In this document: piece by piece, positions 1 through 64,000 of the stretch | Layout: the number at the start of each line of letters is the position of its first letter | How positions within the stretch are numbered: position 1 is the stretch's first letter | Assembly: GCF_000317555.1 (NCBI RefSeq) | Contig: NC_019745.1 | Span: 2,170,001-2,234,000 of the forward strand | Source of the DNA: Gloeocapsa sp. PCC 7428 | GTDB lineage: Bacteria; Cyanobacteriota; Cyanobacteriia; Cyanobacteriales; Chroococcidiopsidaceae | Direction of reading: 5' to 3' | Length of the DNA stretch: 64,000 nucleotides | The notes under the pieces: model-generated | Database searches by the model: none | What the model was told of the DNA's origin: nothing | Seen by the model: the letters and a program-made list of their open reading frames with translations, nothing else | Made by a program: the position numbers and the translations under genes

Positions 1-625
1 TTCCGATGCCGGTGTCTTCTACAAATGGTACAATTTCATGCTCAAGATCGCGTCCTAGGAGCGAATAATACATTTGTGCAGCGACAAACTGAGTATAGTT
101 TTTACTCTTTTGAATTCCTAACATCAGCGCAGCTTTCCAAGCGGGAAAATTAGAAAAACCAACATAGCGAACTTTGCCTTGTCTTACTAAGTCATCCAAA
201 GCGTGGATAGTTTCTTCAATCGGTGTCAAAGGATCGGGAATATGTAATTGATAAAGGTCGATGTAATCGGTTTCCAGTCGCTTTAAACTAGCTTCAGCAG
301 AGGCAATAATGTGACGATAGGAAAGTCCGGTGTCAGTCAATGCATTACCCGTACGAAAGCCCACCTTGGTTGCGATAATAGCATCCTGGCGACGATTTGC
401 CAAAGCTTTACCGAGCATGATTTCTGACTGTCCGCCCGTGTAAGCATCGGCGGTATCAAATAGGTTTATACCTGCGTCTAACACACGATTAACCATTTGA
501 TCTGCAACCGTTTGATCGATATTGTTGGTGACACCAGGAACGAGTTCACCTTGTCCAAATGTCATTGCACCAAAAGCAAGTCGCGAAACGACTAAACCTG
601 TGTGTCCTAAAGTTGTGTATTGCAT
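1..625 (-). CDS. Aldo/keto reductase (partial, 3' end cut by window edge)
   Basis: Probable NADPH-dependent oxidoreductase of the aldo/keto reductase superfamily. Reading the complement from the ATG at 625 gives a protein starting MQYTTLGHTGLVVSRLAFG, typical of the family's first strand. About 208 residues are present before the left edge cuts the gene. Visible family signatures are the catalytic Asp/Tyr region (FDTADAYTGGQSE), the catalytic Lys in ATKVGF, the His in YQLHIPDP, and the GFSNF strand. The substrate cannot be told from the sequence. The next gene upstream, a DUF29 gene on the same strand, begins about 550 bases away. Confidence 0.9.
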   Translation of the reverse strand, partial: MQYTTLGHTGLVVSRLAFGAMTFGQGELVPGVTNNIDQTVADQMVNRVLDAGINLFDTADAYTGGQSEIMLGKALANRRQDAIIATKVGFRTGNALTDTGLSYRHIIASAEASLKRLETDYIDLYQLHIPDPLTPIEETIHALDDLVRQGKVRYVGFSNFPAWKAALMLGIQKSKNYTQFVAAQMYYSLLGRDLEHEIVPFVEDTGIG

Positions 626-721
626 CTTATACTTTGATGGTTCACCGTTGTTCTTAATTTACGCAATCGGATAGTGAACTTCATGCCCGATGCTTGCGCC
701 GTTTTATCAAAATCTTGCGGT

Positions 722-1174
722 TTACTCTTGCGAATATGGTTCGCCAGGAAAAAAGGAATCGCTCAAAATTTCCTCTAGTGTATAAGTACACTCAACCGGA
801 AAAGTTTTGTCAGGTAAGTTCGTTTCTCCTACAGCTAAATCTTTGCCATTTTGGTAGGCTATTAATACTGCTTCCTGAAGATAGGACTTTAAGCTAGGGT
901 TTTCTTGCAAAAGCTGTTGAATTTCACGGCGCTGCACTCGAATTGTACTTAACCAGCTACGACTGCGCCGTTGGGGTTGATACTCCCATTTAAGCAAATG
1001 TCCGATTAATATACTCAATCGGTTGCGTAATTCCTGGCGTTGTTGTTTTCCCAAAGACTCAATTTCCTCAATTAAATTTGGCAAGTCGAGTTCGTGCCAT
1101 TTACAATCGCGGAGTAACTTTGCTTGTTCTTGAGTCCAGGCATAGAAATCAATATCGTAGAGATTGTTGATCAT
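722..1174 (-). CDS. DUF29 domain-containing protein
   Basis: A 150-residue member of the DUF29 family, which is expanded in cyanobacteria and has no settled function. The typical opening is present (LYDIDFYAWTQEQAKLLR), followed by the LDLPNLIEEIESLGK helix and the HLLKWEYQP segment. The start at 1174 is chosen because the family homology begins exactly there. A longer frame reading upstream would run into the AraC gene through the repeat-like GGTAATTGG stretch. It lies 22 bases after the AraC stop and on the same strand, so the two may be co-transcribed. Confidence 0.85.
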   Translation of the reverse strand: MINNLYDIDFYAWTQEQAKLLRDCKWHELDLPNLIEEIESLGKQQRQELRNRLSILIGHLLKWEYQPQRRSRSWLSTIRVQRREIQQLLQENPSLKSYLQEAVLIAYQNGKDLAVGETNLPDKTFPVECTYTLEEILSDSFFPGEPYSQE

Positions 1175-1196
1175 TGGCGTGGTAATTGGTAATTGG

Positions 1197-2063
1197 TTAT
1201 AAACCGTCGCGATATTGTTTTGGTGTGACTTTGGTAAGTTTACGAAATTGTGCGGTGAAGTGACTTTGGTTATAAAAACCAACACGATAGGCTACTTCTG
1301 CGATCGCCAGCCGCGTTACCGATAACATAATCTTGGCGCGTTCAATGCGTCTTTGTGTTAGATAACGATAGGGTGATTCTCCGGTTGCAGTTTTAAAGGC
1401 GCGGGCAAAATAAAATTGACTGATGTGAACGACAGCTGCCATATCAGCAATTGTGATATCTTCTGCCAAGTTTTCTTCAATAAAATTTTTAACTTGATTG
1501 AGTTTAAATGTATCTAGTAGTTTATTTCCTAATTGAGGTTTTACCAGTACAAAACTATAGTTTCGCAGCAGATGAATCATCAACAAATTTCTGAGTGACT
1601 CAGTATAAACTTTTCCCGCTAATCCTTTATTGATGATTTCTGCTTTGAGTAATTGTGCTATATAAAGAATAGTATTGTCAGGAAAAATGACGCGGTATTC
1701 AATTTCAACAGGAGTAGATAAACTGTTTTCTACGGCAACTTGATTAAGTAATTGTTGATCGAGCGTGATGTTGATGTATTCGCTGACTTGTTCTCGATAG
1801 TGCCAAACAAAATCATGCTCACAATAGAGAAAAACACTGCCTGGTGGTAAAGCTGTCGTTTGACTCGCAGTACCATCAACAGACCAAGTGACGCGATCGT
1901 GTGGTGCAAAAGCAACACTAATTGTATTTCTAGGCATAGCAAAATCAAATTCGCCGATCGCCTTCATACAACTATATTCAACGGTAATACCTTCCCATTG
2001 TTGAGTCAGCGTTGATAAAGGAGATGAGTTATGAATCGGTAGCGATCGCACAATTTTTCTCAT
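1197..2063 (-). CDS. AraC family transcriptional regulator
   Basis: A 288-residue regulator with a C-terminal AraC/XylS DNA-binding domain of two helix-turn-helix units. The first helix region is ITIADMAAVVHISQFYFARAF. It is followed by GESPYRYLTQRRIERAKIML, and the second unit ends with VAYRVGFYNQSHFTAQFRK and TPKQYR. The N-terminal part (about 1-170) looks like a cupin-like sensor domain without a recognisable ligand. The nearby aldo/keto reductase is a possible target, but this is only suggested by position. Confidence 0.9.
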   Translation of the reverse strand: MRKIVRSLPIHNSSPLSTLTQQWEGITVEYSCMKAIGEFDFAMPRNTISVAFAPHDRVTWSVDGTASQTTALPPGSVFLYCEHDFVWHYREQVSEYINITLDQQLLNQVAVENSLSTPVEIEYRVIFPDNTILYIAQLLKAEIINKGLAGKVYTESLRNLLMIHLLRNYSFVLVKPQLGNKLLDTFKLNQVKNFIEENLAEDITIADMAAVVHISQFYFARAFKTATGESPYRYLTQRRIERAKIMLSVTRLAIAEVAYRVGFYNQSHFTAQFRKLTKVTPKQYRDGL

Positions 2064-2339
2064 AACTAACTACCATAAAATAAATCTTTATTAAAACGTA
2101 GCTTCATTCAAGAAAAGTAGAAAATCGTCATGCTCTAGAACATAACTCTTTGTAGCTTAACTTTCAACTTTGTTCCTACTAAATCCCCTCTGCTTTGTGT
2201 ACTTTGTGGTTCATCAAAAAAAGATGCTACAAAAAATATTATCCTCTCACTTTTATCAAAGCGCTAACACTGCCAGCGATCGCGTCCCTCGTTTGTAGCT
2301 AAAATAATGATAAGACGTGCATCAAGTTCGGCTAGGCAA

Positions 2340-3029
2340 ATGAATAACATCTTCGGTAAAAAATCCTATCTGGCTAAGCAAATATTCTTACTAAGCCTTG
2401 CAGTAGCTAATATCTCTATTATTGGTATTGTACCGAGTCGGATAGCACAAGCTGCCCAGGAAGTTCCGATTGTGAGTTCCGCAGCTTTAGGGCAAAATAT
2501 GGATGTTCCCTGGTCGCGTCCTGTCAGAATTAACGATCCATTTGAAGGAAGTTATTTAGGAGTTTTTGATCGCAACTACTTTTATCGCAGGTTTCTCAAT
2601 AACAACGTCAGGTTTGAAATATTAAGTCTTTGGAGTCCGAATTCAGTTCGTTTCTTGTTAGCTTCCAGAGAAAGAAATTGTGCTTATTCGAGGAGATTTT
2701 CATATAACCGCTTGTTAGCACCGCGCATTCTTGCTTATCGAGGACACAAATACTTATACACAGGATTTCCTTACGCTAGCTTCCCAGTTTCAAGATGTGC
2801 GATCGCAAGTAATACGCAAAATGCAGTTCGACTGTTTATCCGAACTGGCGAACAAGTTTATCAACTTGATGGTAGAAACAGTACATTTGCTATTAATCCT
2901 GATGTAGCAAAAGCTTTAAGATCAACTCCGATTGAGAATGTGCAAATTAGGTTAGTGACAGAAAGCGGAGAAACAATTGATAGTGAAATTGGTAGGGGAA
3001 CTGTTGAATCTTGGAGAAATATTTATTAA
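2340..3029 (+). CDS. Hypothetical secreted protein
   Basis: No known family recognised. From the ATG at 2340 the protein is about 229 residues. It has a signal-peptide-like N-terminus: basic residues, a hydrophobic run (IFLLSLAVANISIIGIV), and an A-Q-A type cleavage site near the AQAAQE sequence. The mature part is rich in Arg, Asn and aromatic residues, with two cysteines (ERNCAY, SRCAIAS) that could form a disulfide. An alternative start at 2307 adds 11 residues; 2340 gives a shorter basic segment and has an AGG a few bases upstream. Periplasmic or outer-layer location is inferred. Confidence 0.6.
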   Translation: MNNIFGKKSYLAKQIFLLSLAVANISIIGIVPSRIAQAAQEVPIVSSAALGQNMDVPWSRPVRINDPFEGSYLGVFDRNYFYRRFLNNNVRFEILSLWSPNSVRFLLASRERNCAYSRRFSYNRLLAPRILAYRGHKYLYTGFPYASFPVSRCAIASNTQNAVRLFIRTGEQVYQLDGRNSTFAINPDVAKALRSTPIENVQIRLVTESGETIDSEIGRGTVESWRNIY

Positions 3030-3033
3030 GAAC

Positions 3034-3084
3034 TAAGTAAGTGGGTAAAAATAAACATAACTAAGGGCTGGTAATTGGTAATTG
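3034..3084. repeat. Dispersed repeat, copy 1
   Basis: Downstream of the secreted-protein gene lies a TAAGTAAG..AAAATAAACATAACT block followed by a double GGTAATTGG unit. A close copy in the opposite orientation lies at 50369-50427, between the adenine deaminase and permease genes. Both are intergenic. Confidence 0.6.
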
Positions 3085-3181
3085 GAGTAACAATTAACTA
3101 CTATTAACAATCTGCGAGAAGGCTTTGCCAATGTGTCTACGCTAAAAATCAGGAAAGTTTTTTGCTTTCTTATAGCTTTCC

Positions 3182-3805
3182 TTAGAGCATAATTAATCCT
3201 TGTCGCGCACCAATTGTTACGGCTTCAGTGCGGCTAGAAACATTGAGTTTCGTAAAAATTGATGATACGTGAAATTTGACCGTATGCTCAGAAATATGCA
3301 AGTGACGCGCGATCGCTTTATTACTCCATCCTTCGGCTATCATTGCCAAAACCTCGATTTCCCTAGCAGTTAATGCTTGCATGGGAGAAGTTGGAGAGGT
3401 ACGGCTACTAGCTGGTAATAAAGATAGAAGAACATCAAGCGTTTCTGGATGTAGTACGACAAGTCCGGTAGAAACGGCTGTGACTGTTGCGACAATTTCC
3501 TCTGGTGTTGCTGAACGCGGTAAGATTGCCCGTACTCCTAAGCGCAATGCATCGCTACTCAAATCACTAAGCACGTCAGTAAGAAGAACTGTTGGTATTT
3601 CTGCGATCGCATTGAGTGCGAGAAATTGCGATATGTCGTCATCTAGTCCTAAGAGTAAGACATCACAATCGTCCTCAATCACGACCGACAATGTATCGAA
3701 GTTTGCCGTTGCATTGACAACTGTTAAGTCTGGGCTAGCGCGAATGATACTTTCTAACCCTGCACGTACAATGCGATCAGATGCAACTATCAATACGCGG
3801 ATCAC
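3182..3805 (-). CDS. LuxR/NarL-type response regulator with degenerate receiver
   Basis: A 207-residue regulator with an N-terminal receiver fold (about 1-120) and a C-terminal LuxR-type helix-turn-helix (LTAREIEVLAMIAEGWSNKA, HISEHTVKFHVSSI, RTEAV). The receiver lacks canonical residues. The phospho-acceptor position in DVLLLGLDDD is Gly instead of Asp. The first acidic pair is reduced to SD, and the conserved Lys is Arg (AILPRSA). It therefore probably does not work by ordinary Asp phosphorylation. The start is GTG at 3805, overlapping by GTGA the end of an open stretch that descends from a PDZ-containing protease gene. This suggests translational coupling to the HtrA-like gene upstream. 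Confidence 0.88.
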   Translation of the reverse strand: MIRVLIVASDRIVRAGLESIIRASPDLTVVNATANFDTLSVVIEDDCDVLLLGLDDDISQFLALNAIAEIPTVLLTDVLSDLSSDALRLGVRAILPRSATPEEIVATVTAVSTGLVVLHPETLDVLLSLLPASSRTSPTSPMQALTAREIEVLAMIAEGWSNKAIARHLHISEHTVKFHVSSIFTKLNVSSRTEAVTIGARQGLIML

Positions 3806-4005
3806 GCCGCCTCCATTGGGTCGCTTTTAAAAGATATATGACAGGTGATGGATTGTCCGCCACGTAGAATATTCAGTTCTAATGTTTCCGCTTGGGTTAA
3901 ATCAAACGCAGTACGCAACAACTGTCCATTGATACCAATGACAATATCGCCATACGTTGATTTTCTAAAGGTACGCGTACAGGCTGGATAGTGAATGTGA
4001 AAGTT
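3802..4005 (-). pseudogene. Remnant of a second HtrA/PDZ protease gene
   Basis: Directly after the stop codon of the HtrA-like gene, and in the same frame, 67 codons remain open up to a TGA at 3802-3804. The encoded segment includes GDIVIGINGQLLRTAFDL and LELNILRGGQSI, which is the C-terminal half of a PDZ domain. It parallels GDVLVSLDDTPM..IIRGGN in the intact neighbour. There is no catalytic part and no convincing start codon. It is best read as the tail of a deleted second protease gene whose stop still overlaps the response-regulator start. Confidence 0.55.
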
Positions 4006-4968
4006 CTATTTTTCTCGACTAGGGCGTTCGCCTACAGTTATTGTTACTTGCACCAAATTGCCACCACGAATGATCGCCGCATTTAGCGTTTGATTGACGC
4101 GTTCTGGTTCTAACATCGCTAACACTTGGGCAGTATCACTCATTGGTGTATCATCAAGCGATACCAAAACATCACCAATCATAACCCCAGCGCGATCGCC
4201 TGGACTGTTTGGCTCTACATTGACAATGATGATTCCTGAAGTTGTTGGTAAATTCAAAGTTTGCTGGAGATTCGCTGGTAAACGAACAGGTTGCATTCCC
4301 AAACCAAGATAACCACGGGTGATGCGTCCTTTTTCTAGCAGTTGATTGACAACGCGGTTAACGGTACTGACAGGAATTGTGAGATTTATCCGCCGCGACA
4401 ATCCAGTGGTGTTAATTCCTAAAACACTACCTGTAACATCAACTAATGAACCACCGGAAAATCCAGGATACAATGTTACATCAGGGCGGATAAACTGATC
4501 GATTTGACTACCGTACCAACTGCGCCAAGAATTACCAACTGTACTAATTATCCCGAAGCTAGCTGCGATCGCCCCATCACCCGAACGCCCAACAGCTAAC
4601 GCGATATGTCCTATCTTGAGTGATTTTGTATCGCCTAGTACTGCGGTTGGGATAGTTTCTTCTAGCTTAAGAACAGCTAAATCAGTACTAGAATCTCGCC
4701 CCACTAATGTTACAGGAACACTACGATTATCAAAGAGCGTTACAGTAATTTCTTCTTCACGCTTCAACGCGTGATCGGCAGTAACAATCACACCAGGCTG
4801 CCAATGAACTCCACTCGATGATATTCGGTGTCGCGCATTCACAGCAACTACCGCACTACTCACTTGTTCTACCGCTGCGGCTAAATTATTCGAGAATGCC
4901 CGCAAGTTAGATGTACTGTCACTTGATACCATTTCTCTTCCCCAGTTGCAATTCGCTTCTGTCATCAT
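4006..4968 (-). CDS. HtrA-like S1C serine protease
   Basis: A 320-residue trypsin-like protease with one PDZ domain (Deg/HtrA family). The catalytic triad is visible as His66 (VTADHALK), Asp96 (STDLAVL) and Ser171 (GFSGGSLVD). The PDZ domain spans about 225-310 (GIIIVNVEPNSPGDRAGVMIGDVLV). No signal peptide is apparent, so a cytoplasmic or lumen-independent role is possible; many HtrA proteins are exported. An alternative start is the internal Met13. The gene is followed by a PDZ remnant and the degenerate response regulator on the same strand, which looks like one transcription unit. Confidence 0.9.
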   Translation of the reverse strand: MMTEANCNWGREMVSSDSTSNLRAFSNNLAAAVEQVSSAVVAVNARHRISSSGVHWQPGVIVTADHALKREEEITVTLFDNRSVPVTLVGRDSSTDLAVLKLEETIPTAVLGDTKSLKIGHIALAVGRSGDGAIAASFGIISTVGNSWRSWYGSQIDQFIRPDVTLYPGFSGGSLVDVTGSVLGINTTGLSRRINLTIPVSTVNRVVNQLLEKGRITRGYLGLGMQPVRLPANLQQTLNLPTTSGIIIVNVEPNSPGDRAGVMIGDVLVSLDDTPMSDTAQVLAMLEPERVNQTLNAAIIRGGNLVQVTITVGERPSREK

Positions 4969-5178
4969 CGTGGCGAATTGTCTCGATACATGACATCGGT
5001 GAAATGGGTAGGCTAGGACCTAGAAAAATGGGTAGGTGGGTAAGAGGGAATAGCATTTTAGTCTCTCCCACACTTCCACACTCCTACTAGTCACTCAATA
5101 AGCAATAATGTGCCAGAAAATTCTAGAATAGGTGAGAAACTATCTATAGTTACTCAAATAGCAATAATTTAAAGATAT

Positions 5179-5442
5179 ATGCCTCCTCGTTGGCCGCGTA
5201 AACCCGATCGCCGCGATCCAGCGTATCGTCGCTTGGACGATCGCATGAATTTTGCAACGCACGTCGCAATCTTTGCTGTGACAAATTCTGGGTTGTGGTT
5301 TTTCTACAACCTTAAGTCTATTACTTGGACTTGGCTACCTTGGTTGACGGCAAGTTGGTTAGTTGTGTTACTGGTGCATTTAATTTATATTTCGGCGATC
5401 GCTGATTATTCTGAGCCAGAAAATCCCTCAAAGTCTACTTAA
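5179..5442 (+). CDS. 2TM domain-containing membrane protein
   Basis: An 87-residue protein matching the 2TM domain pattern: a charged N-terminus (PRRWPRKPDRR-like), the DPAYRRLDDRMNFATHVA motif, a first membrane helix (HVAIFAVTNSGLWFFYNL), a WTWLPWL turn and a second helix (SWLVVLLVHLIYISAIA). Function unknown; inner-membrane location inferred. The DUF3181 gene follows 66 bases downstream on the same strand. Confidence 0.8.
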   Translation: MPPRWPRKPDRRDPAYRRLDDRMNFATHVAIFAVTNSGLWFFYNLKSITWTWLPWLTASWLVVLLVHLIYISAIADYSEPENPSKST

Positions 5443-5508
5443 AGATAGATGAAAATGAATCGTTAATTAGAAATTGTGACAGTGAGATCGCAAATTGAGT
5501 TCAAAATT

Positions 5509-5817
5509 ATGGCTAACCAAAGTACGACAGAAATTCTCGAAGCGCTAGCATCTGAAATTGGCGAAAACGTTTATATTGATGTTGCTAAATGGCATCTTTA
5601 CCTTTCTGATGCAAAGCTACACAAGGTTTTAGCAGAAAAATTTTATCCACTTCTTTCGGCTAATTCTGTTAATGAAGATGAAGTTTTAGCAATTTTAAAA
5701 GATATGCCAATTAAGATTGGCGGTGGCAGAAGAGAAATTCCTTTAATTGATTTATTGCCAATGCAATGTCAAGTGAACTTGATCGATATTGTGGAGAAGT
5801 ATCAAAGTCGATTTTAA
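5509..5817 (+). CDS. DUF3181 family protein
   Basis: A 102-residue protein resembling the small cyanobacterial DUF3181 family: TTEILEALASEIGENVYIDVAKWHLYL, then HKVLAEKFYPLL, then a GGGRREIPLIDLLP loop. The start at 5509 (MANQSTTEIL) is preferred to an upstream in-frame start at 5476 because homology-like sequence begins there. Function unknown. It converges with murJ, ending 7 bases before the murJ stop. Confidence 0.8.
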   Translation: MANQSTTEILEALASEIGENVYIDVAKWHLYLSDAKLHKVLAEKFYPLLSANSVNEDEVLAILKDMPIKIGGGRREIPLIDLLPMQCQVNLIDIVEKYQSRF

Positions 5818-5824
5818 TACTTAA

Positions 5825-7417
5825 TTATCTCGCAAAACGCTGGCGCAGGCGTGAGATTACCAGATCAACTTCAGGTAAATTCATTTGTAAAGCGATCGCT
5901 GCGAACACACCAAGTCCAACTAAACCAGATACAGTTAGTTGCAACAGCTGAACAATTAAACCCTCACTACCGAGTATTTGTCGAGTAGCCCAAAGCGTCG
6001 CCCAACTCGCAGTTCCAGCAACAAAACTGCTAGCGGTTAGGCTCAAAATCGGTATACTCCAATCACGCAGCGGTAAACCATTGAGCCGACGGTTGAGGAT
6101 GAGAAGGAACATAATTGTTGAAGCAAAATTAACTCCTACTGTTGCTAGCGTAATCCCTGGAGCGCCAAAAGGCTTCACGAGGATGTAATCAAGCCCCGCG
6201 TTGAGGATGATATTGAGCAAACTAACGCGAAACGGAGTCGTGCCATCACCCAATGCATAAAATACTCTAACGAGGACATCACGCGCTAAGTAGACAAACA
6301 TTCCAATCCCATACGCCATGAGTACAGATGCGACTAACTGCGAACCTGCTTGCCCAAAAGCGCCACGTTCGTAAATTACGCGGACAATGGGAACTGCTAA
6401 AGCAACAAATAGCGCGCCCAATGGTAGCATCGTAATTGCCGTAACGAGTAAGCCTTGACGAATACGCAGTTTGAGATTTACCCAGTCTTCGGGTGCGGCT
6501 AACTGCGAAAGCATTGGGAGTAAGGGCAACAAAATCATATTTGAAATAATGCCTAAGGGCGTTTGCACAAGTAAACCAGCGTAGCTAAATGCTGCTGCTG
6601 CACCTGCAATTCCTGAAGCAAAAAAGAGATCGGTATAGAGATTAATTTGCATCATTCCTGATGAAAACGTTGCAGGAGCCATAATATTAATGACTTCGCG
6701 GACTCCAGGAGAGCGAAAATCAAATCTCAAGCGGAGTGTCCCAAGTCCTAACCGCCACTGTGTAATGAGTTGGGCAAGCCATTGTAAAATTGCACCGGCA
6801 AGCGTTCCCCAAGCTAAAACTTGTCCGCCTAGTAAAGCGTACCGTGGTAAAACAATATCATCTCCCAGTTGAAAGGCTAAGATTCCCAGTCCAATAATGA
6901 TTGTGATGCTAGAAAGTACTGGACTAATTGAAAGTAGCCAATATTGATTTGCGGTATTTAAAGTACCAAAGCCAATTCCTACTAACCCCGCGAGTAATGC
7001 CATCGGTGCCATAATTTGCAGTTGCACAGTGGCGATCGCTTGTGTTTGTGGACTGAGTTGCGGACCTAGTAAGCTAATAAAAAAGTCGGCGAAGACAACC
7101 AAGATAACTGTAATGAAAATGAGCAATCCACTTACGAGCGTGGTTGTTGTTTCGACTAACTGCGCAGATTCTTGTTTGCTGCGTTTGGATAAAACACTCA
7201 CTATAGCACTATGAATCGGTCCATTGACACCACCGAGTAGCACCCAGAAGAAGCTAGGAACAACGTAGGCATAGCTATAAGCATTCGCCACCACACCAAC
7301 ACCAAACGCCGCCGCGATCGCTTGTTGGCGCACGAGGGCTACGAGTTTACTCAGCAAAGTTGCAACTGCAACGATTCCAGCAATTCCAGCTAACGAACGA
7401 GAAGGTTTTTCAGACAC
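5825..7417 (-). CDS. murJ: MurJ/MviN lipid II flippase
   Basis: A 530-residue polytopic membrane protein of the MOP superfamily that flips lipid II across the cytoplasmic membrane for peptidoglycan synthesis. The N-terminus SLAGIAGIVAVATLLSKLVA and ARQQAIAAAFG are typical, as are VLLGGVNGPIHSAIVSVLS and the long series of hydrophobic helices with the RVFYALGDGTTPFRVS loop. Length fits the family. It stands alone, convergent with the DUF3181 gene. Confidence 0.93.
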   Translation of the reverse strand: MSEKPSRSLAGIAGIVAVATLLSKLVALVRQQAIAAAFGVGVVANAYSYAYVVPSFFWVLLGGVNGPIHSAIVSVLSKRSKQESAQLVETTTTLVSGLLIFITVILVVFADFFISLLGPQLSPQTQAIATVQLQIMAPMALLAGLVGIGFGTLNTANQYWLLSISPVLSSITIIIGLGILAFQLGDDIVLPRYALLGGQVLAWGTLAGAILQWLAQLITQWRLGLGTLRLRFDFRSPGVREVINIMAPATFSSGMMQINLYTDLFFASGIAGAAAAFSYAGLLVQTPLGIISNMILLPLLPMLSQLAAPEDWVNLKLRIRQGLLVTAITMLPLGALFVALAVPIVRVIYERGAFGQAGSQLVASVLMAYGIGMFVYLARDVLVRVFYALGDGTTPFRVSLLNIILNAGLDYILVKPFGAPGITLATVGVNFASTIMFLLILNRRLNGLPLRDWSIPILSLTASSFVAGTASWATLWATRQILGSEGLIVQLLQLTVSGLVGLGVFAAIALQMNLPEVDLVISRLRQRFAR

Positions 7418-7527
7418 AAAGCATTACTACTATCTCAACCTCATAACATTTAACCGCGAATTGCGATTTTAGTGATTGAGCGTTGGCAGTTGGCTGCAAT
7501 GATTTTTTGCTTTGTGCTGTGCGATCG

Positions 7528-7767
7528 CTATTTCAACAAATCCTCAATTTCTTCATCTGTCAATCCAAACTGTCTAAAAATTCGCAATACATAAGCAGGA
7601 GACATTTCTTTTGCTCCCATATCAATTGGGACTACTCGTGTTTTACCTTCAACAACACGGGTATAAAGACTATGATCCCCTTTACCCTCTCGGTAAAATA
7701 TGCAACCTGCCTTTTCTATAAGTTTAATTAATTGCTTTGGCTTGAGAGAGGGAATATTTTTAGGCAT
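7528..7767 (-). CDS. HicA-like mRNA interferase toxin
   Basis: A 79-residue HicA/YcfA family protein with a double-stranded RNA-binding-like fold. Family signs are LKPKQLIKLIEKAGC, the GKGDHSLY motif carrying the catalytic His, and VVPIDMGAKEMSPAYVLRIFRQFGL. HicA toxins cut mRNA during stress and are neutralised by HicB. The gene overlaps the upstream HicB-like gene by 8 bases, so antitoxin comes first and toxin second, as in many HicBA units. Confidence 0.85.
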   Translation of the reverse strand: MPKNIPSLKPKQLIKLIEKAGCIFYREGKGDHSLYTRVVEGKTRVVPIDMGAKEMSPAYVLRIFRQFGLTDEEIEDLLK

Positions 7768-8026
7768 AAACTGCCCTAAACTCGTAAACTTCTGATCCTG
7801 GCTCCTTTGACTCTACAGTCAAAAACTCGTGCAATTCCTTTATCGGAACAGGAGCGCAATAAACATTAGATCTAGACTCGTAAACATCTTGAAAAGACTC
7901 AATCGCCTCCTTCAATTTTCCGATTGCGCTATCCTGCGTTTCGCCCTGACTCACAATTCCATTTTCTAAACATAAGGCAACCCAATAATCGGCACTTTGT
8001 CGCAGAATAACGGTGTAAAAATCCAT
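7760..8026 (-). CDS. HicB-like antitoxin
   Basis: An 88-residue HicB-type protein with a partial RNase H-like fold: YTVILRQSADYWVALCLEN, then SQGETQDSAIGKLKEAIESF. There is no obvious C-terminal DNA-binding helix-turn-helix or ribbon-helix-helix, so autorepression may need HicA or another factor. It is translated just ahead of the HicA-like toxin, with an 8-base overlap that indicates coupled expression. Confidence 0.8.
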   Translation of the reverse strand: MDFYTVILRQSADYWVALCLENGIVSQGETQDSAIGKLKEAIESFQDVYESRSNVYCAPVPIKELHEFLTVESKEPGSEVYEFRAVYA

Positions 8027-8241
8027 GTTGCTGGCTTTGTTGAAATAACCTTAGTATTGTTTAATTCTAGAACAGGTTTGGTGCGCTACCGACACGTCAA
8101 AACAAGACTTGATCCTGATGAGATGCGATCTTTACCAAATTGCTAAATGTGTTTCTCTTGTTAGTCCAGCACTATAATTTTGCTTGTTATCCACACTCAG
8201 AACTCAGATAAAGTCTCAGCGGTCAAATAGCGTAGACTTGG

Positions 8242-8916
8242 TTAAGGTTCGCTGTGAATTGCTGGAGGCTGTACCGAATTTTGAGGAGATACATATAAAC
8301 TCCAGAGGTTTCGTAGCAAGGCAAGAGCAAGGACTAAAAAGGCAATGGCACAAGCTCGGTAAGTTAAATTTGTCCAATATCTTGGCGATCGCTGCAACAC
8401 TTGAGTAATAATTCCAGCACAAAGAAATGCCCAGAGCATCGACGCAACCATAAAGCCAGTGAAAAAGATTAAATTGTGGCTAACTGTAGGATCGCTCACT
8501 CCGATAGCACCCATTGCACTGCCTAAAGCTGCCCAGTACGCTACATTTTGTGGATTTGTGATTGATAGCAAAATACCAGAACGCAAAGCATTTTTACTGT
8601 GAGTGTTTGTTCGATCGAGCTTGATGCTAAATTCTTTATTTGCCTCTTGCCATGCATCCCAAGCTAGCCAAAGTAGATAGAGTACGCCAGCAAGCCCAAT
8701 TGGTAGACGTAATAAGTCCCATTGCAAAAGTAATCCAACGCCTGTTAAACCTAGTACAGCCCAAAGCGCATCTCCTACAAGTGAGCCAATTTGTACAGCT
8801 AACGCACCTTTAAACCCACCTCTCATTCCCTGTCGAATAGTCTCTGCAAAAACTGCTCCAGGTGCAGCATTAAAGATGAATCCTAAAAGCAGTGCAGTAA
8901 AGAAAAGTGCGAACAT
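8242..8916 (-). CDS. LysE/RhtB family amino-acid exporter
   Basis: A 224-residue inner-membrane protein of the LysE superfamily. The N-terminal signature FNAAPGAVFAETIRQGMRGG, the G-x-x-x-G-D-rich second helix (QIGSLVGDALWAVLGL), the FSIKL linker and the ITNPQNVAYWAALG motif are all present, with about six membrane helices. It would export amino acids or similar small metabolites; the substrate is unknown. It diverges from the Dnd-associated cassette that begins at 9261. Confidence 0.9.
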   Translation of the reverse strand: MFALFFTALLLGFIFNAAPGAVFAETIRQGMRGGFKGALAVQIGSLVGDALWAVLGLTGVGLLLQWDLLRLPIGLAGVLYLLWLAWDAWQEANKEFSIKLDRTNTHSKNALRSGILLSITNPQNVAYWAALGSAMGAIGVSDPTVSHNLIFFTGFMVASMLWAFLCAGIITQVLQRSPRYWTNLTYRACAIAFLVLALALLRNLWSLYVSPQNSVQPPAIHSEP

Positions 8917-8997
8917 TAAGTTTCCTCTATTGCAGTCACTTCATTAAGTGTGCGATGAAATTGAAGATAAGAATAGGGATAATTGTTATTGCTTATT

Positions 8998-9026
8998 TTG
9001 ACAATTTAGAGTATATTTAAGATAAT
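8998..9026 (+). promoter_or_regulatory. Sigma-70 type promoter before the Dnd-associated cassette
   Basis: A perfect -35 box TTGACA at 8998-9003 is followed after 17 bases by GATAAT at 9021-9026, one mismatch from the consensus -10. Transcription would start near 9033 and leave a leader of roughly 230 bases before the first gene at 9261. The rest of 8917-9260 holds no gene. Confidence 0.6.
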
Positions 9027-9209
9027 GGAAATATTTGTAAATTTTTAAAATCTGGGCAAATTTTCATTATGAAGGAAATCATTTACTAACTTAGATATTA
9101 CCAGAAAGTAACCCCAAAAATAAAGCGATTTTTTGCTAAATTTATCAAAAATAAATAATTCAAAGTTGCGGTAAACAAACAAAGTAAAAGTATCTTGATG
9201 GATGCGATC

Positions 9210-9237
9210 GCTACATAATACTGATGTAAAATGTAGC
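9210..9237. promoter_or_regulatory. Inverted repeat in cassette leader
   Basis: Arms GCTACAT (9210-9216) and ATGTAGC (9231-9237) are perfectly complementary across a 14-base spacer, ending 23 bases before the 57-aa gene. It could be an operator or a leader hairpin. No regulator is assigned. Confidence 0.4.
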
Positions 9238-9260
9238 ATAATGACTACGTAGAAGCCCAG

Positions 9261-9434
9261 ATGAATCTGCAAGACAACGTTAGCGATGTGCAAGAGCCAA
9301 TCGATACAGCACCAGCAGAAGTTAGGCAAATCATTGAACAGGTATGGAAGTTAGAAAAGAGCAGACTTGATAAAAAAAGTAACAGTCATATTAATGATGA
9401 TATTTTGCGGATTGTCAAGGAAGCGGTGCGATGA
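9261..9434 (+). CDS. Small Dnd-cassette protein, 57 aa
   Basis: A short open frame starting ATG at 9261 and ending TGA at 9432-9434. Its stop overlaps the start of the DndD-like ATPase gene (ATGA), a strong sign of translational coupling. The product is charged and probably helical: MNLQDNVSDVQEPIDTAP, then VRQIIEQVWKLEKSRLDKKS, then NDDILRIVKEAVR. No cysteines, membrane segment or known domain is seen. By position it may be a small partner or specificity subunit of the ATPase. Function unknown. Confidence 0.7.
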   Translation: MNLQDNVSDVQEPIDTAPAEVRQIIEQVWKLEKSRLDKKSNSHINDDILRIVKEAVR

Positions 9435-11500
9435 AGCTAACTTCAATTCGGCTGTGTAACTTTCGTTCGTTTTATGGCAAAACACCGGAAATTGCACTTG
9501 CAGGCGGAACAAATCGCAATACGACAATCGTTCACGGTAACAATGGTGCAGGGAAAACGAGTTTCTTAAATGCCTTTACGTGGGTACTATACGAGAAGTT
9601 TAGTGCGGCGTTTGCGTCAGCTGAACAACTTGTCAATAAACGGGCGATTGCCGAAGCAAATATCGGAGAAGCAATCGAATGCTGGGTAGAAATATTTTGG
9701 GAACATGATAACAAACGCTACCGCGTTAAACGCGAGTGTCGCGTGTATAAAAACGATACTAACTTTGATGCGGGTAAAACCCAGTTATTTATGCAAATAG
9801 CTGGCGATGATGGACGATGGTATCCTTCACCACAGCATCCAGAAGACGTGATCAATCAGATTCTACCAGTTAGCTTGCATCAGTATTTCTTTTTCGATGG
9901 TGAGCGAATCGAACAAATTGTGCGATCGGATAAGAAAGCAGAAATTGCTGAAGCAACCAAAATCTTTCTAGGCGTGAAAGTCATAGATAACTCGATCAAG
10001 CACCTAAGTGAAGCAAAAAAAACGCTAGAAAATGAATTAAAAGCGATTGGTGATGCCCAAACCAAACAACTTTTGAGAGAACGGCAAAAGATAGAAATTG
10101 AGATAGAACAAATTACACAGCGACAAAGTGAGATTACTCAAGAGTTAGAATATCAAAACACTTTTAAAAAAGAAACAAGTCACCGTCTACGCGAACTTGC
10201 TGCGGCGCAAGAATTACAGGAAAGACGGCAAAATTTAGAAAACCAGAAAACAACAAATCAAGAAGAACTACGAAAAAGTAAAGAAACTCTCAAGAAAACG
10301 ATTTCTACACGCGGTTACAGTGTACTACTACCATCAACGACGAATCTATTTCGGGAAATTATTGCAGATTTAAAGAATCGCGGCGAGTTAACCGCAGGAA
10401 TTTCGCAAGAATTTGTGCAAGAAATACTGCGCGATCGCCGTTGTATTTGTGGTACGCAACTAGACGATGGAAGTGATGCGCGTCAAAACGTCAGCAACTT
10501 GTTAAATCAAGCTGGTTCTTCTGCTGTCCAAGAAACTGTTATTCGGACAATCGCCCAAGTTGACGAAATTGACAAACAAGCGATCGCTTTTTGGGAAGAT
10601 GTCGATCGCGAACAATTACGTATTGGTCAATTAAGAGAAAGTATATCGCAAATTGAAGCTGAGTTAGATAATATTCAAGAACGTTTGCGTAAAGATCCCA
10701 GCGAAGAAATTCGCAATTTGCAACTTCGATTGGATGATATTGACAGAAAAATTGCTGAATTAAATATTGAACGCGGTGAAAAGAATCAGCGTGTTGATAG
10801 TTTAAAAACTGAAGCTGCTGAATTAGATAAGCAAATTGCCAAACAAAAATTTAATGAAGAAAGACAAGCATTAGCGCAACGACGTATTGCTGCGACTTTA
10901 GATGCTATTGAGCGATTAAACGAAGTTAAACAACGCCAAGAGAAGCAGTTTCGCTTGCAATTAGAAAAACGCATTCAAGAAATATTTAATGAAATTTCTA
11001 TTACGCCCTATATTCCTAAAATTAGTGAAAAATACGAACTCACATTAATAGAAAATACTTCTGGTGTAGAAGCACCTGTTGCGGCTTCTACAGGTGAAAA
11101 TCAAATACTTAGTTTATCATTTATTGGTAGCATCATCGACAAAGTGCGCGAGTGGAGTGAAAGAAAAATGTTGATGGTAGCTGATGGTAGTACATTCCCC
11201 ATAGTGATGGATTCGCCGTTTGGAAGTTTAGATGAAACTTATCGGCGACAAATTGCCAAGATTATTCCACAATTAGCCAATCAGTTGATTGTATTAGTGA
11301 GTAATACCCAGTGGCGCGGAGAAGTGGAAGCAGAAATGACTTCAAGAATTGGTAGGGAATATGTCCTAACTTACTATTCTTCTAAACCAGATTGCGAAGA
11401 GGATACGATTGAAATTGCAGGACAAGAGTATCCTTTAGTTAGACAAAGTCCTAATGAGTTTGAGTATACTGAAATTCTTGAGGTAAATCGCAACAATTGA
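9431..11500 (+). CDS. DndD-like Rad50/SMC-type ATPase
   Basis: A 689-residue ABC/Rad50-like ATPase related to DndD but distinct from the canonical dndD at 18431. The Walker A motif is GNNGAGKT (36-43) after the RecF-like opening LCNFRSFYG. A FFFDGERIEQIV motif follows near 155. Long coiled coils (about 195-290 and 370-520) flank a short hinge bearing Cys338 and Cys340 (RRCICGTQL), which could bind metal or form a hook. The signature-like STGENQ (553-557) and Walker B region MDSPFGSLDE (Asp594) close the ATPase. It is coupled to the 57-aa gene and followed by Dnd-associated protein 4. Its role is inferred as a phosphorothioation-linked DNA-acting motor or sensor. Confidence 0.8.
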   Translation: MKLTSIRLCNFRSFYGKTPEIALAGGTNRNTTIVHGNNGAGKTSFLNAFTWVLYEKFSAAFASAEQLVNKRAIAEANIGEAIECWVEIFWEHDNKRYRVKRECRVYKNDTNFDAGKTQLFMQIAGDDGRWYPSPQHPEDVINQILPVSLHQYFFFDGERIEQIVRSDKKAEIAEATKIFLGVKVIDNSIKHLSEAKKTLENELKAIGDAQTKQLLRERQKIEIEIEQITQRQSEITQELEYQNTFKKETSHRLRELAAAQELQERRQNLENQKTTNQEELRKSKETLKKTISTRGYSVLLPSTTNLFREIIADLKNRGELTAGISQEFVQEILRDRRCICGTQLDDGSDARQNVSNLLNQAGSSAVQETVIRTIAQVDEIDKQAIAFWEDVDREQLRIGQLRESISQIEAELDNIQERLRKDPSEEIRNLQLRLDDIDRKIAELNIERGEKNQRVDSLKTEAAELDKQIAKQKFNEERQALAQRRIAATLDAIERLNEVKQRQEKQFRLQLEKRIQEIFNEISITPYIPKISEKYELTLIENTSGVEAPVAASTGENQILSLSFIGSIIDKVREWSERKMLMVADGSTFPIVMDSPFGSLDETYRRQIAKIIPQLANQLIVLVSNTQWRGEVEAEMTSRIGREYVLTYYSSKPDCEEDTIEIAGQEYPLVRQSPNEFEYTEILEVNRNN

Positions 11501-11542
11501 AGGTAAACACAGTGCTACAAATTATTCAAAAGCTTTAAGAAA

Positions 11543-12013
11543 ATGGTAGAAACGGGTAGAATTAGAGTAGCAAAAGACAAAGCTGACTTAGTTAAATCTT
11601 TAATATCCACTGATGGTACAACAGGTCCTTTTCAGACTTATGTTGATATTATTGTCTTTGCTGCTGCTTTGGGTGCAAAACACAACAAGCGAGTACCTTT
11701 AGGAGAGATTTCCAAAAGAGAACCGTCTCCTATTCCACAAGAACAGTTTATTGTTCGCGGATATGACACAGTCATTAATCTTATAGCAATTACTGAAACT
11801 AAAAACTTAAGCGTTTTATCTTTTAGTGAAAATCAAAGTCGTGAAAAACGTAATCATATTTTTGAAGAATACGCCAATGGAGGACTAGAAATATTACAAG
11901 CAGAGTTTCGAGGTGCGGTTGACTATTCAGAACGAATTTTACTGATTCTCAGTTCAGAACGAATCGAACATGAGAAAGATAGTGAATTTGATCTGAGTAA
12001 ATTTTTAGCTTGA
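11543..12013 (+). CDS. Dnd system-associated protein 4 family
   Basis: A 156-residue protein resembling the family called Dnd (DNA phosphorothioation) system-associated protein 4. Recognised segments are RIRVAKDKADLVKSLI, GPFQTYVDIIVFAAALGAKH, the KRVPLGEI loop and the C-terminal EEYANGGLEILQAEF. There is no catalytic motif I can name. It lies 42 bases after the DndD-like ATPase gene on the same strand and ends 11 bases before the convergent DGQHR gene. The co-location supports a shared function with the ATPase; biochemical role unknown. Confidence 0.75.
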   Translation: MVETGRIRVAKDKADLVKSLISTDGTTGPFQTYVDIIVFAAALGAKHNKRVPLGEISKREPSPIPQEQFIVRGYDTVINLIAITETKNLSVLSFSENQSREKRNHIFEEYANGGLEILQAEFRGAVDYSERILLILSSERIEHEKDSEFDLSKFLA

Positions 12014-12024
12014 ATTAAATATTA

Positions 12025-13212
12025 TTAATTATTAATAAACTGTATCCATCCCAGCTTGACTTGTACAGTGTTAACTGCTGCGGCGATCGCACTTCCACCA
12101 AAGGATACTTTATAAGGTTTTGCTGGATTTTTGGGTTTAAGATCTATCCTAACTATATTATCTCGCCAAAGTTCATTTTCTCTTGACCAATCTAGCTGTG
12201 CTAGTTGCGAAATTTTTGTTTGATTAAAATAATTATCGTCTTGAGCGTAAGTATGATAAAGCAATCTTCCTAAAACTTCTAAACCAGCACTTACACCAAG
12301 TAGACATTCTTCCTTAAATCTACTTATATCATCAACAGTTAAATTCTGATGAGCTTTTTCAACAATATACCGCGTGTGATGACACTCCAAGAAAAATTGA
12401 TTAAGACACTCAGCCAGAGATCCGCTTGCTGCTTCTACCTCGTAATTTTTTAATTCATCGGCTGGATCGTTAGCAAAAACACAACTGACAAATCTAGCAA
12501 TGTAATTTGTGGTGTAAATTAGCCTATTTTTAGTTGCAGGAGTTGATTTAATTTTCTCTGTCTTGTCCTGGAACATTGAAACTCTGTTAATTAATTCTTT
12601 GGTAATACCAACTCGACCAGAGTATTCACCAAATGACAATAACAAAGATTTATCTAGCGGTCTAGTTTGTGCCATATCTTTGAAGTCGATTTGACACTGA
12701 CGCTTATCCGCCTCTAAAATTAAAGTAATCGGAAAATCATCATCACTAATCAAGTGGCTTTCATTACCTAAAACTAATTCTTGAATTGCACTTTTACGAT
12801 GTTGTCCATCGGTAATATCTAATTTAACTTTATTAGGAATAACGACGATACAAAGTCCTCTACCTAATTCATGGACTGTAATATTGTGTTCATCAACATT
12901 GGCGGTAATTGTTCCTAAAACCCAAGGTCGATTTGCTTTAGCGCGTTCGACAACATAGGTTTTGATTTCCTCCGCATGACCTTTAACTTCTGGGCGATTT
13001 TTACCCGAATCAGGATCGTTGTCGGTAGATGGCATCGCTTGGAGAAGAATAGGCAAATCTCTGGCTGGAACATTGATTTGCACCATTTTTCGCTTTCCTT
13101 GCCGAAAAATTAACCCAGGATAGCAACGTTCGCGATGATACTTTGAAAAATAAGGCTCAAGTAGCAAATCAAGTCGCTGATGATTGATATCGTCTTCTGG
13201 CGTTTCTACCAT
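12025..13212 (-). CDS. Short DndB-like DGQHR-domain protein
   Basis: A 395-residue DGQHR-domain protein, shorter than the adjacent DndB (522 aa). The motif DGQHR is at 135-139 (LDITDGQHRKSAIQEL). Nearby are GLIFRQGKRKMVQINVPARD and the MAQTRPLDKSLLLSFGE segment, which is the second conserved block of DndB-like proteins. It may correspond to the family named phosphorothioation-associated DGQHR protein 1, but this was not tested. It lies on the same strand as dndB, 105 bases downstream, so the two may be co-transcribed. A regulatory or DNA-binding role is inferred from DndB. Confidence 0.8.
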   Translation of the reverse strand: MVETPEDDINHQRLDLLLEPYFSKYHRERCYPGLIFRQGKRKMVQINVPARDLPILLQAMPSTDNDPDSGKNRPEVKGHAEEIKTYVVERAKANRPWVLGTITANVDEHNITVHELGRGLCIVVIPNKVKLDITDGQHRKSAIQELVLGNESHLISDDDFPITLILEADKRQCQIDFKDMAQTRPLDKSLLLSFGEYSGRVGITKELINRVSMFQDKTEKIKSTPATKNRLIYTTNYIARFVSCVFANDPADELKNYEVEAASGSLAECLNQFFLECHHTRYIVEKAHQNLTVDDISRFKEECLLGVSAGLEVLGRLLYHTYAQDDNYFNQTKISQLAQLDWSRENELWRDNIVRIDLKPKNPAKPYKVSFGGSAIAAAVNTVQVKLGWIQFINN

Positions 13213-13317
13213 AGAAAAGTTTATGTAAGTTAGTAAAGATTAGCCTACATGATAAGTAGTATTTATACATTATGACATCAGTAAAAGCCACAAGAGAAAA
13301 CGCTTGGCGAATGCTAA

Positions 13318-14886
13318 TTATAAAATTGGTGGTAATCCTACCGCTTTTGGTTCTACAAACTGACCATCAAAACTGATCGCTTGTGTTTCGACAGTTCTGG
13401 CATCTGCTATAGCTTTGCGGAGTTGGGCGCGTTCCATCGGTTCTTGGATGCCGCCGAGAATGTAAACGATTAACTTTGCTGCTAAATCACGACCTGCAAC
13501 TTGTACGCGCTTTTTGTTTGGGTCATACAAGATACCATACCAAAGCGATCGCGGATATTCCATTCCACTAAAACCCCCTTCTAAGTCAAACTTGTGGAGT
13601 TTTTTAAAAATGTCTTTGAGTGAGAAACCTTTTTTGAAGACTAAAATTCCCAACGCTTGCGCTAAAGCAACTTGTCCAACAGGACGAAAAAGCATATTTC
13701 CTTCACCGCCATCTTTCTCGAAACTAAAGCGTCGTAGTAACGGTGTTTCTTCCGCTTCGAGTACCCGATAACTTGGTAGAGTCGCTAAATAATCAAATAA
13801 CTTTTGAAACTCTATCATTCCCGCCTCAAGTTCTTTATCGTTTGGGCGTATCGGAATTAACTTTTTATCTAGCGGTTTCCAATGTAAAAACTTTTGTCCA
13901 AGATATCTTTCTGACATCTCTTTGAGTGCTTGTAGCGTTGTTAAAACTGTCGACTTAGTAGCAACTGTGGCGCTATTCCAATTAACCCGTGGTTGGCGAT
14001 CGCTTCTTTGTTCTAACAGCGGATGCGTCGTTGCAATTTTCCTGGCAACAATCGAAAACCCATCATCTTCGTTTAACTGCGCTAATTGACCTTTTGTTAA
14101 AGGGACAGCCATTAAGTTGACATGAACAAAAATCGATCTTACTCGTCTTCTTGCTTGTTCGCGAGTTTCGCCTTTCTCGACTGCACAGATAAACTCAATT
14201 CCTATTTTTTCTTGAGGTAAACTTTCCAAATAATCAACATCTACTTGATAATGCTCAATTAAATCATTTAAAGTAATGGCACTACCATCAGGAGTTTTGT
14301 CTTTGCGATAACGCTGAAGTTGATGCGTCTCAATTAACTCCATCAATCCTTGTACTCCCATCAAGCGGTGTTGACCGTCAAGTGCATAGATAGTGTTTTC
14401 TGGTGCAAAATTCAGTAAACCTACGCTTCCATCACGGTCTAAAGGTCTAAAATCAATAGTAGATTTTAAGGCGCGTCCTTCACGATCCCATTGTGCTGCT
14501 TCAGGATTATCTACCCAAGGTTGATTGATGACAACAAGTACTGACGGAAACTTATGGTTTTTCCATGCGGCTAAATATTGTACGAGTGGTATCTGACGCG
14601 ACCAATCAAGCGGACGTTGGTGAATTTCTGAGATAGTATCCGCATCGACTTCTACATTGCCTGTTGTAGGATTATGTTTAGGCTGAAGTAGCGGTAAACA
14701 CGATGCAAAGTGCACTTGTTGCGCAAACCACTCCAAGGTAACTGACCCTAAGTAAGCTTGAGTACCACCCATCATTGTTGTTTGCACAAAGATTTGATCT
14801 AAATGCTGCGCTAATAACGAAGCCAATTCTGCTGGTGTGTTCTCTGGGTAATATTTACCAGTAGTATCAGCTACTTTCTTACTCAT
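13318..14886 (-). CDS. dndB: DNA sulfur modification protein DndB
   Basis: A 522-residue DndB. The hallmark DGQHR is at 170-174 (YALDGQHRLMGVQGLMELI). Other conserved blocks are FVHVNLMAVPLTKGQLAQLNED, GQVALAQALGILV and the N-terminal TMMGGTQAYLGSVTLEWFA. DndB is not needed for sulfur incorporation itself. In studied bacteria it has been reported to repress the dnd operon and limit modification. Here it is transcribed away from dndC, with a shared 161-base control region that contains an inverted repeat, which fits such a regulatory role. Confidence 0.93.
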   Translation of the reverse strand: MSKKVADTTGKYYPENTPAELASLLAQHLDQIFVQTTMMGGTQAYLGSVTLEWFAQQVHFASCLPLLQPKHNPTTGNVEVDADTISEIHQRPLDWSRQIPLVQYLAAWKNHKFPSVLVVINQPWVDNPEAAQWDREGRALKSTIDFRPLDRDGSVGLLNFAPENTIYALDGQHRLMGVQGLMELIETHQLQRYRKDKTPDGSAITLNDLIEHYQVDVDYLESLPQEKIGIEFICAVEKGETREQARRRVRSIFVHVNLMAVPLTKGQLAQLNEDDGFSIVARKIATTHPLLEQRSDRQPRVNWNSATVATKSTVLTTLQALKEMSERYLGQKFLHWKPLDKKLIPIRPNDKELEAGMIEFQKLFDYLATLPSYRVLEAEETPLLRRFSFEKDGGEGNMLFRPVGQVALAQALGILVFKKGFSLKDIFKKLHKFDLEGGFSGMEYPRSLWYGILYDPNKKRVQVAGRDLAAKLIVYILGGIQEPMERAQLRKAIADARTVETQAISFDGQFVEPKAVGLPPIL

Positions 14887-14956
14887 AATTTCTTAAACTA
14901 GAAGTTCTCATAAAGCTTAAGCTACCCAGAAATTGATCGTTGAAAGTTTTTAAAAA

Positions 14957-15001
14957 CCTTTAAACTTGACAATACAGCAGTTACCTTAAAAATATTTAAG
15001 G
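14957..15001. promoter_or_regulatory. Divergent dndB/dndC control region with operator-like palindrome
   Basis: Between the two divergent genes lies a perfect inverted repeat, CCTTAAA (14984-14990) and TTTAAGG (14995-15001), with a 4-base centre. A related half-site CCTTTAAA lies at 14957-14964. A TTGACA -35 box at 14966-14971 sits between them, so binding at the repeats would cover the dndC promoter. The -10 is not clear. DndB or a DGQHR relative is a candidate binder (inference). Confidence 0.5.
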
Positions 15002-15047
15002 TTTATGTAACTACGCAGTCGCATGAGTTCAGTAGAGAAGGATAAAA

Positions 15048-16700
15048 ATGTCTACACCACAACAGAAACCAAAAGAAGCGGAAACTTCGCGTCTACAGCC
15101 CTTTGGGCATCCTGTGGCGGGCGGCGTCCGTCACGATGCGAAAGTTTTCAAGACAGGCGATCAAGCACGGACTGTAGCAGACTTGGTGGCAGATATTCAA
15201 GCTCTCACCGCTGAAATTCAAGAATTATACTGTTTAGACGAGATACCTTGGTGTATAGGCTATAGTGGTGGGAAAGATAGCACCGCGACTTTACAACTCG
15301 TGTGGAATGCGATCGCCTCTCTCCCGCCTGAAAAGCGAACTAAAACAATTCACGTTATCACGACAGATACGTTAGTAGAAAATCCAATTGTTGCAGCTTG
15401 GGTTAGTCGTTCACTTCAACAAATGAAACAAGCAGCGCAACAACAAGGAATGCCGGTTGAACCACATTTACTTTATCCCGCAGTTAAAGATACATTTTGG
15501 GTCAATTTAATCGGTAAGGGTTATCCTGCGCCGCGTAACCGATTTAGATGGTGTACTGAACGGTTAAAGATTCAACCCTCGGATAACTTTATTCGGGCAA
15601 TGATTCGCGCAAGTGGAGAAGTTGTACTTGTACTGGGTACGCGCAAAAGCGAAAGTGTAAAACGCGCAACCAATATGGCAAAACATCGTGAGTGGCGCAT
15701 ACGCGATCGCCTCAACACAAATCCCAACCGACCTAACTCACTTATTTATCTCCCAATTGAAGATTGGCATACCGATGAAGTTTGGATCTATCTCAACCAA
15801 TGGCAAAATCCTTGGGGATATAGCAACAAAGATTTATTCACTATGTATCGCGGCGCAACCGCAGATAATGAGTGCCCGCTTGTTGTCGATACTTCTACCC
15901 CTAGCTGTGGCGATTCGCGGTTTGGCTGCTGGGTTTGCACAATGGTGAGTAAAGATAAATCGATGGAGGCGATGATCCAAAACGATGAAGAGAAAGAATG
16001 GATGCAGCCGTTACTCGATATTCGGAATGAACTTGATGTCGCAGACGATCGCGACAAACGAGACTTTCGCCGCATCTGGGGACAAGTGCAACTTTTTGAA
16101 CGCAATGTCGATGGTGAAGTTTCTGTAGAACCGATTCCAGGCCCTTATACCAAATACTGGCGCGAGTATTGGTTAAAAAAAGTGCTACAAGCACAAACAC
16201 AAATTCGCCACACTGCGCCAGAAAATATGCGCGATATTACCTTAATTACACCAGAAGAACTCAGTGAAATTCGTCGGATTTGGTTAGAAGACAAGCACGA
16301 ATTTGACGATAGCTTACCGCGAATTTATCAAGAAGTTACAGGCGAACCTTTTCGCGATCCCCGTCCAGGAAGCGATCGCACTTTACTTGGTAGCGACGAG
16401 TGGGCTGTACTCGAAGAAATTTGCGGCGATGACGCGATGCATCTTGAACTAATGGCAAAGCTACTCGATACCGAACGCCAGTATCGCACAATGGCGCGTC
16501 GTAATGGCATTTTTGAGGCGTTAGAGAAGTGCTTTGAAACGAGTTCGCGTTCCAAAGAAGAAGCGATCGCCAACGCCCACTACAAACGCGACTTGAAAAA
16601 CGCTGCCGAACAAGGCAATATCGAAACCGTCAAGCAGTTAACCTGGGCTAGCTTAAAATTCCAAGCTACAGCCGGAGATGAAAAGTTACTAAGTGATTAA
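15048..16700 (+). CDS. dndC: DNA sulfur modification protein DndC
   Basis: A 550-residue PAPS-reductase-like protein. The PP-loop SGGKDS lies at 73-78 (GYSGGKDSTATLQLVW), and the cysteines in RFRWCTERL, NECPLVV, TPSCGDS and FGCWVCTMV fit the iron-sulfur ligands of DndC. It activates the DNA backbone with ATP and passes sulfur during phosphorothioation. An AGAGAAGGA ribosome site precedes the ATG at 15048. Residues about 11-36 are encoded by a 79-bp palindromic repeat inserted near the N-terminus; family-like sequence resumes at ARTVADLVADI. A strong hairpin follows the stop. No dndA (cysteine desulfurase) is next to it. Confidence 0.95.
   Translation: MSTPQQKPKEAETSRLQPFGHPVAGGVRHDAKVFKTGDQARTVADLVADIQALTAEIQELYCLDEIPWCIGYSGGKDSTATLQLVWNAIASLPPEKRTKTIHVITTDTLVENPIVAAWVSRSLQQMKQAAQQQGMPVEPHLLYPAVKDTFWVNLIGKGYPAPRNRFRWCTERLKIQPSDNFIRAMIRASGEVVLVLGTRKSESVKRATNMAKHREWRIRDRLNTNPNRPNSLIYLPIEDWHTDEVWIYLNQWQNPWGYSNKDLFTMYRGATADNECPLVVDTSTPSCGDSRFGCWVCTMVSKDKSMEAMIQNDEEKEWMQPLLDIRNELDVADDRDKRDFRRIWGQVQLFERNVDGEVSVEPIPGPYTKYWREYWLKKVLQAQTQIRHTAPENMRDITLITPEELSEIRRIWLEDKHEFDDSLPRIYQEVTGEPFRDPRPGSDRTLLGSDEWAVLEEICGDDAMHLELMAKLLDTERQYRTMARRNGIFEALEKCFETSSRSKEEAIANAHYKRDLKNAAEQGNIETVKQLTWASLKFQATAGDEKLLSD
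15078..15156 (+). repeat. 79-bp palindromic repeat in frame in dndC (copy A)
   Basis: Ends are imperfect inverted repeats (GGAAACTTCGCGTC against GATGCGAAAGTTTTC). It matches copy B at 21646-21724 with 5 differences in 79 bases. It encodes ETSRLQPFGHPVAGG..RHDAK in the same frame as copy B. All three frames of the sense strand are open through it, and all three of the complement carry stops. Confidence 0.9.
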
Positions 16701-16726
16701 AATCACTGCATATCATTATAATTTTG

Positions 16727-16754
16727 ATACAGTTCAGATAAGACTGAACTGTAT
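16727..16754. terminator. Hairpin between convergent dndC and PT-repeat gene
   Basis: Perfect 11-base arms ATACAGTTCAG (16727-16737) and CTGAACTGTAT (16744-16754) enclose a 6-base loop. It lies just after the dndC stop and before the convergent gene's stop at 16782, as expected for a two-way terminator. No clear T-run follows. Confidence 0.65.
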
Positions 16755-16781
16755 ACGACAACTAAGATTGATAGCGACTAC

Positions 16782-17300
16782 TTACCAAAGAGCGCGAACG
16801 CCTTCACCAGCGGGTTGGGTGGTTCCAGCAGCGCCGTTATCGTCAAGGTCGTTATCATCATTGTTATCAGTGTCTGTATCGGTTGGTGCTCCTACTCCAG
16901 GGGTAGTTGTATCAGGAGTTGTTGCATCTGGTGTTGTCGTTCCTGGGACAGTCGGATCAGTCCCTAAACCAGGTGAGGTTGCATCTGGGGTCGTCGTTGT
17001 TGGTGCAGTCGGGTCGGTAGGTTGTCCTACGCCTGGGGTCGTCGTTGTTGGTGCAGTCGGGTCGGTAGGTTGTCCTACGCCTGGAGTTGTTGTTCCTGGT
17101 GCAGTTGTGGTTCCTGGTGCAGTGGGGTCAGTAGGTTGTCCTACACCTGGAGTGGTTTGTGCAACAACGCTTTGAATGAAATTAGATTGATTTAAAGCGG
17201 GGACAGCAAGGATTGCAGCGCCAGCAAATCCTAAAAAACCTGTAAGCTTGAGCAGCATTTGGCGTTTCCGTGCTTGCATTGATTTCTCCTCAAAATACAC
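16782..17300 (-). CDS. Secreted proline/threonine-repeat protein
   Basis: A 172-residue protein with an N-terminal signal peptide or anchor (KLTGFLGFAGAAILAVPAL) followed by a low-complexity region of 16-residue units of the type TPGVGQPTDPTAPTTT. The tail is acidic (DTDTDNNDDNDLDDN). No enzymatic domain. Such PT/DP-rich stretches are typical of cell-wall or surface linkers. It lies on the opposite strand between dndC and dndD, next to the L,D-transpeptidase gene, so an envelope role is suggested. Its relation to DNA sulfur modification is doubtful. Confidence 0.7.
   Translation of the reverse strand: MYFEEKSMQARKRQMLLKLTGFLGFAGAAILAVPALNQSNFIQSVVAQTTPGVGQPTDPTAPGTTTAPGTTTPGVGQPTDPTAPTTTTPGVGQPTDPTAPTTTTPDATSPGLGTDPTVPGTTTPDATTPDTTTPGVGAPTDTDTDNNDDNDLDDNGAAGTTQPAGEGVRALW
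16987..17082. repeat. 48-bp tandem repeat coding for PT units
   Basis: Two copies of a 48-base unit beginning GGGGTCGTCGTTGTTGG at 16987 and 17035 follow each other, with a more diverged copy downstream to about 17155. The period is 16 codons, so copy-number change keeps the frame. Confidence 0.8.
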
Positions 17301-17575
17301 ACTAAGGACAAGGCGAACTATCGAATAAATGTCATTAAGTTTCGCCTGAGGTGGGTTCGTAAAAGTCGAACCAAGAATTTTTACTCAGTTTAGGGAGATG
17401 TGTTAAAAATTTTCTCTTCCTTGAGTCGTAGTTTGTGCTTTTGATACGTTTTGTTTATCAATGCTAATTGACGTGTAATACTATGATTTTTTTACTTACA
17501 CAACCCAAGTTGAATGACTAAATCAAGTACTTTTTTATACACTACAAAGTAACGAGGAACTATGTGATAATTGAG

Positions 17576-18127
17576 CTATTCCACAACTGTGACAAGAGTG
17601 CCTAACCTCACTTGACTGAATAACTCCTCAACATCTTTGTTGTACATCCGAATACAGCCGTGAGAAGCTGCTGTACCTACTGTTTCAGAATTAGGAGTAC
17701 CATGAAAACCGATCGAATTTCTCCCATCACTCCAAAACCCAATCCAATACGATCCTAGAGGATTTTCAGGATGTCCCCCTGGAATTCTCTCATCCGTTAA
17801 GGGACTAATCCAAGTAGGATTTTTTAACATTTGACCTACGCGAAAATTACCAGTCGGAGTTTCCCAGCCAGGACGACCGACTGCAATAGGATAGCTTTTA
17901 ATCGGTGTTTCTCCCTGATACAGAGTGACCTTACGGCTATTTAGCTGAATCTTTAACCTTAAAGGCGGAGTCACGCGATTGACTGGCTGATTAGTAGGGG
18001 GTTGAGAGATAGCCGATTGGATGACAGATGGCTGCGATTCTGATAAATTTTGCTGATGAGCAATCTGGTGAGTAGCGACATTGATTGCTACGACTACACC
18101 CGCCACTGCAAATAGTTGCTTGATCAT
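17576..18127 (-). CDS. L,D-transpeptidase (YkuD domain)
   Basis: A 183-residue YkuD-family enzyme that would crosslink peptidoglycan or attach proteins to it outside the cytoplasmic membrane. The N-terminus (IKQLFAVAGVVVAINVA) is a signal anchor. The domain starts at LRLKIQLNSRKVTLYQGE. The catalytic region is IGFHGTPNSETVGTAASHGC with the active Cys in SHGCIRM, then NKDVEELF. With the PT-repeat gene on the same strand it splits the dnd genes into two blocks. Codon use looks like the rest of the genome. Confidence 0.92.
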   Translation of the reverse strand: MIKQLFAVAGVVVAINVATHQIAHQQNLSESQPSVIQSAISQPPTNQPVNRVTPPLRLKIQLNSRKVTLYQGETPIKSYPIAVGRPGWETPTGNFRVGQMLKNPTWISPLTDERIPGGHPENPLGSYWIGFWSDGRNSIGFHGTPNSETVGTAASHGCIRMYNKDVEELFSQVRLGTLVTVVE

Positions 18128-18430
18128 CTGAAAAATCTAGTCTCTGGGTAAAAACAACTATTTTATCTAGAAAGCAGCAAACTTAGCCATAAAACATCTG
18201 ACTTAGGTTATAAAACCAAGGCGATTATTTGTTAAAATGACTTTCTTACAAGTAATTTACTCGATCATGAAGAACAGGTAAATCGCACCAAACTTTAATA
18301 ATATTAATTGGGGCTATGAGTATTTTTTACAGTATTGAAGTCATTAAATATGAGATGAATATCAAATTCTGATAAGCATTTATCAACTATTACACTCTAG
18401 CTCTAAAATTATAATATTCAATATAAAAAA
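18128..18430. other. AT-rich spacer upstream of dndD
   Basis: 303 bases with no gene. A TATAAT at 18410-18415 lies only 15 bases before the dndD GTG and has no good -35 partner. No convincing promoter or ribosome site is visible, so the dndD promoter is unresolved. Confidence 0.5.
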
Positions 18431-20410
18431 GTGATATTTATTGAACTTGTACTACAAAATTTTGGTCCTTATCTAGGACGACAAGTTATTAATTTGCGTC
18501 CTAAAGAAGATGAGCGGTTTTGCCCGATTATTTTATTTGGTGGGATGAATGGTGGCGGAAAAACTACGCTTATGGATGCAATTCGTCTTGCTTTATACGG
18601 ACATCGCGCTCAATGTTCTACGCGGGGTAACTTGAGTTATCCTGACTTTTTAACACAATCAGTTAACCGTTACACTGCCATTGGCGAAGAAACTGCAATT
18701 GAACTAGCTTTTGAAAATATTTTAGATAATGTCCAAGTTGAATTTCGGATTAAACGTAGTTGGACTAAAAACCCTCGTAATGGTAAAGATACATTGGGGA
18801 TTTTAGTTGACGATTGGCCTGATAGTGCTTTGGCTCAAATTTGGGATGAACGAATTGAAGATTTACTTCCTTTAGGAATTTCAAATTTATTTTTATTCGA
18901 CGGCGAACAAGTTAAAGAGTTAGCCGAACAAGATGTACCTACTCCAATGGTTGTTGAAGCAATTCGCTCTTTGCTTGGGTTAGAATTAGCTGAACGATTG
19001 GCAACAGATATAGAAATTTTAGTGAATCGGCGACGCAAACTTATTGCCGATAGTCAAGCACTCATAACTTTAGAAGATATTGAACAAAAACTGAATCATC
19101 AGCAAAAAGAATATCAAATTGCCAAAGACCATTTAGCAACAATTCAAGATAAATTAACTTATGCGCAAAAGCACCAGCAAGAAGCTTCAGATAAATTTAT
19201 TTTAGAAGGTGGTAAAATTGCGGCTGAACGCAGTCAACTAGAAATTCAGTTATGTTATCAGCAAGAAGCAGTCACACGCCACCGTGATGCGCTTACTGAA
19301 TTAGCTAGTGGAATTTTACCCTTGAGTTTGATATCACCGCTTCTTGTTCAAGCGCATACTCAAGTACAACAAGAATACCGACAACAGCAAGCACAAGTGA
19401 ATAAAGATGTATTATCTGAGCAAGAGCGAAAATTTTTGCAATACGTTACTAAAATAGGATTAGACAGTGAGCAATTTGAAAAAATTAAATTATTTTTCGA
19501 GCAAGAAATTGAAGCTTTAAACCAAGATATTCAGTTAAAAGAATTGTGGCTATTAGCTGATGAAGAAAGTATTTTTCAACTTAATCAAATTCTTACCCGT
19601 GATTTAGCAGATTCGCAGTCTTTAGCAAAAAAACAACTTAATAATCTCAAAATTCAAGAAGAAAATTTAGCAGCAATTGAGAGACAACTAGCAGTCGCAC
19701 CTGCACCAGAAGTTTACGAACAACTAGGTGATGCAGTTAAATTGGCTCAAAGTGAACTTGCTAACGTTAAAGCTGCTTATGAGTTAGCAAGAAGACGATG
19801 CGACGAATTAGCAACAGTTATTGAAAATACGAAAAAAGAGTTAGCACAATATAGCGAGGAAAATATTGATAGAAAAAATGACGAACATATTATTACCGCA
19901 TCAACTAAAGTACAAACAACACTGAAACTATTTCGAGAAAAACTAACGTTGCGTAAACTAAATCAATTAGAGTCTGTGATTACAGAGTGTTTTTTATACT
20001 TGCTGCATAAGTCGGATTTAGTGCATCGAGTTGCAATTGATACAGATACTTTTAGTCTTTCGCTTTACGATTTTCAAGGACAATTAGTACCAAAGCATCG
20101 TCTTTCTGCGGGAGAAAAGCAATTACTCGCGATCGCCCTATTGTGGGGATTAGCACGTGTCTCAGGGCGCAACCTCCCAATTGCGATTGATACACCATTA
20201 GGGCGACTCGATTCTTCGCACCGCAATAACTTAGTTGAACGTTACTTTCCTTCCGCGAGTCACCAAGTCATGCTGTTTTCTACAGATACTGAAATCGGTA
20301 AAAATGAAGTTAAACAACTCCGTGCTAACGATGCGATCGCCCGCGAATATCTTCTAAAATACGATTCAGCAAAACGTTGCACCATTATCGAACCAGGTTA
20401 TTTCTGGTAA
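18431..20410 (+). CDS. dndD: DNA sulfur modification ATPase DndD
   Basis: A 659-residue canonical DndD, an SMC/Rad50-like ATPase required for phosphorothioation; it is thought to open or nick DNA for sulfur insertion. The opening ELVLQNFGPYLG and Walker A GGMNGGGKT (37-45) are typical. A LFLFDGEQVKELAE motif follows, then two coiled-coil stretches (about 205-290 and 390-500). The signature LSAGEKQLLAIALLWGLAR (about 558-576) and Walker B IDTPLGRLDSS (about 585) close the domain. The start is GTG at 18431, where the family homology begins. dndE follows 122 bases later. Confidence 0.95.
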   Translation: MIFIELVLQNFGPYLGRQVINLRPKEDERFCPIILFGGMNGGGKTTLMDAIRLALYGHRAQCSTRGNLSYPDFLTQSVNRYTAIGEETAIELAFENILDNVQVEFRIKRSWTKNPRNGKDTLGILVDDWPDSALAQIWDERIEDLLPLGISNLFLFDGEQVKELAEQDVPTPMVVEAIRSLLGLELAERLATDIEILVNRRRKLIADSQALITLEDIEQKLNHQQKEYQIAKDHLATIQDKLTYAQKHQQEASDKFILEGGKIAAERSQLEIQLCYQQEAVTRHRDALTELASGILPLSLISPLLVQAHTQVQQEYRQQQAQVNKDVLSEQERKFLQYVTKIGLDSEQFEKIKLFFEQEIEALNQDIQLKELWLLADEESIFQLNQILTRDLADSQSLAKKQLNNLKIQEENLAAIERQLAVAPAPEVYEQLGDAVKLAQSELANVKAAYELARRRCDELATVIENTKKELAQYSEENIDRKNDEHIITASTKVQTTLKLFREKLTLRKLNQLESVITECFLYLLHKSDLVHRVAIDTDTFSLSLYDFQGQLVPKHRLSAGEKQLLAIALLWGLARVSGRNLPIAIDTPLGRLDSSHRNNLVERYFPSASHQVMLFSTDTEIGKNEVKQLRANDAIAREYLLKYDSAKRCTIIEPGYFW

Positions 20411-20448
20411 CGAGTTAGTGGAAGTGAAAAAGTGTGGCAGGTGTGGGA

Positions 20449-20476
20449 GAGATTTGATGATTATTGCTCTTTAATA
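20449..20476. repeat. Dispersed repeat between dndD and dndE, copy 1
   Basis: GAGATTTGATGATTATTGC followed by TCTTTAATAC matches, in the opposite orientation and with one indel, the stretch at 46024-46052 after narB. Both copies continue into ACCCGCCTACCC-type sequence. Confidence 0.6.
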
Positions 20477-20532
20477 CTCAATAACCCAACTACCCGCCTA
20501 CCCTACTACCCTACTATCCTGCTAGCTCTATT

Positions 20533-20919
20533 ATGGAACCACCAATTGATCGCATTCATTTATCACAAACGGCAAAAGACCAATTAACTAAACTTAAACG
20601 CATCACTAAAATTGACCAGTGGAATATTTTGTGTCGCTGGGGATTTTGTCGATCGCTTGCTGAACCTGCTATTCCGTCACCAATACCAATTCCTGCGGAT
20701 AGTAACGTAGAGATGACGTGGCGCGTGTTTGGTGGAGATCTCTCCGATATACTAGCGATCGCTTTGAAACAACGCTGTCACAATGATGGCTTGGGTACTG
20801 ACAAGGAAACGCTAGCAACACAGTTTCGCCTGCACTTGCATCGCGGGATTGGTTATCTAGCTGGTGATCCGAATATCAAGAAAATTGAAGATTTAATTGA
20901 ATTAGCTTTGCCGAAATGA
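20533..20919 (+). CDS. dndE: DNA sulfur modification protein DndE
   Basis: A 128-residue DndE, the small helical protein of the modification complex; a homologue has been shown to form a tetramer that binds nicked double-stranded DNA. Family sequence is clear: IHLSQTAKDQLTKLKRITKI, WNILCRWGFCRSLAEP, MTWRVFGGDLSDILAIAL and the C-terminal FRLHLHRGIGYLAGD. Length fits. It lies between dndD and the associated methyltransferase on one strand. Confidence 0.94.
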   Translation: MEPPIDRIHLSQTAKDQLTKLKRITKIDQWNILCRWGFCRSLAEPAIPSPIPIPADSNVEMTWRVFGGDLSDILAIALKQRCHNDGLGTDKETLATQFRLHLHRGIGYLAGDPNIKKIEDLIELALPK

Positions 20920-20973
20920 AGCTTTCATTTGCCAAGTTTGCTTCTATAATCAAACACAAAAGTTTGATTTGTC

Positions 20974-22497
20974 ATGGAAGCTCTGGAAATTGAACGTCAT
21001 AGAGCCGCGATCGCGCGTACTGATTTATCACGTCCGGTGCGATTAGCTATAGAATGGGCAATCGTAAATAACGATACCACGTTCTTTGATTACGGTTGCG
21101 GCTACGGTGGTGATGTTGAGCGCTTAGCAGCGCGTCATTACACCTGTGCGGGGTGGGACCCGTACTACCGTCCTGATACGCCGCGTACGGCTGCGGATAT
21201 TGTTAATTTGGGCTATGTTCTCAACGTCATTGAAGACCCCGAAGAACGCCGCGAAGCGCTGTGTCAAGCTTGGAACCTGACACAAAAAGTTTTAATTGTT
21301 GCGGCCCAAGTTTTAATTCATGACCGCAGCAATGCCAAAATTGCTTATGGTGATGGCATTGTCACTCGACGCAATACGTTCCAGAAATATTACGAGCAAG
21401 AAGAATTAAAATTATACATCGATGAAGTTCTGCAAGTTGATGCTGTCCCTGTCGCGTTAGGAATTTACTTTGTCTTTCGCGATGACACTGAAAAAGAAAG
21501 CTTTCGGGCTTTACGCTTTCGTTCGCGGAGTTTGACACCGCGCGTCCGCACGCCGAGTAAGCGGTTTGAAGATTATCAAGAACTCCTAATGCCACTGATT
21601 AATTTTGTTACCGAACGTGGCAGATTACCCGTTAAAGGTGAATTAGCGGAAACTTCGCGTCTACAGCCCGTTGGGCATCCTGCGGCGGGCGGCTCCCGTC
21701 ACGATGCGAAAGTTTCCAAGACAGCGGCACAAACCGAGATATTACTCGAATTTGGGACTTTTCGCCGCGCTTATAATGTGATTTTGCAAGCTACTGATGA
21801 AGCCGAGTGGGATGCGATCGCGTATCGTCGTTCGTTGGATATTTTAGTTTATCTTGCGTTAACGCAGTTTGGTAAACGTCCTGGATTTAATCAGCTTGCG
21901 CCTGAACTTCGTCAAGACATCAAAGCCTTTTTTGGTACGTATCAAGAAGCTTGCCAAGTTGCGGATAAAATGCTGTTTAGCTTGGGAAAACCTGGCGTTG
22001 TTGCTCAAACGTGCAAGCAAAGTAAAATTGGTAAACTCTTACCAACAGCATTATATGTCCATGTTTCGGCGTTACCCGAACTCGATCCGTTACTGCGAAT
22101 ATATGAAGGTTGCGCTAGCCGCACGATTGGACGCATGGATAATGCGACATTAGTTAAATTTTATACAGATAAACCCAAAATATCGTATCTTTTCTATCCA
22201 GATTTCGACACACAGGCGCATCCAGCTTTACACACAAGTATGCAAATTGACTTGCAAAACCTCAGTGTGGTCTATCGCGAGTATGACACTGTGGCAAATC
22301 CGCCAATTCTGCATCGTAAAGAAACTTTTGTGACACCGAGTTACCCGCTGTACGAAAAATTTGCGAAATTGACGCGGCGCGAAGAAAAATTAGGGTTATT
22401 CAAGAATACGCGCACTATCGGAACACGCGACGGTTGGCAAAAATGGTTAGAGGAAAAAGGTGTGGAGATTAAAGGCGATCGCATCATTTCCAAATGA
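20974..22497 (+). CDS. DNA phosphorothioation-associated putative methyltransferase
   Basis: A 507-residue protein of the family named DNA phosphorothioation-associated putative methyltransferase. The SAM-binding motif is FFDYGCGYGGDVERLA (about 37-52), followed by GWDPYYRP and VNLGYVLNVIEDPEERREAL. The C-terminal half carries conserved YLFYPDFDTQAHPAL and VVYREYDTVANPP. Whether it methylates DNA, and how this relates to sulfur modification, is unknown. Residues about 225-250 come from a 79-bp palindromic repeat in frame; the family-like sequence runs from RGRLPVKGELA into EILLEFGTFRRAY around it. Confidence 0.92.
   Translation: MEALEIERHRAAIARTDLSRPVRLAIEWAIVNNDTTFFDYGCGYGGDVERLAARHYTCAGWDPYYRPDTPRTAADIVNLGYVLNVIEDPEERREALCQAWNLTQKVLIVAAQVLIHDRSNAKIAYGDGIVTRRNTFQKYYEQEELKLYIDEVLQVDAVPVALGIYFVFRDDTEKESFRALRFRSRSLTPRVRTPSKRFEDYQELLMPLINFVTERGRLPVKGELAETSRLQPVGHPAAGGSRHDAKVSKTAAQTEILLEFGTFRRAYNVILQATDEAEWDAIAYRRSLDILVYLALTQFGKRPGFNQLAPELRQDIKAFFGTYQEACQVADKMLFSLGKPGVVAQTCKQSKIGKLLPTALYVHVSALPELDPLLRIYEGCASRTIGRMDNATLVKFYTDKPKISYLFYPDFDTQAHPALHTSMQIDLQNLSVVYREYDTVANPPILHRKETFVTPSYPLYEKFAKLTRREEKLGLFKNTRTIGTRDGWQKWLEEKGVEIKGDRIISK
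21646..21724 (+). repeat. 79-bp palindromic repeat in frame in the Dnd methyltransferase (copy B)
   Basis: Same element, orientation and reading frame as copy A in dndC (15078-15156), with 5 differences in 79 bases. It encodes ETSRLQPVGHPAAGG..RHDAK. Two copies within 6.6 kb, both in Dnd genes and both in frame. Confidence 0.9.
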
Positions 22498-22540
22498 CGC
22501 TTATTAAGGCGATCGCTTGGTAGGTGAAGCGCTGAAAAAA

Positions 22541-22768
22541 TCAAAACGCACTGTTTGGGTTCTCAAGGCGATCGGGCTCATCAAAATCTTCAGCAACCAC
22601 CAGCGGTAATCCACGCAGCGGATAGTCAGAATTTAAAGATGGAGTTGTCTGTTGCAGCACAGTAATTTTTTCCTCCTTGACTAACTCTGCTAATAAAAAC
22701 TGCATCACCTTCAATTTTTCAGTTCGAGGTAATTGCTTCAGTGTTGGTAATAGCTTTGTAATAGCCAT
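22541..22768 (-). CDS. Small antitoxin-like hypothetical protein
   Basis: A 75-residue protein of a type frequent in cyanobacteria: LLPTLKQLPRTEKLKVMQFL, then LVKEEK, then an aspartate- and proline-rich tail. Such proteins often precede a toxin gene, but none is found on either side here, so it may be an orphan antitoxin. There is no DNA-binding motif I can name. It converges with the Dnd methyltransferase gene, 43 bases away. Confidence 0.55.
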   Translation of the reverse strand: MAITKLLPTLKQLPRTEKLKVMQFLLAELVKEEKITVLQQTTPSLNSDYPLRGLPLVVAEDFDEPDRLENPNSAF

Positions 22769-23103
22769 AAAGTTTTACATGAATTCTATGGCTATATTCT
22801 CTCACCTTTGTCGCTGCGCTGTCGTTTTCTCTACCCTGAAGCATTTCAGTCGAGGTATGTTGCGAAGATTCCAAGGGTGGGAATTTGTTGAAACAGCTTG
22901 TAGAAGATGGAGTTGCGCCGCATGAACTTGTCGCTATAGTAGTGTCAATTCAGTCTGCCCTCGATTGGATCACAGTTTGCTCATACACCTAATTCCAGTC
23001 ACAGCGAGATGCATCTATTCGAGTTGTTTTCTACCCGACGGTGACATAATTAACAGAACTCTAACAACTTCTAGAAAAATTGCAGTCACAGTTAAAATGC
23101 TAA
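22769..23103. other. Spacer without recognised gene
   Basis: 335 bases. One stretch on the + strand (about 22877-22995) reads KGGNLLKQLVEDGVAPHELV up to a stop without a clear start. It may be a gene fragment, but I recognise no family. Confidence 0.4.
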
Positions 23104-23709
23104 TTACTCCTCAAATCGTTTGACTTGTAGGGTAAACCCTGGTAGCACATCTTCACCCGACAGCTGGGTAGGTAGCGATCGCGTTTCTTTTGCTTGTCCT
23201 AATCGATAAATTTCTACTTGTTGATCCTGAGGATTAAATAACCAACCGAGACGGACACCGCTATCAAGGTATTCTTGCATCTTAGCCTGAAGCATTTCCA
23301 GCGAATCGGTTGGAGAACGTAATTCTAATACAAAATCTGGCGCGATTGGCGGAAACTTTTGCCGTTGTTGTGGTGTGAGTGCCTGCCAGCGAGATAACTC
23401 GATCCATGCCGCGTCAGGAGAGCGATCGCCGCCACTAGGTAGCTTAAAAATTGTTGAAGAACTAAAAACTTTTCCCAGTTGTGTTTGACGATTCCAAATT
23501 GCCAAATCAGTACCGAGTTCGAGTTCGCGGTTGCCACTGTTGCCGCCTACAGGTGGCATGATAATTAAATCTCCATCGGCATCGCGTTCGACTCGAAGCT
23601 CTGGATTCGAGATGCATAATTGATAAAACTGTTCATCGGTCAAATGAACTGATTGCAGGTTAAGAGTCAGAGGCAGAGTGAGCATAGAAGTCATCTTGCC
23701 GATCTGCAA
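23104..23709 (-). CDS. Uma2 family endonuclease-like protein (DUF820)
   Basis: A 201-residue Uma2/DUF820 protein with a PD-(D/E)XK-like fold. Typical blocks are LTDEQFYQLCISNPELRVER, LIIMPPVGGNSGNRELEL, GDRSPDAAWIELSRW with the Asp of the active site, and APDFVLELRSPTDSLEML with the E-x-R/K position. These proteins are very numerous in cyanobacteria; their biological role is unsettled. Internal Met codons near residues 6 and 9 are alternative starts. Confidence 0.9.
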   Translation of the reverse strand: MQIGKMTSMLTLPLTLNLQSVHLTDEQFYQLCISNPELRVERDADGDLIIMPPVGGNSGNRELELGTDLAIWNRQTQLGKVFSSSTIFKLPSGGDRSPDAAWIELSRWQALTPQQRQKFPPIAPDFVLELRSPTDSLEMLQAKMQEYLDSGVRLGWLFNPQDQQVEIYRLGQAKETRSLPTQLSGEDVLPGFTLQVKRFEE

Positions 23710-23876
23710 CTATTTGCGGTAAAGTCGTGTACTTGAATTTAGCACATTGCGTCTGTACTTGAGATTAAGGACTTCTTGGGCAAAGAAGCAATTCCATTCC
23801 CAATAGTGAAATTAGTTAAACTACTTGCGATAACATTTGTTCTCAATCCAAAATCTAAAATCCGAAGTTATACAAG

Positions 23877-25142
23877 GTGGAAAGAGTGGCTAATCGATCG
23901 CTACTGCAAGTCTTTCAAAGCCGCAAAATGGTGGCATTACTGTTATTGGGCGTTTCATCAGGTTTACCGTTGTTACTAACGAGCAAAACACTACAAGCGT
24001 GGATGACTGTTGAAGGAGTCGATTTAAAATCGATTGGGTTGTTTAGTTTGGTGGCTTTACCGTATTCGCTCAAGTTTCTTTGGGCACCGATACTCGATCG
24101 CTTTGCGTTACCATTTTTGGGGCGACGGCGCGGCTGGTTAATTGCACTGCAAATTGGCTTAATTTTAGCGATCGCCTTCATGGGATTTCAACAACCCGCG
24201 CAAGCGTTGCAACTACTCGCGATCAATGCCTTATTTGTCGCTTTTTTCAGTGCTACGCAAGATATCGCTGGTGATGCTTACCGCGCAGATGTTCTCGCCG
24301 AAAAAGAAATGGGTGCGGGTGCAGCGGTTTTTGTTCTAGGTTATCGCGTTGCTTTACTCATTACAGGTTCTTTAGCACTCATCTTGGCAGATCGCATTTC
24401 TTGGACAAGTGTTTATTTGCTCATGGCATCGGTGATGATTATCGGTGTGATTGGTACTCTCATTGCACCCGAACCCGAAGGACACATTCAACTTCCCGCC
24501 TCGCTATCCGAAGCCGTTTTGTTACCTTTTGGTGAATTTTTTCAACGCTTGGGCGCGCTAACAGGATTCTTCATTTTATGTTTTATCGTCCTCTATAAAC
24601 TTGGCGATGCCTTAGTCAATAATATGTCTACGCCCTTTTTACTGCAAATTGGATTCACGCAAACCGATATTGGCGCGATTCAAGGAGGAATGGGATTAAT
24701 CGCCACAATCGTTGGGGCGCTGGCAGGAGGCGCAATTTTAAGTAAAATTGGGATTAATCGCTCGTTGTGGGTCTTTGGTGGCTTGCAAGCTATTAGTAAC
24801 CTCGCGTATTTTATGCAAGCGCAACTAGGGAGAAACTACCCCTTTATGGTGCTAACAATTAATATTGAAAACTTTTGTGCAGGCTTGGGAACTGCGGCGT
24901 TTGTTGCTTTTTTAATGAGTTTGTGCAATCAAAGATTTTCGGCAACGCAGTATGCATTACTCTCTAGTTTGATGGCTGTTAGTCGTGATATTCTGGTCGC
25001 CCCCGCTGGTGCCTTGGCAGAATCCACCGGATGGTCTTTGTTTTTCATTATTAGTATCGTCGCTGCAATTCCAGGATTGTTATTACTTCCCGTCTTTGCA
25101 CCGTGGAACCCGAAACCTGTAACTGTCCCCAAACCAAGGTGA
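23877..25142 (+). CDS. AmpG-like MFS transporter
   Basis: A 421-residue, 12-helix major facilitator protein of the AmpG type, which imports muropeptides for cell-wall recycling in enterobacteria. Typical segments are LLLGVSSGLPLLLTSKTLQA, SLVALPYSLKFLWAPILDR with FLGRRRGWL, and SATQDIAGDAYRADVL. The start is uncertain: GTG at 23877 or 23886. The substrate in this organism is inferred only from the family. Confidence 0.85.
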   Translation: MERVANRSLLQVFQSRKMVALLLLGVSSGLPLLLTSKTLQAWMTVEGVDLKSIGLFSLVALPYSLKFLWAPILDRFALPFLGRRRGWLIALQIGLILAIAFMGFQQPAQALQLLAINALFVAFFSATQDIAGDAYRADVLAEKEMGAGAAVFVLGYRVALLITGSLALILADRISWTSVYLLMASVMIIGVIGTLIAPEPEGHIQLPASLSEAVLLPFGEFFQRLGALTGFFILCFIVLYKLGDALVNNMSTPFLLQIGFTQTDIGAIQGGMGLIATIVGALAGGAILSKIGINRSLWVFGGLQAISNLAYFMQAQLGRNYPFMVLTINIENFCAGLGTAAFVAFLMSLCNQRFSATQYALLSSLMAVSRDILVAPAGALAESTGWSLFFIISIVAAIPGLLLLPVFAPWNPKPVTVPKPR

Positions 25143-25265
25143 GAAGAATAACGAAATAATTCAGTTGTAGGATGGAAGAAGAAAAGTGTAATGACTAGCT
25201 GCAACGAAAATTAGCGCTGCGCGGAGTTATTAATAATGAATAAAGTTAACTCAAAAGTTTGAAAT

Positions 25266-25484
25266 ATGAAAATCTTACGCGAATATATAGCTCCAGTCCT
25301 TGCAGTTATAGGATTTTTAATTGCCTTGATTGCAGTTAGCGCCCGTATCTTTTTACCCAGCGATATGGCTGCGCCTGCACCGATTGAGGAACCTACGGCG
25401 ATACCTAAACAAGCACAGTTATTCAAGGTGAATAGCGCGATCGCCGAAAATCCCTTGCAACATATCTCAAGTTCTCGTGTCTGA
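25266..25484 (+). CDS. Small single-span membrane protein
   Basis: A 72-residue protein with one N-terminal membrane helix (APVLAVIGFLIALIAVSARIF) and a short proline-rich tail. Function unknown. Its TGA overlaps the GTG start of the following GNAT gene by 8 bases, pointing to co-translation. Confidence 0.6.
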   Translation: MKILREYIAPVLAVIGFLIALIAVSARIFLPSDMAAPAPIEEPTAIPKQAQLFKVNSAIAENPLQHISSSRV

Positions 25485-25977
25485 ACTCATACCTGGATAT
25501 ACGATTCGTGCTGGTGGTGTTGATCGCGCGTTGTTACTCAAATTCATGCAACGCACGTACAAGGAACTTTTTCCCGAACAAGACTTCTCGCACCTCGCCC
25601 GCACTGTTGAACAATACTACTCGAAAGAAACTCCTTTGTGGTGGGTAGAATTAGCAAATCAACAAGAAAATTACCCCTCACTCCTCGCCCCTCGCCCCTC
25701 GCCCCTCATAGTCGCGTGCCTTTGGGCGGGAAATGCTATCGATCAAGTTAAAGGCGATCGCTATACGCACATCTTTCTACTTTATGTCGTACCCGAACAC
25801 CGACGGCGCGGAATAGGCACAGCTTTGATGCAGTATGCCGAAACCTGGGCAAAAAAAAGAGGCGATCGCCAAATTGGTTTACAAGTGTTTCGGTGCAACC
25901 AATCAGCATTAAATCTTTATAACCACTTAGGCTACCAATCTGCGTCAATATGGATGGTGAAAACGTTTGATCCTTGA
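25477..25977 (+). CDS. GNAT family N-acetyltransferase
   Basis: A 166-residue GNAT acetyltransferase. The acetyl-CoA binding motif is YVVPEHRRRGIGTALMQYAE, followed by QIGLQVFRCNQSALNLYNHL. The acceptor is unknown. The GTG start at 25477 overlaps the upstream small membrane protein. Residues 67-77 (PSLLAPRPSPL) are encoded by 33 bases of CCCCTCG-type repeat, the same kind of sequence that fills spacers elsewhere in the window. The flanking parts join as a normal GNAT strand. Confidence 0.85.
   Translation: MSELIPGYTIRAGGVDRALLLKFMQRTYKELFPEQDFSHLARTVEQYYSKETPLWWVELANQQENYPSLLAPRPSPLIVACLWAGNAIDQVKGDRYTHIFLLYVVPEHRRRGIGTALMQYAETWAKKRGDRQIGLQVFRCNQSALNLYNHLGYQSASIWMVKTFDP
25675..25707 (+). repeat. 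CCCCTCG-type repeat in frame in a GNAT gene
   Basis: 33 bases made of CCCCTCG-like heptamers lie in frame within the coding region, encoding 11 residues. Similar G-rich arrays on the complementary strand occur between nrtC and nrtD (42652-42684). Confidence 0.6.
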
Positions 25978-26178
25978 AGACCTGTCGCCGCGTAAAATAA
26001 ATAAAGCAGTTTTCACTGCTATTCGTAAGCACTCGGATTGATGCAAGAATAAACCACAATGCTTGATCGTTGGTCAAAGGTCATCGGTGCTTTTGTCTAT
26101 CCAATTACCTGTTACCGTTTACCATCATCAAGAAACACCCCCTGTTAGATTGGCGGTAGGATACGATACTGTAGCAGT

Positions 26179-26940
26179 ATGTACGATGAAGATGACATAA
26201 ATAGTGTGCTTGACCAGGAGATTGAGCTAGAAAGTCCCTTAGACCATCTAGGGTCGCTTAGTGCTGAGTCAGAGACACCAAAATTCGATCCGGAGGCGAT
26301 GTTAGTGCTGCTGGATCATCCGCAAACACAACAACGGATGTTGGCGGCGCGTGCGTTTTCGGATATTGAAGATCGCCGCGCTATTCCGCATTTGATTCGT
26401 TTACTGCGCGATCCTTGTCCTTTGGTGCGAGTCAGTGCTGCATACGGTATTGGGCGTAACCCTAGTCCTGATGCTGTCGAACCATTGATCGAACAACTCA
26501 ATCAGGATTGGAATGGTTATGTGCGTAAAGGTGTTGTTTGGGCTTTGGGAAATTGCCGCGATCGCCGCACTTTAGCACCGCTGGCGGATGCTTTACGAAC
26601 TGATATTTCTGCTGTTCGACTGTGGGCAGCAAGTGCTTTAGCACAAATGTCACAAGTGAGTTACGATGCGGTAGTGGGTGCCATGCCACCCCTTATTGAA
26701 GCGTTAGTACAAGATCCCGTCGCCGCAATCCGTAGTAATTGTGCGTGGGCGATCGGTCAATTGTGCCGTGAGTTGCCTTCTAATGTTGTTTATGCGACAG
26801 CAGTTGATGCTTTAATTCAAGCTTTTGCCGAAGACGAAGATTTAGGCGTTCGCGAAGATGCCAAAGCTTCCTTATTAGGAGTGGGCGATCCGCGTGGTTT
26901 GCAACTTATTGAAACGTTAGAACAAGAAGGATGGTTTTAG
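26179..26940 (+). CDS. HEAT-repeat protein
   Basis: A 253-residue protein made of tandem HEAT/PBS-lyase-type repeats from about residue 38 onward: HPQTQQRMLAARAFSDIEDR, AIPHLIRLLRDPCPLVRVSA, AVEPLIEQL, GVVWALGNCRDRR and others. The N-terminus is acidic. Such proteins serve as protein-protein scaffolds, including chaperones and phycobilin lyases in cyanobacteria. It has no clear operon partner and converges with narM. Confidence 0.88.
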   Translation: MYDEDDINSVLDQEIELESPLDHLGSLSAESETPKFDPEAMLVLLDHPQTQQRMLAARAFSDIEDRRAIPHLIRLLRDPCPLVRVSAAYGIGRNPSPDAVEPLIEQLNQDWNGYVRKGVVWALGNCRDRRTLAPLADALRTDISAVRLWAASALAQMSQVSYDAVVGAMPPLIEALVQDPVAAIRSNCAWAIGQLCRELPSNVVYATAVDALIQAFAEDEDLGVREDAKASLLGVGDPRGLQLIETLEQEGWF

Positions 26941-26973
26941 AGGTCAGAGGGGCACGGCAGTGTCCTATACTCA

Positions 26974-27423
26974 TTAGAGTAAATGAAATTCTCGAAGTGC
27001 AGGAACAAAGTTTTTGTTTTCGTGGCTAGGGCGACTCAGCTTAATTAATGCAAAACGCTGCAAAGGAGTTAGCGATCGCCACTGCTGCAATGTCATTGTC
27101 ACGCCAACTTCTTGGGCTTTTAGTTGTAAGTCGCTAGGTATCGCTGTATCGTTTAACCATGCTGGATGCGATTCTATGGGAAGTTCTCCTGCGGTAACAC
27201 CTGTATGCTGCTTGACTAACTGCTGGAGAAAATCGCGGTAAGCACTCGCTTGTTCCCCACTACAAGGTTTTTCGACTAGCGCTTGGCGTTCAGCAGCACT
27301 AAATTGCGTCCAGTGCGATAGCTTTAATTTCACGCCACACGTATCTAATTTGTAGCGCACTTGCATCGGAATACAACGCAAACTATCAACAAAATCAGCC
27401 TCAAATTGAAAAAACTCATTCAT
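26974..27423 (-). CDS. narM: Nitrate reductase-associated protein NarM
   Basis: A 149-residue protein of the nitrate reductase-associated family; NarM is needed for active NarB in cyanobacteria, probably for maturation. Typical sequence: FQFEADFVDSLRCIPMQVRY, KLKLSHWTQF, LPIESHPAWLNDTAIPSDL and the tail RFALIKLSRPSHENKNFVPA. It lies 17 kb from narB, so it is not in the main nitrate operon, and sits 23 bases after psiE. No NtcA site was found next to it. Confidence 0.9.
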   Translation of the reverse strand: MNEFFQFEADFVDSLRCIPMQVRYKLDTCGVKLKLSHWTQFSAAERQALVEKPCSGEQASAYRDFLQQLVKQHTGVTAGELPIESHPAWLNDTAIPSDLQLKAQEVGVTMTLQQWRSLTPLQRFALIKLSRPSHENKNFVPALREFHLL

Positions 27424-27446
27424 ATAGCAGAGGTCAGAGGTCAGGG

Positions 27447-27914
27447 TTAATGCGGTTGGCGCGGTTTGGCATTGCGAATAATCCAGTAACTGATTGATAA
27501 ACCCAAAATAGCAATTCCTAAACCAATTAAATCAATGCCTCCCGTTTTTTGTAAGTCCAAAATAATAAATTTTCTAGCAACAGCAATGAGTGAAGTTACA
27601 ATTACTAATTCAACTTGAATAACGTGCTTTCGGAGATATGCTGTAATATTTTCTAATAACTCTAATGCAATTAAAATATTTAGAAATAAACCAAAAACCT
27701 CAAACAAAGTTCTTGTAAAAAAACCAACAGGAGCACTGAAAATGTCTTGGAGTAAAATGACAAATAGATCGTAAACAGCTACAAGAATGACAATTACCAT
27801 CAATATAGATAGTAGCTTAGATACGAGTGTTTCTATGCTGCTAATTGTTTTTAAAAAGTTGTTGTCGCTAAAACTAGCTGCGACGCGCCGCGATAACCTT
27901 CTTAACCAAGACAT
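27447..27914 (-). CDS. PsiE-like membrane protein
   Basis: A 155-residue membrane protein of the phosphate-starvation-inducible PsiE family with four hydrophobic segments: LSILMVIVILVAVYDLFVIL, TLFEVFGLFLNILIALEL, VELVIVTSLIAVARKFIIL and LIGLGIAILGLSISYWII. The HVIQVE stretch before the third helix is typical. Function is unclear. It precedes narM on the same strand by 23 bases. Confidence 0.85.
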   Translation of the reverse strand: MSWLRRLSRRVAASFSDNNFLKTISSIETLVSKLLSILMVIVILVAVYDLFVILLQDIFSAPVGFFTRTLFEVFGLFLNILIALELLENITAYLRKHVIQVELVIVTSLIAVARKFIILDLQKTGGIDLIGLGIAILGLSISYWIIRNAKPRQPH

Positions 27915-28141
27915 TTGTGTAACAGCGATTGTAAAATCATATGCACCGAGGATACTTGATTAAGGTCACTCAACACAATACTGTGCCACAGCAGAAGTCA
28001 GGGGTCAGAGAGTTGAAGAAGCAGAGGGAGTAGGGGAGCAGAGGAGCAGAGGAGAATACATCTATTAATTCATCACTAGCCACTCATCACTCAAAACTCA
28101 AAAATTTAATAACGTCCTAACTACATTGACCATTGCGGTAA

Positions 28142-29497
28142 TTACTCTACAACAGTTAAATTAAGAGCGCGCGATCGCTGCGTTTGAATCAATGATAACT
28201 GTGTCGTCAAAAGAAAACTTACAAAACTCGCGATCACAATTACGGGCAGCATCGCGGTATCAGAAAGCACACTGAGAATTACACTCGTACTTATGGGGGT
28301 TTTTGTGACAGCAACATTTACCGCCGCCATCAAACAAACCATACCAATCGTCGGATGAATTTGGGGAAAAGCCAACGCGATCGCCAATCCAATCGCGGCA
28401 CCAATATAAAATAGCGGAAAGATAAACCCGCCGCGAAAACCCGAATGCAGCGTACAACTAATCGCTAACATTTTCGCTACAGCGATCGCAACTAACATCG
28501 TCACTCCAAATGTCGCCCCAGTTTCGACAATCGTTTCAATTTCTTTTTCGCCAAAAAACAGCGTTTGGGGAAAGAAATACGCAATTAGTCCAATCGATAA
28601 CCCACCTAAAGTAGCGAGTAAGATTCTACGATTTGCAGCGTACTCGCTGAGATGACCTATAGCCCGAAATAGTAGAACAAATAATAAGGCAATTAACGCG
28701 CCAATTCCGCCCAATAACGCGCCTTCTACCAAATTTATCAACGAAAGTTTAGGAATTGCTGTAAAGTGATAAATTCCCCCGATTGTTAATCCTGTATTGA
28801 GACGAAAGACACAAAAACTTAAAATTGCCGAAAGTACCGCTGGAATTAGCGCTTCATAGTATTCTAGACCGCGACGATGCGGAATTTCTAACGCAAACAA
28901 TGCCCCACCCAGCGGCGCGCCAAAAAATGCACCCAGCGCAGCACTCATTCCGCAAAAAGTCATTACGCGAATACTTTTCGCCGTTAGCTTGAGTTTTTGT
29001 CCTAGCCAACCGCCAAAACTACCATTAACTTGTACTAATGGTGCTTCTGGACCTGCGCTTCCACCAAAAGCAATTGAAAATAGAGAAGCAATCAGCATGG
29101 CTGGGGTTTGACGAATCTCGATATGTCCAGGATCGTGAACTTTATCAACAACAAATGCAACTTCGCCAGGAAGCCCCAGAAAATACAAAGTCAAACCTAC
29201 AAGGAAGCCACCAATCGTAGTAGCAATCCAAATATAATTCTTTGCTAAAAATTCGCTGGCAAACCTTAATTGTAGAAACTCTGGAACACTTTTCCAAATA
29301 ATATCTAAACTTAGTTCTAACGAATAGTAATAAATTGTAGCTACTAAGCCGCCAGCAATCCCAATCATCGCGGCAAGTAAAATAAGCTGCTGATAACTCA
29401 GTTCCTCATTTGTACGGTCTACTTCAGAATTACCTGCGATCGCACTTTGGCTAGAAGCTGATGATGACATAAAATGTCCTATTAGGCTTTCAAGCAA
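28142..29497 (-). CDS. ClC-type chloride channel/transporter
   Basis: A 451-residue ClC family membrane protein. The selectivity signature corresponds to GGSAGPEAPLVQ, where the Glu matches the gating glutamate. The GFRGGFIFPLFYIGAA motif is also present, as is the N-terminal LSYQQLILLAAMIGIAGG helix. There are no C-terminal CBS domains. It may be a channel or a Cl-/H+ exchanger; the sequence alone does not decide. It stands alone, with psiE about 230 bases downstream. Confidence 0.92.
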   Translation of the reverse strand: MLESLIGHFMSSSASSQSAIAGNSEVDRTNEELSYQQLILLAAMIGIAGGLVATIYYYSLELSLDIIWKSVPEFLQLRFASEFLAKNYIWIATTIGGFLVGLTLYFLGLPGEVAFVVDKVHDPGHIEIRQTPAMLIASLFSIAFGGSAGPEAPLVQVNGSFGGWLGQKLKLTAKSIRVMTFCGMSAALGAFFGAPLGGALFALEIPHRRGLEYYEALIPAVLSAILSFCVFRLNTGLTIGGIYHFTAIPKLSLINLVEGALLGGIGALIALLFVLLFRAIGHLSEYAANRRILLATLGGLSIGLIAYFFPQTLFFGEKEIETIVETGATFGVTMLVAIAVAKMLAISCTLHSGFRGGFIFPLFYIGAAIGLAIALAFPQIHPTIGMVCLMAAVNVAVTKTPISTSVILSVLSDTAMLPVIVIASFVSFLLTTQLSLIQTQRSRALNLTVVE

Positions 29498-29872
29498 AAT
29501 TCTTTTTTATTAACTTATTTGCGATCGCTTAAAAGTGTTGTAGACATTGTTACCGAACGCAACGCACTTTACAGCTTGGGCAGATTAACTAAAATCTTCT
29601 CAATAGCTTATTGACAATTAACAAAAAATGTGCGATATGTACTAGACTTTTGGAACGCGATACTAAGCTCAACGTGCCTGCATTCTTGTATCAGTAAATG
29701 TACTTATGTAACAAGCTCGTCTGCTGCAACTTCCATAAGTTGTGCAGATACAAAGTATAAGATTTGTTGGTTAGAAAACAGTGTGCTAGAAAAGAATTGT
29801 TAAAATGACAATAGAAAGGTCAAATCCTTTCAGATTTAGTCAAAGCTCATTCAGGTTCAGTAGAACTTCTTT
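29498..29872. other. 375-base spacer with candidate promoter and hairpin
   Basis: A TTGACA at 29611-29616 is followed after 18-19 bases by ATATGT/TATGTA, a weak promoter for the + strand. An imperfect hairpin (about 29719-29747, arms TCTGC..AACTT and AAGTTGTGCAGA) lies downstream. No gene seen. Confidence 0.35.
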
Positions 29873-30076
29873 ATGGAATCTAGTAGTAGTCCGTCTGCCA
29901 GTGGCGAGAAACCTTCTCATAAGTTGGCAGACATTGTAGGAACAGCAATCGCGTTGTTGACGCTGACAGCCCCGATTGTGGCGATCGCTCAGTACTCTGA
30001 CAGAAATATTCTGACGAATGTGCAACCTATATCTTACCCCTTGCAAAGAGCAGGGATGAAAACCGATGGATGGTGA
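29873..30076 (+). CDS. Small single-span membrane protein, 67 aa
   Basis: A short protein with a polar Ser-rich start, [20 protein letters not shown] forming one membrane helix, then [11 protein letters not shown] and a polar tail. It resembles small conserved cyanobacterial membrane proteins, but I cannot name a family. A weak hairpin with a T-run follows at 30111-30127. Confidence 0.55.
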
Positions 30077-30110
30077 TGAAATTTATGCTGGTTTGATATC
30101 CGCTAATAGC

Positions 30111-30127
30111 AAGCTAACAGCTTTTTT
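30111..30127 (+). terminator. Weak intrinsic terminator
   Basis: AAGCT (30111-30115) and AGCTT (30119-30123) pair across a 3-base loop, and the T-run extends to 30127. It separates the 67-aa gene from ppa. Confidence 0.4.
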
Positions 30128-30229
30128 AACAGTTAAGGGTTTGTAGTTGTCCGTCATACCCTAAAATGCTACACGGGGAGCTAACGGAACTGCACCCTAA
30201 AACAGCTGTTAAATTGGAGTAATGTTGTT

Positions 30230-30769
30230 GTGGACTTAAACCGTATTCCGCCTCAACCAAAACCTGGCGTGATCAACGTTTTAATTGAAATTACTGCTGG
30301 AAGCAAAAATAAGTACGAATACGATAAAGATTTGCAGGCGTTTGCTTTAGATCGAGTATTGTACTCCTCAGTGCAGTATCCTTACGATTATGGCTTTGTC
30401 CCTAATACTCTTGCTGACGATGGCGATCCGCTTGATGGCATGGTATTGATGGACGAACCAACATTTCCAGGATGTGTAATTGCGGCGCGTCCGATTGGAA
30501 TGTTGATTATGATTGACGGCGGCGATCATGATGAAAAAATTCTGTGTGTTCCTGATAAAGATCCTCGTTACAAACACGTTAAATCGCTTGCAGACATCGC
30601 ACCGCATCGATTAGATGAAATTGCTGAGTTTTTCCGCAGCTACAAAAATCTGGAACAGAAAGTCACAGAAATTCGTGGCTGGGAAGACATCGATCAGGTT
30701 ATGCCTTTAGTAGAAAGATGCATCAAAGCTGGTAGCGAACAAGGGCGCGATTCGGAAGCCGAGGAATAA
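30230..30769 (+). CDS. ppa: Inorganic pyrophosphatase
   Basis: A 179-residue class I soluble pyrophosphatase that hydrolyses PPi to phosphate, driving biosynthesis. The active-site signature [19 protein letters not shown] contains the metal-binding aspartates; [20 protein letters not shown] and [10 protein letters not shown] are further catalytic blocks. The start is GTG at 30230, giving [13 protein letters not shown]. panD follows on the same strand about 100 bases later. Confidence 0.96.
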
Positions 30770-30870
30770 CAACACGCACCCTGTGACAAAGCTACTATCA
30801 TAGCGTTAGAGTCGTTTTCTGCAATCAATCGGGAAAACGATTCTAGCACTCAACTCAAGCGCCTTTTTTC

Positions 30871-31254
30871 ATGCAACGCACGCTACTATTAGCTAAAATC
30901 CACAGTTGCACGCTCACAGCGGCTAACCTGCATTATGTCGGTAGTATTAGTATCGATCAAACATTACTCGATGCCGCAGGCATACTACCTTATGAGCAAG
31001 TGCAAGTTGTTAATGTTACGAATGGAGAACGGCTGATCACGTATGCGATCGCCGCACCGCCAAATTCAGGCGCGATCGAGTTAAACGGCGCTGCGGCAAG
31101 ACTCGGAATGCCAGGCGATCGCTTGATTATCATGACGTATGCGCAATTTACACCTGAAGAACTCAAAAGTTACTGTCCAACAGTTGTGTTAGTCACTGAA
31201 CGCAATCGCCTCCTAGAAGTCCGACGTTACGATGATTTATTAGCGCAAGTTTGA
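30871..31254 (+). CDS. panD: Aspartate 1-decarboxylase
   Basis: A 127-residue PanD, a pyruvoyl enzyme making beta-alanine from aspartate for pantothenate and CoA. The self-cleavage site Gly-Ser is in [10 protein letters not shown], which generates the pyruvoyl group from Ser. Further family blocks are [35 protein letters not shown] and [12 protein letters not shown]. Its 3' end overlaps the convergent feoC remnant by 28 bases. Confidence 0.96.
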
Positions 31255-31471
31255 TGAGTTGATTCGTAAAACTCAAGATGTTCTGGACGACAGCTAACGC
31301 AACCTTGACAACAAGGCGGAATCGGTAGCTTGCGCACTCTACCTTTGCGGACAAGTTGCTGTAACATTCCCCGCAGCGCATCCGCATCGATGTGAAAGTG
31401 AAGTTCCATTTGCGCCAGCGATGCTTTTCCTTGTTGGGATTATCTGCTAGCGCAATTGTCCGCTTCGTCAC
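31227..31471 (-). pseudogene. feoC: Frameshifted feoC-like gene
   Basis: FeoC-like small regulator of ferrous-iron uptake with an apparent frameshift. The downstream frame reads SQQGKASLAQMELHFHIDAD, then RGMLQQLVRKGRVRKLP and the cysteine cluster CCQGCVSCR typical of FeoC. This frame is closed by a TAA just before SQQGK. The N-terminal part (TKRTIALADN) is in another frame, starting at GTG 31471, which overlaps the feoA stop by GTGA. An indel near 31435-31442 would join them. Translation from the internal ATG at 31409 would give only 60 residues lacking the first helix. A sequencing error is possible. Confidence 0.65.
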
Positions 31472-32073
31472 GATTGCACCTCCTCAATGCGTAACGCATC
31501 AGCTTCGTCTTTGCGTAAACTAAGGTGGAAGCCTCGGACTTCAATTTCGATCGGATCGCCCAGCGGCGCATGACGGGTAACAGTAAACTCGGTTCCTGGT
31601 GTTAATCCCATCGGTAACAATTTTTCGCGGTAAGCGCGGGCGGTTTGCTCGTAACCAACGACGCGCCCTCGACAACCTACTGCTAAATTACGTAGTTTGG
31701 TATTCGTTTTGCCTTGCTGGTGTTGCGCTTGATGTACTGCTGTGACTACAACTTGATGCGCCATTCCTGCACCTAACCCAATGCGATTATCTTGAATACC
31801 CACGACAACCGAGCCACTCGCGGTACGACTGACGATCTGAAGTTCGCATCCGAGTGTTAAACCCATATCCATTAGCCGCCGTGCGAATCCATCTTCGCCA
31901 TTGAGTTTGACAATCCACACGCGATCGCCTACGTTTGCCATCGTTAACGGAAATGACGTTTGATTCGTGTGTGGCGCGATACTGCTTTGTTCTTGATAGG
32001 TATCTGTACCGCCAAAAAATGTAAACCCCCACCCTGTGCGACTTTGGTGGCGTGTATCGTTCGGGTCTTTCAT
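31468..32073 (-). CDS. feoA: FeoA family protein with two FeoA domains
   Basis: A 201-residue protein with two SH3-like FeoA domains, about 42-115 (VGDRVWIVKLNGEDGFARRL, LGCELQIVSRTASGSV) and 125-197 (GCRGRVVGYEQ, LPMGLTPGTEFTVTRHAPLG). FeoA assists the ferrous-iron transporter FeoB. No feoB is in the window, which is unusual since feoA and feoB normally adjoin. A feoC-like gene follows with a GTGA overlap. A Fur-like palindrome lies 22 bases upstream of the start. Confidence 0.88.
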   Translation of the reverse strand: MKDPNDTRHQSRTGWGFTFFGGTDTYQEQSSIAPHTNQTSFPLTMANVGDRVWIVKLNGEDGFARRLMDMGLTLGCELQIVSRTASGSVVVGIQDNRIGLGAGMAHQVVVTAVHQAQHQQGKTNTKLRNLAVGCRGRVVGYEQTARAYREKLLPMGLTPGTEFTVTRHAPLGDPIEIEVRGFHLSLRKDEADALRIEEVQS

Positions 32074-32094
32074 GCGATCGCTCTCCCGAATTCC

Positions 32095-32109
32095 TGAGAA
32101 TTATGCTCA
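32095..32109. promoter_or_regulatory. Fur-box-like palindrome before feoA
   Basis: TGAGAATTATGCTCA is a 7-1-7 inverted repeat with one mismatched pair, similar in layout to the Fur motif, 22 bases upstream of the feoA start. Another TATTCTCA half-site lies nearby (about 32129-32136). Iron control by Fur is inferred. Confidence 0.45.
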
Positions 32110-32388
32110 TAGACTTATTCAAAAATATTCTCAAATAAAGCCCAAAACTTGCAGTTTTTAAGAGAGAATTTATATTTGTATTCACAAATCTTTATCATTG
32201 AAGGGTAATCAGAAACGCTAGTAGTGAAAAACGAAAAATACTGCAAATGCTTTTGTTTGCTAAGTTTGAAGATTTCGCGCTGGTTAGGCAGGCGAGTAAT
32301 CACTCCTTGAGAGGAACTCACTCAACTTAAAATATATTGCAAATACTTGTTATTTATTTCCTCGCGTTATATTTGTCTGCTACGCCTG

Positions 32389-32435
32389 GCGACTAAAGTC
32401 GCGGCTTGACAACCGAAGTCCACGCAGGTGGACTT
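32389..32435 (+). repeat. Double-hairpin dispersed repeat, copy 1
   Basis: Two adjacent hairpins: GCGACT/AGTCGC (32389-32402) and AAGTCCAC/GTGGACTT (32416-32435, 4-base loop). A related copy in the other orientation lies at 49197-49243. It sits in the 402-base spacer between feoA and cnaT, which otherwise holds only the Fur-like site. Confidence 0.65.
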
Positions 32436-32475
32436 ATTGGGTAATGTAGTCCTGCAATTTCTAACCTCTTCCAAT

Positions 32476-33552
32476 TTATGCTCGTTGTGCTAGCGATCGC
32501 GTAACTAAACCAATAACTTGGGTAATTTTTTGGAGTTGTTGCGTGACTGCGCCGCTTCTGAGAAAAGCTTCAGCTTTCGCAATTCCCGATTGCATATCAG
32601 CACAAACGCCGCACCGCCAGAGATAAAAACCACCATTCCACAAAGCTGTTTGCATCAATTCTGAGGGTTCACCTTGTAAAACAGATTGCATCTCATTTAA
32701 TAGTTGCGTTGTCGATTCTAATGGGACATTCTTTGTTGTAAAGCCATAATCGCGCGGGATGAGGTGTAAACGTTCGATTGGTTCGTCAGAATTGAGTGTT
32801 GATAAGCCAATAATAGCAGTGCGATCGCGGGGGAGGTCGCAACTTCCTTCTAATCCTTTTACCGTTGTAAAGTGTTGAGTTCCTCTTACTGCAAAGGCGG
32901 TTTGAAACATACCTTCGGTTGGTGGATGAACGTAACCTGCAACAATATGTGCATCTCCTGCGTACGGACACCACATCAGTTCCATTGTGGCAAACGGCGG
33001 ACGTTTACCGATTTGGTCGCGGTATTCAAATAAACGTTGCGCCAAGGGAAAATGCTGAGGTAGATAAATAAATCCCAAGCCTGTCGCCTCAAATACCTGT
33101 TGCGTTTGGGCGAGTGATAACCTTGTCCAATCAACGCCTAACCCTTGCCAAATCTCAACGAGTGGTAATCCGTATTTTGTTGGTAAGCGATCGCCTCCAT
33201 GCATAATCACAGGTTGTCCCGCAGCACAAAGGAGTAAAGCCGTAATTGGGCTAATCGGTGCAGTACGCGATCGCCCGTCATAAGGTAAGCCTAAAACAAA
33301 GACGCGTTGTTTAGTTGCAATAGGTTGCAGTTTATGACCAAGTTCATCATATGCATCCAGCATTCCCGCCAACTCTTCGCCGGTAGGGCGCTTGATGCGG
33401 TGCGCAATGAGAAACGCCCCGATTTGGGCTGGGGTTGCTTCTTGCAGTAAAATCATCCGAGTTGCAGCTGCGGCTTCCTCGCGCGTCAGATTCTCGCTGG
33501 TATGATTACCGCTACCCACTTTTTTTAGCAAATCCCGAAATGCATTGCTCAT
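32476..33552 (-). CDS. cnaT: CnaT-like (anthranilate phosphoribosyltransferase family) nitrate regulator
   Basis: A 358-residue protein of the TrpD/nucleoside-phosphoribosyltransferase fold: LTREEAAAATRMILLQEATP, GAFLIAHRIKRPTGEELAGM and VIMHGGDRLPTKYGLP. It differs from true TrpD in the phosphoribosyl-binding loop, so tryptophan synthesis is unlikely. In Anabaena the homologous cnaT gene is required for expression of the nir operon. The position next to ntcB, nirB and nirA supports this identity. The molecular activity is unknown. Confidence 0.78.
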   Translation of the reverse strand: MSNAFRDLLKKVGSGNHTSENLTREEAAAATRMILLQEATPAQIGAFLIAHRIKRPTGEELAGMLDAYDELGHKLQPIATKQRVFVLGLPYDGRSRTAPISPITALLLCAAGQPVIMHGGDRLPTKYGLPLVEIWQGLGVDWTRLSLAQTQQVFEATGLGFIYLPQHFPLAQRLFEYRDQIGKRPPFATMELMWCPYAGDAHIVAGYVHPPTEGMFQTAFAVRGTQHFTTVKGLEGSCDLPRDRTAIIGLSTLNSDEPIERLHLIPRDYGFTTKNVPLESTTQLLNEMQSVLQGEPSELMQTALWNGGFYLWRCGVCADMQSGIAKAEAFLRSGAVTQQLQKITQVIGLVTRSLAQRA

Positions 33553-33608
33553 TGCGATCGCTCAATCAAAAATAAGATAAATGATGGGTTAAGAGTTCAA
33601 GCCTAGCA

Positions 33609-34577
33609 CTATCGCACCTGCAAATTTTTGATAGCTTGCGGTTTTCCTTGTTGTTCAAATTGCGGAACGATTAGCTGCTTGACTAATTGCCAAAAATGTC
33701 GAATCGGGGGAATCTGCAAGCGATCTTGCGTTGTCACCATCACAACTTGACGCATTAAACCTGATTCAACGCTTGTCGAAGAATCACTATTTGCAAGCGA
33801 TCGCACTGCGAGCGTCGGATCTTGGCGAGCTTCCACCAATGCAGAACGCGGTAATAATGCAATTAATTCGCCTTGACGGACAACACCGCGAAAAGCATCG
33901 AGGGTATTCACTTCTAAAACGGCTTGGAGTGTCGCGCCAAATCGTTCAAATCGTTCTTGGACAAGGCGCTGCATTCCGTAGCCATCTTTAAAAACAACTT
34001 GTGGATAGCGAACTAACTCGAACCAAGGAACTTTGTCAAACTGCGCGAGGGGATGATCCGCTGCGGTTAAAACTTCAATCGGTTCATCGTACAGTACTTC
34101 GACGACCATTTCGGAACCTGTTGTCAAAAAGCGATTATTCATCACAATTGCCAAATCGACAAGTCCATCTTTGAGAACTTTCAGCGCGCGATCGCTTCCG
34201 AGCGAAGTTACCCGCAACTGAATATCAGGATAATCGTGGCAAAATTGCTGTAAAACCGGAGGTAAGCAGTTAGAACAAATCGAGTGAATCGCCGCGATAC
34301 ACAATTCAGGCTGCTTTCCTGCAACTAAGTCTGCTAATTCTTCTTTAATTGTCCGCCACTCTTGACAAATTTTTCGCACGCGGGGTAGTACGCGTTCGCC
34401 TCCTAATGTCAGCGTCGCACCAGTTGTCCGATGAAACAACGATAATCCTAAGTCTGCTTCTAAGGCTTGGATTTGACGACTAATTGTCGATTGAGTCACG
34501 CCGCACTTGCGTGCTGCTTGTTGAAAACTACCGGTTTCTGCGATCGCCAAAAAGGCTTGCAACTGCTCTAGCCGCAT
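33609..34577 (-). CDS. ntcB: LysR-type nitrate assimilation activator NtcB
   Basis: A 322-residue LysR regulator. The helix-turn-helix is in MRLEQLQAFLAIAETGSFQQ, then KCGVTQSTISRQIQALEADL. The C-terminal substrate-binding domain spans about 90-295. NtcB activates the nirA operon with NtcA when nitrite or nitrate is present. Orientation and neighbours (cnaT, nirB, nirA) match the cyanobacterial nitrate locus. It ends 57 bases before the cnaT start, so the two are likely co-transcribed. Confidence 0.88.
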   Translation of the reverse strand: MRLEQLQAFLAIAETGSFQQAARKCGVTQSTISRQIQALEADLGLSLFHRTTGATLTLGGERVLPRVRKICQEWRTIKEELADLVAGKQPELCIAAIHSICSNCLPPVLQQFCHDYPDIQLRVTSLGSDRALKVLKDGLVDLAIVMNNRFLTTGSEMVVEVLYDEPIEVLTAADHPLAQFDKVPWFELVRYPQVVFKDGYGMQRLVQERFERFGATLQAVLEVNTLDAFRGVVRQGELIALLPRSALVEARQDPTLAVRSLANSDSSTSVESGLMRQVVMVTTQDRLQIPPIRHFWQLVKQLIVPQFEQQGKPQAIKNLQVR

Positions 34578-34662
34578 TTTATGTAGCCTGAATCACATTT
34601 AAGGCTTACACTAACTTAGCGGATTTAGCGATCTATTTTCGTAGAGATTGATACAGCGAGAA

Positions 34663-34800
34663 GAAGGGGCTAGGAGTTAGGAGCGAGGAGTGAGGGATGA
34701 ATTGTTCGCGCAGCGTGCCGGAAGCAGTAGAACTTTTTAACTTTCTTGCTCCCCTGCACCCCCGCACAAGAAGTACTCCTCACCGCTAACTCCTCGTTCC
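34663..34800. repeat. Purine-rich short repeats with complementary partner
   Basis: Units of the GGAGTGAG/GGAGCGAG type at 34663-34699 are partly complementary to CTCCTCACCGCTAACTCCTC at about 34774-34795, so the spacer between nirB and ntcB can fold on itself. A GTTCGCGCAGCGTGCC piece between them is a common cyanobacterial repeat fragment. Confidence 0.5.
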
Positions 34801-34803
34801 TAC

Positions 34804-36111
34804 TTAATTAGACCATTCAGAAAGCGCGATTGCGACTCCTTGTTTGAGTTCTGGGGCTACATCACTCTTGGCAATTTGTTGAAGTTGTGTGTAAGCAATT
34901 TCTGGCGCAAGTTGTTTGAGTGCGGCGATCGCATGAAGTTTCACTCCGCGTTCTGAATCCGCTAATAAGTTGATTAACGGCTCTATTGCTTGTAATTTGC
35001 CCAGATATCCGAGTGATAAGGCAATCGTTCCCTTAATACTTGCAAATTCAGTGATTGGGTGCTGCAAGCGTAGCAGATTAATTAATATATCCGCTGCTTT
35101 TGATTGATTGCTGGGCTGTTCAACTTGTCCGAGAACTGTGATAATTTCTTGACAAACACGCACTGAGGATGACTGCTGTAAGTAAGAGGCAAGATATTCT
35201 AAAGCGCAGTTTGATTCAATTCGACCTAACGCCCGAACAATTTCAATTCGGAGTGACTCTGGCGTATGCGGTGATTGCAGTACTTTGTACAAACCATGAA
35301 CCGCTGCATCCGTCCCTAATCGCCCCAATGCGATCGCTGCTGCATGACACACGTCAAGATTAAAATCGTAAAGTTTTGGCAAGATCCGTGCAACAAGGTC
35401 TAATTCTGTGCATAAGTCAGCACGAAAGCCTAAACCTAGTACTGCTTCGCGTCTTACAGGCGCAGCAATATCATCTAAAGCGTTTAATAAGACTGGCGGA
35501 ACTTGGGGATCGTGAAAACTACTCAAAGCTTCGATCGCCACAGCGCGAACATTTGGTTGGGGATCGCCAACTACGCTGAGTAATGGCGTAATGGTTTCGG
35601 ATCGCCGGATGTACGCAAGCGATCGCACTGCGAGTAACCGCGTATCTTCTGCTGCTAATAATTCGGTAAGTGGTGCGATTGCACTTTTGCCAATTTGTCC
35701 GAGTGCTGTTGCGGCGACTGCTTGTAATTCTTCATTCTCGGTTGTTTTGATCAGTTCTACCAAAGCTGCGATCGCTTGTGGATGGTCAAATTCACCTAAA
35801 ATGCGCACAGCAAACCAACACAATTCGTCATCGTCTTCGTCTTCGAGAATTTCGACAAGTCGAGCGATCGTGCTTACTCCCAAGCGAGGAATTAGTTTTG
35901 CTACATCCCAGCGGTGTTGAAAATCTCCCGCGAGTAGCGCAGCCATTGCCAAATCGAGGAGTTGCGCTGCTTCAGGTGCCGTATTCATCCTAACTTGCTC
36001 GCGCTTTCCTCCAGGAATTAGCTGCTGCAAACATTGCACGAGTAATGACCAATCTCTTGCACTAAACGCTACCTGTGCTTGCTCCAACTGAAGTTGAATA
36101 CTTGTGTTCAC
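34804..36111 (-). CDS. nirB: HEAT-repeat nitrite reductase maturation factor NirB (cyanobacterial)
   Basis: A 435-residue HEAT/PBS-lyase repeat protein: AVRILGEFDHPQAIAALVEL, AVAATALGQIGKSAIAPLTE, AVRSLAYIRRSETITPLLSV and further units. In Anabaena a HEAT-repeat protein called NirB, encoded beside nirA, is needed for full nitrite reductase activity. It is unrelated to the NADH-dependent enterobacterial NirB. It is divergent from nirA across a 595-base control region. The general HEAT-scaffold reading is certain; the name rests on context. Confidence 0.75.
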   Translation of the reverse strand: MNTSIQLQLEQAQVAFSARDWSLLVQCLQQLIPGGKREQVRMNTAPEAAQLLDLAMAALLAGDFQHRWDVAKLIPRLGVSTIARLVEILEDEDDDELCWFAVRILGEFDHPQAIAALVELIKTTENEELQAVAATALGQIGKSAIAPLTELLAAEDTRLLAVRSLAYIRRSETITPLLSVVGDPQPNVRAVAIEALSSFHDPQVPPVLLNALDDIAAPVRREAVLGLGFRADLCTELDLVARILPKLYDFNLDVCHAAAIALGRLGTDAAVHGLYKVLQSPHTPESLRIEIVRALGRIESNCALEYLASYLQQSSSVRVCQEIITVLGQVEQPSNQSKAADILINLLRLQHPITEFASIKGTIALSLGYLGKLQAIEPLINLLADSERGVKLHAIAALKQLAPEIAYTQLQQIAKSDVAPELKQGVAIALSEWSN

Positions 36112-36446
36112 GATTGCTGAGTATGCAGATTAGGAATAGCTTAACGCGATCGCAACCAAATTATTTTCGATTTTCAATGAGTTCTGTCAAGTCCCGCTTG
36201 TGTTTTCTCCTTTCAGCTAGGTGCAATCCATCGTTGCTGAAACTGAGAATACTTTACCTGTTCTGGGGAAGCATCATCGTTGCTCTTTTTACAAAACTTA
36301 ACCAAAATCACTGTGTAAATCGCTTGCTAAAGCTTATGATGTCATGAATTTCCCAATTATGCGTGTTTTGCATCCACCTTACGATGGAGCTTATTGCAAA
36401 AAATGCATCAAATCTATGCATTTTCTTCATGATTTGAAATATTTAG

Positions 36447-36531
36447 TTACATAAGATACGAAAATACTTGCAATGTAATTCTAACTTGGATGTTGTCAGG
36501 CACATTGCAATAAACAAGTATTTCTTATGTA
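36447..36531. repeat. Large imperfect palindrome upstream of nirA
   Basis: The 30-base left arm (36447-36476) contains TTACATAAGA, AAATACTTG and CAATGT. The right arm (36502-36531) contains their complements ACATTG, CAAGTATTT and TCTTATGTA in reverse order. Two small loops break the pairing. A GTT-N8-TAC box (36446-36459) lies in the left arm. The remainder of 36112-36706 contains no gene. Confidence 0.7.
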
Positions 36532-36589
36532 GCCGCAAGGTTTGCAAATCAAAGAAGGTAATTATCGTTTTGTCCTAACAGCAATCTGC

Positions 36590-36631
36590 GTAACTAGCTA
36601 TACGACTTTTCATTTTTAGACCGAATAACCT
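36590..36631 (+). promoter_or_regulatory. NtcA-activated class II promoter of nirA operon
   Basis: A perfect NtcA site GTA-N8-TAC (36590-36603, GTAACTAGCTATAC) is followed after exactly 22 bases by a TAN3T -10 box, TAACCT at 36626-36631. This is the canonical nitrogen-control promoter, activated by NtcA with 2-oxoglutarate. Transcription would start near 36638, about 70 bases before the nirA ATG. Confidence 0.9.
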
Positions 36632-36706
36632 AACAAACTAAGCCGCTTTGAATCAGCATCTTACTTTTTTCATATCCAGCGCGCACAAAGGCAAAGAGGG
36701 GACACT

Positions 36707-38257
36707 ATGACAGACGCAGCCAAGAAGGAAACCCTAAATAAATTCGAGAAATTCAAAGCCGAGAAAGATGGACTTGCGGTCAAAGGCGAACTAGAACATT
36801 TTGCAGCGATCGGCTGGGAAGCAATGGACGAAACCGATCGCGACCATCGCCTCAAGTGGTTAGGAGTCTTCTTTCGCCCTGTGACTCCTGGTAAATTCAT
36901 GATGCGGATGCGCATACCCAACGGTATCATCACCAGTCATCAGCTACGCGTACTTGGTGAAGTTGTGCAGCGCTACGGTGATGATGGCAATGCAGACATC
37001 ACGACTCGGCAAAATATTCAGTTACGTGGGATACGAATCGAAGATGTTCCTGATATCTTTAACCGCTTTCGCGCCGCAGAATTAACGAGTGTGCAGTCAG
37101 GAATGGACAACGTACGCAATATTACTGGCGATCCAGTTGCTGGACTTGATGCGGATGAGTTATTTGATACGCGCGATTTAGTCCGCCAAGTACAAGACAT
37201 GATTACCAACAATGGCGAAGGTAATCCGGCGTTTACAAACTTGCCTCGGAAATTCAACATTGCGATTACCGGCGGGCGCGATAATTCGGTTCATGCTGAA
37301 ATTAACGACTTGGCATTCATTCCCGCATTTAAAGACAATACTTTTGGCTTCAACGTCATCGTTGGTGGTTTTTTCTCGGCTAAGCGCTGTGATGCGGCGA
37401 TTCCGCTGAATGCGTGGGTACCTCCTGAAGCTGTTGTCGCGGTATGCAAAGCCGTTTTAGAAATCTTTCGGGATCGTGGACTGCGGGCAAACCGCCAAAA
37501 GTCGCGCTTGATGTGGCTCATCGACGAGTGGGGAATCGATAAATTCCGCGCGGAAGTTGAAAAACAGCTTGGTCAAGAACTGCAACTTGCTGCTGAGAAA
37601 GATGAAATCGATTGGGAAAAACGCGACCATGTTGGTGTTTTTCGCCAAAAGCAACCAGGATTAAATTATGTCGGGTTACATATCCCAGTGGGACGGCTTT
37701 ACGCCCAAGATATGTTTGACATTGCTCGACTTGCTGAAGTTTATGGTGATGGTGAAATTCGGCTGACGGTAGAGCAAAACTTGATTATTCCCAATATTCC
37801 AGATTCGCGCCTCGATGCTTTTCTAGCCGAACCATTATTGCAACGCTTCTCTACTCGCCCAGATACGTTAACTAGAGGTTTGGTTTCATGTACTGGCGCG
37901 CAGTTTTGCAACTTTGCTTTGATTGAAACCAAAAATCGAGCCTTAGGAATGATTAAGGCACTCGAAGCCGAACTGTATCTGACACGCCCAGTGCGCATTC
38001 ACTGGACAGGATGTCCGAATTCTTGCGGTCAACCACAAGTTGCAGATATTGGATTGATGGGAACTAAAGTTCGTAAAAACGGCAAGACAGTAGAAGGCGT
38101 TGATATTTATATGGGTGGCAAGGTGGGTAAAGATGCACACCTTGGTACTTGTGTCACAAAAGGAATTCCCTGTGAAGATTTACAGCCAGTGTTACGAGAT
38201 TTGCTGATAGAGCATTTTGATGCGAAGCCCAAGCAAGAAGCGATGGTGACTCGATAG
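36707..38257 (+). CDS. nirA: Ferredoxin-nitrite reductase
   Basis: A 516-residue NirA that reduces nitrite to ammonium with six electrons from ferredoxin. The siroheme and 4Fe-4S cluster ligands are Cys395 and Cys401 (CTGAQFC) and Cys436 and Cys440 (TGCPNSCGQ). Typical blocks are TPGKFMMRMRIPNG, TTRQNIQLRGI and LPRKFNIAITGG. No C-terminal ferredoxin extension is present. It is the first gene of nirA-nrtABCD-narB and is driven by the NtcA-type promoter upstream. Catalysis is cytoplasmic. Confidence 0.97.
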   Translation: MTDAAKKETLNKFEKFKAEKDGLAVKGELEHFAAIGWEAMDETDRDHRLKWLGVFFRPVTPGKFMMRMRIPNGIITSHQLRVLGEVVQRYGDDGNADITTRQNIQLRGIRIEDVPDIFNRFRAAELTSVQSGMDNVRNITGDPVAGLDADELFDTRDLVRQVQDMITNNGEGNPAFTNLPRKFNIAITGGRDNSVHAEINDLAFIPAFKDNTFGFNVIVGGFFSAKRCDAAIPLNAWVPPEAVVAVCKAVLEIFRDRGLRANRQKSRLMWLIDEWGIDKFRAEVEKQLGQELQLAAEKDEIDWEKRDHVGVFRQKQPGLNYVGLHIPVGRLYAQDMFDIARLAEVYGDGEIRLTVEQNLIIPNIPDSRLDAFLAEPLLQRFSTRPDTLTRGLVSCTGAQFCNFALIETKNRALGMIKALEAELYLTRPVRIHWTGCPNSCGQPQVADIGLMGTKVRKNGKTVEGVDIYMGGKVGKDAHLGTCVTKGIPCEDLQPVLRDLLIEHFDAKPKQEAMVTR

Positions 38258-38314
38258 AGTGCCGCCAATAATTCAACCGTATTTGATTAGCAACAATTCA
38301 ACTGAATCAAGAAG

Positions 38315-39637
38315 ATGACCAAGTTTACGAGACGGCAATTTATTTTTACGGCAAGTACTGCAACTGCGGCTTCACTATTAATGCATGGCTGTTCTAACGG
38401 CAATAACACCGCGACAAATAATAGCAGTACCGTTCCTGCGGCGAATATCAACCCTGCTGATGCACCAGAAGTCACAACTGCGCGGTTAGGATTTATCGCG
38501 CTAACAGACGCTGCGCCTTTAATTATTGCCAAGGAAAAAGGTCTGTTTGATAAGTATGGCATGACCGACGTGGAAGTCGCGAAGCAAGCGTCCTGGGCAG
38601 TCACGCGTGATAACCTCGTGCTAGGTTCTGGTGGTGGTGGCATCGATGGCGCGCATATTTTAACTCCGATGCCCTATCTCATGTCATTGGGAACGATTAC
38701 GCAGGGCAATCGCGTGCCGATGTACATCTTGGCACGACTCAACACCAATGGCCAGGCAATTTCGCTATCAAAAAATTATAACGACCTGAAGGTTGGGCTA
38801 GATAGTTCGCCACTGCAACAAGTGTTTGCGCAACAAAAATCAGCAGGAAAAGATTTGCGGGCAGCCGTCACATTTCCTGGAGGAACGCACGATCTGTGGA
38901 TGCGTTACTGGCTAGCTGCGGGTGGTATTAATCCTAACAGTGATATTTCCTTGATTGTCGTACCACCGCCACAGATGGTACAAAACGTGCGCGTAGGCAA
39001 CATGGAAACCTTCTGCGTAGGTGAACCTTGGCCTGCACAAACTGTTACTCAAGGCATTGGTTACACCGCACTCACAACAGGCGAACTGTGGAAAGACCAT
39101 CCAGAAAAAGCATTGGCAATGCGCGCGGACTGGGTAGACAAACATCCCAAGGCAACGAAAGCCATTTTGATGGCGGTGCAAGAAGCGCAGCAGTGGTGTG
39201 CTTTGCCAGAAAATAAAGAGGAAATGGCAAATATTGTTGCTAATCGTCAGTGGTTGGGAGTACCAGCAAAAGATATTTTAGGTCGCTTCCAAGGTAAGTA
39301 CGACTATGGCAACGGTCGCGTAGAAGACTACAGCAACTCATTACTGATGAAGTTCTGGCGCGATAACGCCTCGTATCCTTACAAGAGTCATGACCTTTGG
39401 TTTTTAACTGAAAACATTCGTTGGGGTTATATTCCAGGCGATACTGACACGAAAGCGGTCGTCGATCAAGTGAACCGCGAAGATTTGTGGCGCGAAGCTG
39501 CCCAAGCGCTTGGCGTACCAGCGGCTGAAATTCCCAAGAGTCCTTCGCGTGGTGTAGAAACATTCTTTGATGGCGTAAAGTTTGACCCAGAAAATCCAAC
39601 GGCGTATTTGAATAGCTTGAAGATTAAAAAAGCTTAA
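38315..39637 (+). CDS. nrtA: Nitrate/nitrite ABC transporter substrate-binding lipoprotein
   Basis: A 440-residue NrtA. The N-terminus has a twin-arginine-like motif (TRRQFIFTAS) and a lipobox LMHGC, so it is a lipid-anchored protein on the outer face of the cytoplasmic membrane. A linker of Asn/Thr follows, then the binding domain (LGFIALTDAAPLIIAKEKGL, GGGGIDGAHILTPMPYLM, LNTNGQAISLS). It binds nitrate and nitrite for NrtBCD. It lies 57 bases after nirA in the same operon. Confidence 0.96.
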   Translation: MTKFTRRQFIFTASTATAASLLMHGCSNGNNTATNNSSTVPAANINPADAPEVTTARLGFIALTDAAPLIIAKEKGLFDKYGMTDVEVAKQASWAVTRDNLVLGSGGGGIDGAHILTPMPYLMSLGTITQGNRVPMYILARLNTNGQAISLSKNYNDLKVGLDSSPLQQVFAQQKSAGKDLRAAVTFPGGTHDLWMRYWLAAGGINPNSDISLIVVPPPQMVQNVRVGNMETFCVGEPWPAQTVTQGIGYTALTTGELWKDHPEKALAMRADWVDKHPKATKAILMAVQEAQQWCALPENKEEMANIVANRQWLGVPAKDILGRFQGKYDYGNGRVEDYSNSLLMKFWRDNASYPYKSHDLWFLTENIRWGYIPGDTDTKAVVDQVNREDLWREAAQALGVPAAEIPKSPSRGVETFFDGVKFDPENPTAYLNSLKIKKA

Positions 39638-39691
39638 GCGATCGCAATAACTTGAAAGTTGTAAGAATACGGAATAGGAGAACAGCAGAGG

Positions 39692-40525
39692 ATGACAACA
39701 CTTGGTAGCCGCGCCCCCAGAAGCAGAAATCAGCAAAAGACGATGTCCTTCGTAACAAAATACATCGTGCCGCCACTGATTGCGATCGCTGTTTTTTTAA
39801 TTGTTTGGCAGCTACTTTTTTCAAGCCCAGATGCAAATTTACCAGGTCCAATTACGGTACTTCAAGAAACATGGGACCCTTTGATTATCAACCCGTTTTT
39901 TGATTATGGTGGAACAAATAAAGGATTAGGTTTGCAAATCCTCGCCAGTTTAGGACGAGTTGCGATCGGCTTTTCCTTAGCGGCGATCGCCGGAATTGCG
40001 CTGGGAATTCTCATCGGTATTAGTCCGTTTATCTATCGCGCGCTCGATCCTTTATTTCAGGTGTTGCGGACTGTACCACCTTTGGCATGGCTACCGCTGT
40101 CACTCGCAGCATTTCAACAAGCTAACCCTTCGGCAATTTTCGTCATCTTTATCACCGCAATTTGGCCGATCATCATTAACACCACCGTGGGCGTACAACA
40201 AATTCCCCAAGATTATCGCAACGTTGCGAAAGTGCTGCGCCTGTCGGGACCAAAGTTTTTCTGGAAAATATTACTTCCGTCTGCGGTTCCCTATATCTTT
40301 ACGGGGTTAAGAATCGGGATTGGTTTATCTTGGCTAGCGATCGTCGCCGCAGAAATGCTAACAGGTGGTGTAGGAATCGGCTTCTTTATCTGGGATGCTT
40401 ACAACAGTTCGCGCTTGAGTGAGATTATCCTCGCGCTAATTTATGTCGGTATCGTTGGTCTAATCCTCGATCGCATCGTGGCTTTTGTCGCCTCCAAAGT
40501 TGTCCCAGAAGAGCAAAAGGCTTAA
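39692..40525 (+). CDS. nrtB: Nitrate ABC transporter permease
   Basis: A 277-residue inner-membrane permease. It has an N-terminal helix (IVPPLIAIAVFLIVWQLLF), about five further helices and the permease motif region ILLPSAVPYIFTGLRIGIGL near residue 195, which contacts the ATPase subunits. It forms the channel with the NrtC and NrtD ATPases. It follows nrtA by 54 bases. Confidence 0.95.
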   Translation: MTTLGSRAPRSRNQQKTMSFVTKYIVPPLIAIAVFLIVWQLLFSSPDANLPGPITVLQETWDPLIINPFFDYGGTNKGLGLQILASLGRVAIGFSLAAIAGIALGILIGISPFIYRALDPLFQVLRTVPPLAWLPLSLAAFQQANPSAIFVIFITAIWPIIINTTVGVQQIPQDYRNVAKVLRLSGPKFFWKILLPSAVPYIFTGLRIGIGLSWLAIVAAEMLTGGVGIGFFIWDAYNSSRLSEIILALIYVGIVGLILDRIVAFVASKVVPEEQKA

Positions 40526-40526
40526 C

Positions 40527-40557
40527 AGAGGAGTGAGGGGTGAGGAGTGAGGAGCGA
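40527..40557 (+). repeat. Purine-rich heptamer repeats between nrtB and nrtC
   Basis: Tandem GAGGAGTGAG/GGGTGAG-type units fill the start of the nrtB-nrtC spacer. They resemble the short tandemly repeated sequences known from cyanobacterial spacers. Confidence 0.55.
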
Positions 40558-40647
40558 GTGAAAGTTGTTATTACAGAGAAATTCGTTTTAGTTTATCCTT
40601 CCCCTAACCCCTGAACCCCAACCCCTGACCTCTCATTAAATTAAGTT

Positions 40648-42651
40648 ATGAAAGTATTTGTAGAAGTCGATCACGTCGATCAGGAATTTGTGTTACCGAG
40701 TGGTGGCACTTATGTCGCGCTACGCAATATTGAACTGAAAATTCAACAAGGCGAATTCGTCTCGTTAATTGGACACTCTGGGTGTGGTAAATCTACGCTA
40801 CTGAATATTATTGCGGGGCTAAATCGTCCGGCAAGAGGTGGGGTATTACTCGAAGGGCGACAAGTTACCAAGCCTGGACCCGATCGCATGGTCGTGTTTC
40901 AAAATTACTCATTACTACCTTGGTTAACAGTACGCGAAAACATTGCTTTAGCCGTCGATGAAGTGATGAGCAATGTGCCAAAAGGCGAACGCCGAGGGAT
41001 TGTTGAACAACATATTGATTTAGTCGGGCTGCGTCATGCGGCGAATAAACGCCCAGGCGAAATTTCTGGGGGGATGAAACAGCGGGTGGCGATCGCCCGC
41101 GCCCTCTCGATTCGCCCCAAATTACTGTTACTCGATGAACCGTTTGGCGCACTCGATGCTTTGACGCGCAGTGGTTTGCAAGATCAGTTGATGAAGATCT
41201 GCGAGGAAAACCACATGACGTGTGTGATGGTGACGCACGATGTCGATGAAGCATTGCTATTATCCGATCGCATTGTCATGCTGACGAATGGACCCGAATC
41301 GCATATCGGGCAAATTCTCGAAGTTCCCTTTCCACGTCCGCGCCATCGCTTGGAAGTTGTGAATCATCCGAATTACTACAGCTTGCGCAACGAAATTGTT
41401 TATTTCCTGAATCAACAAAAACGCGCGAAGCAGCGTAAAGCACAGCAAACGGTGGCGATCGCCCGCAATGGTTTAGAAAAAGTCAACCTCGAAATCGGCT
41501 TTATTCCTTTAACCGATTGTGCGCCGTTGGTCGTTGCGAAAGAGAAAGGCTTTTTTGAGAAATACGGTTTAGATGAAGTGATTCTATCGCGCGAACCAAG
41601 TTGGAAAGCGATTTCCGAAGGTGTGGCAACACGCCGCCTTGATGCCGCGCAAATGACCGCAGGAATGCCCTTAGCCATGACGCTGGGAATGAATGGTAAA
41701 GCCCCGCAACCGATCGTGACAGGGTTAGTTTTAGCGCGTAATGGTAATTCAATTACGTTAAGTAAGCGGTTTTATGATGAAGGAGTGCGGACACTTGCTG
41801 ATTTTAAAGCGGCGATCGCGCGCACACCAGATAAAGTTCATACTCTCGGCATGGTGCATCCCGCATCGATGCACAACTTAATGCTGCGCTACTGGCTTTC
41901 TTCCGCAGATATCGACCCTGATTTAGATGTAAGTCTCACGGTGATTCCGCCACCGCAAATGGTTGCGAACCTCAAAGCCGGAAACATCGATGGCTACTGC
42001 GTGGGCGAACCTTGGAATTCCCGTGCGGTTAAAGAAAAATTAGGTTTTGTCATTGCAACAGATTCGGATATCTGGAACGGACACGTCGAGAAAGTTTTAG
42101 GTGTTCGCGAAGACTGGGCAAATCAACACCCAGAAACGCACCTTGCTTTAATTAAAGCCTTGCTCGAAGCGTGCGAATACTGCGACGATCGCCGCAATCG
42201 CGAAGAAATTGTCGCGCTGTTAGCCCAACCGCAGTACATCGGCGTTGCACCAGAATACATTCGCCCTGGATTCGTTGACGAATACGATCGCGGTAACGAT
42301 ACAGAACCTGAAATGCTGCTGCGGTACAACCAATTTTACGTCGATCGCACGAACTGTCCTTATCGCGTGGAGGGATTGTGGATGATGACGCAATTGGCCC
42401 GTTGGGGAATTACACCTTTTCCGAAAAACTGGATCGAAATTTTGGATCGGGTGCAGCGTGTCGATTTATTCGGTGCAGCAGCAAGAGATCTCGACTTGTT
42501 AGACATAGAACGCGATCGCGGTTCGATTCACTTCTTTGATGGCACGGTGTTCAATCCTGATGACCCAATTCGCTATCTGAATAGCCTCAAATTCAAGCGC
42601 AATGTGCGGATTGAAGAAGTTGTCGTTGATGCGACGCCCGCAGCCGTGTAG
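40648..42651 (+). CDS. nrtC: Nitrate ABC transporter ATPase with fused NrtA-like domain
   Basis: A 667-residue two-part protein. Residues about 1-255 form an ABC ATPase: Walker [10 protein letters not shown], signature [15 protein letters not shown], Walker B LLLLDEPFG. Residues about 280-660 are a cytoplasmic NrtA-like domain (LEIGFIPLTDCAPLVVAKEK), which in this family mediates inhibition of nitrate uptake by ammonium. The full fusion length is kept. It precedes nrtD and shares the substrate domain architecture with NrtA. Confidence 0.96.
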   Translation: MKVFVEVDHVDQEFVLPSGGTYVALRNIELKIQQGEFVSLIGHSGCGKSTLLNIIAGLNRPARGGVLLEGRQVTKPGPDRMVVFQNYSLLPWLTVRENIALAVDEVMSNVPKGERRGIVEQHIDLVGLRHAANKRPGEISGGMKQRVAIARALSIRPKLLLLDEPFGALDALTRSGLQDQLMKICEENHMTCVMVTHDVDEALLLSDRIVMLTNGPESHIGQILEVPFPRPRHRLEVVNHPNYYSLRNEIVYFLNQQKRAKQRKAQQTVAIARNGLEKVNLEIGFIPLTDCAPLVVAKEKGFFEKYGLDEVILSREPSWKAISEGVATRRLDAAQMTAGMPLAMTLGMNGKAPQPIVTGLVLARNGNSITLSKRFYDEGVRTLADFKAAIARTPDKVHTLGMVHPASMHNLMLRYWLSSADIDPDLDVSLTVIPPPQMVANLKAGNIDGYCVGEPWNSRAVKEKLGFVIATDSDIWNGHVEKVLGVREDWANQHPETHLALIKALLEACEYCDDRRNREEIVALLAQPQYIGVAPEYIRPGFVDEYDRGNDTEPEMLLRYNQFYVDRTNCPYRVEGLWMMTQLARWGITPFPKNWIEILDRVQRVDLFGAAARDLDLLDIERDRGSIHFFDGTVFNPDDPIRYLNSLKFKRNVRIEEVVVDATPAAV

Positions 42652-42684
42652 AAAGGGGCGAGGGGCGAGAGGCGAGGGGCGAGT
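42652..42684 (+). repeat. GGGGCGAG tandem repeats between nrtC and nrtD
   Basis: Four GGCGAG-containing units in about 33 bases follow the nrtC stop directly. The complementary CCCCTCG units occur in frame in the GNAT gene at 25675-25707. Confidence 0.65.
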
Positions 42685-42768
42685 GAATAGCAGTTAGTTG
42701 TTATCCCATAACTCCAGTTTCTCCAAAATTGAAACATTGTGAACCGTAATTCTTACTGATATCTAAAT

Positions 42769-43605
42769 ATGCAAACGCTGAACACCACAACTGTTAGAAA
42801 ACCCGAAGTTCTCAACGGCGATCCGTTTCTTGTGATCGATAACGTTTCTAAAATTTATCCGACACCAACAGGACCATACACCGTTTTGGATGGTATTAAT
42901 CTCACGGTTTATGAAGGGGAATTTATTTGTTTAATCGGTCACTCTGGCTGTGGTAAATCGACGCTTTTGGATATGGTGTCAGGATTTCGTAAGCCGAGTG
43001 AAGGTGAGGTGCGACTCCAAACAAAACGGATTACGGAACCTGGTCCCGATCGCATGGTGGTGTTTCAGAATTATTCACTCTTGCCGTGGCTGAGTGCGTT
43101 TGAAAATGTGTATTTGGGTATTGATTCGGTTTATCCGAATAAACCTAAAGCTGAAAAAACTGCGATCGCTAACGAACATCTCGCGCTTGTTGGACTTACA
43201 GATGCAGCGCATAAAAAACCCAGAGAACTTTCTGGCGGAATGAAACAGCGCGTATCAATTGCGCGGGCTTTGGCGTTGCGTCCAAAAGTTTTAGTCTTAG
43301 ACGAACCTTTTGGCGCGCTTGACCCGATTACTCGTGAGGAATTGCAAGAAGAATTGCTGAAAATTTGGAGCGATCATCAAGTCACTGTACTGATGATTAC
43401 GCACGATATCGATGAAGCATTGTTCTTAGCCGATCGCTTGGTGATGATGACAAACGGTCCGGCGGCAAATATCGGGGAAATTATGAATATTCCGTTCCCA
43501 CGCCCCCGCAACCGCGCCCGCATCATGGAAGACCCCGAATACTACAACTTACGCAACCAAGCTTTAGACTTCCTCTATCGCCGTTTTGCCCATGTAGATG
43601 AGTAG
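42769..43605 (+). CDS. nrtD: Nitrate ABC transporter ATPase NrtD
   Basis: A 278-residue ABC ATPase, partner of NrtC. Walker [11 protein letters not shown]-loop [18 protein letters not shown], signature [15 protein letters not shown], Walker [14 protein letters not shown] and the switch His in [11 protein letters not shown] are intact. No extra domain. It energises nitrate/nitrite import together with NrtC. Confidence 0.96.
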
Positions 43606-43732
43606 AGAAGGGTGAGGGATGAGTGGCTAGTGAATAGTGATGAGTTTTGAATTTTGAATTGTTCATTCTCTTCTGCACCCCTACTCCTCTGATCCTCTGC
43701 TCCCCTAACCCCTAGATTGAGGGATATTAACA

Positions 43733-45964
43733 ATGACTGATACAACTAGAACCCTCTGTCCCTATTGTGGTGTAGGCTGTGGTTTGGAGGTGTCGCCGCC
43801 AGCGCAGCCAGGGAAGGCAATTAATCGAGATAATCAAGGTAATCCGATTTGGAAGGTGAAAGGCGATCGCAATCATCCTTCGAGTCAAGGAATGGTGTGT
43901 GTCAAAGGTGCAACAATCGCTGAAGCAATCGACAAAAACCGCCTGCGTTATCCGATGCTACGCGACTCGTTAGATAAGCCGTTTCGCCGCGTTAGCTGGG
44001 ACGAAGCATACGAACGCATTGTTAATCGCATTCAATCAGTATGCGCGACTCAAGGAGCCGATGCGGTATGTATGTATGGTTCGGGGCAAATGCAAACCGA
44101 AGATTACTACGTTGCGCAAAAGCTGCTCAAAGGTTGCTTAGGAACGAATAACTTTGACTCGAATTCGCGCTTGTGTATGTCATCAGCAGTTGCGGGATAT
44201 GTACAAAGCTTGGGCGCGGATGGTCCGCCGTGCTGTTATGAAGACCTCGATTTAACCGACTGCGCGTTTATTATTGGTTCTAATGCCGCTGAATGTCACC
44301 CGATTGTTTTTAATCGCCTACAAAAACACCACAAGAAAAACCACAACGTCGTCAAAATGATTGTGGTCGATCCGCGCCGCACTCCTACCGCCGAAGTTGC
44401 CGATTTACATTTGGCAATCCATCCAGGGACAGATATTGATTTACTCAATGGCATTGCGCATTTATTGTTGCGTTGGGGTTATTTCGAGTCTGAGTTTGTC
44501 AGCGAGTGTACGGCGAATTTTCCGGCGTTTGCTGAGGTGATTTCGCACTATCCGCCCGAAGTTGTCGCGAGCAAGTGTGGCATAGCGGTTGAAGAGTTGG
44601 AAACTGCCGCACGGTACTGGGGAACAAGCAAACGCGTGTTGTCGCTGTGGTCGATGGGTGTAAATCAATCATCAGAAGGCACCGCTAAAGTACGCAGCAT
44701 TATTAACTTGCATTTAATGACGGGGCAAATTGGCAAACCTGGGTGTGGTCCATTCTCGCTCACAGGTCAACCAAATGCAATGGGCGGGCGCGAAGTTGGG
44801 GGGTTGTGTAATTTATTACCAGGCTATCGTCACGTCCAAAATGCCCAAGATAGAGCCGAAGTCGAGCAATTTTGGGGCGTTCCCGCAGGCAGAATTTCAC
44901 CACACTGGGGACGGACTGCGTGGGAGATGATGACAGGGTTGGAAACGGGAGATGTCGGGTTGCTATGGATTGTCGCTACGAATCCAGCGGTGAGTTTACC
45001 TGATGTCAAGCGCGCGCAAGCTGCGTTACTGCGATCGCCGTTTACGGTGTATCAAGATGCGTACTACCCCACCGAAACCGCTACGTATGCCCACTTACTT
45101 CTCCCAGCGGCGCAATGGGGTGAAAAAACCGGCACAATGACAAATTCTGAACGCGTTGTGACGCTATGTAAGGCATTTCGTCCGCCTGTAGGGGAAGCCA
45201 AGCCAGATTGGGAAATTATTGCCGAAGTCGCGCGACGCTTGGGATTTGCGGATAAGTTTCCGTTTAAAAACTCGGCGGAAGTTTATGCAGAGTACGTGCA
45301 GTTAACGCGCGATCGCCCTTGCGATATGACGGGGATAAGTCACGCCAAGTTAGCACAAAATCCAATACAATGGCCTTGTCCTGAAGCAAGACAGGGGCAA
45401 TTAGGAGAGAATTTACACGCAGTTAGTGTGAAACGATTGTATACTGATTTGCGCTTTGCGACACCTGATGGACGCGCGCGGTTCAGTGCTTATCACTCAA
45501 AAGGACTTGCTGAACCATCAGATTCTGAGTATCCGTTTGTACTAACAAATGGGAGATTATACGGACACTGGCACACGCAGACGCGCACCGGAAGAATCGA
45601 GAAAATTAAGCAGATGCACCCGCAGCCATTTCTTGAGATTCATCCCCGCGATGCAGCGAAGCTAGAGATTCAAGAAAACGATTTAGTCGAAGTGCGATCG
45701 CGACGTGGAACCGCAAAATTTCCCGCAAAAATTACCAAAGCGATCGCACCTGGTACAGTTTTTGTGCCAATGCACTGGGGCGCACTCTGGGGCGATGAAA
45801 CCGAAGCTAACGCCCTCACGCACCCTGAACACGATCCCGATTCGCATCAACCCGAACTCAAAGCCTGTGCAGTACAACTCATTTCAGTAAGGCTTAAATC
45901 TAGTTTGAGTACGAGCAAAGAAAACTTTCTTGAAAGTAAAATCTCATTACCCATCACCTCCTAA
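43733..45964 (+). CDS. narB: Ferredoxin-dependent assimilatory nitrate reductase
   Basis: A 743-residue molybdenum enzyme reducing nitrate to nitrite. The N-terminal 4Fe-4S ligands are in [12 protein letters not shown] with a fourth Cys in GMVCVKG. Bis-MGD-binding blocks include [37 protein letters not shown] and [14 protein letters not shown]. The C-terminal domain (about 600-725) ends with [20 protein letters not shown]. It is the last gene of the nitrate operon and takes electrons from ferredoxin. NarM at 26974-27423 is its likely maturation factor. Confidence 0.96.
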
Positions 45965-46023
45965 TATCGAGTCCAGTTAAAAATCAATTATTGAGACGGT
46001 AATAAAGTATGAGGGTAGGCGGG

Positions 46024-46052
46024 TATTAAAGAGCTAATAATCATCAAATCTC
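46024..46052. repeat. Dispersed repeat after narB, copy 2
   Basis: Complementary match to 20449-20476 between dndD and dndE, with one indel. GGGTAGGCGGGT lies next to it, as in the other copy. Confidence 0.6.
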
Positions 46053-46059
46053 GCTCCTC

Positions 46060-46893
46060 CTAATACACTTCTGGCACAAAAAACTGCTCATTCTTGGGAG
46101 GGCGGATGTAATCACTACCAGGCTGTCTTGGCGGTAATTCCATCGGTTCGGGAACGATATCTTTATATTGAATTTTGCTTAAGATGTGACTGATGCAATT
46201 GAGACGCGCGCGTTTTTTGTCGTCGGCTTCGACAGTAAACCACGGGGCTTCAGGAATATTAGTATGCGCAAACATCACATCTTTGGCTTTGGAGTATTCT
46301 ACCCAGCGATCGCGCGATTCGATATCCATCGGGCTAAGTTTCCAGCGTCTCGCCGGATCGCTAGCGCGTGATTGAAAGCGACGTTCTTGTTCTTCATCGC
46401 TAATCGAAAACCAGTATTTCAGTAATATCATGCCCGATCGCACTAACATCCGCTCAAATTGCGGACAGGAAAACAAAAATTCCTGATATTGTTCTTCAGT
46501 ACAAAAACCCATTACGCGCTCAACTCCAGCACGGTTGTACCAACTGCGATCGAATAGTACAATTTCTCCACCACCAGGTAAGTGCGGTACATACCGCTGA
46601 AAATACCATTGTGTTTTCTCGTGATCTGATGGTGTTCCTAAAGCAACTACCCGACAACCACGCGGATTTAAGCAATCAACAATTCGTTTGATTGTGCCGC
46701 CTTTACCTGCTGCGTCACGCCCTTCAAAAATTATACCGACACGCAAACCCTGATGCTTTACCCAATACTGTAATTTCACCAATTCAATTTGCAACTGCGA
46801 TAACTCTCTTTCATAGACTTTATTTTTTAATTTCTTCTTGGTCGCATCATCGGCATCTTTGGCATGATTATCGTTTTTTTTAGATGCTTTCAT
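46060..46893 (-). CDS. ppk2: Polyphosphate kinase 2
   Basis: A 277-residue class I PPK2 using polyphosphate to phosphorylate nucleotides. Walker A is GRDAAGKGGTIKRIVD, the lid/DR motif is VLFDRSWYNRAGVERVMGFC, and the Walker B-type block RWKLSPMDIESRDRWVEYSK follows. The N-terminus is lysine-rich. The direction (ADP or GDP as acceptor) cannot be told. It is convergent with narB, about 95 bases away. Confidence 0.94.
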   Translation of the reverse strand: MKASKKNDNHAKDADDATKKKLKNKVYERELSQLQIELVKLQYWVKHQGLRVGIIFEGRDAAGKGGTIKRIVDCLNPRGCRVVALGTPSDHEKTQWYFQRYVPHLPGGGEIVLFDRSWYNRAGVERVMGFCTEEQYQEFLFSCPQFERMLVRSGMILLKYWFSISDEEQERRFQSRASDPARRWKLSPMDIESRDRWVEYSKAKDVMFAHTNIPEAPWFTVEADDKKRARLNCISHILSKIQYKDIVPEPMELPPRQPGSDYIRPPKNEQFFVPEVY

Positions 46894-47135
46894 TGTTAAA
46901 GTTCAAATAATTAGAAAAGTTACTTAATGATTGTTCAAAATGAATACTATATGAGTTTAACTTTTAGTATATAAGTTTGGCGTTATATACATTTTCAATT
47001 TAATTAATATCAGCGCGTAATCATAAGCTTATTCTTAATTTAAGACAAAATTAAAATAAAAAGATACTCAATATTTAAATCCTCTAGCTACAGCCAAGGC
47101 ACTAAATTCCCTTCTCTACCCTTTCGCCTCTCATT

Positions 47136-49163
47136 ATGCTGCCATCATCAGGAAGTACAAAGACTAACAAGCCGCCACCGCAATTAACGCGCTTTTTAGT
47201 TTGTGGGCTTGGTAGTTTAGGACAACACTGTGTCGCGGTTTTGAAAGATTATGGTGTTGCCGTAAGTGCGATTGATTTAGTATTGCCGCAAAATTGGGAA
47301 ATTCCTGACTTACCAAGCTTATTAGATGATTTAGCGATCGGTGATTGTCGTCAAACGAGTATTCTAGAACAAGTTAAAATTCATGAATGTCGCTCAGTTC
47401 TTTTAGTTACAAGTGACGAACGCGGAAATACAGAAGCAGCATTCGCCGCACGCTTATTGAATCCACACATTCGGTTAATTTTGCGATCTGATAAACAAAA
47501 TCTCAATCAACTTTTGAGTGAAAATCTCGGTAATTTTGTAGCTTTTGAGCCGAGTCAGCTATCAGCCGCCGCATTTGCCTTAGCCGCTTTGGGCGATCAA
47601 ACCTTGGGGTATTTTAACTTAGAAGGGCAGCTACTACAAGTTATCAAGTATCAAATTAAACCAGGAGATCGCTGGTGCGATCGCTGGTGGGTATACGGCT
47701 TAAATACTCGCAATCGTCGTATCTTGAGTCATACAACCAACACTGCACAACTGCCAAAACAATTCTACGAGTGGGAACCCGAAGCAACGGTAAAGGCAGG
47801 CGATACGATAGTTTACATCGAAGTTGCGCAGTTAAGCAGCACCGCACAGCCAGCAAAAACACATTCTACTAAGCAACTACCTCACGCTGTTTCTCGCACA
47901 TTAACGCGTCATCTCCAGCAGCAATTCAGCCAATTTTGGCAGTGGGCGTATCAATATCAAACCCGCCGTGTAGCGGTAATCTGTGGTGCGACAGTCTTAA
48001 CTTTATTAGTTTGCGGGACAATTTTGTTTCGCTGGGAATATCCAGAGATTGACTTACAAGCAGCTTTCAACGCCACAGCAACGTTATTGTTAGGCGGCTA
48101 CGGCGATTTATTCGGTGATATTAAACCAGAAACTCCGCTATCTTTGGGGTTACAAGTTTTTAGTTTAATACTCGCGCTAGCAGGTACGGCATTTATCGGC
48201 GTACTTTATGCCTTACTTATTGAGATGCTGTTAACTTCGCGGTTTCACTTTAGAAGTCGCCCGCCGCTACCACAACAAGATCATATTGTTGTGATTGGGT
48301 TAGGTAGATTGAGTCAACGCGTCGCGACATTGTTACAAGAATTCAAGCAATCAATTGTCGGAATTAGTCACGCAGAGTTAGATCCTGGAATATTACCGCA
48401 AATGCCACTCGTTGTAGACAACATCGCGAATGCATTTACCAAAGTGCATCTTGAAAATGCGAAAAGTGCGATTGTAATTACCGAGGATGATTTAGAAAAT
48501 CTGGAAGTTGGCTTGATGCTTCATGCGCTGAATCCGCAGTTGGGCATTGTTATTCATTGTTACGATCAACATTTTAGCGATCGCGTTGCGCGGCTATTTC
48601 CTTATGCACAAGTACTATGCGCTTCAGCATTATCGGCAGAAGTCTTTGCAGCAGCGGCGTTTGGCGAAAACGTCTTGAGTTTGTTTCACTTCAACGGCAC
48701 AACCGTACTCGTGACAGAATACATCATTGCAGCGGGAGATACCTTGAATGGTTTGATGTTGTCTGAAGTTGCTTACGGTTACGGTGTCGTACCACTTTTG
48801 TATCATCATAAACATGAGTCAGCAAAATTAATGCCTGCGTACGAAACGCGACTCTATGTTGGCGATCGCCTAGTTGTTCTTGCCACAAGCCATAGTCTAC
48901 AACGCATCGAACGCGGCGAGTTAGCCCCGCGACAGTGGCAATTACGCGTTGAAAAGGCTTTATATCAGGATGCAATTTTTGATGGTGCCAATGCGATCGC
49001 CCTCATTTCCGGTTGTCGTTTGGCGATCGCACGCCAATTAATGCAAAACTTACCCGCAACGTTGCCACAAGCTTTGTATTATCACCAAGCACAACACTTA
49101 GTCCGCGAATTGAGCAAAGTTCAAGTCAATGCACATTTAATCAAAATTGTCAATAGTATTTAA
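47136..49163 (+). CDS. Potassium channel protein with two RCK/TrkA domains
   Basis: A 675-residue protein with an N-terminal TrkA-N domain (RFLVCGLGSLGQHCVAVL), a two-helix ion-channel module and a second TrkA-N domain (HIVVIGLGRLSQRVATLL) with a C-terminal TrkA-C part. The pore is around 310-365. The selectivity filter reads GGYGD where the common form is TVGYGD. Both Rossmann domains would sense NAD(H) or nucleotides. It probably gates K+ flux across the cytoplasmic membrane. It stands alone, with a double-hairpin repeat just downstream. Confidence 0.88.
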   Translation: MLPSSGSTKTNKPPPQLTRFLVCGLGSLGQHCVAVLKDYGVAVSAIDLVLPQNWEIPDLPSLLDDLAIGDCRQTSILEQVKIHECRSVLLVTSDERGNTEAAFAARLLNPHIRLILRSDKQNLNQLLSENLGNFVAFEPSQLSAAAFALAALGDQTLGYFNLEGQLLQVIKYQIKPGDRWCDRWWVYGLNTRNRRILSHTTNTAQLPKQFYEWEPEATVKAGDTIVYIEVAQLSSTAQPAKTHSTKQLPHAVSRTLTRHLQQQFSQFWQWAYQYQTRRVAVICGATVLTLLVCGTILFRWEYPEIDLQAAFNATATLLLGGYGDLFGDIKPETPLSLGLQVFSLILALAGTAFIGVLYALLIEMLLTSRFHFRSRPPLPQQDHIVVIGLGRLSQRVATLLQEFKQSIVGISHAELDPGILPQMPLVVDNIANAFTKVHLENAKSAIVITEDDLENLEVGLMLHALNPQLGIVIHCYDQHFSDRVARLFPYAQVLCASALSAEVFAAAAFGENVLSLFHFNGTTVLVTEYIIAAGDTLNGLMLSEVAYGYGVVPLLYHHKHESAKLMPAYETRLYVGDRLVVLATSHSLQRIERGELAPRQWQLRVEKALYQDAIFDGANAIALISGCRLAIARQLMQNLPATLPQALYYHQAQHLVRELSKVQVNAHLIKIVNSI

Positions 49164-49196
49164 TGGCGCGTTAGACAAACACAAAACTCTTACTAC

Positions 49197-49243
49197 AAGT
49201 ATGCGTAGGCACACTTTGTTTATATAGCCCCGACTTCCGTCGG
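49197..49243 (-). repeat. Double-hairpin dispersed repeat, copy 2
   Basis: Hairpins AAGTATGC/GCACACTT (49197-49216) and CCGAC/GTCGG (49230-49243). On the complementary strand the order and spacing match the element at 32389-32435. It may also terminate transcription between the convergent channel and deaminase genes. Confidence 0.6.
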
Positions 49244-49270
49244 ACGGTATCTAAAATATATACAGCAGAT

Positions 49271-50293
<1,023 letters not shown>

Positions 50294-50368
50294 TTAAGAA
50301 ATAGGTAATGGGTAAGTAAATATCACACATAACATTTGTTGGGGAGTAGTAATATATATTTTGCTTGA

Positions 50369-50427
50369 CCAATTACCAATTACCAGTTACCAACTTTTAA
50401 GTTATGTTTATTTTCACCGCTTACTTA
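50369..50427. repeat. Dispersed repeat between deaminase and permease, copy 2
   Basis: CCAATTACCAATTACC units followed by AGTTATGTTTATTTTC..CTTACTTA form the reverse complement of the block at 3034-3084. Confidence 0.6.
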
Positions 50428-50467
50428 ATATTCTTGCCAATTACCAAGCTTGAAGCGACATTTTGTA

Positions 50468-51913
50468 TTACTCAGCAGTTCCAAAACGTAATGTCATAAA
50501 CACAAATCTAGCGATAAAGATTGCTGCCAGAATCCAGGTAGCGATCGTGACTTCGTGAGCTTTACCTTGTAATGTTTTAGCAATAGGATACGTGATGAAA
50601 CCTACTGATAGTCCTGTTGCAATTGAGTAAGAAAGCGGAATAAAGAAAATTGTCAAAAATGCCGGAATTGCTTCAGCAGGATCGCCCCAACGAATTTCTA
50701 AAACACCTGCCATCATTAAGACACCTGTAATCACTAATGCGGGCGTTGTCGCGTACGCGGGAATAGCCTCGAAGATCGGCACAAGAAAGATTGCGAAAAT
50801 AAACAAAATACCTGTAATTACCGCAGCAAAACCTGTACGCCCGCCTTCGGAAACGCCTGCGGCTGATTCAGCATAAGTTGTTACAGTTGATGTGCCAACG
50901 ATCGCCCCGAATGTCGTTCCAACCGCATCAGCAAATAACGCTTGGTTAACGCGTGGTAGTTGTCCATCTTCTTTAATGTATCCTGCTTTCATACTCACGC
51001 CAGCAAGCGTCCCTACGGTGTCAAATAAATCAACAAATAGAAATACAAGTAGAACCGCGACAAAATCGATAAAATTAGCTGCGGTTAACCGCGAAAAACC
51101 AACAAAACTTTGCCCAATTAAATCTGTTGGTGCGGTAGGAAACTGTACAATTCCTGTAGGCCAAGGCGTGTTACCTACGATCCAGCCGAGTAATGCAGTT
51201 CCAAGAATTCCCCACAGTAATGCGCCTTTCACGCGACGTACTAAGAATGCGGTTGTGATAAAAATACCTGCGATCGCCAAAAGTGTGTTTGGTTGTTGTA
51301 GACTGCCCAATGTTGTTGTTGTGACTTCACTCCCAACAATGATTCCCGCGCCTCCTGTTTCTGGATTGCCGGAAAGTCCAATATAGGCAATAAATAACCC
51401 AATACCTACCGAAGTTGCTGTTTTAAGCGAAAGCGGAATTGCATCGATGATTTGCCGTCGAATATTTGTCAAGGTGAGCGCAATAAAAATTAAACCTTCG
51501 ACAAATACGGCTGAGAGTGCTAAGCGCCAGTCAATATTTAAAGTTAGAACAACTGAGTAAGCAAAAAACGCATTTAAACCCATTCCTGGGGCTAACGCAA
51601 AAGGATACTTGGCTACAAATGCCATAACTAAGGTGGCGACTGCGGCGGATATCGCAGTTGCAAAAACTTGTTCCGCAAACAAATCGCGCGGCTGATTTAA
51701 GAAAATCGCATCCGACAAAATTAAAGGGTTAACGACTAAGATGTACGCCATCGTCATGAAAGTCGTCAATCCTGCTAAAATCTCGATGCGAAAGTTTGTT
51801 CTGTATTCGCCAAATTTAAAGTAGCGGGCGATCGCTGCTTGCCAACCTGTATACTGTGGTCCTCCAGGTGAACTTGGGTTCTGCGTTTCTAACTGATCGA
51901 TATCGCTATTCAT
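50468..51913 (-). CDS. NCS2/AzgA-like purine permease
   Basis: A 481-residue membrane protein of the NCS2 (AzgA-like, adenine/guanine/hypoxanthine) group. Key blocks are FRIEILAGLTTFMTMAYILV, NPLILSDAIF, FALAPGMGLNAFFAYSV, VFVEGLIFIALT and GVSMKAGYIKEDGQLP. About 12-14 helices. It would import purine bases with protons. The neighbouring adenine deaminase on the same strand suggests adenine as a substrate. Five GTATGC hexamers lie in its upstream spacer. Confidence 0.88.
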   Translation of the reverse strand: MNSDIDQLETQNPSSPGGPQYTGWQAAIARYFKFGEYRTNFRIEILAGLTTFMTMAYILVVNPLILSDAIFLNQPRDLFAEQVFATAISAAVATLVMAFVAKYPFALAPGMGLNAFFAYSVVLTLNIDWRLALSAVFVEGLIFIALTLTNIRRQIIDAIPLSLKTATSVGIGLFIAYIGLSGNPETGGAGIIVGSEVTTTTLGSLQQPNTLLAIAGIFITTAFLVRRVKGALLWGILGTALLGWIVGNTPWPTGIVQFPTAPTDLIGQSFVGFSRLTAANFIDFVAVLLVFLFVDLFDTVGTLAGVSMKAGYIKEDGQLPRVNQALFADAVGTTFGAIVGTSTVTTYAESAAGVSEGGRTGFAAVITGILFIFAIFLVPIFEAIPAYATTPALVITGVLMMAGVLEIRWGDPAEAIPAFLTIFFIPLSYSIATGLSVGFITYPIAKTLQGKAHEVTIATWILAAIFIARFVFMTLRFGTAE

Positions 51914-52278
51914 CTAGCAGTCTCCGTATGCCATCTTTTCTGATTTATATCGATTTACTTTACTTTTAACGATTGGTGTCATTGTATGCATCCAACCAAA
52001 TTTGGCTTGAAGCACATTTTTAGATTTATTTAACTAGCTGCATACTCTATAGCGATACGGAGTATTTTTTTGTTGATTAAGATACAGAAAATCTGTATGC
52101 TTGAGAATAGCTAATGTATGCTGATGTGCCACAGCTAAGCGTTTATCGTAAATAGTCAATTATAAACGACAAAATTACGTAGCTAAGTTATACCAATTTG
52201 TAATTAACTAGTCCCCCTAATTTTTTCTTTCTATAAATACTAAGTCTGCTATTAACGTCAATTCCTATACCTACTTAA
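51914..52278. other. Spacer upstream of purine permease with repeated GTATGC
   Basis: 365 bases with no gene. GTATGC occurs at 51926, 51984, 52095 and 52116 and on the other strand at 52040. A perfect hairpin ATACAGA/TCTGTAT lies at 52082-52098. ATACTC/GAGTAT (52042-52065) is followed by a T-run on the + strand. No match to the purine riboswitch core was seen. Confidence 0.45.
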
Positions 52279-52824
52279 ATGGGCAAGGTCGCCATTGAAA
52301 CCCACCGTTTGATTTTGCGCGAACTCACGCTAGACGACGTGGAAAATTTGGCACAAATCTATGCCGATCCTGTAGTCATGAAGTATTACCCTAAATTAAT
52401 TACTAGAGAAGAAACAAAATACCAGATCGCCAGAATGATTAATGGCTATCAACAACGAGGTTGGGGTTTGTGGGCGACAATTCATAAAGCTGATCGCAAA
52501 TTTATCGGGCGTTGTGGGTTGATACCGCAATTAGTCGCAGGACTTCCCGAAATTGAAATTGGCTATATGCTAGCAAAAGATTACTGGGGACAAGGTTTAG
52601 CGACAGAAGCCGCCTGTGCAATTCGCGATTATGGTTTTGGAATAGGGTGCGATTGCGCGAAGCGCAGCGCCATAGGCGATCGCCTCATATCGTTGATTGC
52701 TCCTGGTAACATTGCATCACAAAAAGTTGCAATTAAAACAGGATTGTGCTACGAAAAAGACGCAATTTTTCGGGGTAAAACTGTGCAGGTTTATGCGATC
52801 GCCCGACCAACAAATTCTAAGTAA
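52279..52824 (+). CDS. GNAT acetyltransferase (RimJ-like) with repeat insert
   Basis: A 181-residue RimJ/RimL-type acetyltransferase: IETHRLILRELTLDDVENLA at the start, EIEIGYMLAKDYWGQGLATE with the acetyl-CoA loop, and LISLIAPGNIASQKVAIKTG. A 27-base insert encodes nine extra residues (within CDCAKRSAIGD) between FGIGCD and RLISLI. Removing it gives GCDRLISLIAPGN, as in typical relatives. The acceptor is unknown. It overlaps the convergent creatininase gene by 34 bases. Confidence 0.85.
   Translation: MGKVAIETHRLILRELTLDDVENLAQIYADPVVMKYYPKLITREETKYQIARMINGYQQRGWGLWATIHKADRKFIGRCGLIPQLVAGLPEIEIGYMLAKDYWGQGLATEAACAIRDYGFGIGCDCAKRSAIGDRLISLIAPGNIASQKVAIKTGLCYEKDAIFRGKTVQVYAIARPTNSK
52654..52680 (+). 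repeat. 27-bp in-frame insert splitting a HIP1 site
   Basis: The insert lies between GCGAT (52649-52653) and CGC (52681-52683). Deleting it restores GCGATCGC. It is itself palindrome-rich (GCGCGAAGCGC) and ends in GCGAT, so the five bases before it are duplicated. It is exactly nine codons long. Confidence 0.85.
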
Positions 52825-53543
52825 TTGTTACTCAACTCTTTAACTGCCAAATCATACAACTGTAACCCGTGTTCAGGTGTCGCTAACGCCGGATCGGAAC
52901 CCATGCGTCCATCAGGATAATGCTGGCGAAAGTTGACAGGACCATATATCGGATGTCCTTTACCAACTTCAGCAGACAAAGGCGCGTGTTTGATCGATTC
53001 AGGATAAACGTATTGCGTCACCGCAACTTCACTCGGAGTGGCGTGCGAACCTTCGCGATCGCCGTATAATTCTTTTGCTAACTGATACACCGAACCGCAC
53101 ATAAACCAGTTACCGACTTGACACTGGACTTGATCGGCGTTATTCACGCCAATTTCTGCAAGATAAGTATAAGTTTCCGCAAACGCAGCTTTGAGTGTGG
53201 CAATATTACCACCATGACCGTTAATAAAGAAAAATTTGGTAAATCCCGCTTTCGCTAAACAAGTAATATAGTCGCGGATGACTAAAATCATTGTGCTAGG
53301 ACGCAGGCTAATCGTACCAGGAAACGCGGTGTGATGCAGTGCCATACCAACATTGATTGTCGGGCTAACGAGTGCGCCCGTCGCCTCACCAACACCATGC
53401 GCGATCGCTTCTGCACAAATCGCATCAGTACCAATTAATCCCGTTGGTCCATGCTGTTCGGTAGAACCAATTGGGAGAATAATACCTTGCGATTTTTCTA
53501 AATACGTTTCAACTTCGAGCCAGGTACTCAAATGGAGTAGCAT
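52791..53543 (-). CDS. Creatininase family amidohydrolase
   Basis: A 250-residue creatininase/creatinine amidohydrolase family protein. Metal ligands are in ILPIGSTEQHGPTGLIGTDA (Glu, His, Asp) and FFINGHGGNIATLKAAFAE (His), with a later Glu in ATPSEVAVTQY. Many members act on formamide-type or riboflavin/mycofactocin-type substrates, so creatinine is not implied. No operon partner. Confidence 0.9.
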   Translation of the reverse strand: MLLHLSTWLEVETYLEKSQGIILPIGSTEQHGPTGLIGTDAICAEAIAHGVGEATGALVSPTINVGMALHHTAFPGTISLRPSTMILVIRDYITCLAKAGFTKFFFINGHGGNIATLKAAFAETYTYLAEIGVNNADQVQCQVGNWFMCGSVYQLAKELYGDREGSHATPSEVAVTQYVYPESIKHAPLSAEVGKGHPIYGPVNFRQHYPDGRMGSDPALATPEHGLQLYDLAVKELSNNYLEFVGRAIA

Positions 53544-53669
53544 AATTTCTTGCAGCGAATGAATCTATTTACTTATCGTAAGGAATCATTTGCATTTAAG
53601 ACTAGCTTGGTCGGCGAACAAGGGGAGGTAATGCGATCGTGTTGCTTCCTCCAACAACTGAACAAGAAG

Positions 53670-54362
53670 TTATCCTGATTTTATTCCTTCGACATAAATA
53701 AAATAGTTATTTGTTTGCTTTACACTTGCCTGAAAGCCAACTTGAATGAATTTATCTAATAAAACATTGGGTTGATAATAAATTTTATATATTTGATATT
53801 CTTGCCCATTATTTAGCTTACGCCTTTGATAAATTGCATTTTCATTTTCAAAGAAATGGTCTTTTGCTGTTGAAGTTGTATCAAAGCAGGAGTCAATAAT
53901 AAACACTTTTCCATAAGGACGCACTGCTCGATAAACCTTGGCTAGAAAATCATCAACTTGTGCAGGAGGAACGTGAGATAGCCAGAAGGAAAAAAATACT
54001 AAATCGTATTGTGTAGTTGGTTGCCAAGAAAACAAATCTACTTGATGATAATCAACTATTTTAGTATCTTTTAACTTCTTTTTATTTATTGCAATCATCT
54101 CAGCCGAAGCATCAATAGCTGTAATTTTGTTGCCAAGTCTAAGTAATTCTTGTGTCCATATTCCTGTACCACAAGCTAATTCTAAAATTGAATTAACTTT
54201 ACCAATATCCTGTAATGCACTTTTCAGAATATCTACTTCATCAAACCAGCGTTGATTTAGTTCCAAGCCGCGATCGTAACGACCAATGCGATAAAACCAC
54301 TCATCATATTCTTGAGAGCGAGCATTATAATAAGCTATTTGCTCTTGAATTTCTTTAATCAT
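53670..54362 (-). CDS. Class I SAM-dependent methyltransferase
   Basis: A 230-residue methyltransferase. SAM-binding motif I is ILELACGTGIWTQELLRLG, motif II ITAIDASAEMIAINKKK, and the later VDLFSWQPTTQYDLVFFSFW is motif IV/post. The acceptor is unknown. The gene is AT-rich compared with its neighbours. Confidence 0.88.
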   Translation of the reverse strand: MIKEIQEQIAYYNARSQEYDEWFYRIGRYDRGLELNQRWFDEVDILKSALQDIGKVNSILELACGTGIWTQELLRLGNKITAIDASAEMIAINKKKLKDTKIVDYHQVDLFSWQPTTQYDLVFFSFWLSHVPPAQVDDFLAKVYRAVRPYGKVFIIDSCFDTTSTAKDHFFENENAIYQRRKLNNGQEYQIYKIYYQPNVLLDKFIQVGFQASVKQTNNYFIYVEGIKSG

Positions 54363-54416
54363 ATGAAAGAAAAATCAACTACAACCTAAAATACAATAAA
54401 TGACTATTTAGGTAAC

Positions 54417-54529
54417 TACAGATTCGGGAAGTGCGCCTTGAGGCTTTCAAGTTGTTGATGGGCGTTCTCGGACATCTAAGCCAAGTACAGTAACTTTACC
54501 AGGTAATAAACAAAACACAATCGCACTTT
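54417..54529 (-). pseudogene. Degenerate duplicate of the mfd 3' end
   Basis: About 110 bases resemble the last 130 bases of mfd (60581-60715) in the same orientation. Shared blocks are GATTCGGGAAGTGCGCCTTG-like, AGTTGTTGATG and TACAGTAACTTTACCAGG. Translated, it keeps PGKVTVLGLDV and QGALPES, but it is broken by an in-frame stop and by deletions. It lies in the 332-base spacer before the DUF5615 gene. Confidence 0.7.
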
Positions 54530-54694
54530 GAGTAGAATCTATTTGCAGCAAATTTACTCGATAAGAGCGCGATCGCGCCCAATTTTTTTACTACTTCAAC
54601 AATATCAATTACTAATCAAAACCGATGGAAGACAAACAAGCGGCGCAGCACAATTAAGCAGCAGCAAACAAGCAGTAATATCAATATTCCAGAA

Positions 54695-55045
54695 CTAAAT
54701 TGGTAAAAAGACAATTCGGTTTGTCCACTCGTCTGCGGTTGATGCAGCCCAAATTAGGATCAAAGAGTCAATGACTTCCGAAATCAGGAGCGTTTTAGGT
54801 ACAATTAAAACCCCTGGGCTGGTTTAAGTAGTAATGAAGTCAGCGAAATGAAGTGGCATCGTTCGTTGATTGTGGGATATCAAAATTCGTCCTTGTTTGG
54901 CGGCGATTGCCAACACTTCTTGATCGGGGAGTCCTTCTAACTTGGCAACTAAAGCAGTTTGAAAATCGATCGATGGTTCTCGTCTCAAAACGCCCACAAC
55001 AATACTATGATTGAGATCCGCATCAGCTTGAAAGCGAATCGTCAT
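54695..55045 (-). pseudogene. DUF5615 PIN-like toxin with premature stop
   Basis: The open part (54824-55045, 73 aa) carries the DUF5615 core: FQADADLNHSIVVGVLRREP, LPDQEVLAIAAKQGRILISH and RTMPLHFADFITT. A TAA at 54824-54826 ends it. The same frame then continues 42 codons with TSPGVLIVPKTLLISEVIDS and ILIWAASTADEWTNRI up to a TAG at 54695, which is the normal family C-terminus. A CAA-to-TAA change explains the break. The toxin is probably truncated and inactive. It overlaps the DUF433 antitoxin gene by 4 bases. Confidence 0.8.
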
Positions 55046-55383
55046 CGGCTTTTGGTAGCAGATGCGAGCTTTTTGTACAGTTGAGAGTTCTCTTCTGAGG
55101 AAGCTTGACGGAGTTGATGAAGTTGTGCTTCTCCTTGTTTTAAGTAAGCGTCTATCACTTCTTGATTGGATAGATAAAATGCGATTATGCTCTGCATACG
55201 CTGCGCGAACGCACCATACCCTTGCTCAAGGGTTAGCGTCGGAAAACTTTGCACAATCTGCTCAGGTAGTTCACCTCGAACAAACGAGTAAACGATCGAA
55301 TCTAAAGAAACTCGACTACCAGAAAGCCAATAGCCTGCTTCACGTTGTTCAACGTACTGTTTAGACAAAATAACTGCTGTCAT
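55042..55383 (-). CDS. DUF433 antitoxin-like protein with repeat insert
   Basis: A 113-residue DUF433 protein, the usual antitoxin partner of DUF5615 toxins: YVEQREAGYWLSGSRVSLDS, IVYSFVRGELPEQIVQSFP and AFYLSNQEVIDAYL. Eight extra residues within GYGAFAQRMQSIIAFYL come from a 24-base insert; without it the sequence reads YGAIAFYLSNQE, as in relatives. The antitoxin frame remains open although its toxin has an early stop. ATGA overlap with the toxin gene. Confidence 0.85.
   Translation of the reverse strand: MTAVILSKQYVEQREAGYWLSGSRVSLDSIVYSFVRGELPEQIVQSFPTLTLEQGYGAFAQRMQSIIAFYLSNQEVIDAYLKQGEAQLHQLRQASSEENSQLYKKLASATKSR
55186..55209 (-). repeat. 24-bp in-frame insert splitting a HIP1 site
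   Basis: The insert lies between GCGAT (55181-55185) and CGC (55210-55212). Deleting it restores GCGATCGC and the family-like YGAIAFYL. The split point in HIP1 is identical to that of the 27-bp insert at 52654. The inserted sequence contains TGCGCGAA and GCGCAGCG cores, also seen there. Confidence 0.85.
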
Positions 55384-55626
55384 GCTTATAAACTTTCATC
55401 AATTGATGTTAAGACTAACTTAGTCATATTCTATCTGTGGAATCCGATGACAGTGCAAATGCCGCTTGTCTACAAGGTACTCAAAGGTCGTTATCTGATT
55501 GGTATTGTTCGCTGGATAAGTATTGAGTGGTTTGAGTAAACAAGTGCTATCAGCAGGTTGATTTTAGGGCGATCTTTAATAGTGATGGCAGGATTAGCAA
55601 ATGAAGAGGGTGAGTTTGAATATGGC

Positions 55627-56589
55627 TTAAGGTATGTTGACAAGATGTTTGAATAGATCGTCGAGAATAGCGTTGATTGCAAAAATATCTGAATTAGCCC
55701 AATGATCGCCTACGAAATAAATTTTATTGCGCTGAATCACTTTAAGTTGTTGCCACAAAGGTCTTTGTCGAAGCTTTTCTAGTGCCTCTTGATCATCGCT
55801 CGCATCCGACGTTACAAAGAAGAGAACATCTCCATCAATATTCGCTATAGTTTCTTCAGAGATGTTTTCAATAATATAGAAATCTCCTCTCTGCGCTGGA
55901 GGGCGTTGCAGTTCGATATCGCTCAAAATCGTTCCTGAAAAGTGTTTTTTTCCATATGCCCAAATTCCGTATTGTGAGTTAGTACTGGCAACAGATACCT
56001 GCATGGTATGGCGACGAGCGCCCAACGCTTGTTTCAGTTGTTCAATCCGTTGCCAATAATCGTTCAGCAATTGCTGAGCAATATCTTCTTTGCCTAATAC
56101 CTGAGCAAGTTCCTCTAATTGCTCTTTCCAAGGAGGGGAAGGATACGGCAAATTTAAGACAACTGTAGGCGCAATCCGAGATAGCTGGTTATAGCGATCT
56201 TCTGAGTAATAAGAATCAGCAAGAATTAAATCAGGTTGCAGGGACAAAATTTTCTCTAAGTTTGGAGAACCGTATCCTCCAACAGATTCTACTTTACTGA
56301 CTTTACCCTGAAGATATTTAGGAAGAGAATTATCTGACTCGTATACCGATGCAATCGGGCTAAAGCCTAATTGCACACAGTTGGCTAACATTTCTATACC
56401 AAGAACAACAATTCGTTGAGGAGGATGAGGAATACAAGTTTCACCCATCGTATGCTTCACAATTCGACAGTTGTCATTTTGTGTGTGGCTTGTAACAGAG
56501 GTATTGTTAGCTGTGCTACAAGCGGTAATCAGAGTGACCGTTAACAATCCTAGAAGTAAAAAGCAGATGAGACGACGTAGATTTTTCAT
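55627..56589 (-). CDS. Iron-siderophore ABC transporter substrate-binding lipoprotein
   Basis: A 320-residue FecB/FhuD-type binding protein. The lipobox is LITAC near residue 24. The fold is marked by HPPQRIVVLGIEMLANCVQL, SLQPDLILADSYYSEDRYNQ and the C-terminal DVLFFVTSDASDDQEALEKL, WQQLKVIQRNKIYFVGDHW. It would deliver ferric siderophore to an inner-membrane permease, but no FecCD-like permease is in the window. It lies 10 bases after the TonB-receptor gene, in one operon. Confidence 0.9.
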   Translation of the reverse strand: MKNLRRLICFLLLGLLTVTLITACSTANNTSVTSHTQNDNCRIVKHTMGETCIPHPPQRIVVLGIEMLANCVQLGFSPIASVYESDNSLPKYLQGKVSKVESVGGYGSPNLEKILSLQPDLILADSYYSEDRYNQLSRIAPTVVLNLPYPSPPWKEQLEELAQVLGKEDIAQQLLNDYWQRIEQLKQALGARRHTMQVSVASTNSQYGIWAYGKKHFSGTILSDIELQRPPAQRGDFYIIENISEETIANIDGDVLFFVTSDASDDQEALEKLRQRPLWQQLKVIQRNKIYFVGDHWANSDIFAINAILDDLFKHLVNIP

Positions 56590-56599
56590 AAATCGTCAA

Positions 56600-59104
56600 T
56601 TAAAACTGCCAGGAAACGGTTCCCAAAACAGTAAAAGGAGCGCCGCGATTGACAAAAGTTCCAGAACCGTAATCACTGGTGTAGTTTTCCACATCAAACA
56701 GGTTGCGAAAATTGAGAGCAGCACGAAAGCGATCGCGCTCATAAAAAATCGCCGCATCGGTACGCAAAAAACTTGGTAACTCTACTGTATTAGCAATATC
56801 TGCCCATCTCTCGCCAAGATAGTACACACCTACACCAAATCCCAAACCCTGCAAATCGCCGTCTTGAATTCTGTATGTTGTCCATAAACTAAACGTGTGT
56901 TCTGGCGCAGAAAATAATCGATTGCCTTCAGGAATTTCGTTATCTTCTAACACCCTGGCATCAGTATAAGCATAGCCGCCAATAATGTTCCATCCAGGTG
57001 AAATCTCACCACTAATATCTAGCTCGACACCTCGGCTTCGTTGTCTTCCTGTTTGCACCGAGAAGCCTGGATTTTCTGGATCAGGAGTCGTAACATTGGA
57101 GCGAGTGAGATCGTATAAGGCAAGGTTAGCTGAAAGTTGATCGGTGATATCGGTTTTAATGCCTATTTCGTATTGGGTGCCTCGTTCTGGGCTGAATGTT
57201 TCGTCACCCGCAGATCTGCCGATTGTCGGCACAAACGATCGCGCATAGCTAGCATAAAGCGAAACGGACGCAACAGGTTGATATACAATGCCTACTCGTG
57301 GACTAAATGCTGTTTCGGATTGATTGGTTTCTTCATTTGTGAAGCGATCATCACTTGTTTCTCCAAAGAAATCAACTCGTCCGCCCAACAACAGTTTGAG
57401 ATTGTCTAAAATCGTAATCTGATCTTGGATGTACACTCCCACCGTGTTCCTGGTTGTAAAACTGCCTTCAGATTGTTCTGTAACGGTCACAGTTTGATCA
57501 AACACTGGGTCAAAAATGTCCACAGGCGGAGCATTTCCAGATTCACCACCAAAGTCATTGATTCGATTTGAGGTGAAACTAGCACCAAGGAGAAGTTGAT
57601 GGTCAATTCCTCCGGTGCTAAATGTACCAATCAGATCGGTATCTAGGTAGAAAGTATCGTAGTACGCGCTGCCCCGTAAAAAGCCTCGGTTGAGTGTCCG
57701 GTCATCGTCAGCAAGACTGTCATTAATAAAGAGAATCGGATCGTCCGTATCATCATAAAACGAATAGCGAAATGTATTGCGCAATTTCCAATCCTCATTG
57801 AAGCGATGCTCCAGTCGATAACCAACTCTGCCATTAATCTCTAGATCCTGCTCTGAGGGACCAGCCGGATTGAAATTGCGGCTGACTTCTCCATTGGGGT
57901 TTTCCAGTACGGTGCCTAAGATAGGTTGAGATGTTTGTCCATTGGGTTGATTAAAAAAGTTGACATCGCCTTCAAGAATGAGGTCAGTATTGGAACTTAG
58001 CTTGAGTGCCAGACTGGGCGCAATGAAAATTTCATTACTTTCATTAAAATCCAAAAACGTATCGAAGCTACGATAGCTACCAATTAAGCGATAGAGTGCT
58101 GTTCCAGATTCATCTAAAGGGCCGGAGAAATCAAAGGTGCCTTGATAGTCATTGTAGTTGCCAGCTGATAAACTCACCTCGTAAAACGGATAGTCTAAGG
58201 GTTGACGAGTCACAACATTGATCGTGCCACTCAGAGATCCAACTTCGCCATACAATGTGGCAGCAGGTCCTCTCAGTATCTCTACACGTTCGGCATTAAC
58301 GAAACTAGCATCATTAGCAATTTGCGGATCAGGAACGCCGTTGAGCAGGAAACCACCATAATTTTCAAAGCCTCGGATAGTGAAATAGTCTCTACCGCTA
58401 GCAGGGCTAACGACTGAAGTGATACCAGCCGCGTTTTCCAATCCCTCGGTAATACTTCTGGCTTGCCGATCTTCCAATACCTGCTGAGGGATAACTTGAA
58501 TTGATTGAGGTATATCTCGTAGAGGTGTGTCGGTTCTTGTGCCTACACTGGCATCGGGGACACGATAACCTTCCTCTTGCTCTCCTGTCACTAAAATTTC
58601 AATTGCATCGTCTTGTGCTGTATCAGCCTCACCCAACGTCACCGCCAACCCCAGTCCTTGCGCAAGCGATCGCACTTCTACCACCGGTGGCGCATCGGTT
58701 CCTGTAATCGCTACTTGCACTTGACTATCTGGCAAACTTGTCACGCGCACCAACGCAATGCCCTCAATCGGGTCTATTTGCGAAAACTCTCGGGCAATCG
58801 CCGCATTCGGAATCTCTGCAATTAGAGCGTTGCCGACGATTCGAGTTTCAGTAACTTTCAAAGCGTTTGCTGTTTCTAGCACCACTTGCAAACCCGCCTC
58901 GGTCGTCTCTACCCGTACTCCAGTAATTTGCACCGGTGAGGCTTCGACAGTAGTTGCAGGTTGTTCTTCACTTAACTGTGGTACTTCCTGCGCCCTGGCT
59001 GGTATCTCTACATTGATTGCAGCACCCAACAAGCTTAGTGCCAATACGCATTGAACCGTTACCCAAAGCTGACTCATCGCCATATTCGTCCTCACCCAGT
59101 TCAC
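56600..59104 (-). CDS. TonB-dependent siderophore receptor with AMIN domain
   Basis: An 834-residue outer-membrane receptor. A signal peptide is followed by an AMIN domain (about 55-155, ITGVRVETTEAGLQVVLETA), typical of cyanobacterial receptors. Next come a TonB-box-like DAIEILVTGEQ, the plug (PLRDIPQSIQVIPQQVLEDR, RGFENYGGFLLNG) and a 22-strand barrel ending in Phe (TVLGTVSWQF). The barrel end matches the siderophore receptor subfamily. The siderophore is unknown. It is encoded between the AraC regulator and the binding protein. Confidence 0.93.
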   Translation of the reverse strand: MNWVRTNMAMSQLWVTVQCVLALSLLGAAINVEIPARAQEVPQLSEEQPATTVEASPVQITGVRVETTEAGLQVVLETANALKVTETRIVGNALIAEIPNAAIAREFSQIDPIEGIALVRVTSLPDSQVQVAITGTDAPPVVEVRSLAQGLGLAVTLGEADTAQDDAIEILVTGEQEEGYRVPDASVGTRTDTPLRDIPQSIQVIPQQVLEDRQARSITEGLENAAGITSVVSPASGRDYFTIRGFENYGGFLLNGVPDPQIANDASFVNAERVEILRGPAATLYGEVGSLSGTINVVTRQPLDYPFYEVSLSAGNYNDYQGTFDFSGPLDESGTALYRLIGSYRSFDTFLDFNESNEIFIAPSLALKLSSNTDLILEGDVNFFNQPNGQTSQPILGTVLENPNGEVSRNFNPAGPSEQDLEINGRVGYRLEHRFNEDWKLRNTFRYSFYDDTDDPILFINDSLADDDRTLNRGFLRGSAYYDTFYLDTDLIGTFSTGGIDHQLLLGASFTSNRINDFGGESGNAPPVDIFDPVFDQTVTVTEQSEGSFTTRNTVGVYIQDQITILDNLKLLLGGRVDFFGETSDDRFTNEETNQSETAFSPRVGIVYQPVASVSLYASYARSFVPTIGRSAGDETFSPERGTQYEIGIKTDITDQLSANLALYDLTRSNVTTPDPENPGFSVQTGRQRSRGVELDISGEISPGWNIIGGYAYTDARVLEDNEIPEGNRLFSAPEHTFSLWTTYRIQDGDLQGLGFGVGVYYLGERWADIANTVELPSFLRTDAAIFYERDRFRAALNFRNLFDVENYTSDYGSGTFVNRGAPFTVLGTVSWQF

Positions 59105-59212
59105 TCGAACCTCTCAATTGCAAAGAGTTCTTATTTATGTAGCACTGAGTGTAAACAGAAGGCGATCGCCAAATCTACTCCAAACCTACACCATCACCCC
59201 AAGATTCTATTT

Positions 59213-60235
59213 TCAAGATTTTTTTGATTCAAAAAGCAATTTTTTGCCACGGATGCAATCGCTGGGAGTGATCCCAAAGTGACGCTTAAACGCTGCGGCA
59301 AACTGAGCGGGGTTTGCATAGCCGACGCGATTTGCTACTTCTGCCACTGTAGAGTAGGGTTCCCGTAACAAGTGTTCAGCCTGTTCCATCCGCTGCTGAG
59401 TGAGATAAGCAAAAGGCGTGACTCCAAACAGCGAGCGAAACCCTTTATGCAGCGTACAATGACCAACCCCCACTTGCTGCGCGAGTTCAATTTGCGAAGG
59501 GGGATGTTCTAGATGCGATCGCAAAATTTCTGCTGCATGATAAATTCGGGCGATCGTGCTAGGTTTCATTGCTGATGCTGTCTGTTGCTGGTGGAACCTC
59601 CCCATAGCGGAAGTGTCCACAACGCCCTCTAGCTGAAGTGCCATCAACTCAAACACTTTGCCCTGCAAATACACCCGCTTGGTTGTTCCCAAAAATGGAC
59701 AGTCGATGATCTGCTGCGCCACTAATCGCATTGCTTCAGTTGTTCTCGGCGAAAATACTTGTTGCCAATCGTCTCCTTGCACCAATGGTTTTAGTTCGGC
59801 GGGGAGTTCTCCTGTCGGTGCTGCAAAAAATTGCCTCAACAAGTACGGCTGCATATGAATTTCGACTCCAATATTGGGTTGCGATCGCGGTGTAAACACC
59901 GTCAGGCGACGTTGAATTCCACTACCGCCAATGTAGCTTTGCTTGGCATCAATCAACACATGATCGCCACTATCTTCTACCCCTGATAACTGCACTTTGA
60001 ACTGCACTAAATGCTGATTTTCTATCCCTCGAAACGTTAGATCTTTGTAGGTTTCATGAAAAATACACAGTTCTAAACCAGGATATAGCTCTATTATTCG
60101 AGCGTAGCCACTACCCAACTGCAATGGCACAGTATGAATCGTTTCTAGACCATCAATCGAGGTAGCGGGAGGACAATCTTGCTTAGCTTCCGTTAAGATT
60201 TCATCTACCTGCTGTGCAGTGAGGTCGAGGCTCAT
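59213..60235 (-). CDS. AraC-type regulator of siderophore uptake (PchR-like)
   Basis: A 340-residue AraC regulator. The C-terminal helix-turn-helix is IYHAAEILRSHLEHPPSQIE, LAQQVGVGHCTLHKGFRSLF, LTQQRMEQAEHLLREP, VAEVANRVGYANPAQFAAAF. The N-terminal half resembles PchR-like proteins that sense ferric siderophores. It lies just upstream of the receptor and binding-protein genes on the same strand, which it likely activates. An inverted repeat lies about 30-55 bases before its start. Confidence 0.9.
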   Translation of the reverse strand: MSLDLTAQQVDEILTEAKQDCPPATSIDGLETIHTVPLQLGSGYARIIELYPGLELCIFHETYKDLTFRGIENQHLVQFKVQLSGVEDSGDHVLIDAKQSYIGGSGIQRRLTVFTPRSQPNIGVEIHMQPYLLRQFFAAPTGELPAELKPLVQGDDWQQVFSPRTTEAMRLVAQQIIDCPFLGTTKRVYLQGKVFELMALQLEGVVDTSAMGRFHQQQTASAMKPSTIARIYHAAEILRSHLEHPPSQIELAQQVGVGHCTLHKGFRSLFGVTPFAYLTQQRMEQAEHLLREPYSTVAEVANRVGYANPAQFAAAFKRHFGITPSDCIRGKKLLFESKKS

Positions 60236-60266
60236 TGAAGATAAAGATATAACACGATCAACTGAA

Positions 60267-60289
60267 AATTGCTATCAATAATCGCAATT
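60267..60289. promoter_or_regulatory. Inverted repeat upstream of the AraC regulator
   Basis: AATTGC (60267-60272) and GCAATT (60284-60289) are perfectly complementary, with an 11-base AT-rich centre. It lies 31 bases before the gene start and may be an operator for autoregulation or Fur. Unproven. Confidence 0.35.
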
Positions 60290-60326
60290 CACCGATGAGA
60301 AGTCAAGAAGGTTTGGTAATGGGTAT

Positions 60327-60489
60327 AGGAGTTACGCACTTGCCCCCTAAATCCCCCATGAGTGGGGGACTTCAACTCAGATTCCCCCCGCCCCCTCTCA
60401 CTCTCCCCCAATGCATGGGGGAGAAGATAAGGATGAAACTTTTGTGTTTGGGGCTAGGGGGGCGGAATAGATTCAACTGCGTAAGTCCT
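60327..60489. mobile_element. MITE-like element with terminal inverted repeats
   Basis: A 163-base element in the 335-base spacer before mfd. Its ends AGGAGTTACGCACTTG (60327-60342) and CAACTGCGTAAGTCCT (60474-60489) are inverted repeats with two mismatches. The inside is made of C-rich and G-rich blocks, including the palindrome CTCCCCCA/TGGGGGAG. It carries no gene. The remaining spacer contains ACCAATTACC repeats. Confidence 0.6.
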
Positions 60490-60570
60490 GGGGTAATCGG
60501 TGATGGGGAATGGGAAAATAAATAGTCTTTCCTATTACCAATTACCAGTTACCAATGACCAATTCCCAAT

Positions 60571-63500
60571 TCATGTCAGTACAGGTTCGGGAAGTGCGCC
60601 TTGCATTTTACTTAAGAAATCGATGAGGTTTTCGAGTTGTTGATGAGCGCTGAGGACACCTAAACCGCGTACAGTAACTTTACCAGGCGAATACACAAAG
60701 CGCGATCGCAAGTGTTCGGGTAAGTTTGCTGCAAGTAAGTTCCATGCAGGTTCTTCCATGGGAGTTTCGAGGATAATGTGCTGTTTACCCTCCGGTTTAA
60801 TGCGGCTGAATCCCAGAGATTTAGCGATTTGTTTGAGTTCCATCACGCGCAGAAGTTGATTTGCACCACTAGGGATAGTACCGTAGCGATCGCTCCACTC
60901 AGCGGCAATTTGTACTAATTCTTCTTTCGTTTTTGCAGCAGCAACAGCGCGATAGGCACTCATCTTTTGATCCATATCTGTGATATAATCTGCGGGAATA
61001 AATGCGGTAAGGTTGAGGTCAATTTGCGTATCATCAACACTCGGAATTTCTTGCCCGCGAATCTCGCGAATTGCTTCTTCAAGCATTTCCATGTATAAAT
61101 CAAAACCGATCGCATCCATTTGACCGGATTGTTCCGCACCGAGTAAATTACCCACACCGCGAATTTCCATATCGCGCATTGCAAGTTGATACCCTGAACC
61201 GAGTTGCGTAAATTCTTGAATCGCGCGTAAACGTTGCCGTGCTGCATCGGATAAGGCGCGTTGCTTCGGGTAAAATAACCAAGCATGAGCTTGTATCCCC
61301 GCACGACCGACACGACCGCGTAGCTGGTAAAGTTGCGATAAACCAAAGCGGTGCGCGTCTTCAATTAAAATTGTGTTGACTCTGGGAATATCTAATCCCG
61401 ATTCAATAATTGTGGTACAAACTAAAATATCCGCTTCGCCGTTGCTAAACGTGAGCATTGTCGATTCAAGTTCGCCTTCATCCATTTGTCCGTGAGCGAT
61501 CGCAATTCTTCCCCCTGGTATCATTTCCCGCAGATTTGCCGCAGTTTCCTCAATACCATCCACGCGGGGAACAACATAAAACACCTGTCCGCCGCGATCG
61601 AGTTCTTGGCGAATTGCACTGCGTACCGATTCTGAATCATACGGTGCTAAATGCGTTTTAATTGGGCGACGCGTTGGCGGTGGTGTTGTAATTAAACTCA
61701 TCTCGCGAATTCCCGACAGCGACATATATAATGTGCGTGGAATCGGAGTCGCACTCAGCGTTAAAACGTCAACTTGCGTTTTGAGTGATTTGATTTTCTC
61801 TTTTTGATTGACACCAAAGCGCTGTTCTTCGTCTACCACGAGTAAACCTAAATCGCGGAAGTTCACGCCCTTACCAAGTAGCTGATGCGTACCCACAACA
61901 ACATCTAATTCACCTGTAGTGAGGCGACGTTGAATATCGCGACGTTCTTCGGCGGTGCGGAAGCGGTTGAGTAAACCCACTTGAATTGGGTAAGGGGCAA
62001 AACGTTCTTTGAGCGTGTGATAGTGTTGTTGTGTAAGAATCGTCGTTGGGGCGAGAAGCGCGACTTGTTTACCTGCGGTTACAGCTTTAAAGATGGCGCG
62101 GATAGCTACTTCAGTCTTCCCGAAACCGACATCACCACATACTAGACGATCCATCGGGCGATCGCTTTCCATATCGCGTTTAACATCTTGTACCGCTTTT
62201 AGCTGATCTGTTGTCGGTTGGTACGGAAATGAGTCTTCAAGTTCTTCTTGCCAAGGTTGATCGGGGGGATATGCTAAGCCTTGTTGTTGCGATCGCGCTG
62301 CGTACAATTTCAATAAATCTACGGCTAATTTCTTAATTGCTTTGCGAACGCGATTTTTAGTATTCGCCCAGGCTTTGCCAGACATTTTGTTGAGTTCTGG
62401 GGGCGACTCGGTGGTACTGCGAAATCGCGACAACGATCCGAGTTGATCGGCGGCGACGCGCAATAAACCATCTGCGTATTGAATAACAATATATTCGCGG
62501 GTTTCGTTATTCAGCGTTAAACTTTCGAGTTTGAGGAATTTACCTACACCATGATTGCGATGGACAACATAATCGCCAGGGCGCAACTTGTTTAAATCAA
62601 CTTGCTTTGATGCAGCTTGACGGCGCTTGCGCACATAACTTGGTGTTGCGAGTGTGTGCTGACCGAAAAACTCGCGATCTGTCACAACTGCGAGGCGGAA
62701 AGTTGGTAAGATAAACCCTTCGAGTTCTGCCAAGCCGGAGTATTTTAGGGCTACCGGCGTATGTGATATTTGCAGCTTATCAATTGCTTGGAAATCGCGA
62801 GGGTTAGGAATAAATTGTGCAGGACAATCGTGTTCTTGTAGAAGAGAAACAGAACGCGAAGGCTGCGCCGAAACTAACCACACCGAAAAACCGCGATCGC
62901 GTTCATTACGAATCGTTTCGGCAATCTTGCCAAATTGATGCGGTGTCACGGGTACTGGACGACTCGCAAGATTGATGGCTGTAGGTGCGGAATTTTCTTC
63001 TACGACAAGTTCTGAAAGATGGAGTTGGCGAAAGTTGCTGGCGGTTGCTAAAGAGTCTTCAAAAGCGCGATGAATGCGGGGTAGATGACTGAGTGCGGCG
63101 TGTTGTTCTTCTGCGTTTTCACAAGCGCGATCGCTATGTGCTTGACATTGTTCAATCTCATCAATCGCAATTAGCGTATTTTCGGGTAAATAGTCAAGTA
63201 AAGATGCGGGCTTGTCGAAGGCTAAACCTAAGAAGCGGCGGCTACCTTCTAATATTTGATTTGTCTCAAATTGTTCTTGTTCTTCTGGTGATAAGTAGGT
63301 ATTGACTTGTTGTTTCTTGTCAGCTAGGGCGGAAACGATAATCGGTGCAAAAGTTGTCGGAGTGAGTACTAGGGAATCGATTTTATCTAAAGCGCTGCCA
63401 TTAGTACTGCGCGATCGCTGTGTTGCAGGGTCAAATTCACGAATTTGTTCAATTTCATCCCCGAACCACTCTAAACGTACTGGCAACTCGGAAGCCACCG

Positions 63501-64000
63501 GAAACACATCGACAATATCTCCGCGCCGACTCCATTGTCCTTCAGTTTCTACGAGCGGTACGCGTTCGTAGCCTAACTGCGCTAGTTTATCTCCAAAAGC
63601 ATCTAAATCTAACTCCATCCCCTGCGTAACATTCAAACAATACGGCTGAAACGCTTCTAGAGGTGGTAAGTGCGGTTGCAACGCCGCCTGAGTGGCAACA
63701 ATCGCCATTGGTGAGTGGTAATTGGCGAAGCCGCCGCACGCCGCCTGTGGTTTCCCAGGCGGAACGGCGGTAATTGGTAATTGTTGTTCTTGCCCATTAC
63801 CTGTTACCGATGACTCATTACCTCTAATTAAATCTGCCAAAACCTGCATTTGTCCCCACGTCATTTCCGTTTCAGGGTCAAAAGGTTCGTAGGGAGAAGC
63901 TTCAGAAGTAGGATAAAAATGCGTTGTTTGCCAACCCATTGCTTCTAGTTGTGCACTCCAGCGTCCGGCTTCTTCGAGGGTGGAACACACAACCAAAAGA
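60571..64000 (-). CDS. mfd: Transcription-repair coupling factor Mfd (partial, start beyond window)
   Basis: At least 1143 residues of Mfd, which removes stalled RNA polymerase from DNA lesions and recruits UvrA. The UvrB-like domains start near the window edge ([20 protein letters not shown]). The RNA polymerase-interacting CarD-like part is [20 protein letters not shown]. The translocase has Walker [15 protein letters not shown], the DEEQRFG box, SATPIPRTL and the TRG motif region. The C-terminal TRCF domain ends in GALPEPVLT. About 36 residues near the N-terminus (63709-63816) are a repeat-derived insert between LADLIRGN and MAIVATQ. Confidence 0.96.
63709..63816 (-). repeat. Repeat-derived in-frame insert in mfd
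   Basis: 108 bases (36 codons) contain GGTAATTGG-type units and a hairpin with CCGCCTG/CAGGCGG arms, as found in spacers of this genome. The flanking protein sequence is that of ordinary cyanobacterial Mfd, which to my knowledge lacks this stretch. Confidence 0.6.

Follow-up and report, generated by a model that had tools for sequence, protein, structure and literature searches.

Palindromic inserts that keep the reading frame are known chiefly from bacteria with an obligate intracellular life. In cyanobacteria, Nezha is a MITE, and SDRs are reportedly small structured modules of 21-27 nt that occur as nested insertions and within heptamer repeats and minitransposons. The Rickettsia palindromic elements (RPEs) have a length of 105-146 bp (PMC2229807); as characterized in passages of PMC2229807 and PMC10969869, they are palindromic, lie in frame in unrelated conserved genes, where the added peptide is tolerated, and are also intergenic. 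Palindromes of Wolbachia appear in a title cited by PMC2229807. This kind of element is already known, from Rickettsia. Some GTAG/CGTC REPs are described as lying inside ORFs of several species, DNA repair genes included (Di Nocera 2013, PMC3733652), and GTAG-type REPs are reported from cyanobacteria (PMC3733652). MITEb and MITEe of Anabaena PCC 7120 are listed among ORF-bearing MITEs (PMC10969869), and the SDRs of Nostoc and relatives (Elhai 2008) are discussed in PMC4390886. A literature search found no cyanobacterial case of protein-coding palindromes; Elhai 2008 lay outside its coverage.

Element copies in dndC and the methyltransferase gene

A repeat search of the window (i.e. the whole 64-kb stretch of Gloeocapsa sp. 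PCC 7428 DNA that was analyzed) detected positions 15077-15156 and 21645-21724 as a direct pair of 80 nt with 94% identity. A nearly identical match of 80 nt within 64 kb is not a chance event, and with these 80 nt as query against the genome (E <= 0.01) the two copies were the only matches. The first lies in dndC (15048-16700, + strand, 550 aa; TIGR03183, E = 7e-220), near the N-terminus (residues 11-36). The second lies in the gene for a DNA phosphorothioation-associated putative methyltransferase (MT; 20974-22497, + strand, 507 aa, including the 26 contributed by the insert), identified as dnd_rel_methyl (TIGR04096, E = 3e-212) by a profile match in two stretches, the best at 5-231. According to the same window search, dndD (18431-20410, + strand; TIGR03185, E = 1.8e-202) and dndE (20533-20919, + strand; TIGR03184, E = 3.3e-39) contain no member of this repeat family.

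Comparison with empty sites fixed the net insertion at 78 nt (15078-15155 in dndC and 21646-21723 in MT, both + strand), across which the copies show five differences. A preliminary description had given 79-bp copies differing at five positions; the number of differences stands, but the extra G is a matching flanking base. Its account of copies sharing orientation and frame and adding about 26 residues held throughout: both start on a codon boundary (offset 30 in dndC, 672 in MT), share codon phase 0, and contribute 26 codons each (AETSRLQPFGHPVAGGVRHDAKVFKT and AETSRLQPVGHPAAGGSRHDAKVSKT). The dndC insert lies inside the translated part, since the ATGTCTAC start is upstream of the insertion site in all six aligned dndC genomes. 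All antisense frames had been said to contain stops, which is true of the dndC copy (three of three), but one is open in the MT copy (SWKLSHRDGSRPPQDAQRAVDAKFP). This open frame, together with family members lying antisense in genes, contradicts the earlier claim that only one orientation can survive.

When the coding strand was folded as RNA, the palindrome was clear (z = -2.85 for dndC, -1.81 for MT), and the opposite strand folded no better than shuffles (z = 0.20 and 0.08, respectively). In the MT copy, the 5′ stem arm GGAAACTTCGC (21648-21658, + strand) pairs in the fold with GCGAAAGTTTCC at 21706-21717; this 3′ arm and the asymmetric tail AAGACA together occupy 21706-21723 (+ strand). 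Each copy contains a 27-nt inner module, ACAGCCC.TTGGGCATCCTG.GGCGGG at 15095-15121 in dndC and its counterpart at 21663-21689 in MT (both + strand).

Both sites were aligned across six genomes, i.e. the source genome (G000), G085, G102, G067, G119, and G017. The MT site is filled in G000, G085, and G102 and empty in the other three; G102 has a 54-bp form of the element at the same position, with TGG aligned in place of the inner module. The dndC insert is missing from four of the six: G102, G119, and G017 are plain, and G067 has a different 36-nt insert. Because three of six genomes are without the MT insert and four of six without the dndC insert, the two repeats are insertions and not ancestral protein. 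Insertion-free forms, which the preliminary description had proposed to look for among relatives, thus exist for both genes. It had also named the same peptide in relatives without the repeat as the sign of an ancestral segment; at these sites, close relatives are without both DNA and peptide.

A dispersed family of cyanobacterial palindromes

The suggested search for the element in its own genome and in other cyanobacteria revealed a dispersed family. The dndC and MT element is a mosaic member of this family, which has fixed ends GCGGAAA...TTTCCAAGACA, stems that are swapped yet compensated, and interchangeable loop modules. Terminal inverted repeats are present (GGAAAS.. / ..STTTCC), with the asymmetric tail AAGACA. 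TTTCCAAGACA was found in 64 of 68 distinct members, most of which had been collected by a pattern requiring TTTCCAAGACA. For the 68 distinct elements, stem complementarity, out of 7, was 6.07 within and 4.75 between elements (reached in 0 of 401 shuffles). CGTC is present inside the loop region of some element forms. Parts of the 27-nt inner module are also found by themselves in other records from cyanobacteria.

Elements are 49-79 nt long, and the net insertion, where determined, is 51, 54, or 78 nt. Among 95 copies, length divided by three left remainder 0 in 37, remainder 1 in 49, and remainder 2 in nine. The named genomes contain at least 80 family stretches; among the matches listed, 79 of 80 record titles are cyanobacterial and nine of 80 copies lie in long ORFs. 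From 82 matches collected, L163 and L217 had been judged non-palindromic and were dropped before the stem test and the count of nine in 80. Coding insertion is not a general rule of the family everywhere, because so few of the listed copies lie in long ORFs and lengths are not generally multiples of three. A strict pattern yielded 13 copies in seven of 291 genomes (none for the reversed control pattern); some genome searches scored at most three candidates per genome, and copy counts there are lower bounds. The pattern CGGGCATC..GCGGCGGG, which has C where the copies have T, gave no match in the source genome. Six loci searched against Rfam gave no hit on the element; what matched was a tRNA at one edge of L102, and two miRNA families that scored below their gathering thresholds. 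On plasmids, blastn with the MT copy matched five records, each over less than 80% of the query, and searches with the 26-residue peptide or a sister variant gave no match; a Nostoc 51-mer plus one base matched 11 records. Viral contigs contributed two stretches, of which L216 is a palindromic copy and L217 is not.

Five copies were recognized in the source genome, too few to demonstrate present activity there. Four lie in frame in genes, namely dndC, MT, a histidine kinase, and an NRPS condensation domain, the latter two antisense to the gene. The kinase insert, located between the PAS and HisKA matches, is 51 nt long in four of ten aligned loci and corresponds to an exact 51-nt gap in the remaining six; among the five closest genomes having the gene, G119 alone is empty. 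It is more conserved than its flanks in several genome pairs, e.g. identical at 51 of 51 positions between G085 and G102 (on each side, flank identity is 0.88-0.89 for 150 nt and 0.83 for 1,200 nt). Such conservation is not predicted by pure neutral decay. In GltB, the compared stretch measures 680 nt in G032 and G074 and 602 nt in G108 and G152 (net 78). MnmE and a prolyl oligopeptidase showed gaps at the element when aligned to PDB sequences; no solved structures of DndC or MT were found.

The sister variant is represented by 62 full copies in four genomes after removal of matches below 50 nt and of duplicate flanks; in 34, the matched length shows 100% identity to the query. Within long ORFs, counted stop to stop and not as called genes, lie 35 of the 62, in 26 distinct ORFs. 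A Pfam family was detected in 21 of the 22 host ORFs scanned (of 35). Although all three sense frames are open, 24 of the 26 distinct host ORFs are antisense. Of the two in sense orientation, L314 is doubtful, as it is overlapped by a longer antisense ORF. Sorting genic copies by frame and orientation, as had been proposed, uncovered in-frame copies in several unrelated genes and in both orientations.

Origin of the pair and mode of movement

The repeats are very probably copies of a small non-autonomous mobile cyanobacterial palindrome inserted into coding DNA. That they are instead an ancestral protein segment lost by relatives has next to no probability. The MT site is indeed filled in three genomes of two genera, but in the nearest empty genomes the MT match is interrupted at residues 225/251 with no intervening DNA, the match is likewise interrupted there in many distant ones, and distant genomes G108, G246, G176, and G258 have unbroken MT matches spanning 24-26 codons less than the query. 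MT homologues matched in 244 of 291 genomes of the order (E <= 1e-60), and among the matches listed no deep orthologue carries the insert peptide. The same DNA, moreover, also occurs outside long ORFs (G102:C17). Hardly more credible is that DndC and MT recruited a shared functional tag, e.g. a motif for docking or regulation, as the same frame and peptide in two proteins of one pathway might suggest. All five G000-G085 substitutions in the inserts, five changes in all, are nonsynonymous, against 22 nonsynonymous and 111 synonymous in the flanks (Fisher p = 2e-4). No trace of purifying selection is visible in the insert peptide. In addition, MT of G102 carries the short form while its dndC has no insert, and both genes are insert-free in G119 and G017, yet dndC, dndD, dndE, and MT are all present in these three genomes; in other genes and frames, the same DNA family yields unrelated peptides.

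A stronger contender, though still somewhat improbable, is that only the MT copy is a true mobile-element insertion and the dndC copy arose by gene conversion or microhomology, without double transposition. The two sole matches in the genome lie 6.5 kb apart and differ at two to five positions in G000 and G085, and GGCGTC in MT of G085 and both dndC copies, as opposed to GGCTCC in MT of G000, resembles exchange between copies. However, beyond the family ends the similarity extends for only one to two flanking bases, as expected of an element with defined boundaries rather than of a random conversion tract, and G102 contains a further full-length copy (88%) at an unrelated place. A classical REP/REPIN moved by a RAYT is unlikely. 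The hairpin and the lack of a long target duplication would suit it, as would Y1_Tnp genes in all six genomes (RAYT and IS200/IS605 not being distinguished), but the hairpin foot has no GTAG or CGTC tetranucleotide, the ends being GCGGAAA and TTTCCAAGACA, and no element adjoins any of 15 Y1_Tnp matches. Within 1.5 kb on each side of these 15 loci in six genomes, no pair of element ends was found; single end-like strings occur near six.

For the mobile palindrome, the MT insertion is read as the older one because G102 is filled at the same site. The dndC copy was probably made later from the MT copy, locally, by gene conversion or short-range transposition, before the split of G000 and G085. 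The occurrence of two insertions in one pathway, which had seemed striking, needs no special reason: one probably arose by local copying of the other. Frame-keeping copies (51, 54, and 78 nt) would survive as nearly neutral in tolerant places, such as the N-terminal tail of DndC, the internal MT site, and the kinase between PAS and HisKA.

In MT and the kinase, net insertion equals element length, leaving room for duplication of no more than one base (G); at the sites of known empty state, no target duplication >1 bp was seen. This lack of longer duplications, the seamless empty sites, and the asymmetric tail on the hairpin would suit a single-strand (HUH-type) or RNA-templated mechanism more readily than a transposase leaving long target duplications. 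The filled and empty states of MT and the kinase do not simply track the trees, so that the account also needs precise loss, repeated insertion at a single nucleotide, or recombination; with branch supports as low as 32, the MT tree is compatible with one gain or with two. Tentatively, and with the balance rather against it, the family might comprise mosaic palindromes that are still spreading, harmless in housekeeping and DNA-modification genes, able to exit without trace, and strongly oriented to the gene, which would point to an insertion step coupled to transcription or a single-stranded state, or to selection on the peptide.

Comparison with known systems

A cyanobacterial family with sister genomes holding filled and empty gene versions would make two old questions testable, namely the means by which in-frame palindromes move and their role, as neutral passengers or as raw material from which proteins can be built. 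For annotation, length differences in cyanobacterial DndC, methyltransferase, MnmE, and GltB can be repeat insertions.

The element resembles MITEs in being short and non-autonomous with inverted repeats, and ORF-bearing or intragenic MITEs are known, cyanobacteria included; it differs in that no target duplication >1 bp and, in a search covering Y1_Tnp, no parent insertion sequence was found. With SDRs it shares the cyanobacterial hosts and small structured modules, its 24-27 nt modules being similar to SDRs as these are reportedly described, but SDRs are said to measure 21-27 nt and the element 49-79 nt. Like GTAG/CGTC REPs, it forms small hairpins, some within ORFs; unlike them, it has the hairpin foot GC/GGAAA and no Y1_Tnp neighbour among 15 loci. 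Compared with RPEs, it is shorter (49-79 nt versus 105-146 bp), cyanobacterial, and equipped with the tail AAGACA and mosaic loops. The likeness to RPEs, noted from the outset, is one of kind, drawn by description and not by sequence: both are palindromic repeats found in frame in unrelated genes and also between genes, adding a peptide that is tolerated, and the insert behaves like protein-coding palindromes.

The repeat pair in dndC and a methyltransferase gene

The preliminary description of a palindromic element in frame in two Dnd genes was borne out. A repeat search of the window paired 15077-15156 with 21645-21724 (80 nt, 94% identity), and NCBIfam identified the hosts as dndC (15048-16700, plus strand) and the gene for a DNA phosphorothioation-associated putative methyltransferase (MT; 20974-22497, plus strand). 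Alignment to relatives showed that each insertion has a net length of 78 nt (GCGGAAACTTCGC...GCGAAAGTTTCCAAGACA; 15078-15155 and 21646-21723), lies in codon phase 0 and contributes 26 residues. As had been stated, neither copy has a stop in any sense frame; stops in all three antisense frames were confirmed for the dndC copy, but one antisense frame of the MT copy is open. RNA folding gave z-scores of -2.85 and -1.81 for the coding strand of the two copies and 0.20 and 0.08 for the opposite strand.

The minus strand between dndC and dndD holds a YkuD L,D-transpeptidase gene (17576-18127) and an internally repetitive ORF (16782-17300). A second DndD-like ATPase (9431-11500; TIGR03185 score 174.9 bits, under the cut-off of 245.85) is encoded before the DndB-like genes.

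Six genomes of the order-level set of 291, all with a dnd cluster, were compared by alignment: G000 (the genome of the window), G085, and G067 from one genus, and G102, G119, and G017 from its sister genus. MT, matched in at least 244 of the 291 genomes (E <= 1e-60), has the 78-nt insert in two of the six (G000 and G085) and a 54-nt form at the identical nucleotide position in G102; the site is empty and scarless in G067 (e.g. GGTGAATTAGCTGCACAA), G119, and G017. In dndC, only G000 and G085 hold the 78-nt insert, and G102, G119, and G017 are empty. The refuting condition named in the preliminary description, relatives with the peptide but not the DNA repeat, did not turn up among the matches listed, and the empty sites in both genes show that the peptide is not ancestral protein sequence. 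At almost the position of the window's dndC insert, in the N-terminal region, dndC of G067 (locus L095) has a different in-frame insert, 36 nt long and with 6-bp inverted arms (CCAGTT/AACTGG).

Members and anatomy of the family

Five family members were recognized in G000: those in dndC and MT, one in a histidine kinase gene (contig C1:3018867-3018917, antisense to the gene), one, again antisense, in an NRPS condensation domain whose Pfam match extends across it (contig C2:20222-20272), and a fifth at C1:2326444-2326497 that is not within a long ORF. The 80-nt query itself detected two copies in this genome. Across the order, with at most three candidates scored per genome, it gave at least five full-length matches in 3 of 291 genomes (two in G000, two in G085, and one, outside long ORFs, in G102); within the taxonomic family, 3 of 19 genomes matched (E <= 0.001). 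Querying with G102's 54-nt form uncovered shorter relatives. With a strict pattern of the ends, 13 copies were located in 7 of the 291 genomes (reversed control pattern: 0) and at least 80 matches in named genomes. Among the matches listed, 79 of 80 were cyanobacterial by title (Nostoc, Komarekiella, Calothrix, Rivularia, Richelia, Brasilonema, Scytonema, and others, including Gloeocapsopsis crepidinum LEGE 06123); the sole non-cyanobacterial title (L163) is not palindromic.

The ends are constant, partly because the search pattern demands them. The stems are variable yet complementary: 6.07 of 7 positions pair within elements vs 4.75 between them (68 distinct elements), a within-element value reached by none of 401 shuffles. 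The core of the 54-nt form (CGTCTTGGCGGTTCCCGTCACGATGC) matches base for base that of a sister variant, a related palindrome with different stems found in G032, G074, G108, and G152. The TGG of the 54-nt form has its counterpart in the 78-nt form in a 27-nt piece (ACAGCCC.TTGGGCATCCTG.GGCGGG), and parts of this module occur standalone elsewhere. The loops are modular, and the element of the window is thus a nested mosaic. A 24-25 nt core (CGTCTTGGCGGTTTCCGTCACGAT) occurs alone in other contexts of G229 (L069, L107, and L108), in one case flanked by the arms of a different palindrome. Wherever the empty state is known, insertion length equals element length; any target duplication is therefore at most one base. 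Element length is a multiple of three in 37 of 95 copies and thus not as a rule across the family.

Host genes, orientation, and selection

Most copies in the named-genome sample lie outside long ORFs (defined as 200 aa or more, with 40 aa or more on either side of the copy), 9 of 80 being inside. Three scanned Nostoc ORFs among these hosts encode DUF2887 proteins (L170, L171, and L173), and a copy in G181 lies within a prolyl oligopeptidase gene. For the sister variant, 62 full copies were examined in G032, G108, G074, and G152, which belong to another family; 34 had 100% identity to the query along the stretch that matched. Copies (L270-L333) are often embedded in GATTTTGGATTTT-type repeats. 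By the same rule, 35 of the 62 are in long ORFs vs 138 of 196 random positions, so that coding DNA is avoided only mildly. A Pfam family was found in 21 of the 22 ORFs scanned among the 35; these 21 include glutamate synthase, PurL-like, CobN/Mg-chelatase, MnmE, Mfd-like, CobB/CobQ-like amidotransferase, penicillin-binding, NurA, and FMN-dependent dehydrogenase proteins. The glutamate synthase stretch compared measures 680 nt when filled (G032 and G074) vs 602 nt in G108 and G152; two remoter genomes have 608 and 590 nt, hence small indels are present as well. In G152 this gene (L336) lacks the palindrome and contains a short KSKIQN-coding piece that resembles the repeats flanking filled copies and may be a footprint.

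When their flanks are roughly compared, the 35 ORF copies reduce to 26 distinct ORFs, with the sister variant antisense to the gene in 24 and sense in two (one doubtful). The variant has no stop in any sense frame and a stop in one antisense frame; stops do not account for the antisense excess.

Between G000 and G085, the MT and dndC inserts together show five nonsynonymous and no synonymous substitutions, compared with 22 and 111 in the flanks (Fisher p = 2e-4); on this small count of five, there is no sign of a constrained peptide. The kinase insert is better conserved than its flanks for several genome pairs (G085 vs G102: 51/51, flanks 0.88-0.89 over 150 nt and 0.83 over 1,200 nt), which speaks against a purely neutral reading.

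History and comparison with known elements

The MT site is common to both genera and the dndC site confined to G000 and G085, suggesting that the MT insertion is probably the earlier of the two and that the dndC insert was copied locally from it. The 51-nt kinase insert is found in G000, G085, G102, and G017, with an exact gap in G119, G174, G045, G216, G161, and G243. Such distributions could reflect either scarless departure of the element (from MT in G067, G119, and G017, and from the kinase gene in G119), double entry at one nucleotide, or acquisition of empty alleles by recombination; the trees of MT (weakly supported) and the kinase do not fix the order of gain and loss. Nucleotide identity of G000 to G102 or G067 is 77% for dndC and 90-91% for MT, which points to a probable exchange of dndC alleles. 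Y1_Tnp genes are present in all six genomes; none of their 15 loci contains the element, and lone end-like strings occur at 6 of the 15.

Going by a reference title, Wolbachia reportedly has protein-coding palindromes. No cyanobacterial family of this type was found in titles and abstract openings, a survey with few subscription papers and with the most relevant work, Elhai 2008 on small dispersed repeats, outside its scope. Portions of published accounts describe protein-coding palindromes in Rickettsia (PMC2229807, PMC10969869), the likeness drawn in the preliminary description, as well as REPs inside ORFs in several species (PMC3733652) and ORF-bearing MITEs of Anabaena PCC 7120 (PMC10969869). 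Given the Rickettsia precedents and no cyanobacterial case found, the kind of element is known; what may be new is the occurrence of this cyanobacterial family within genes.
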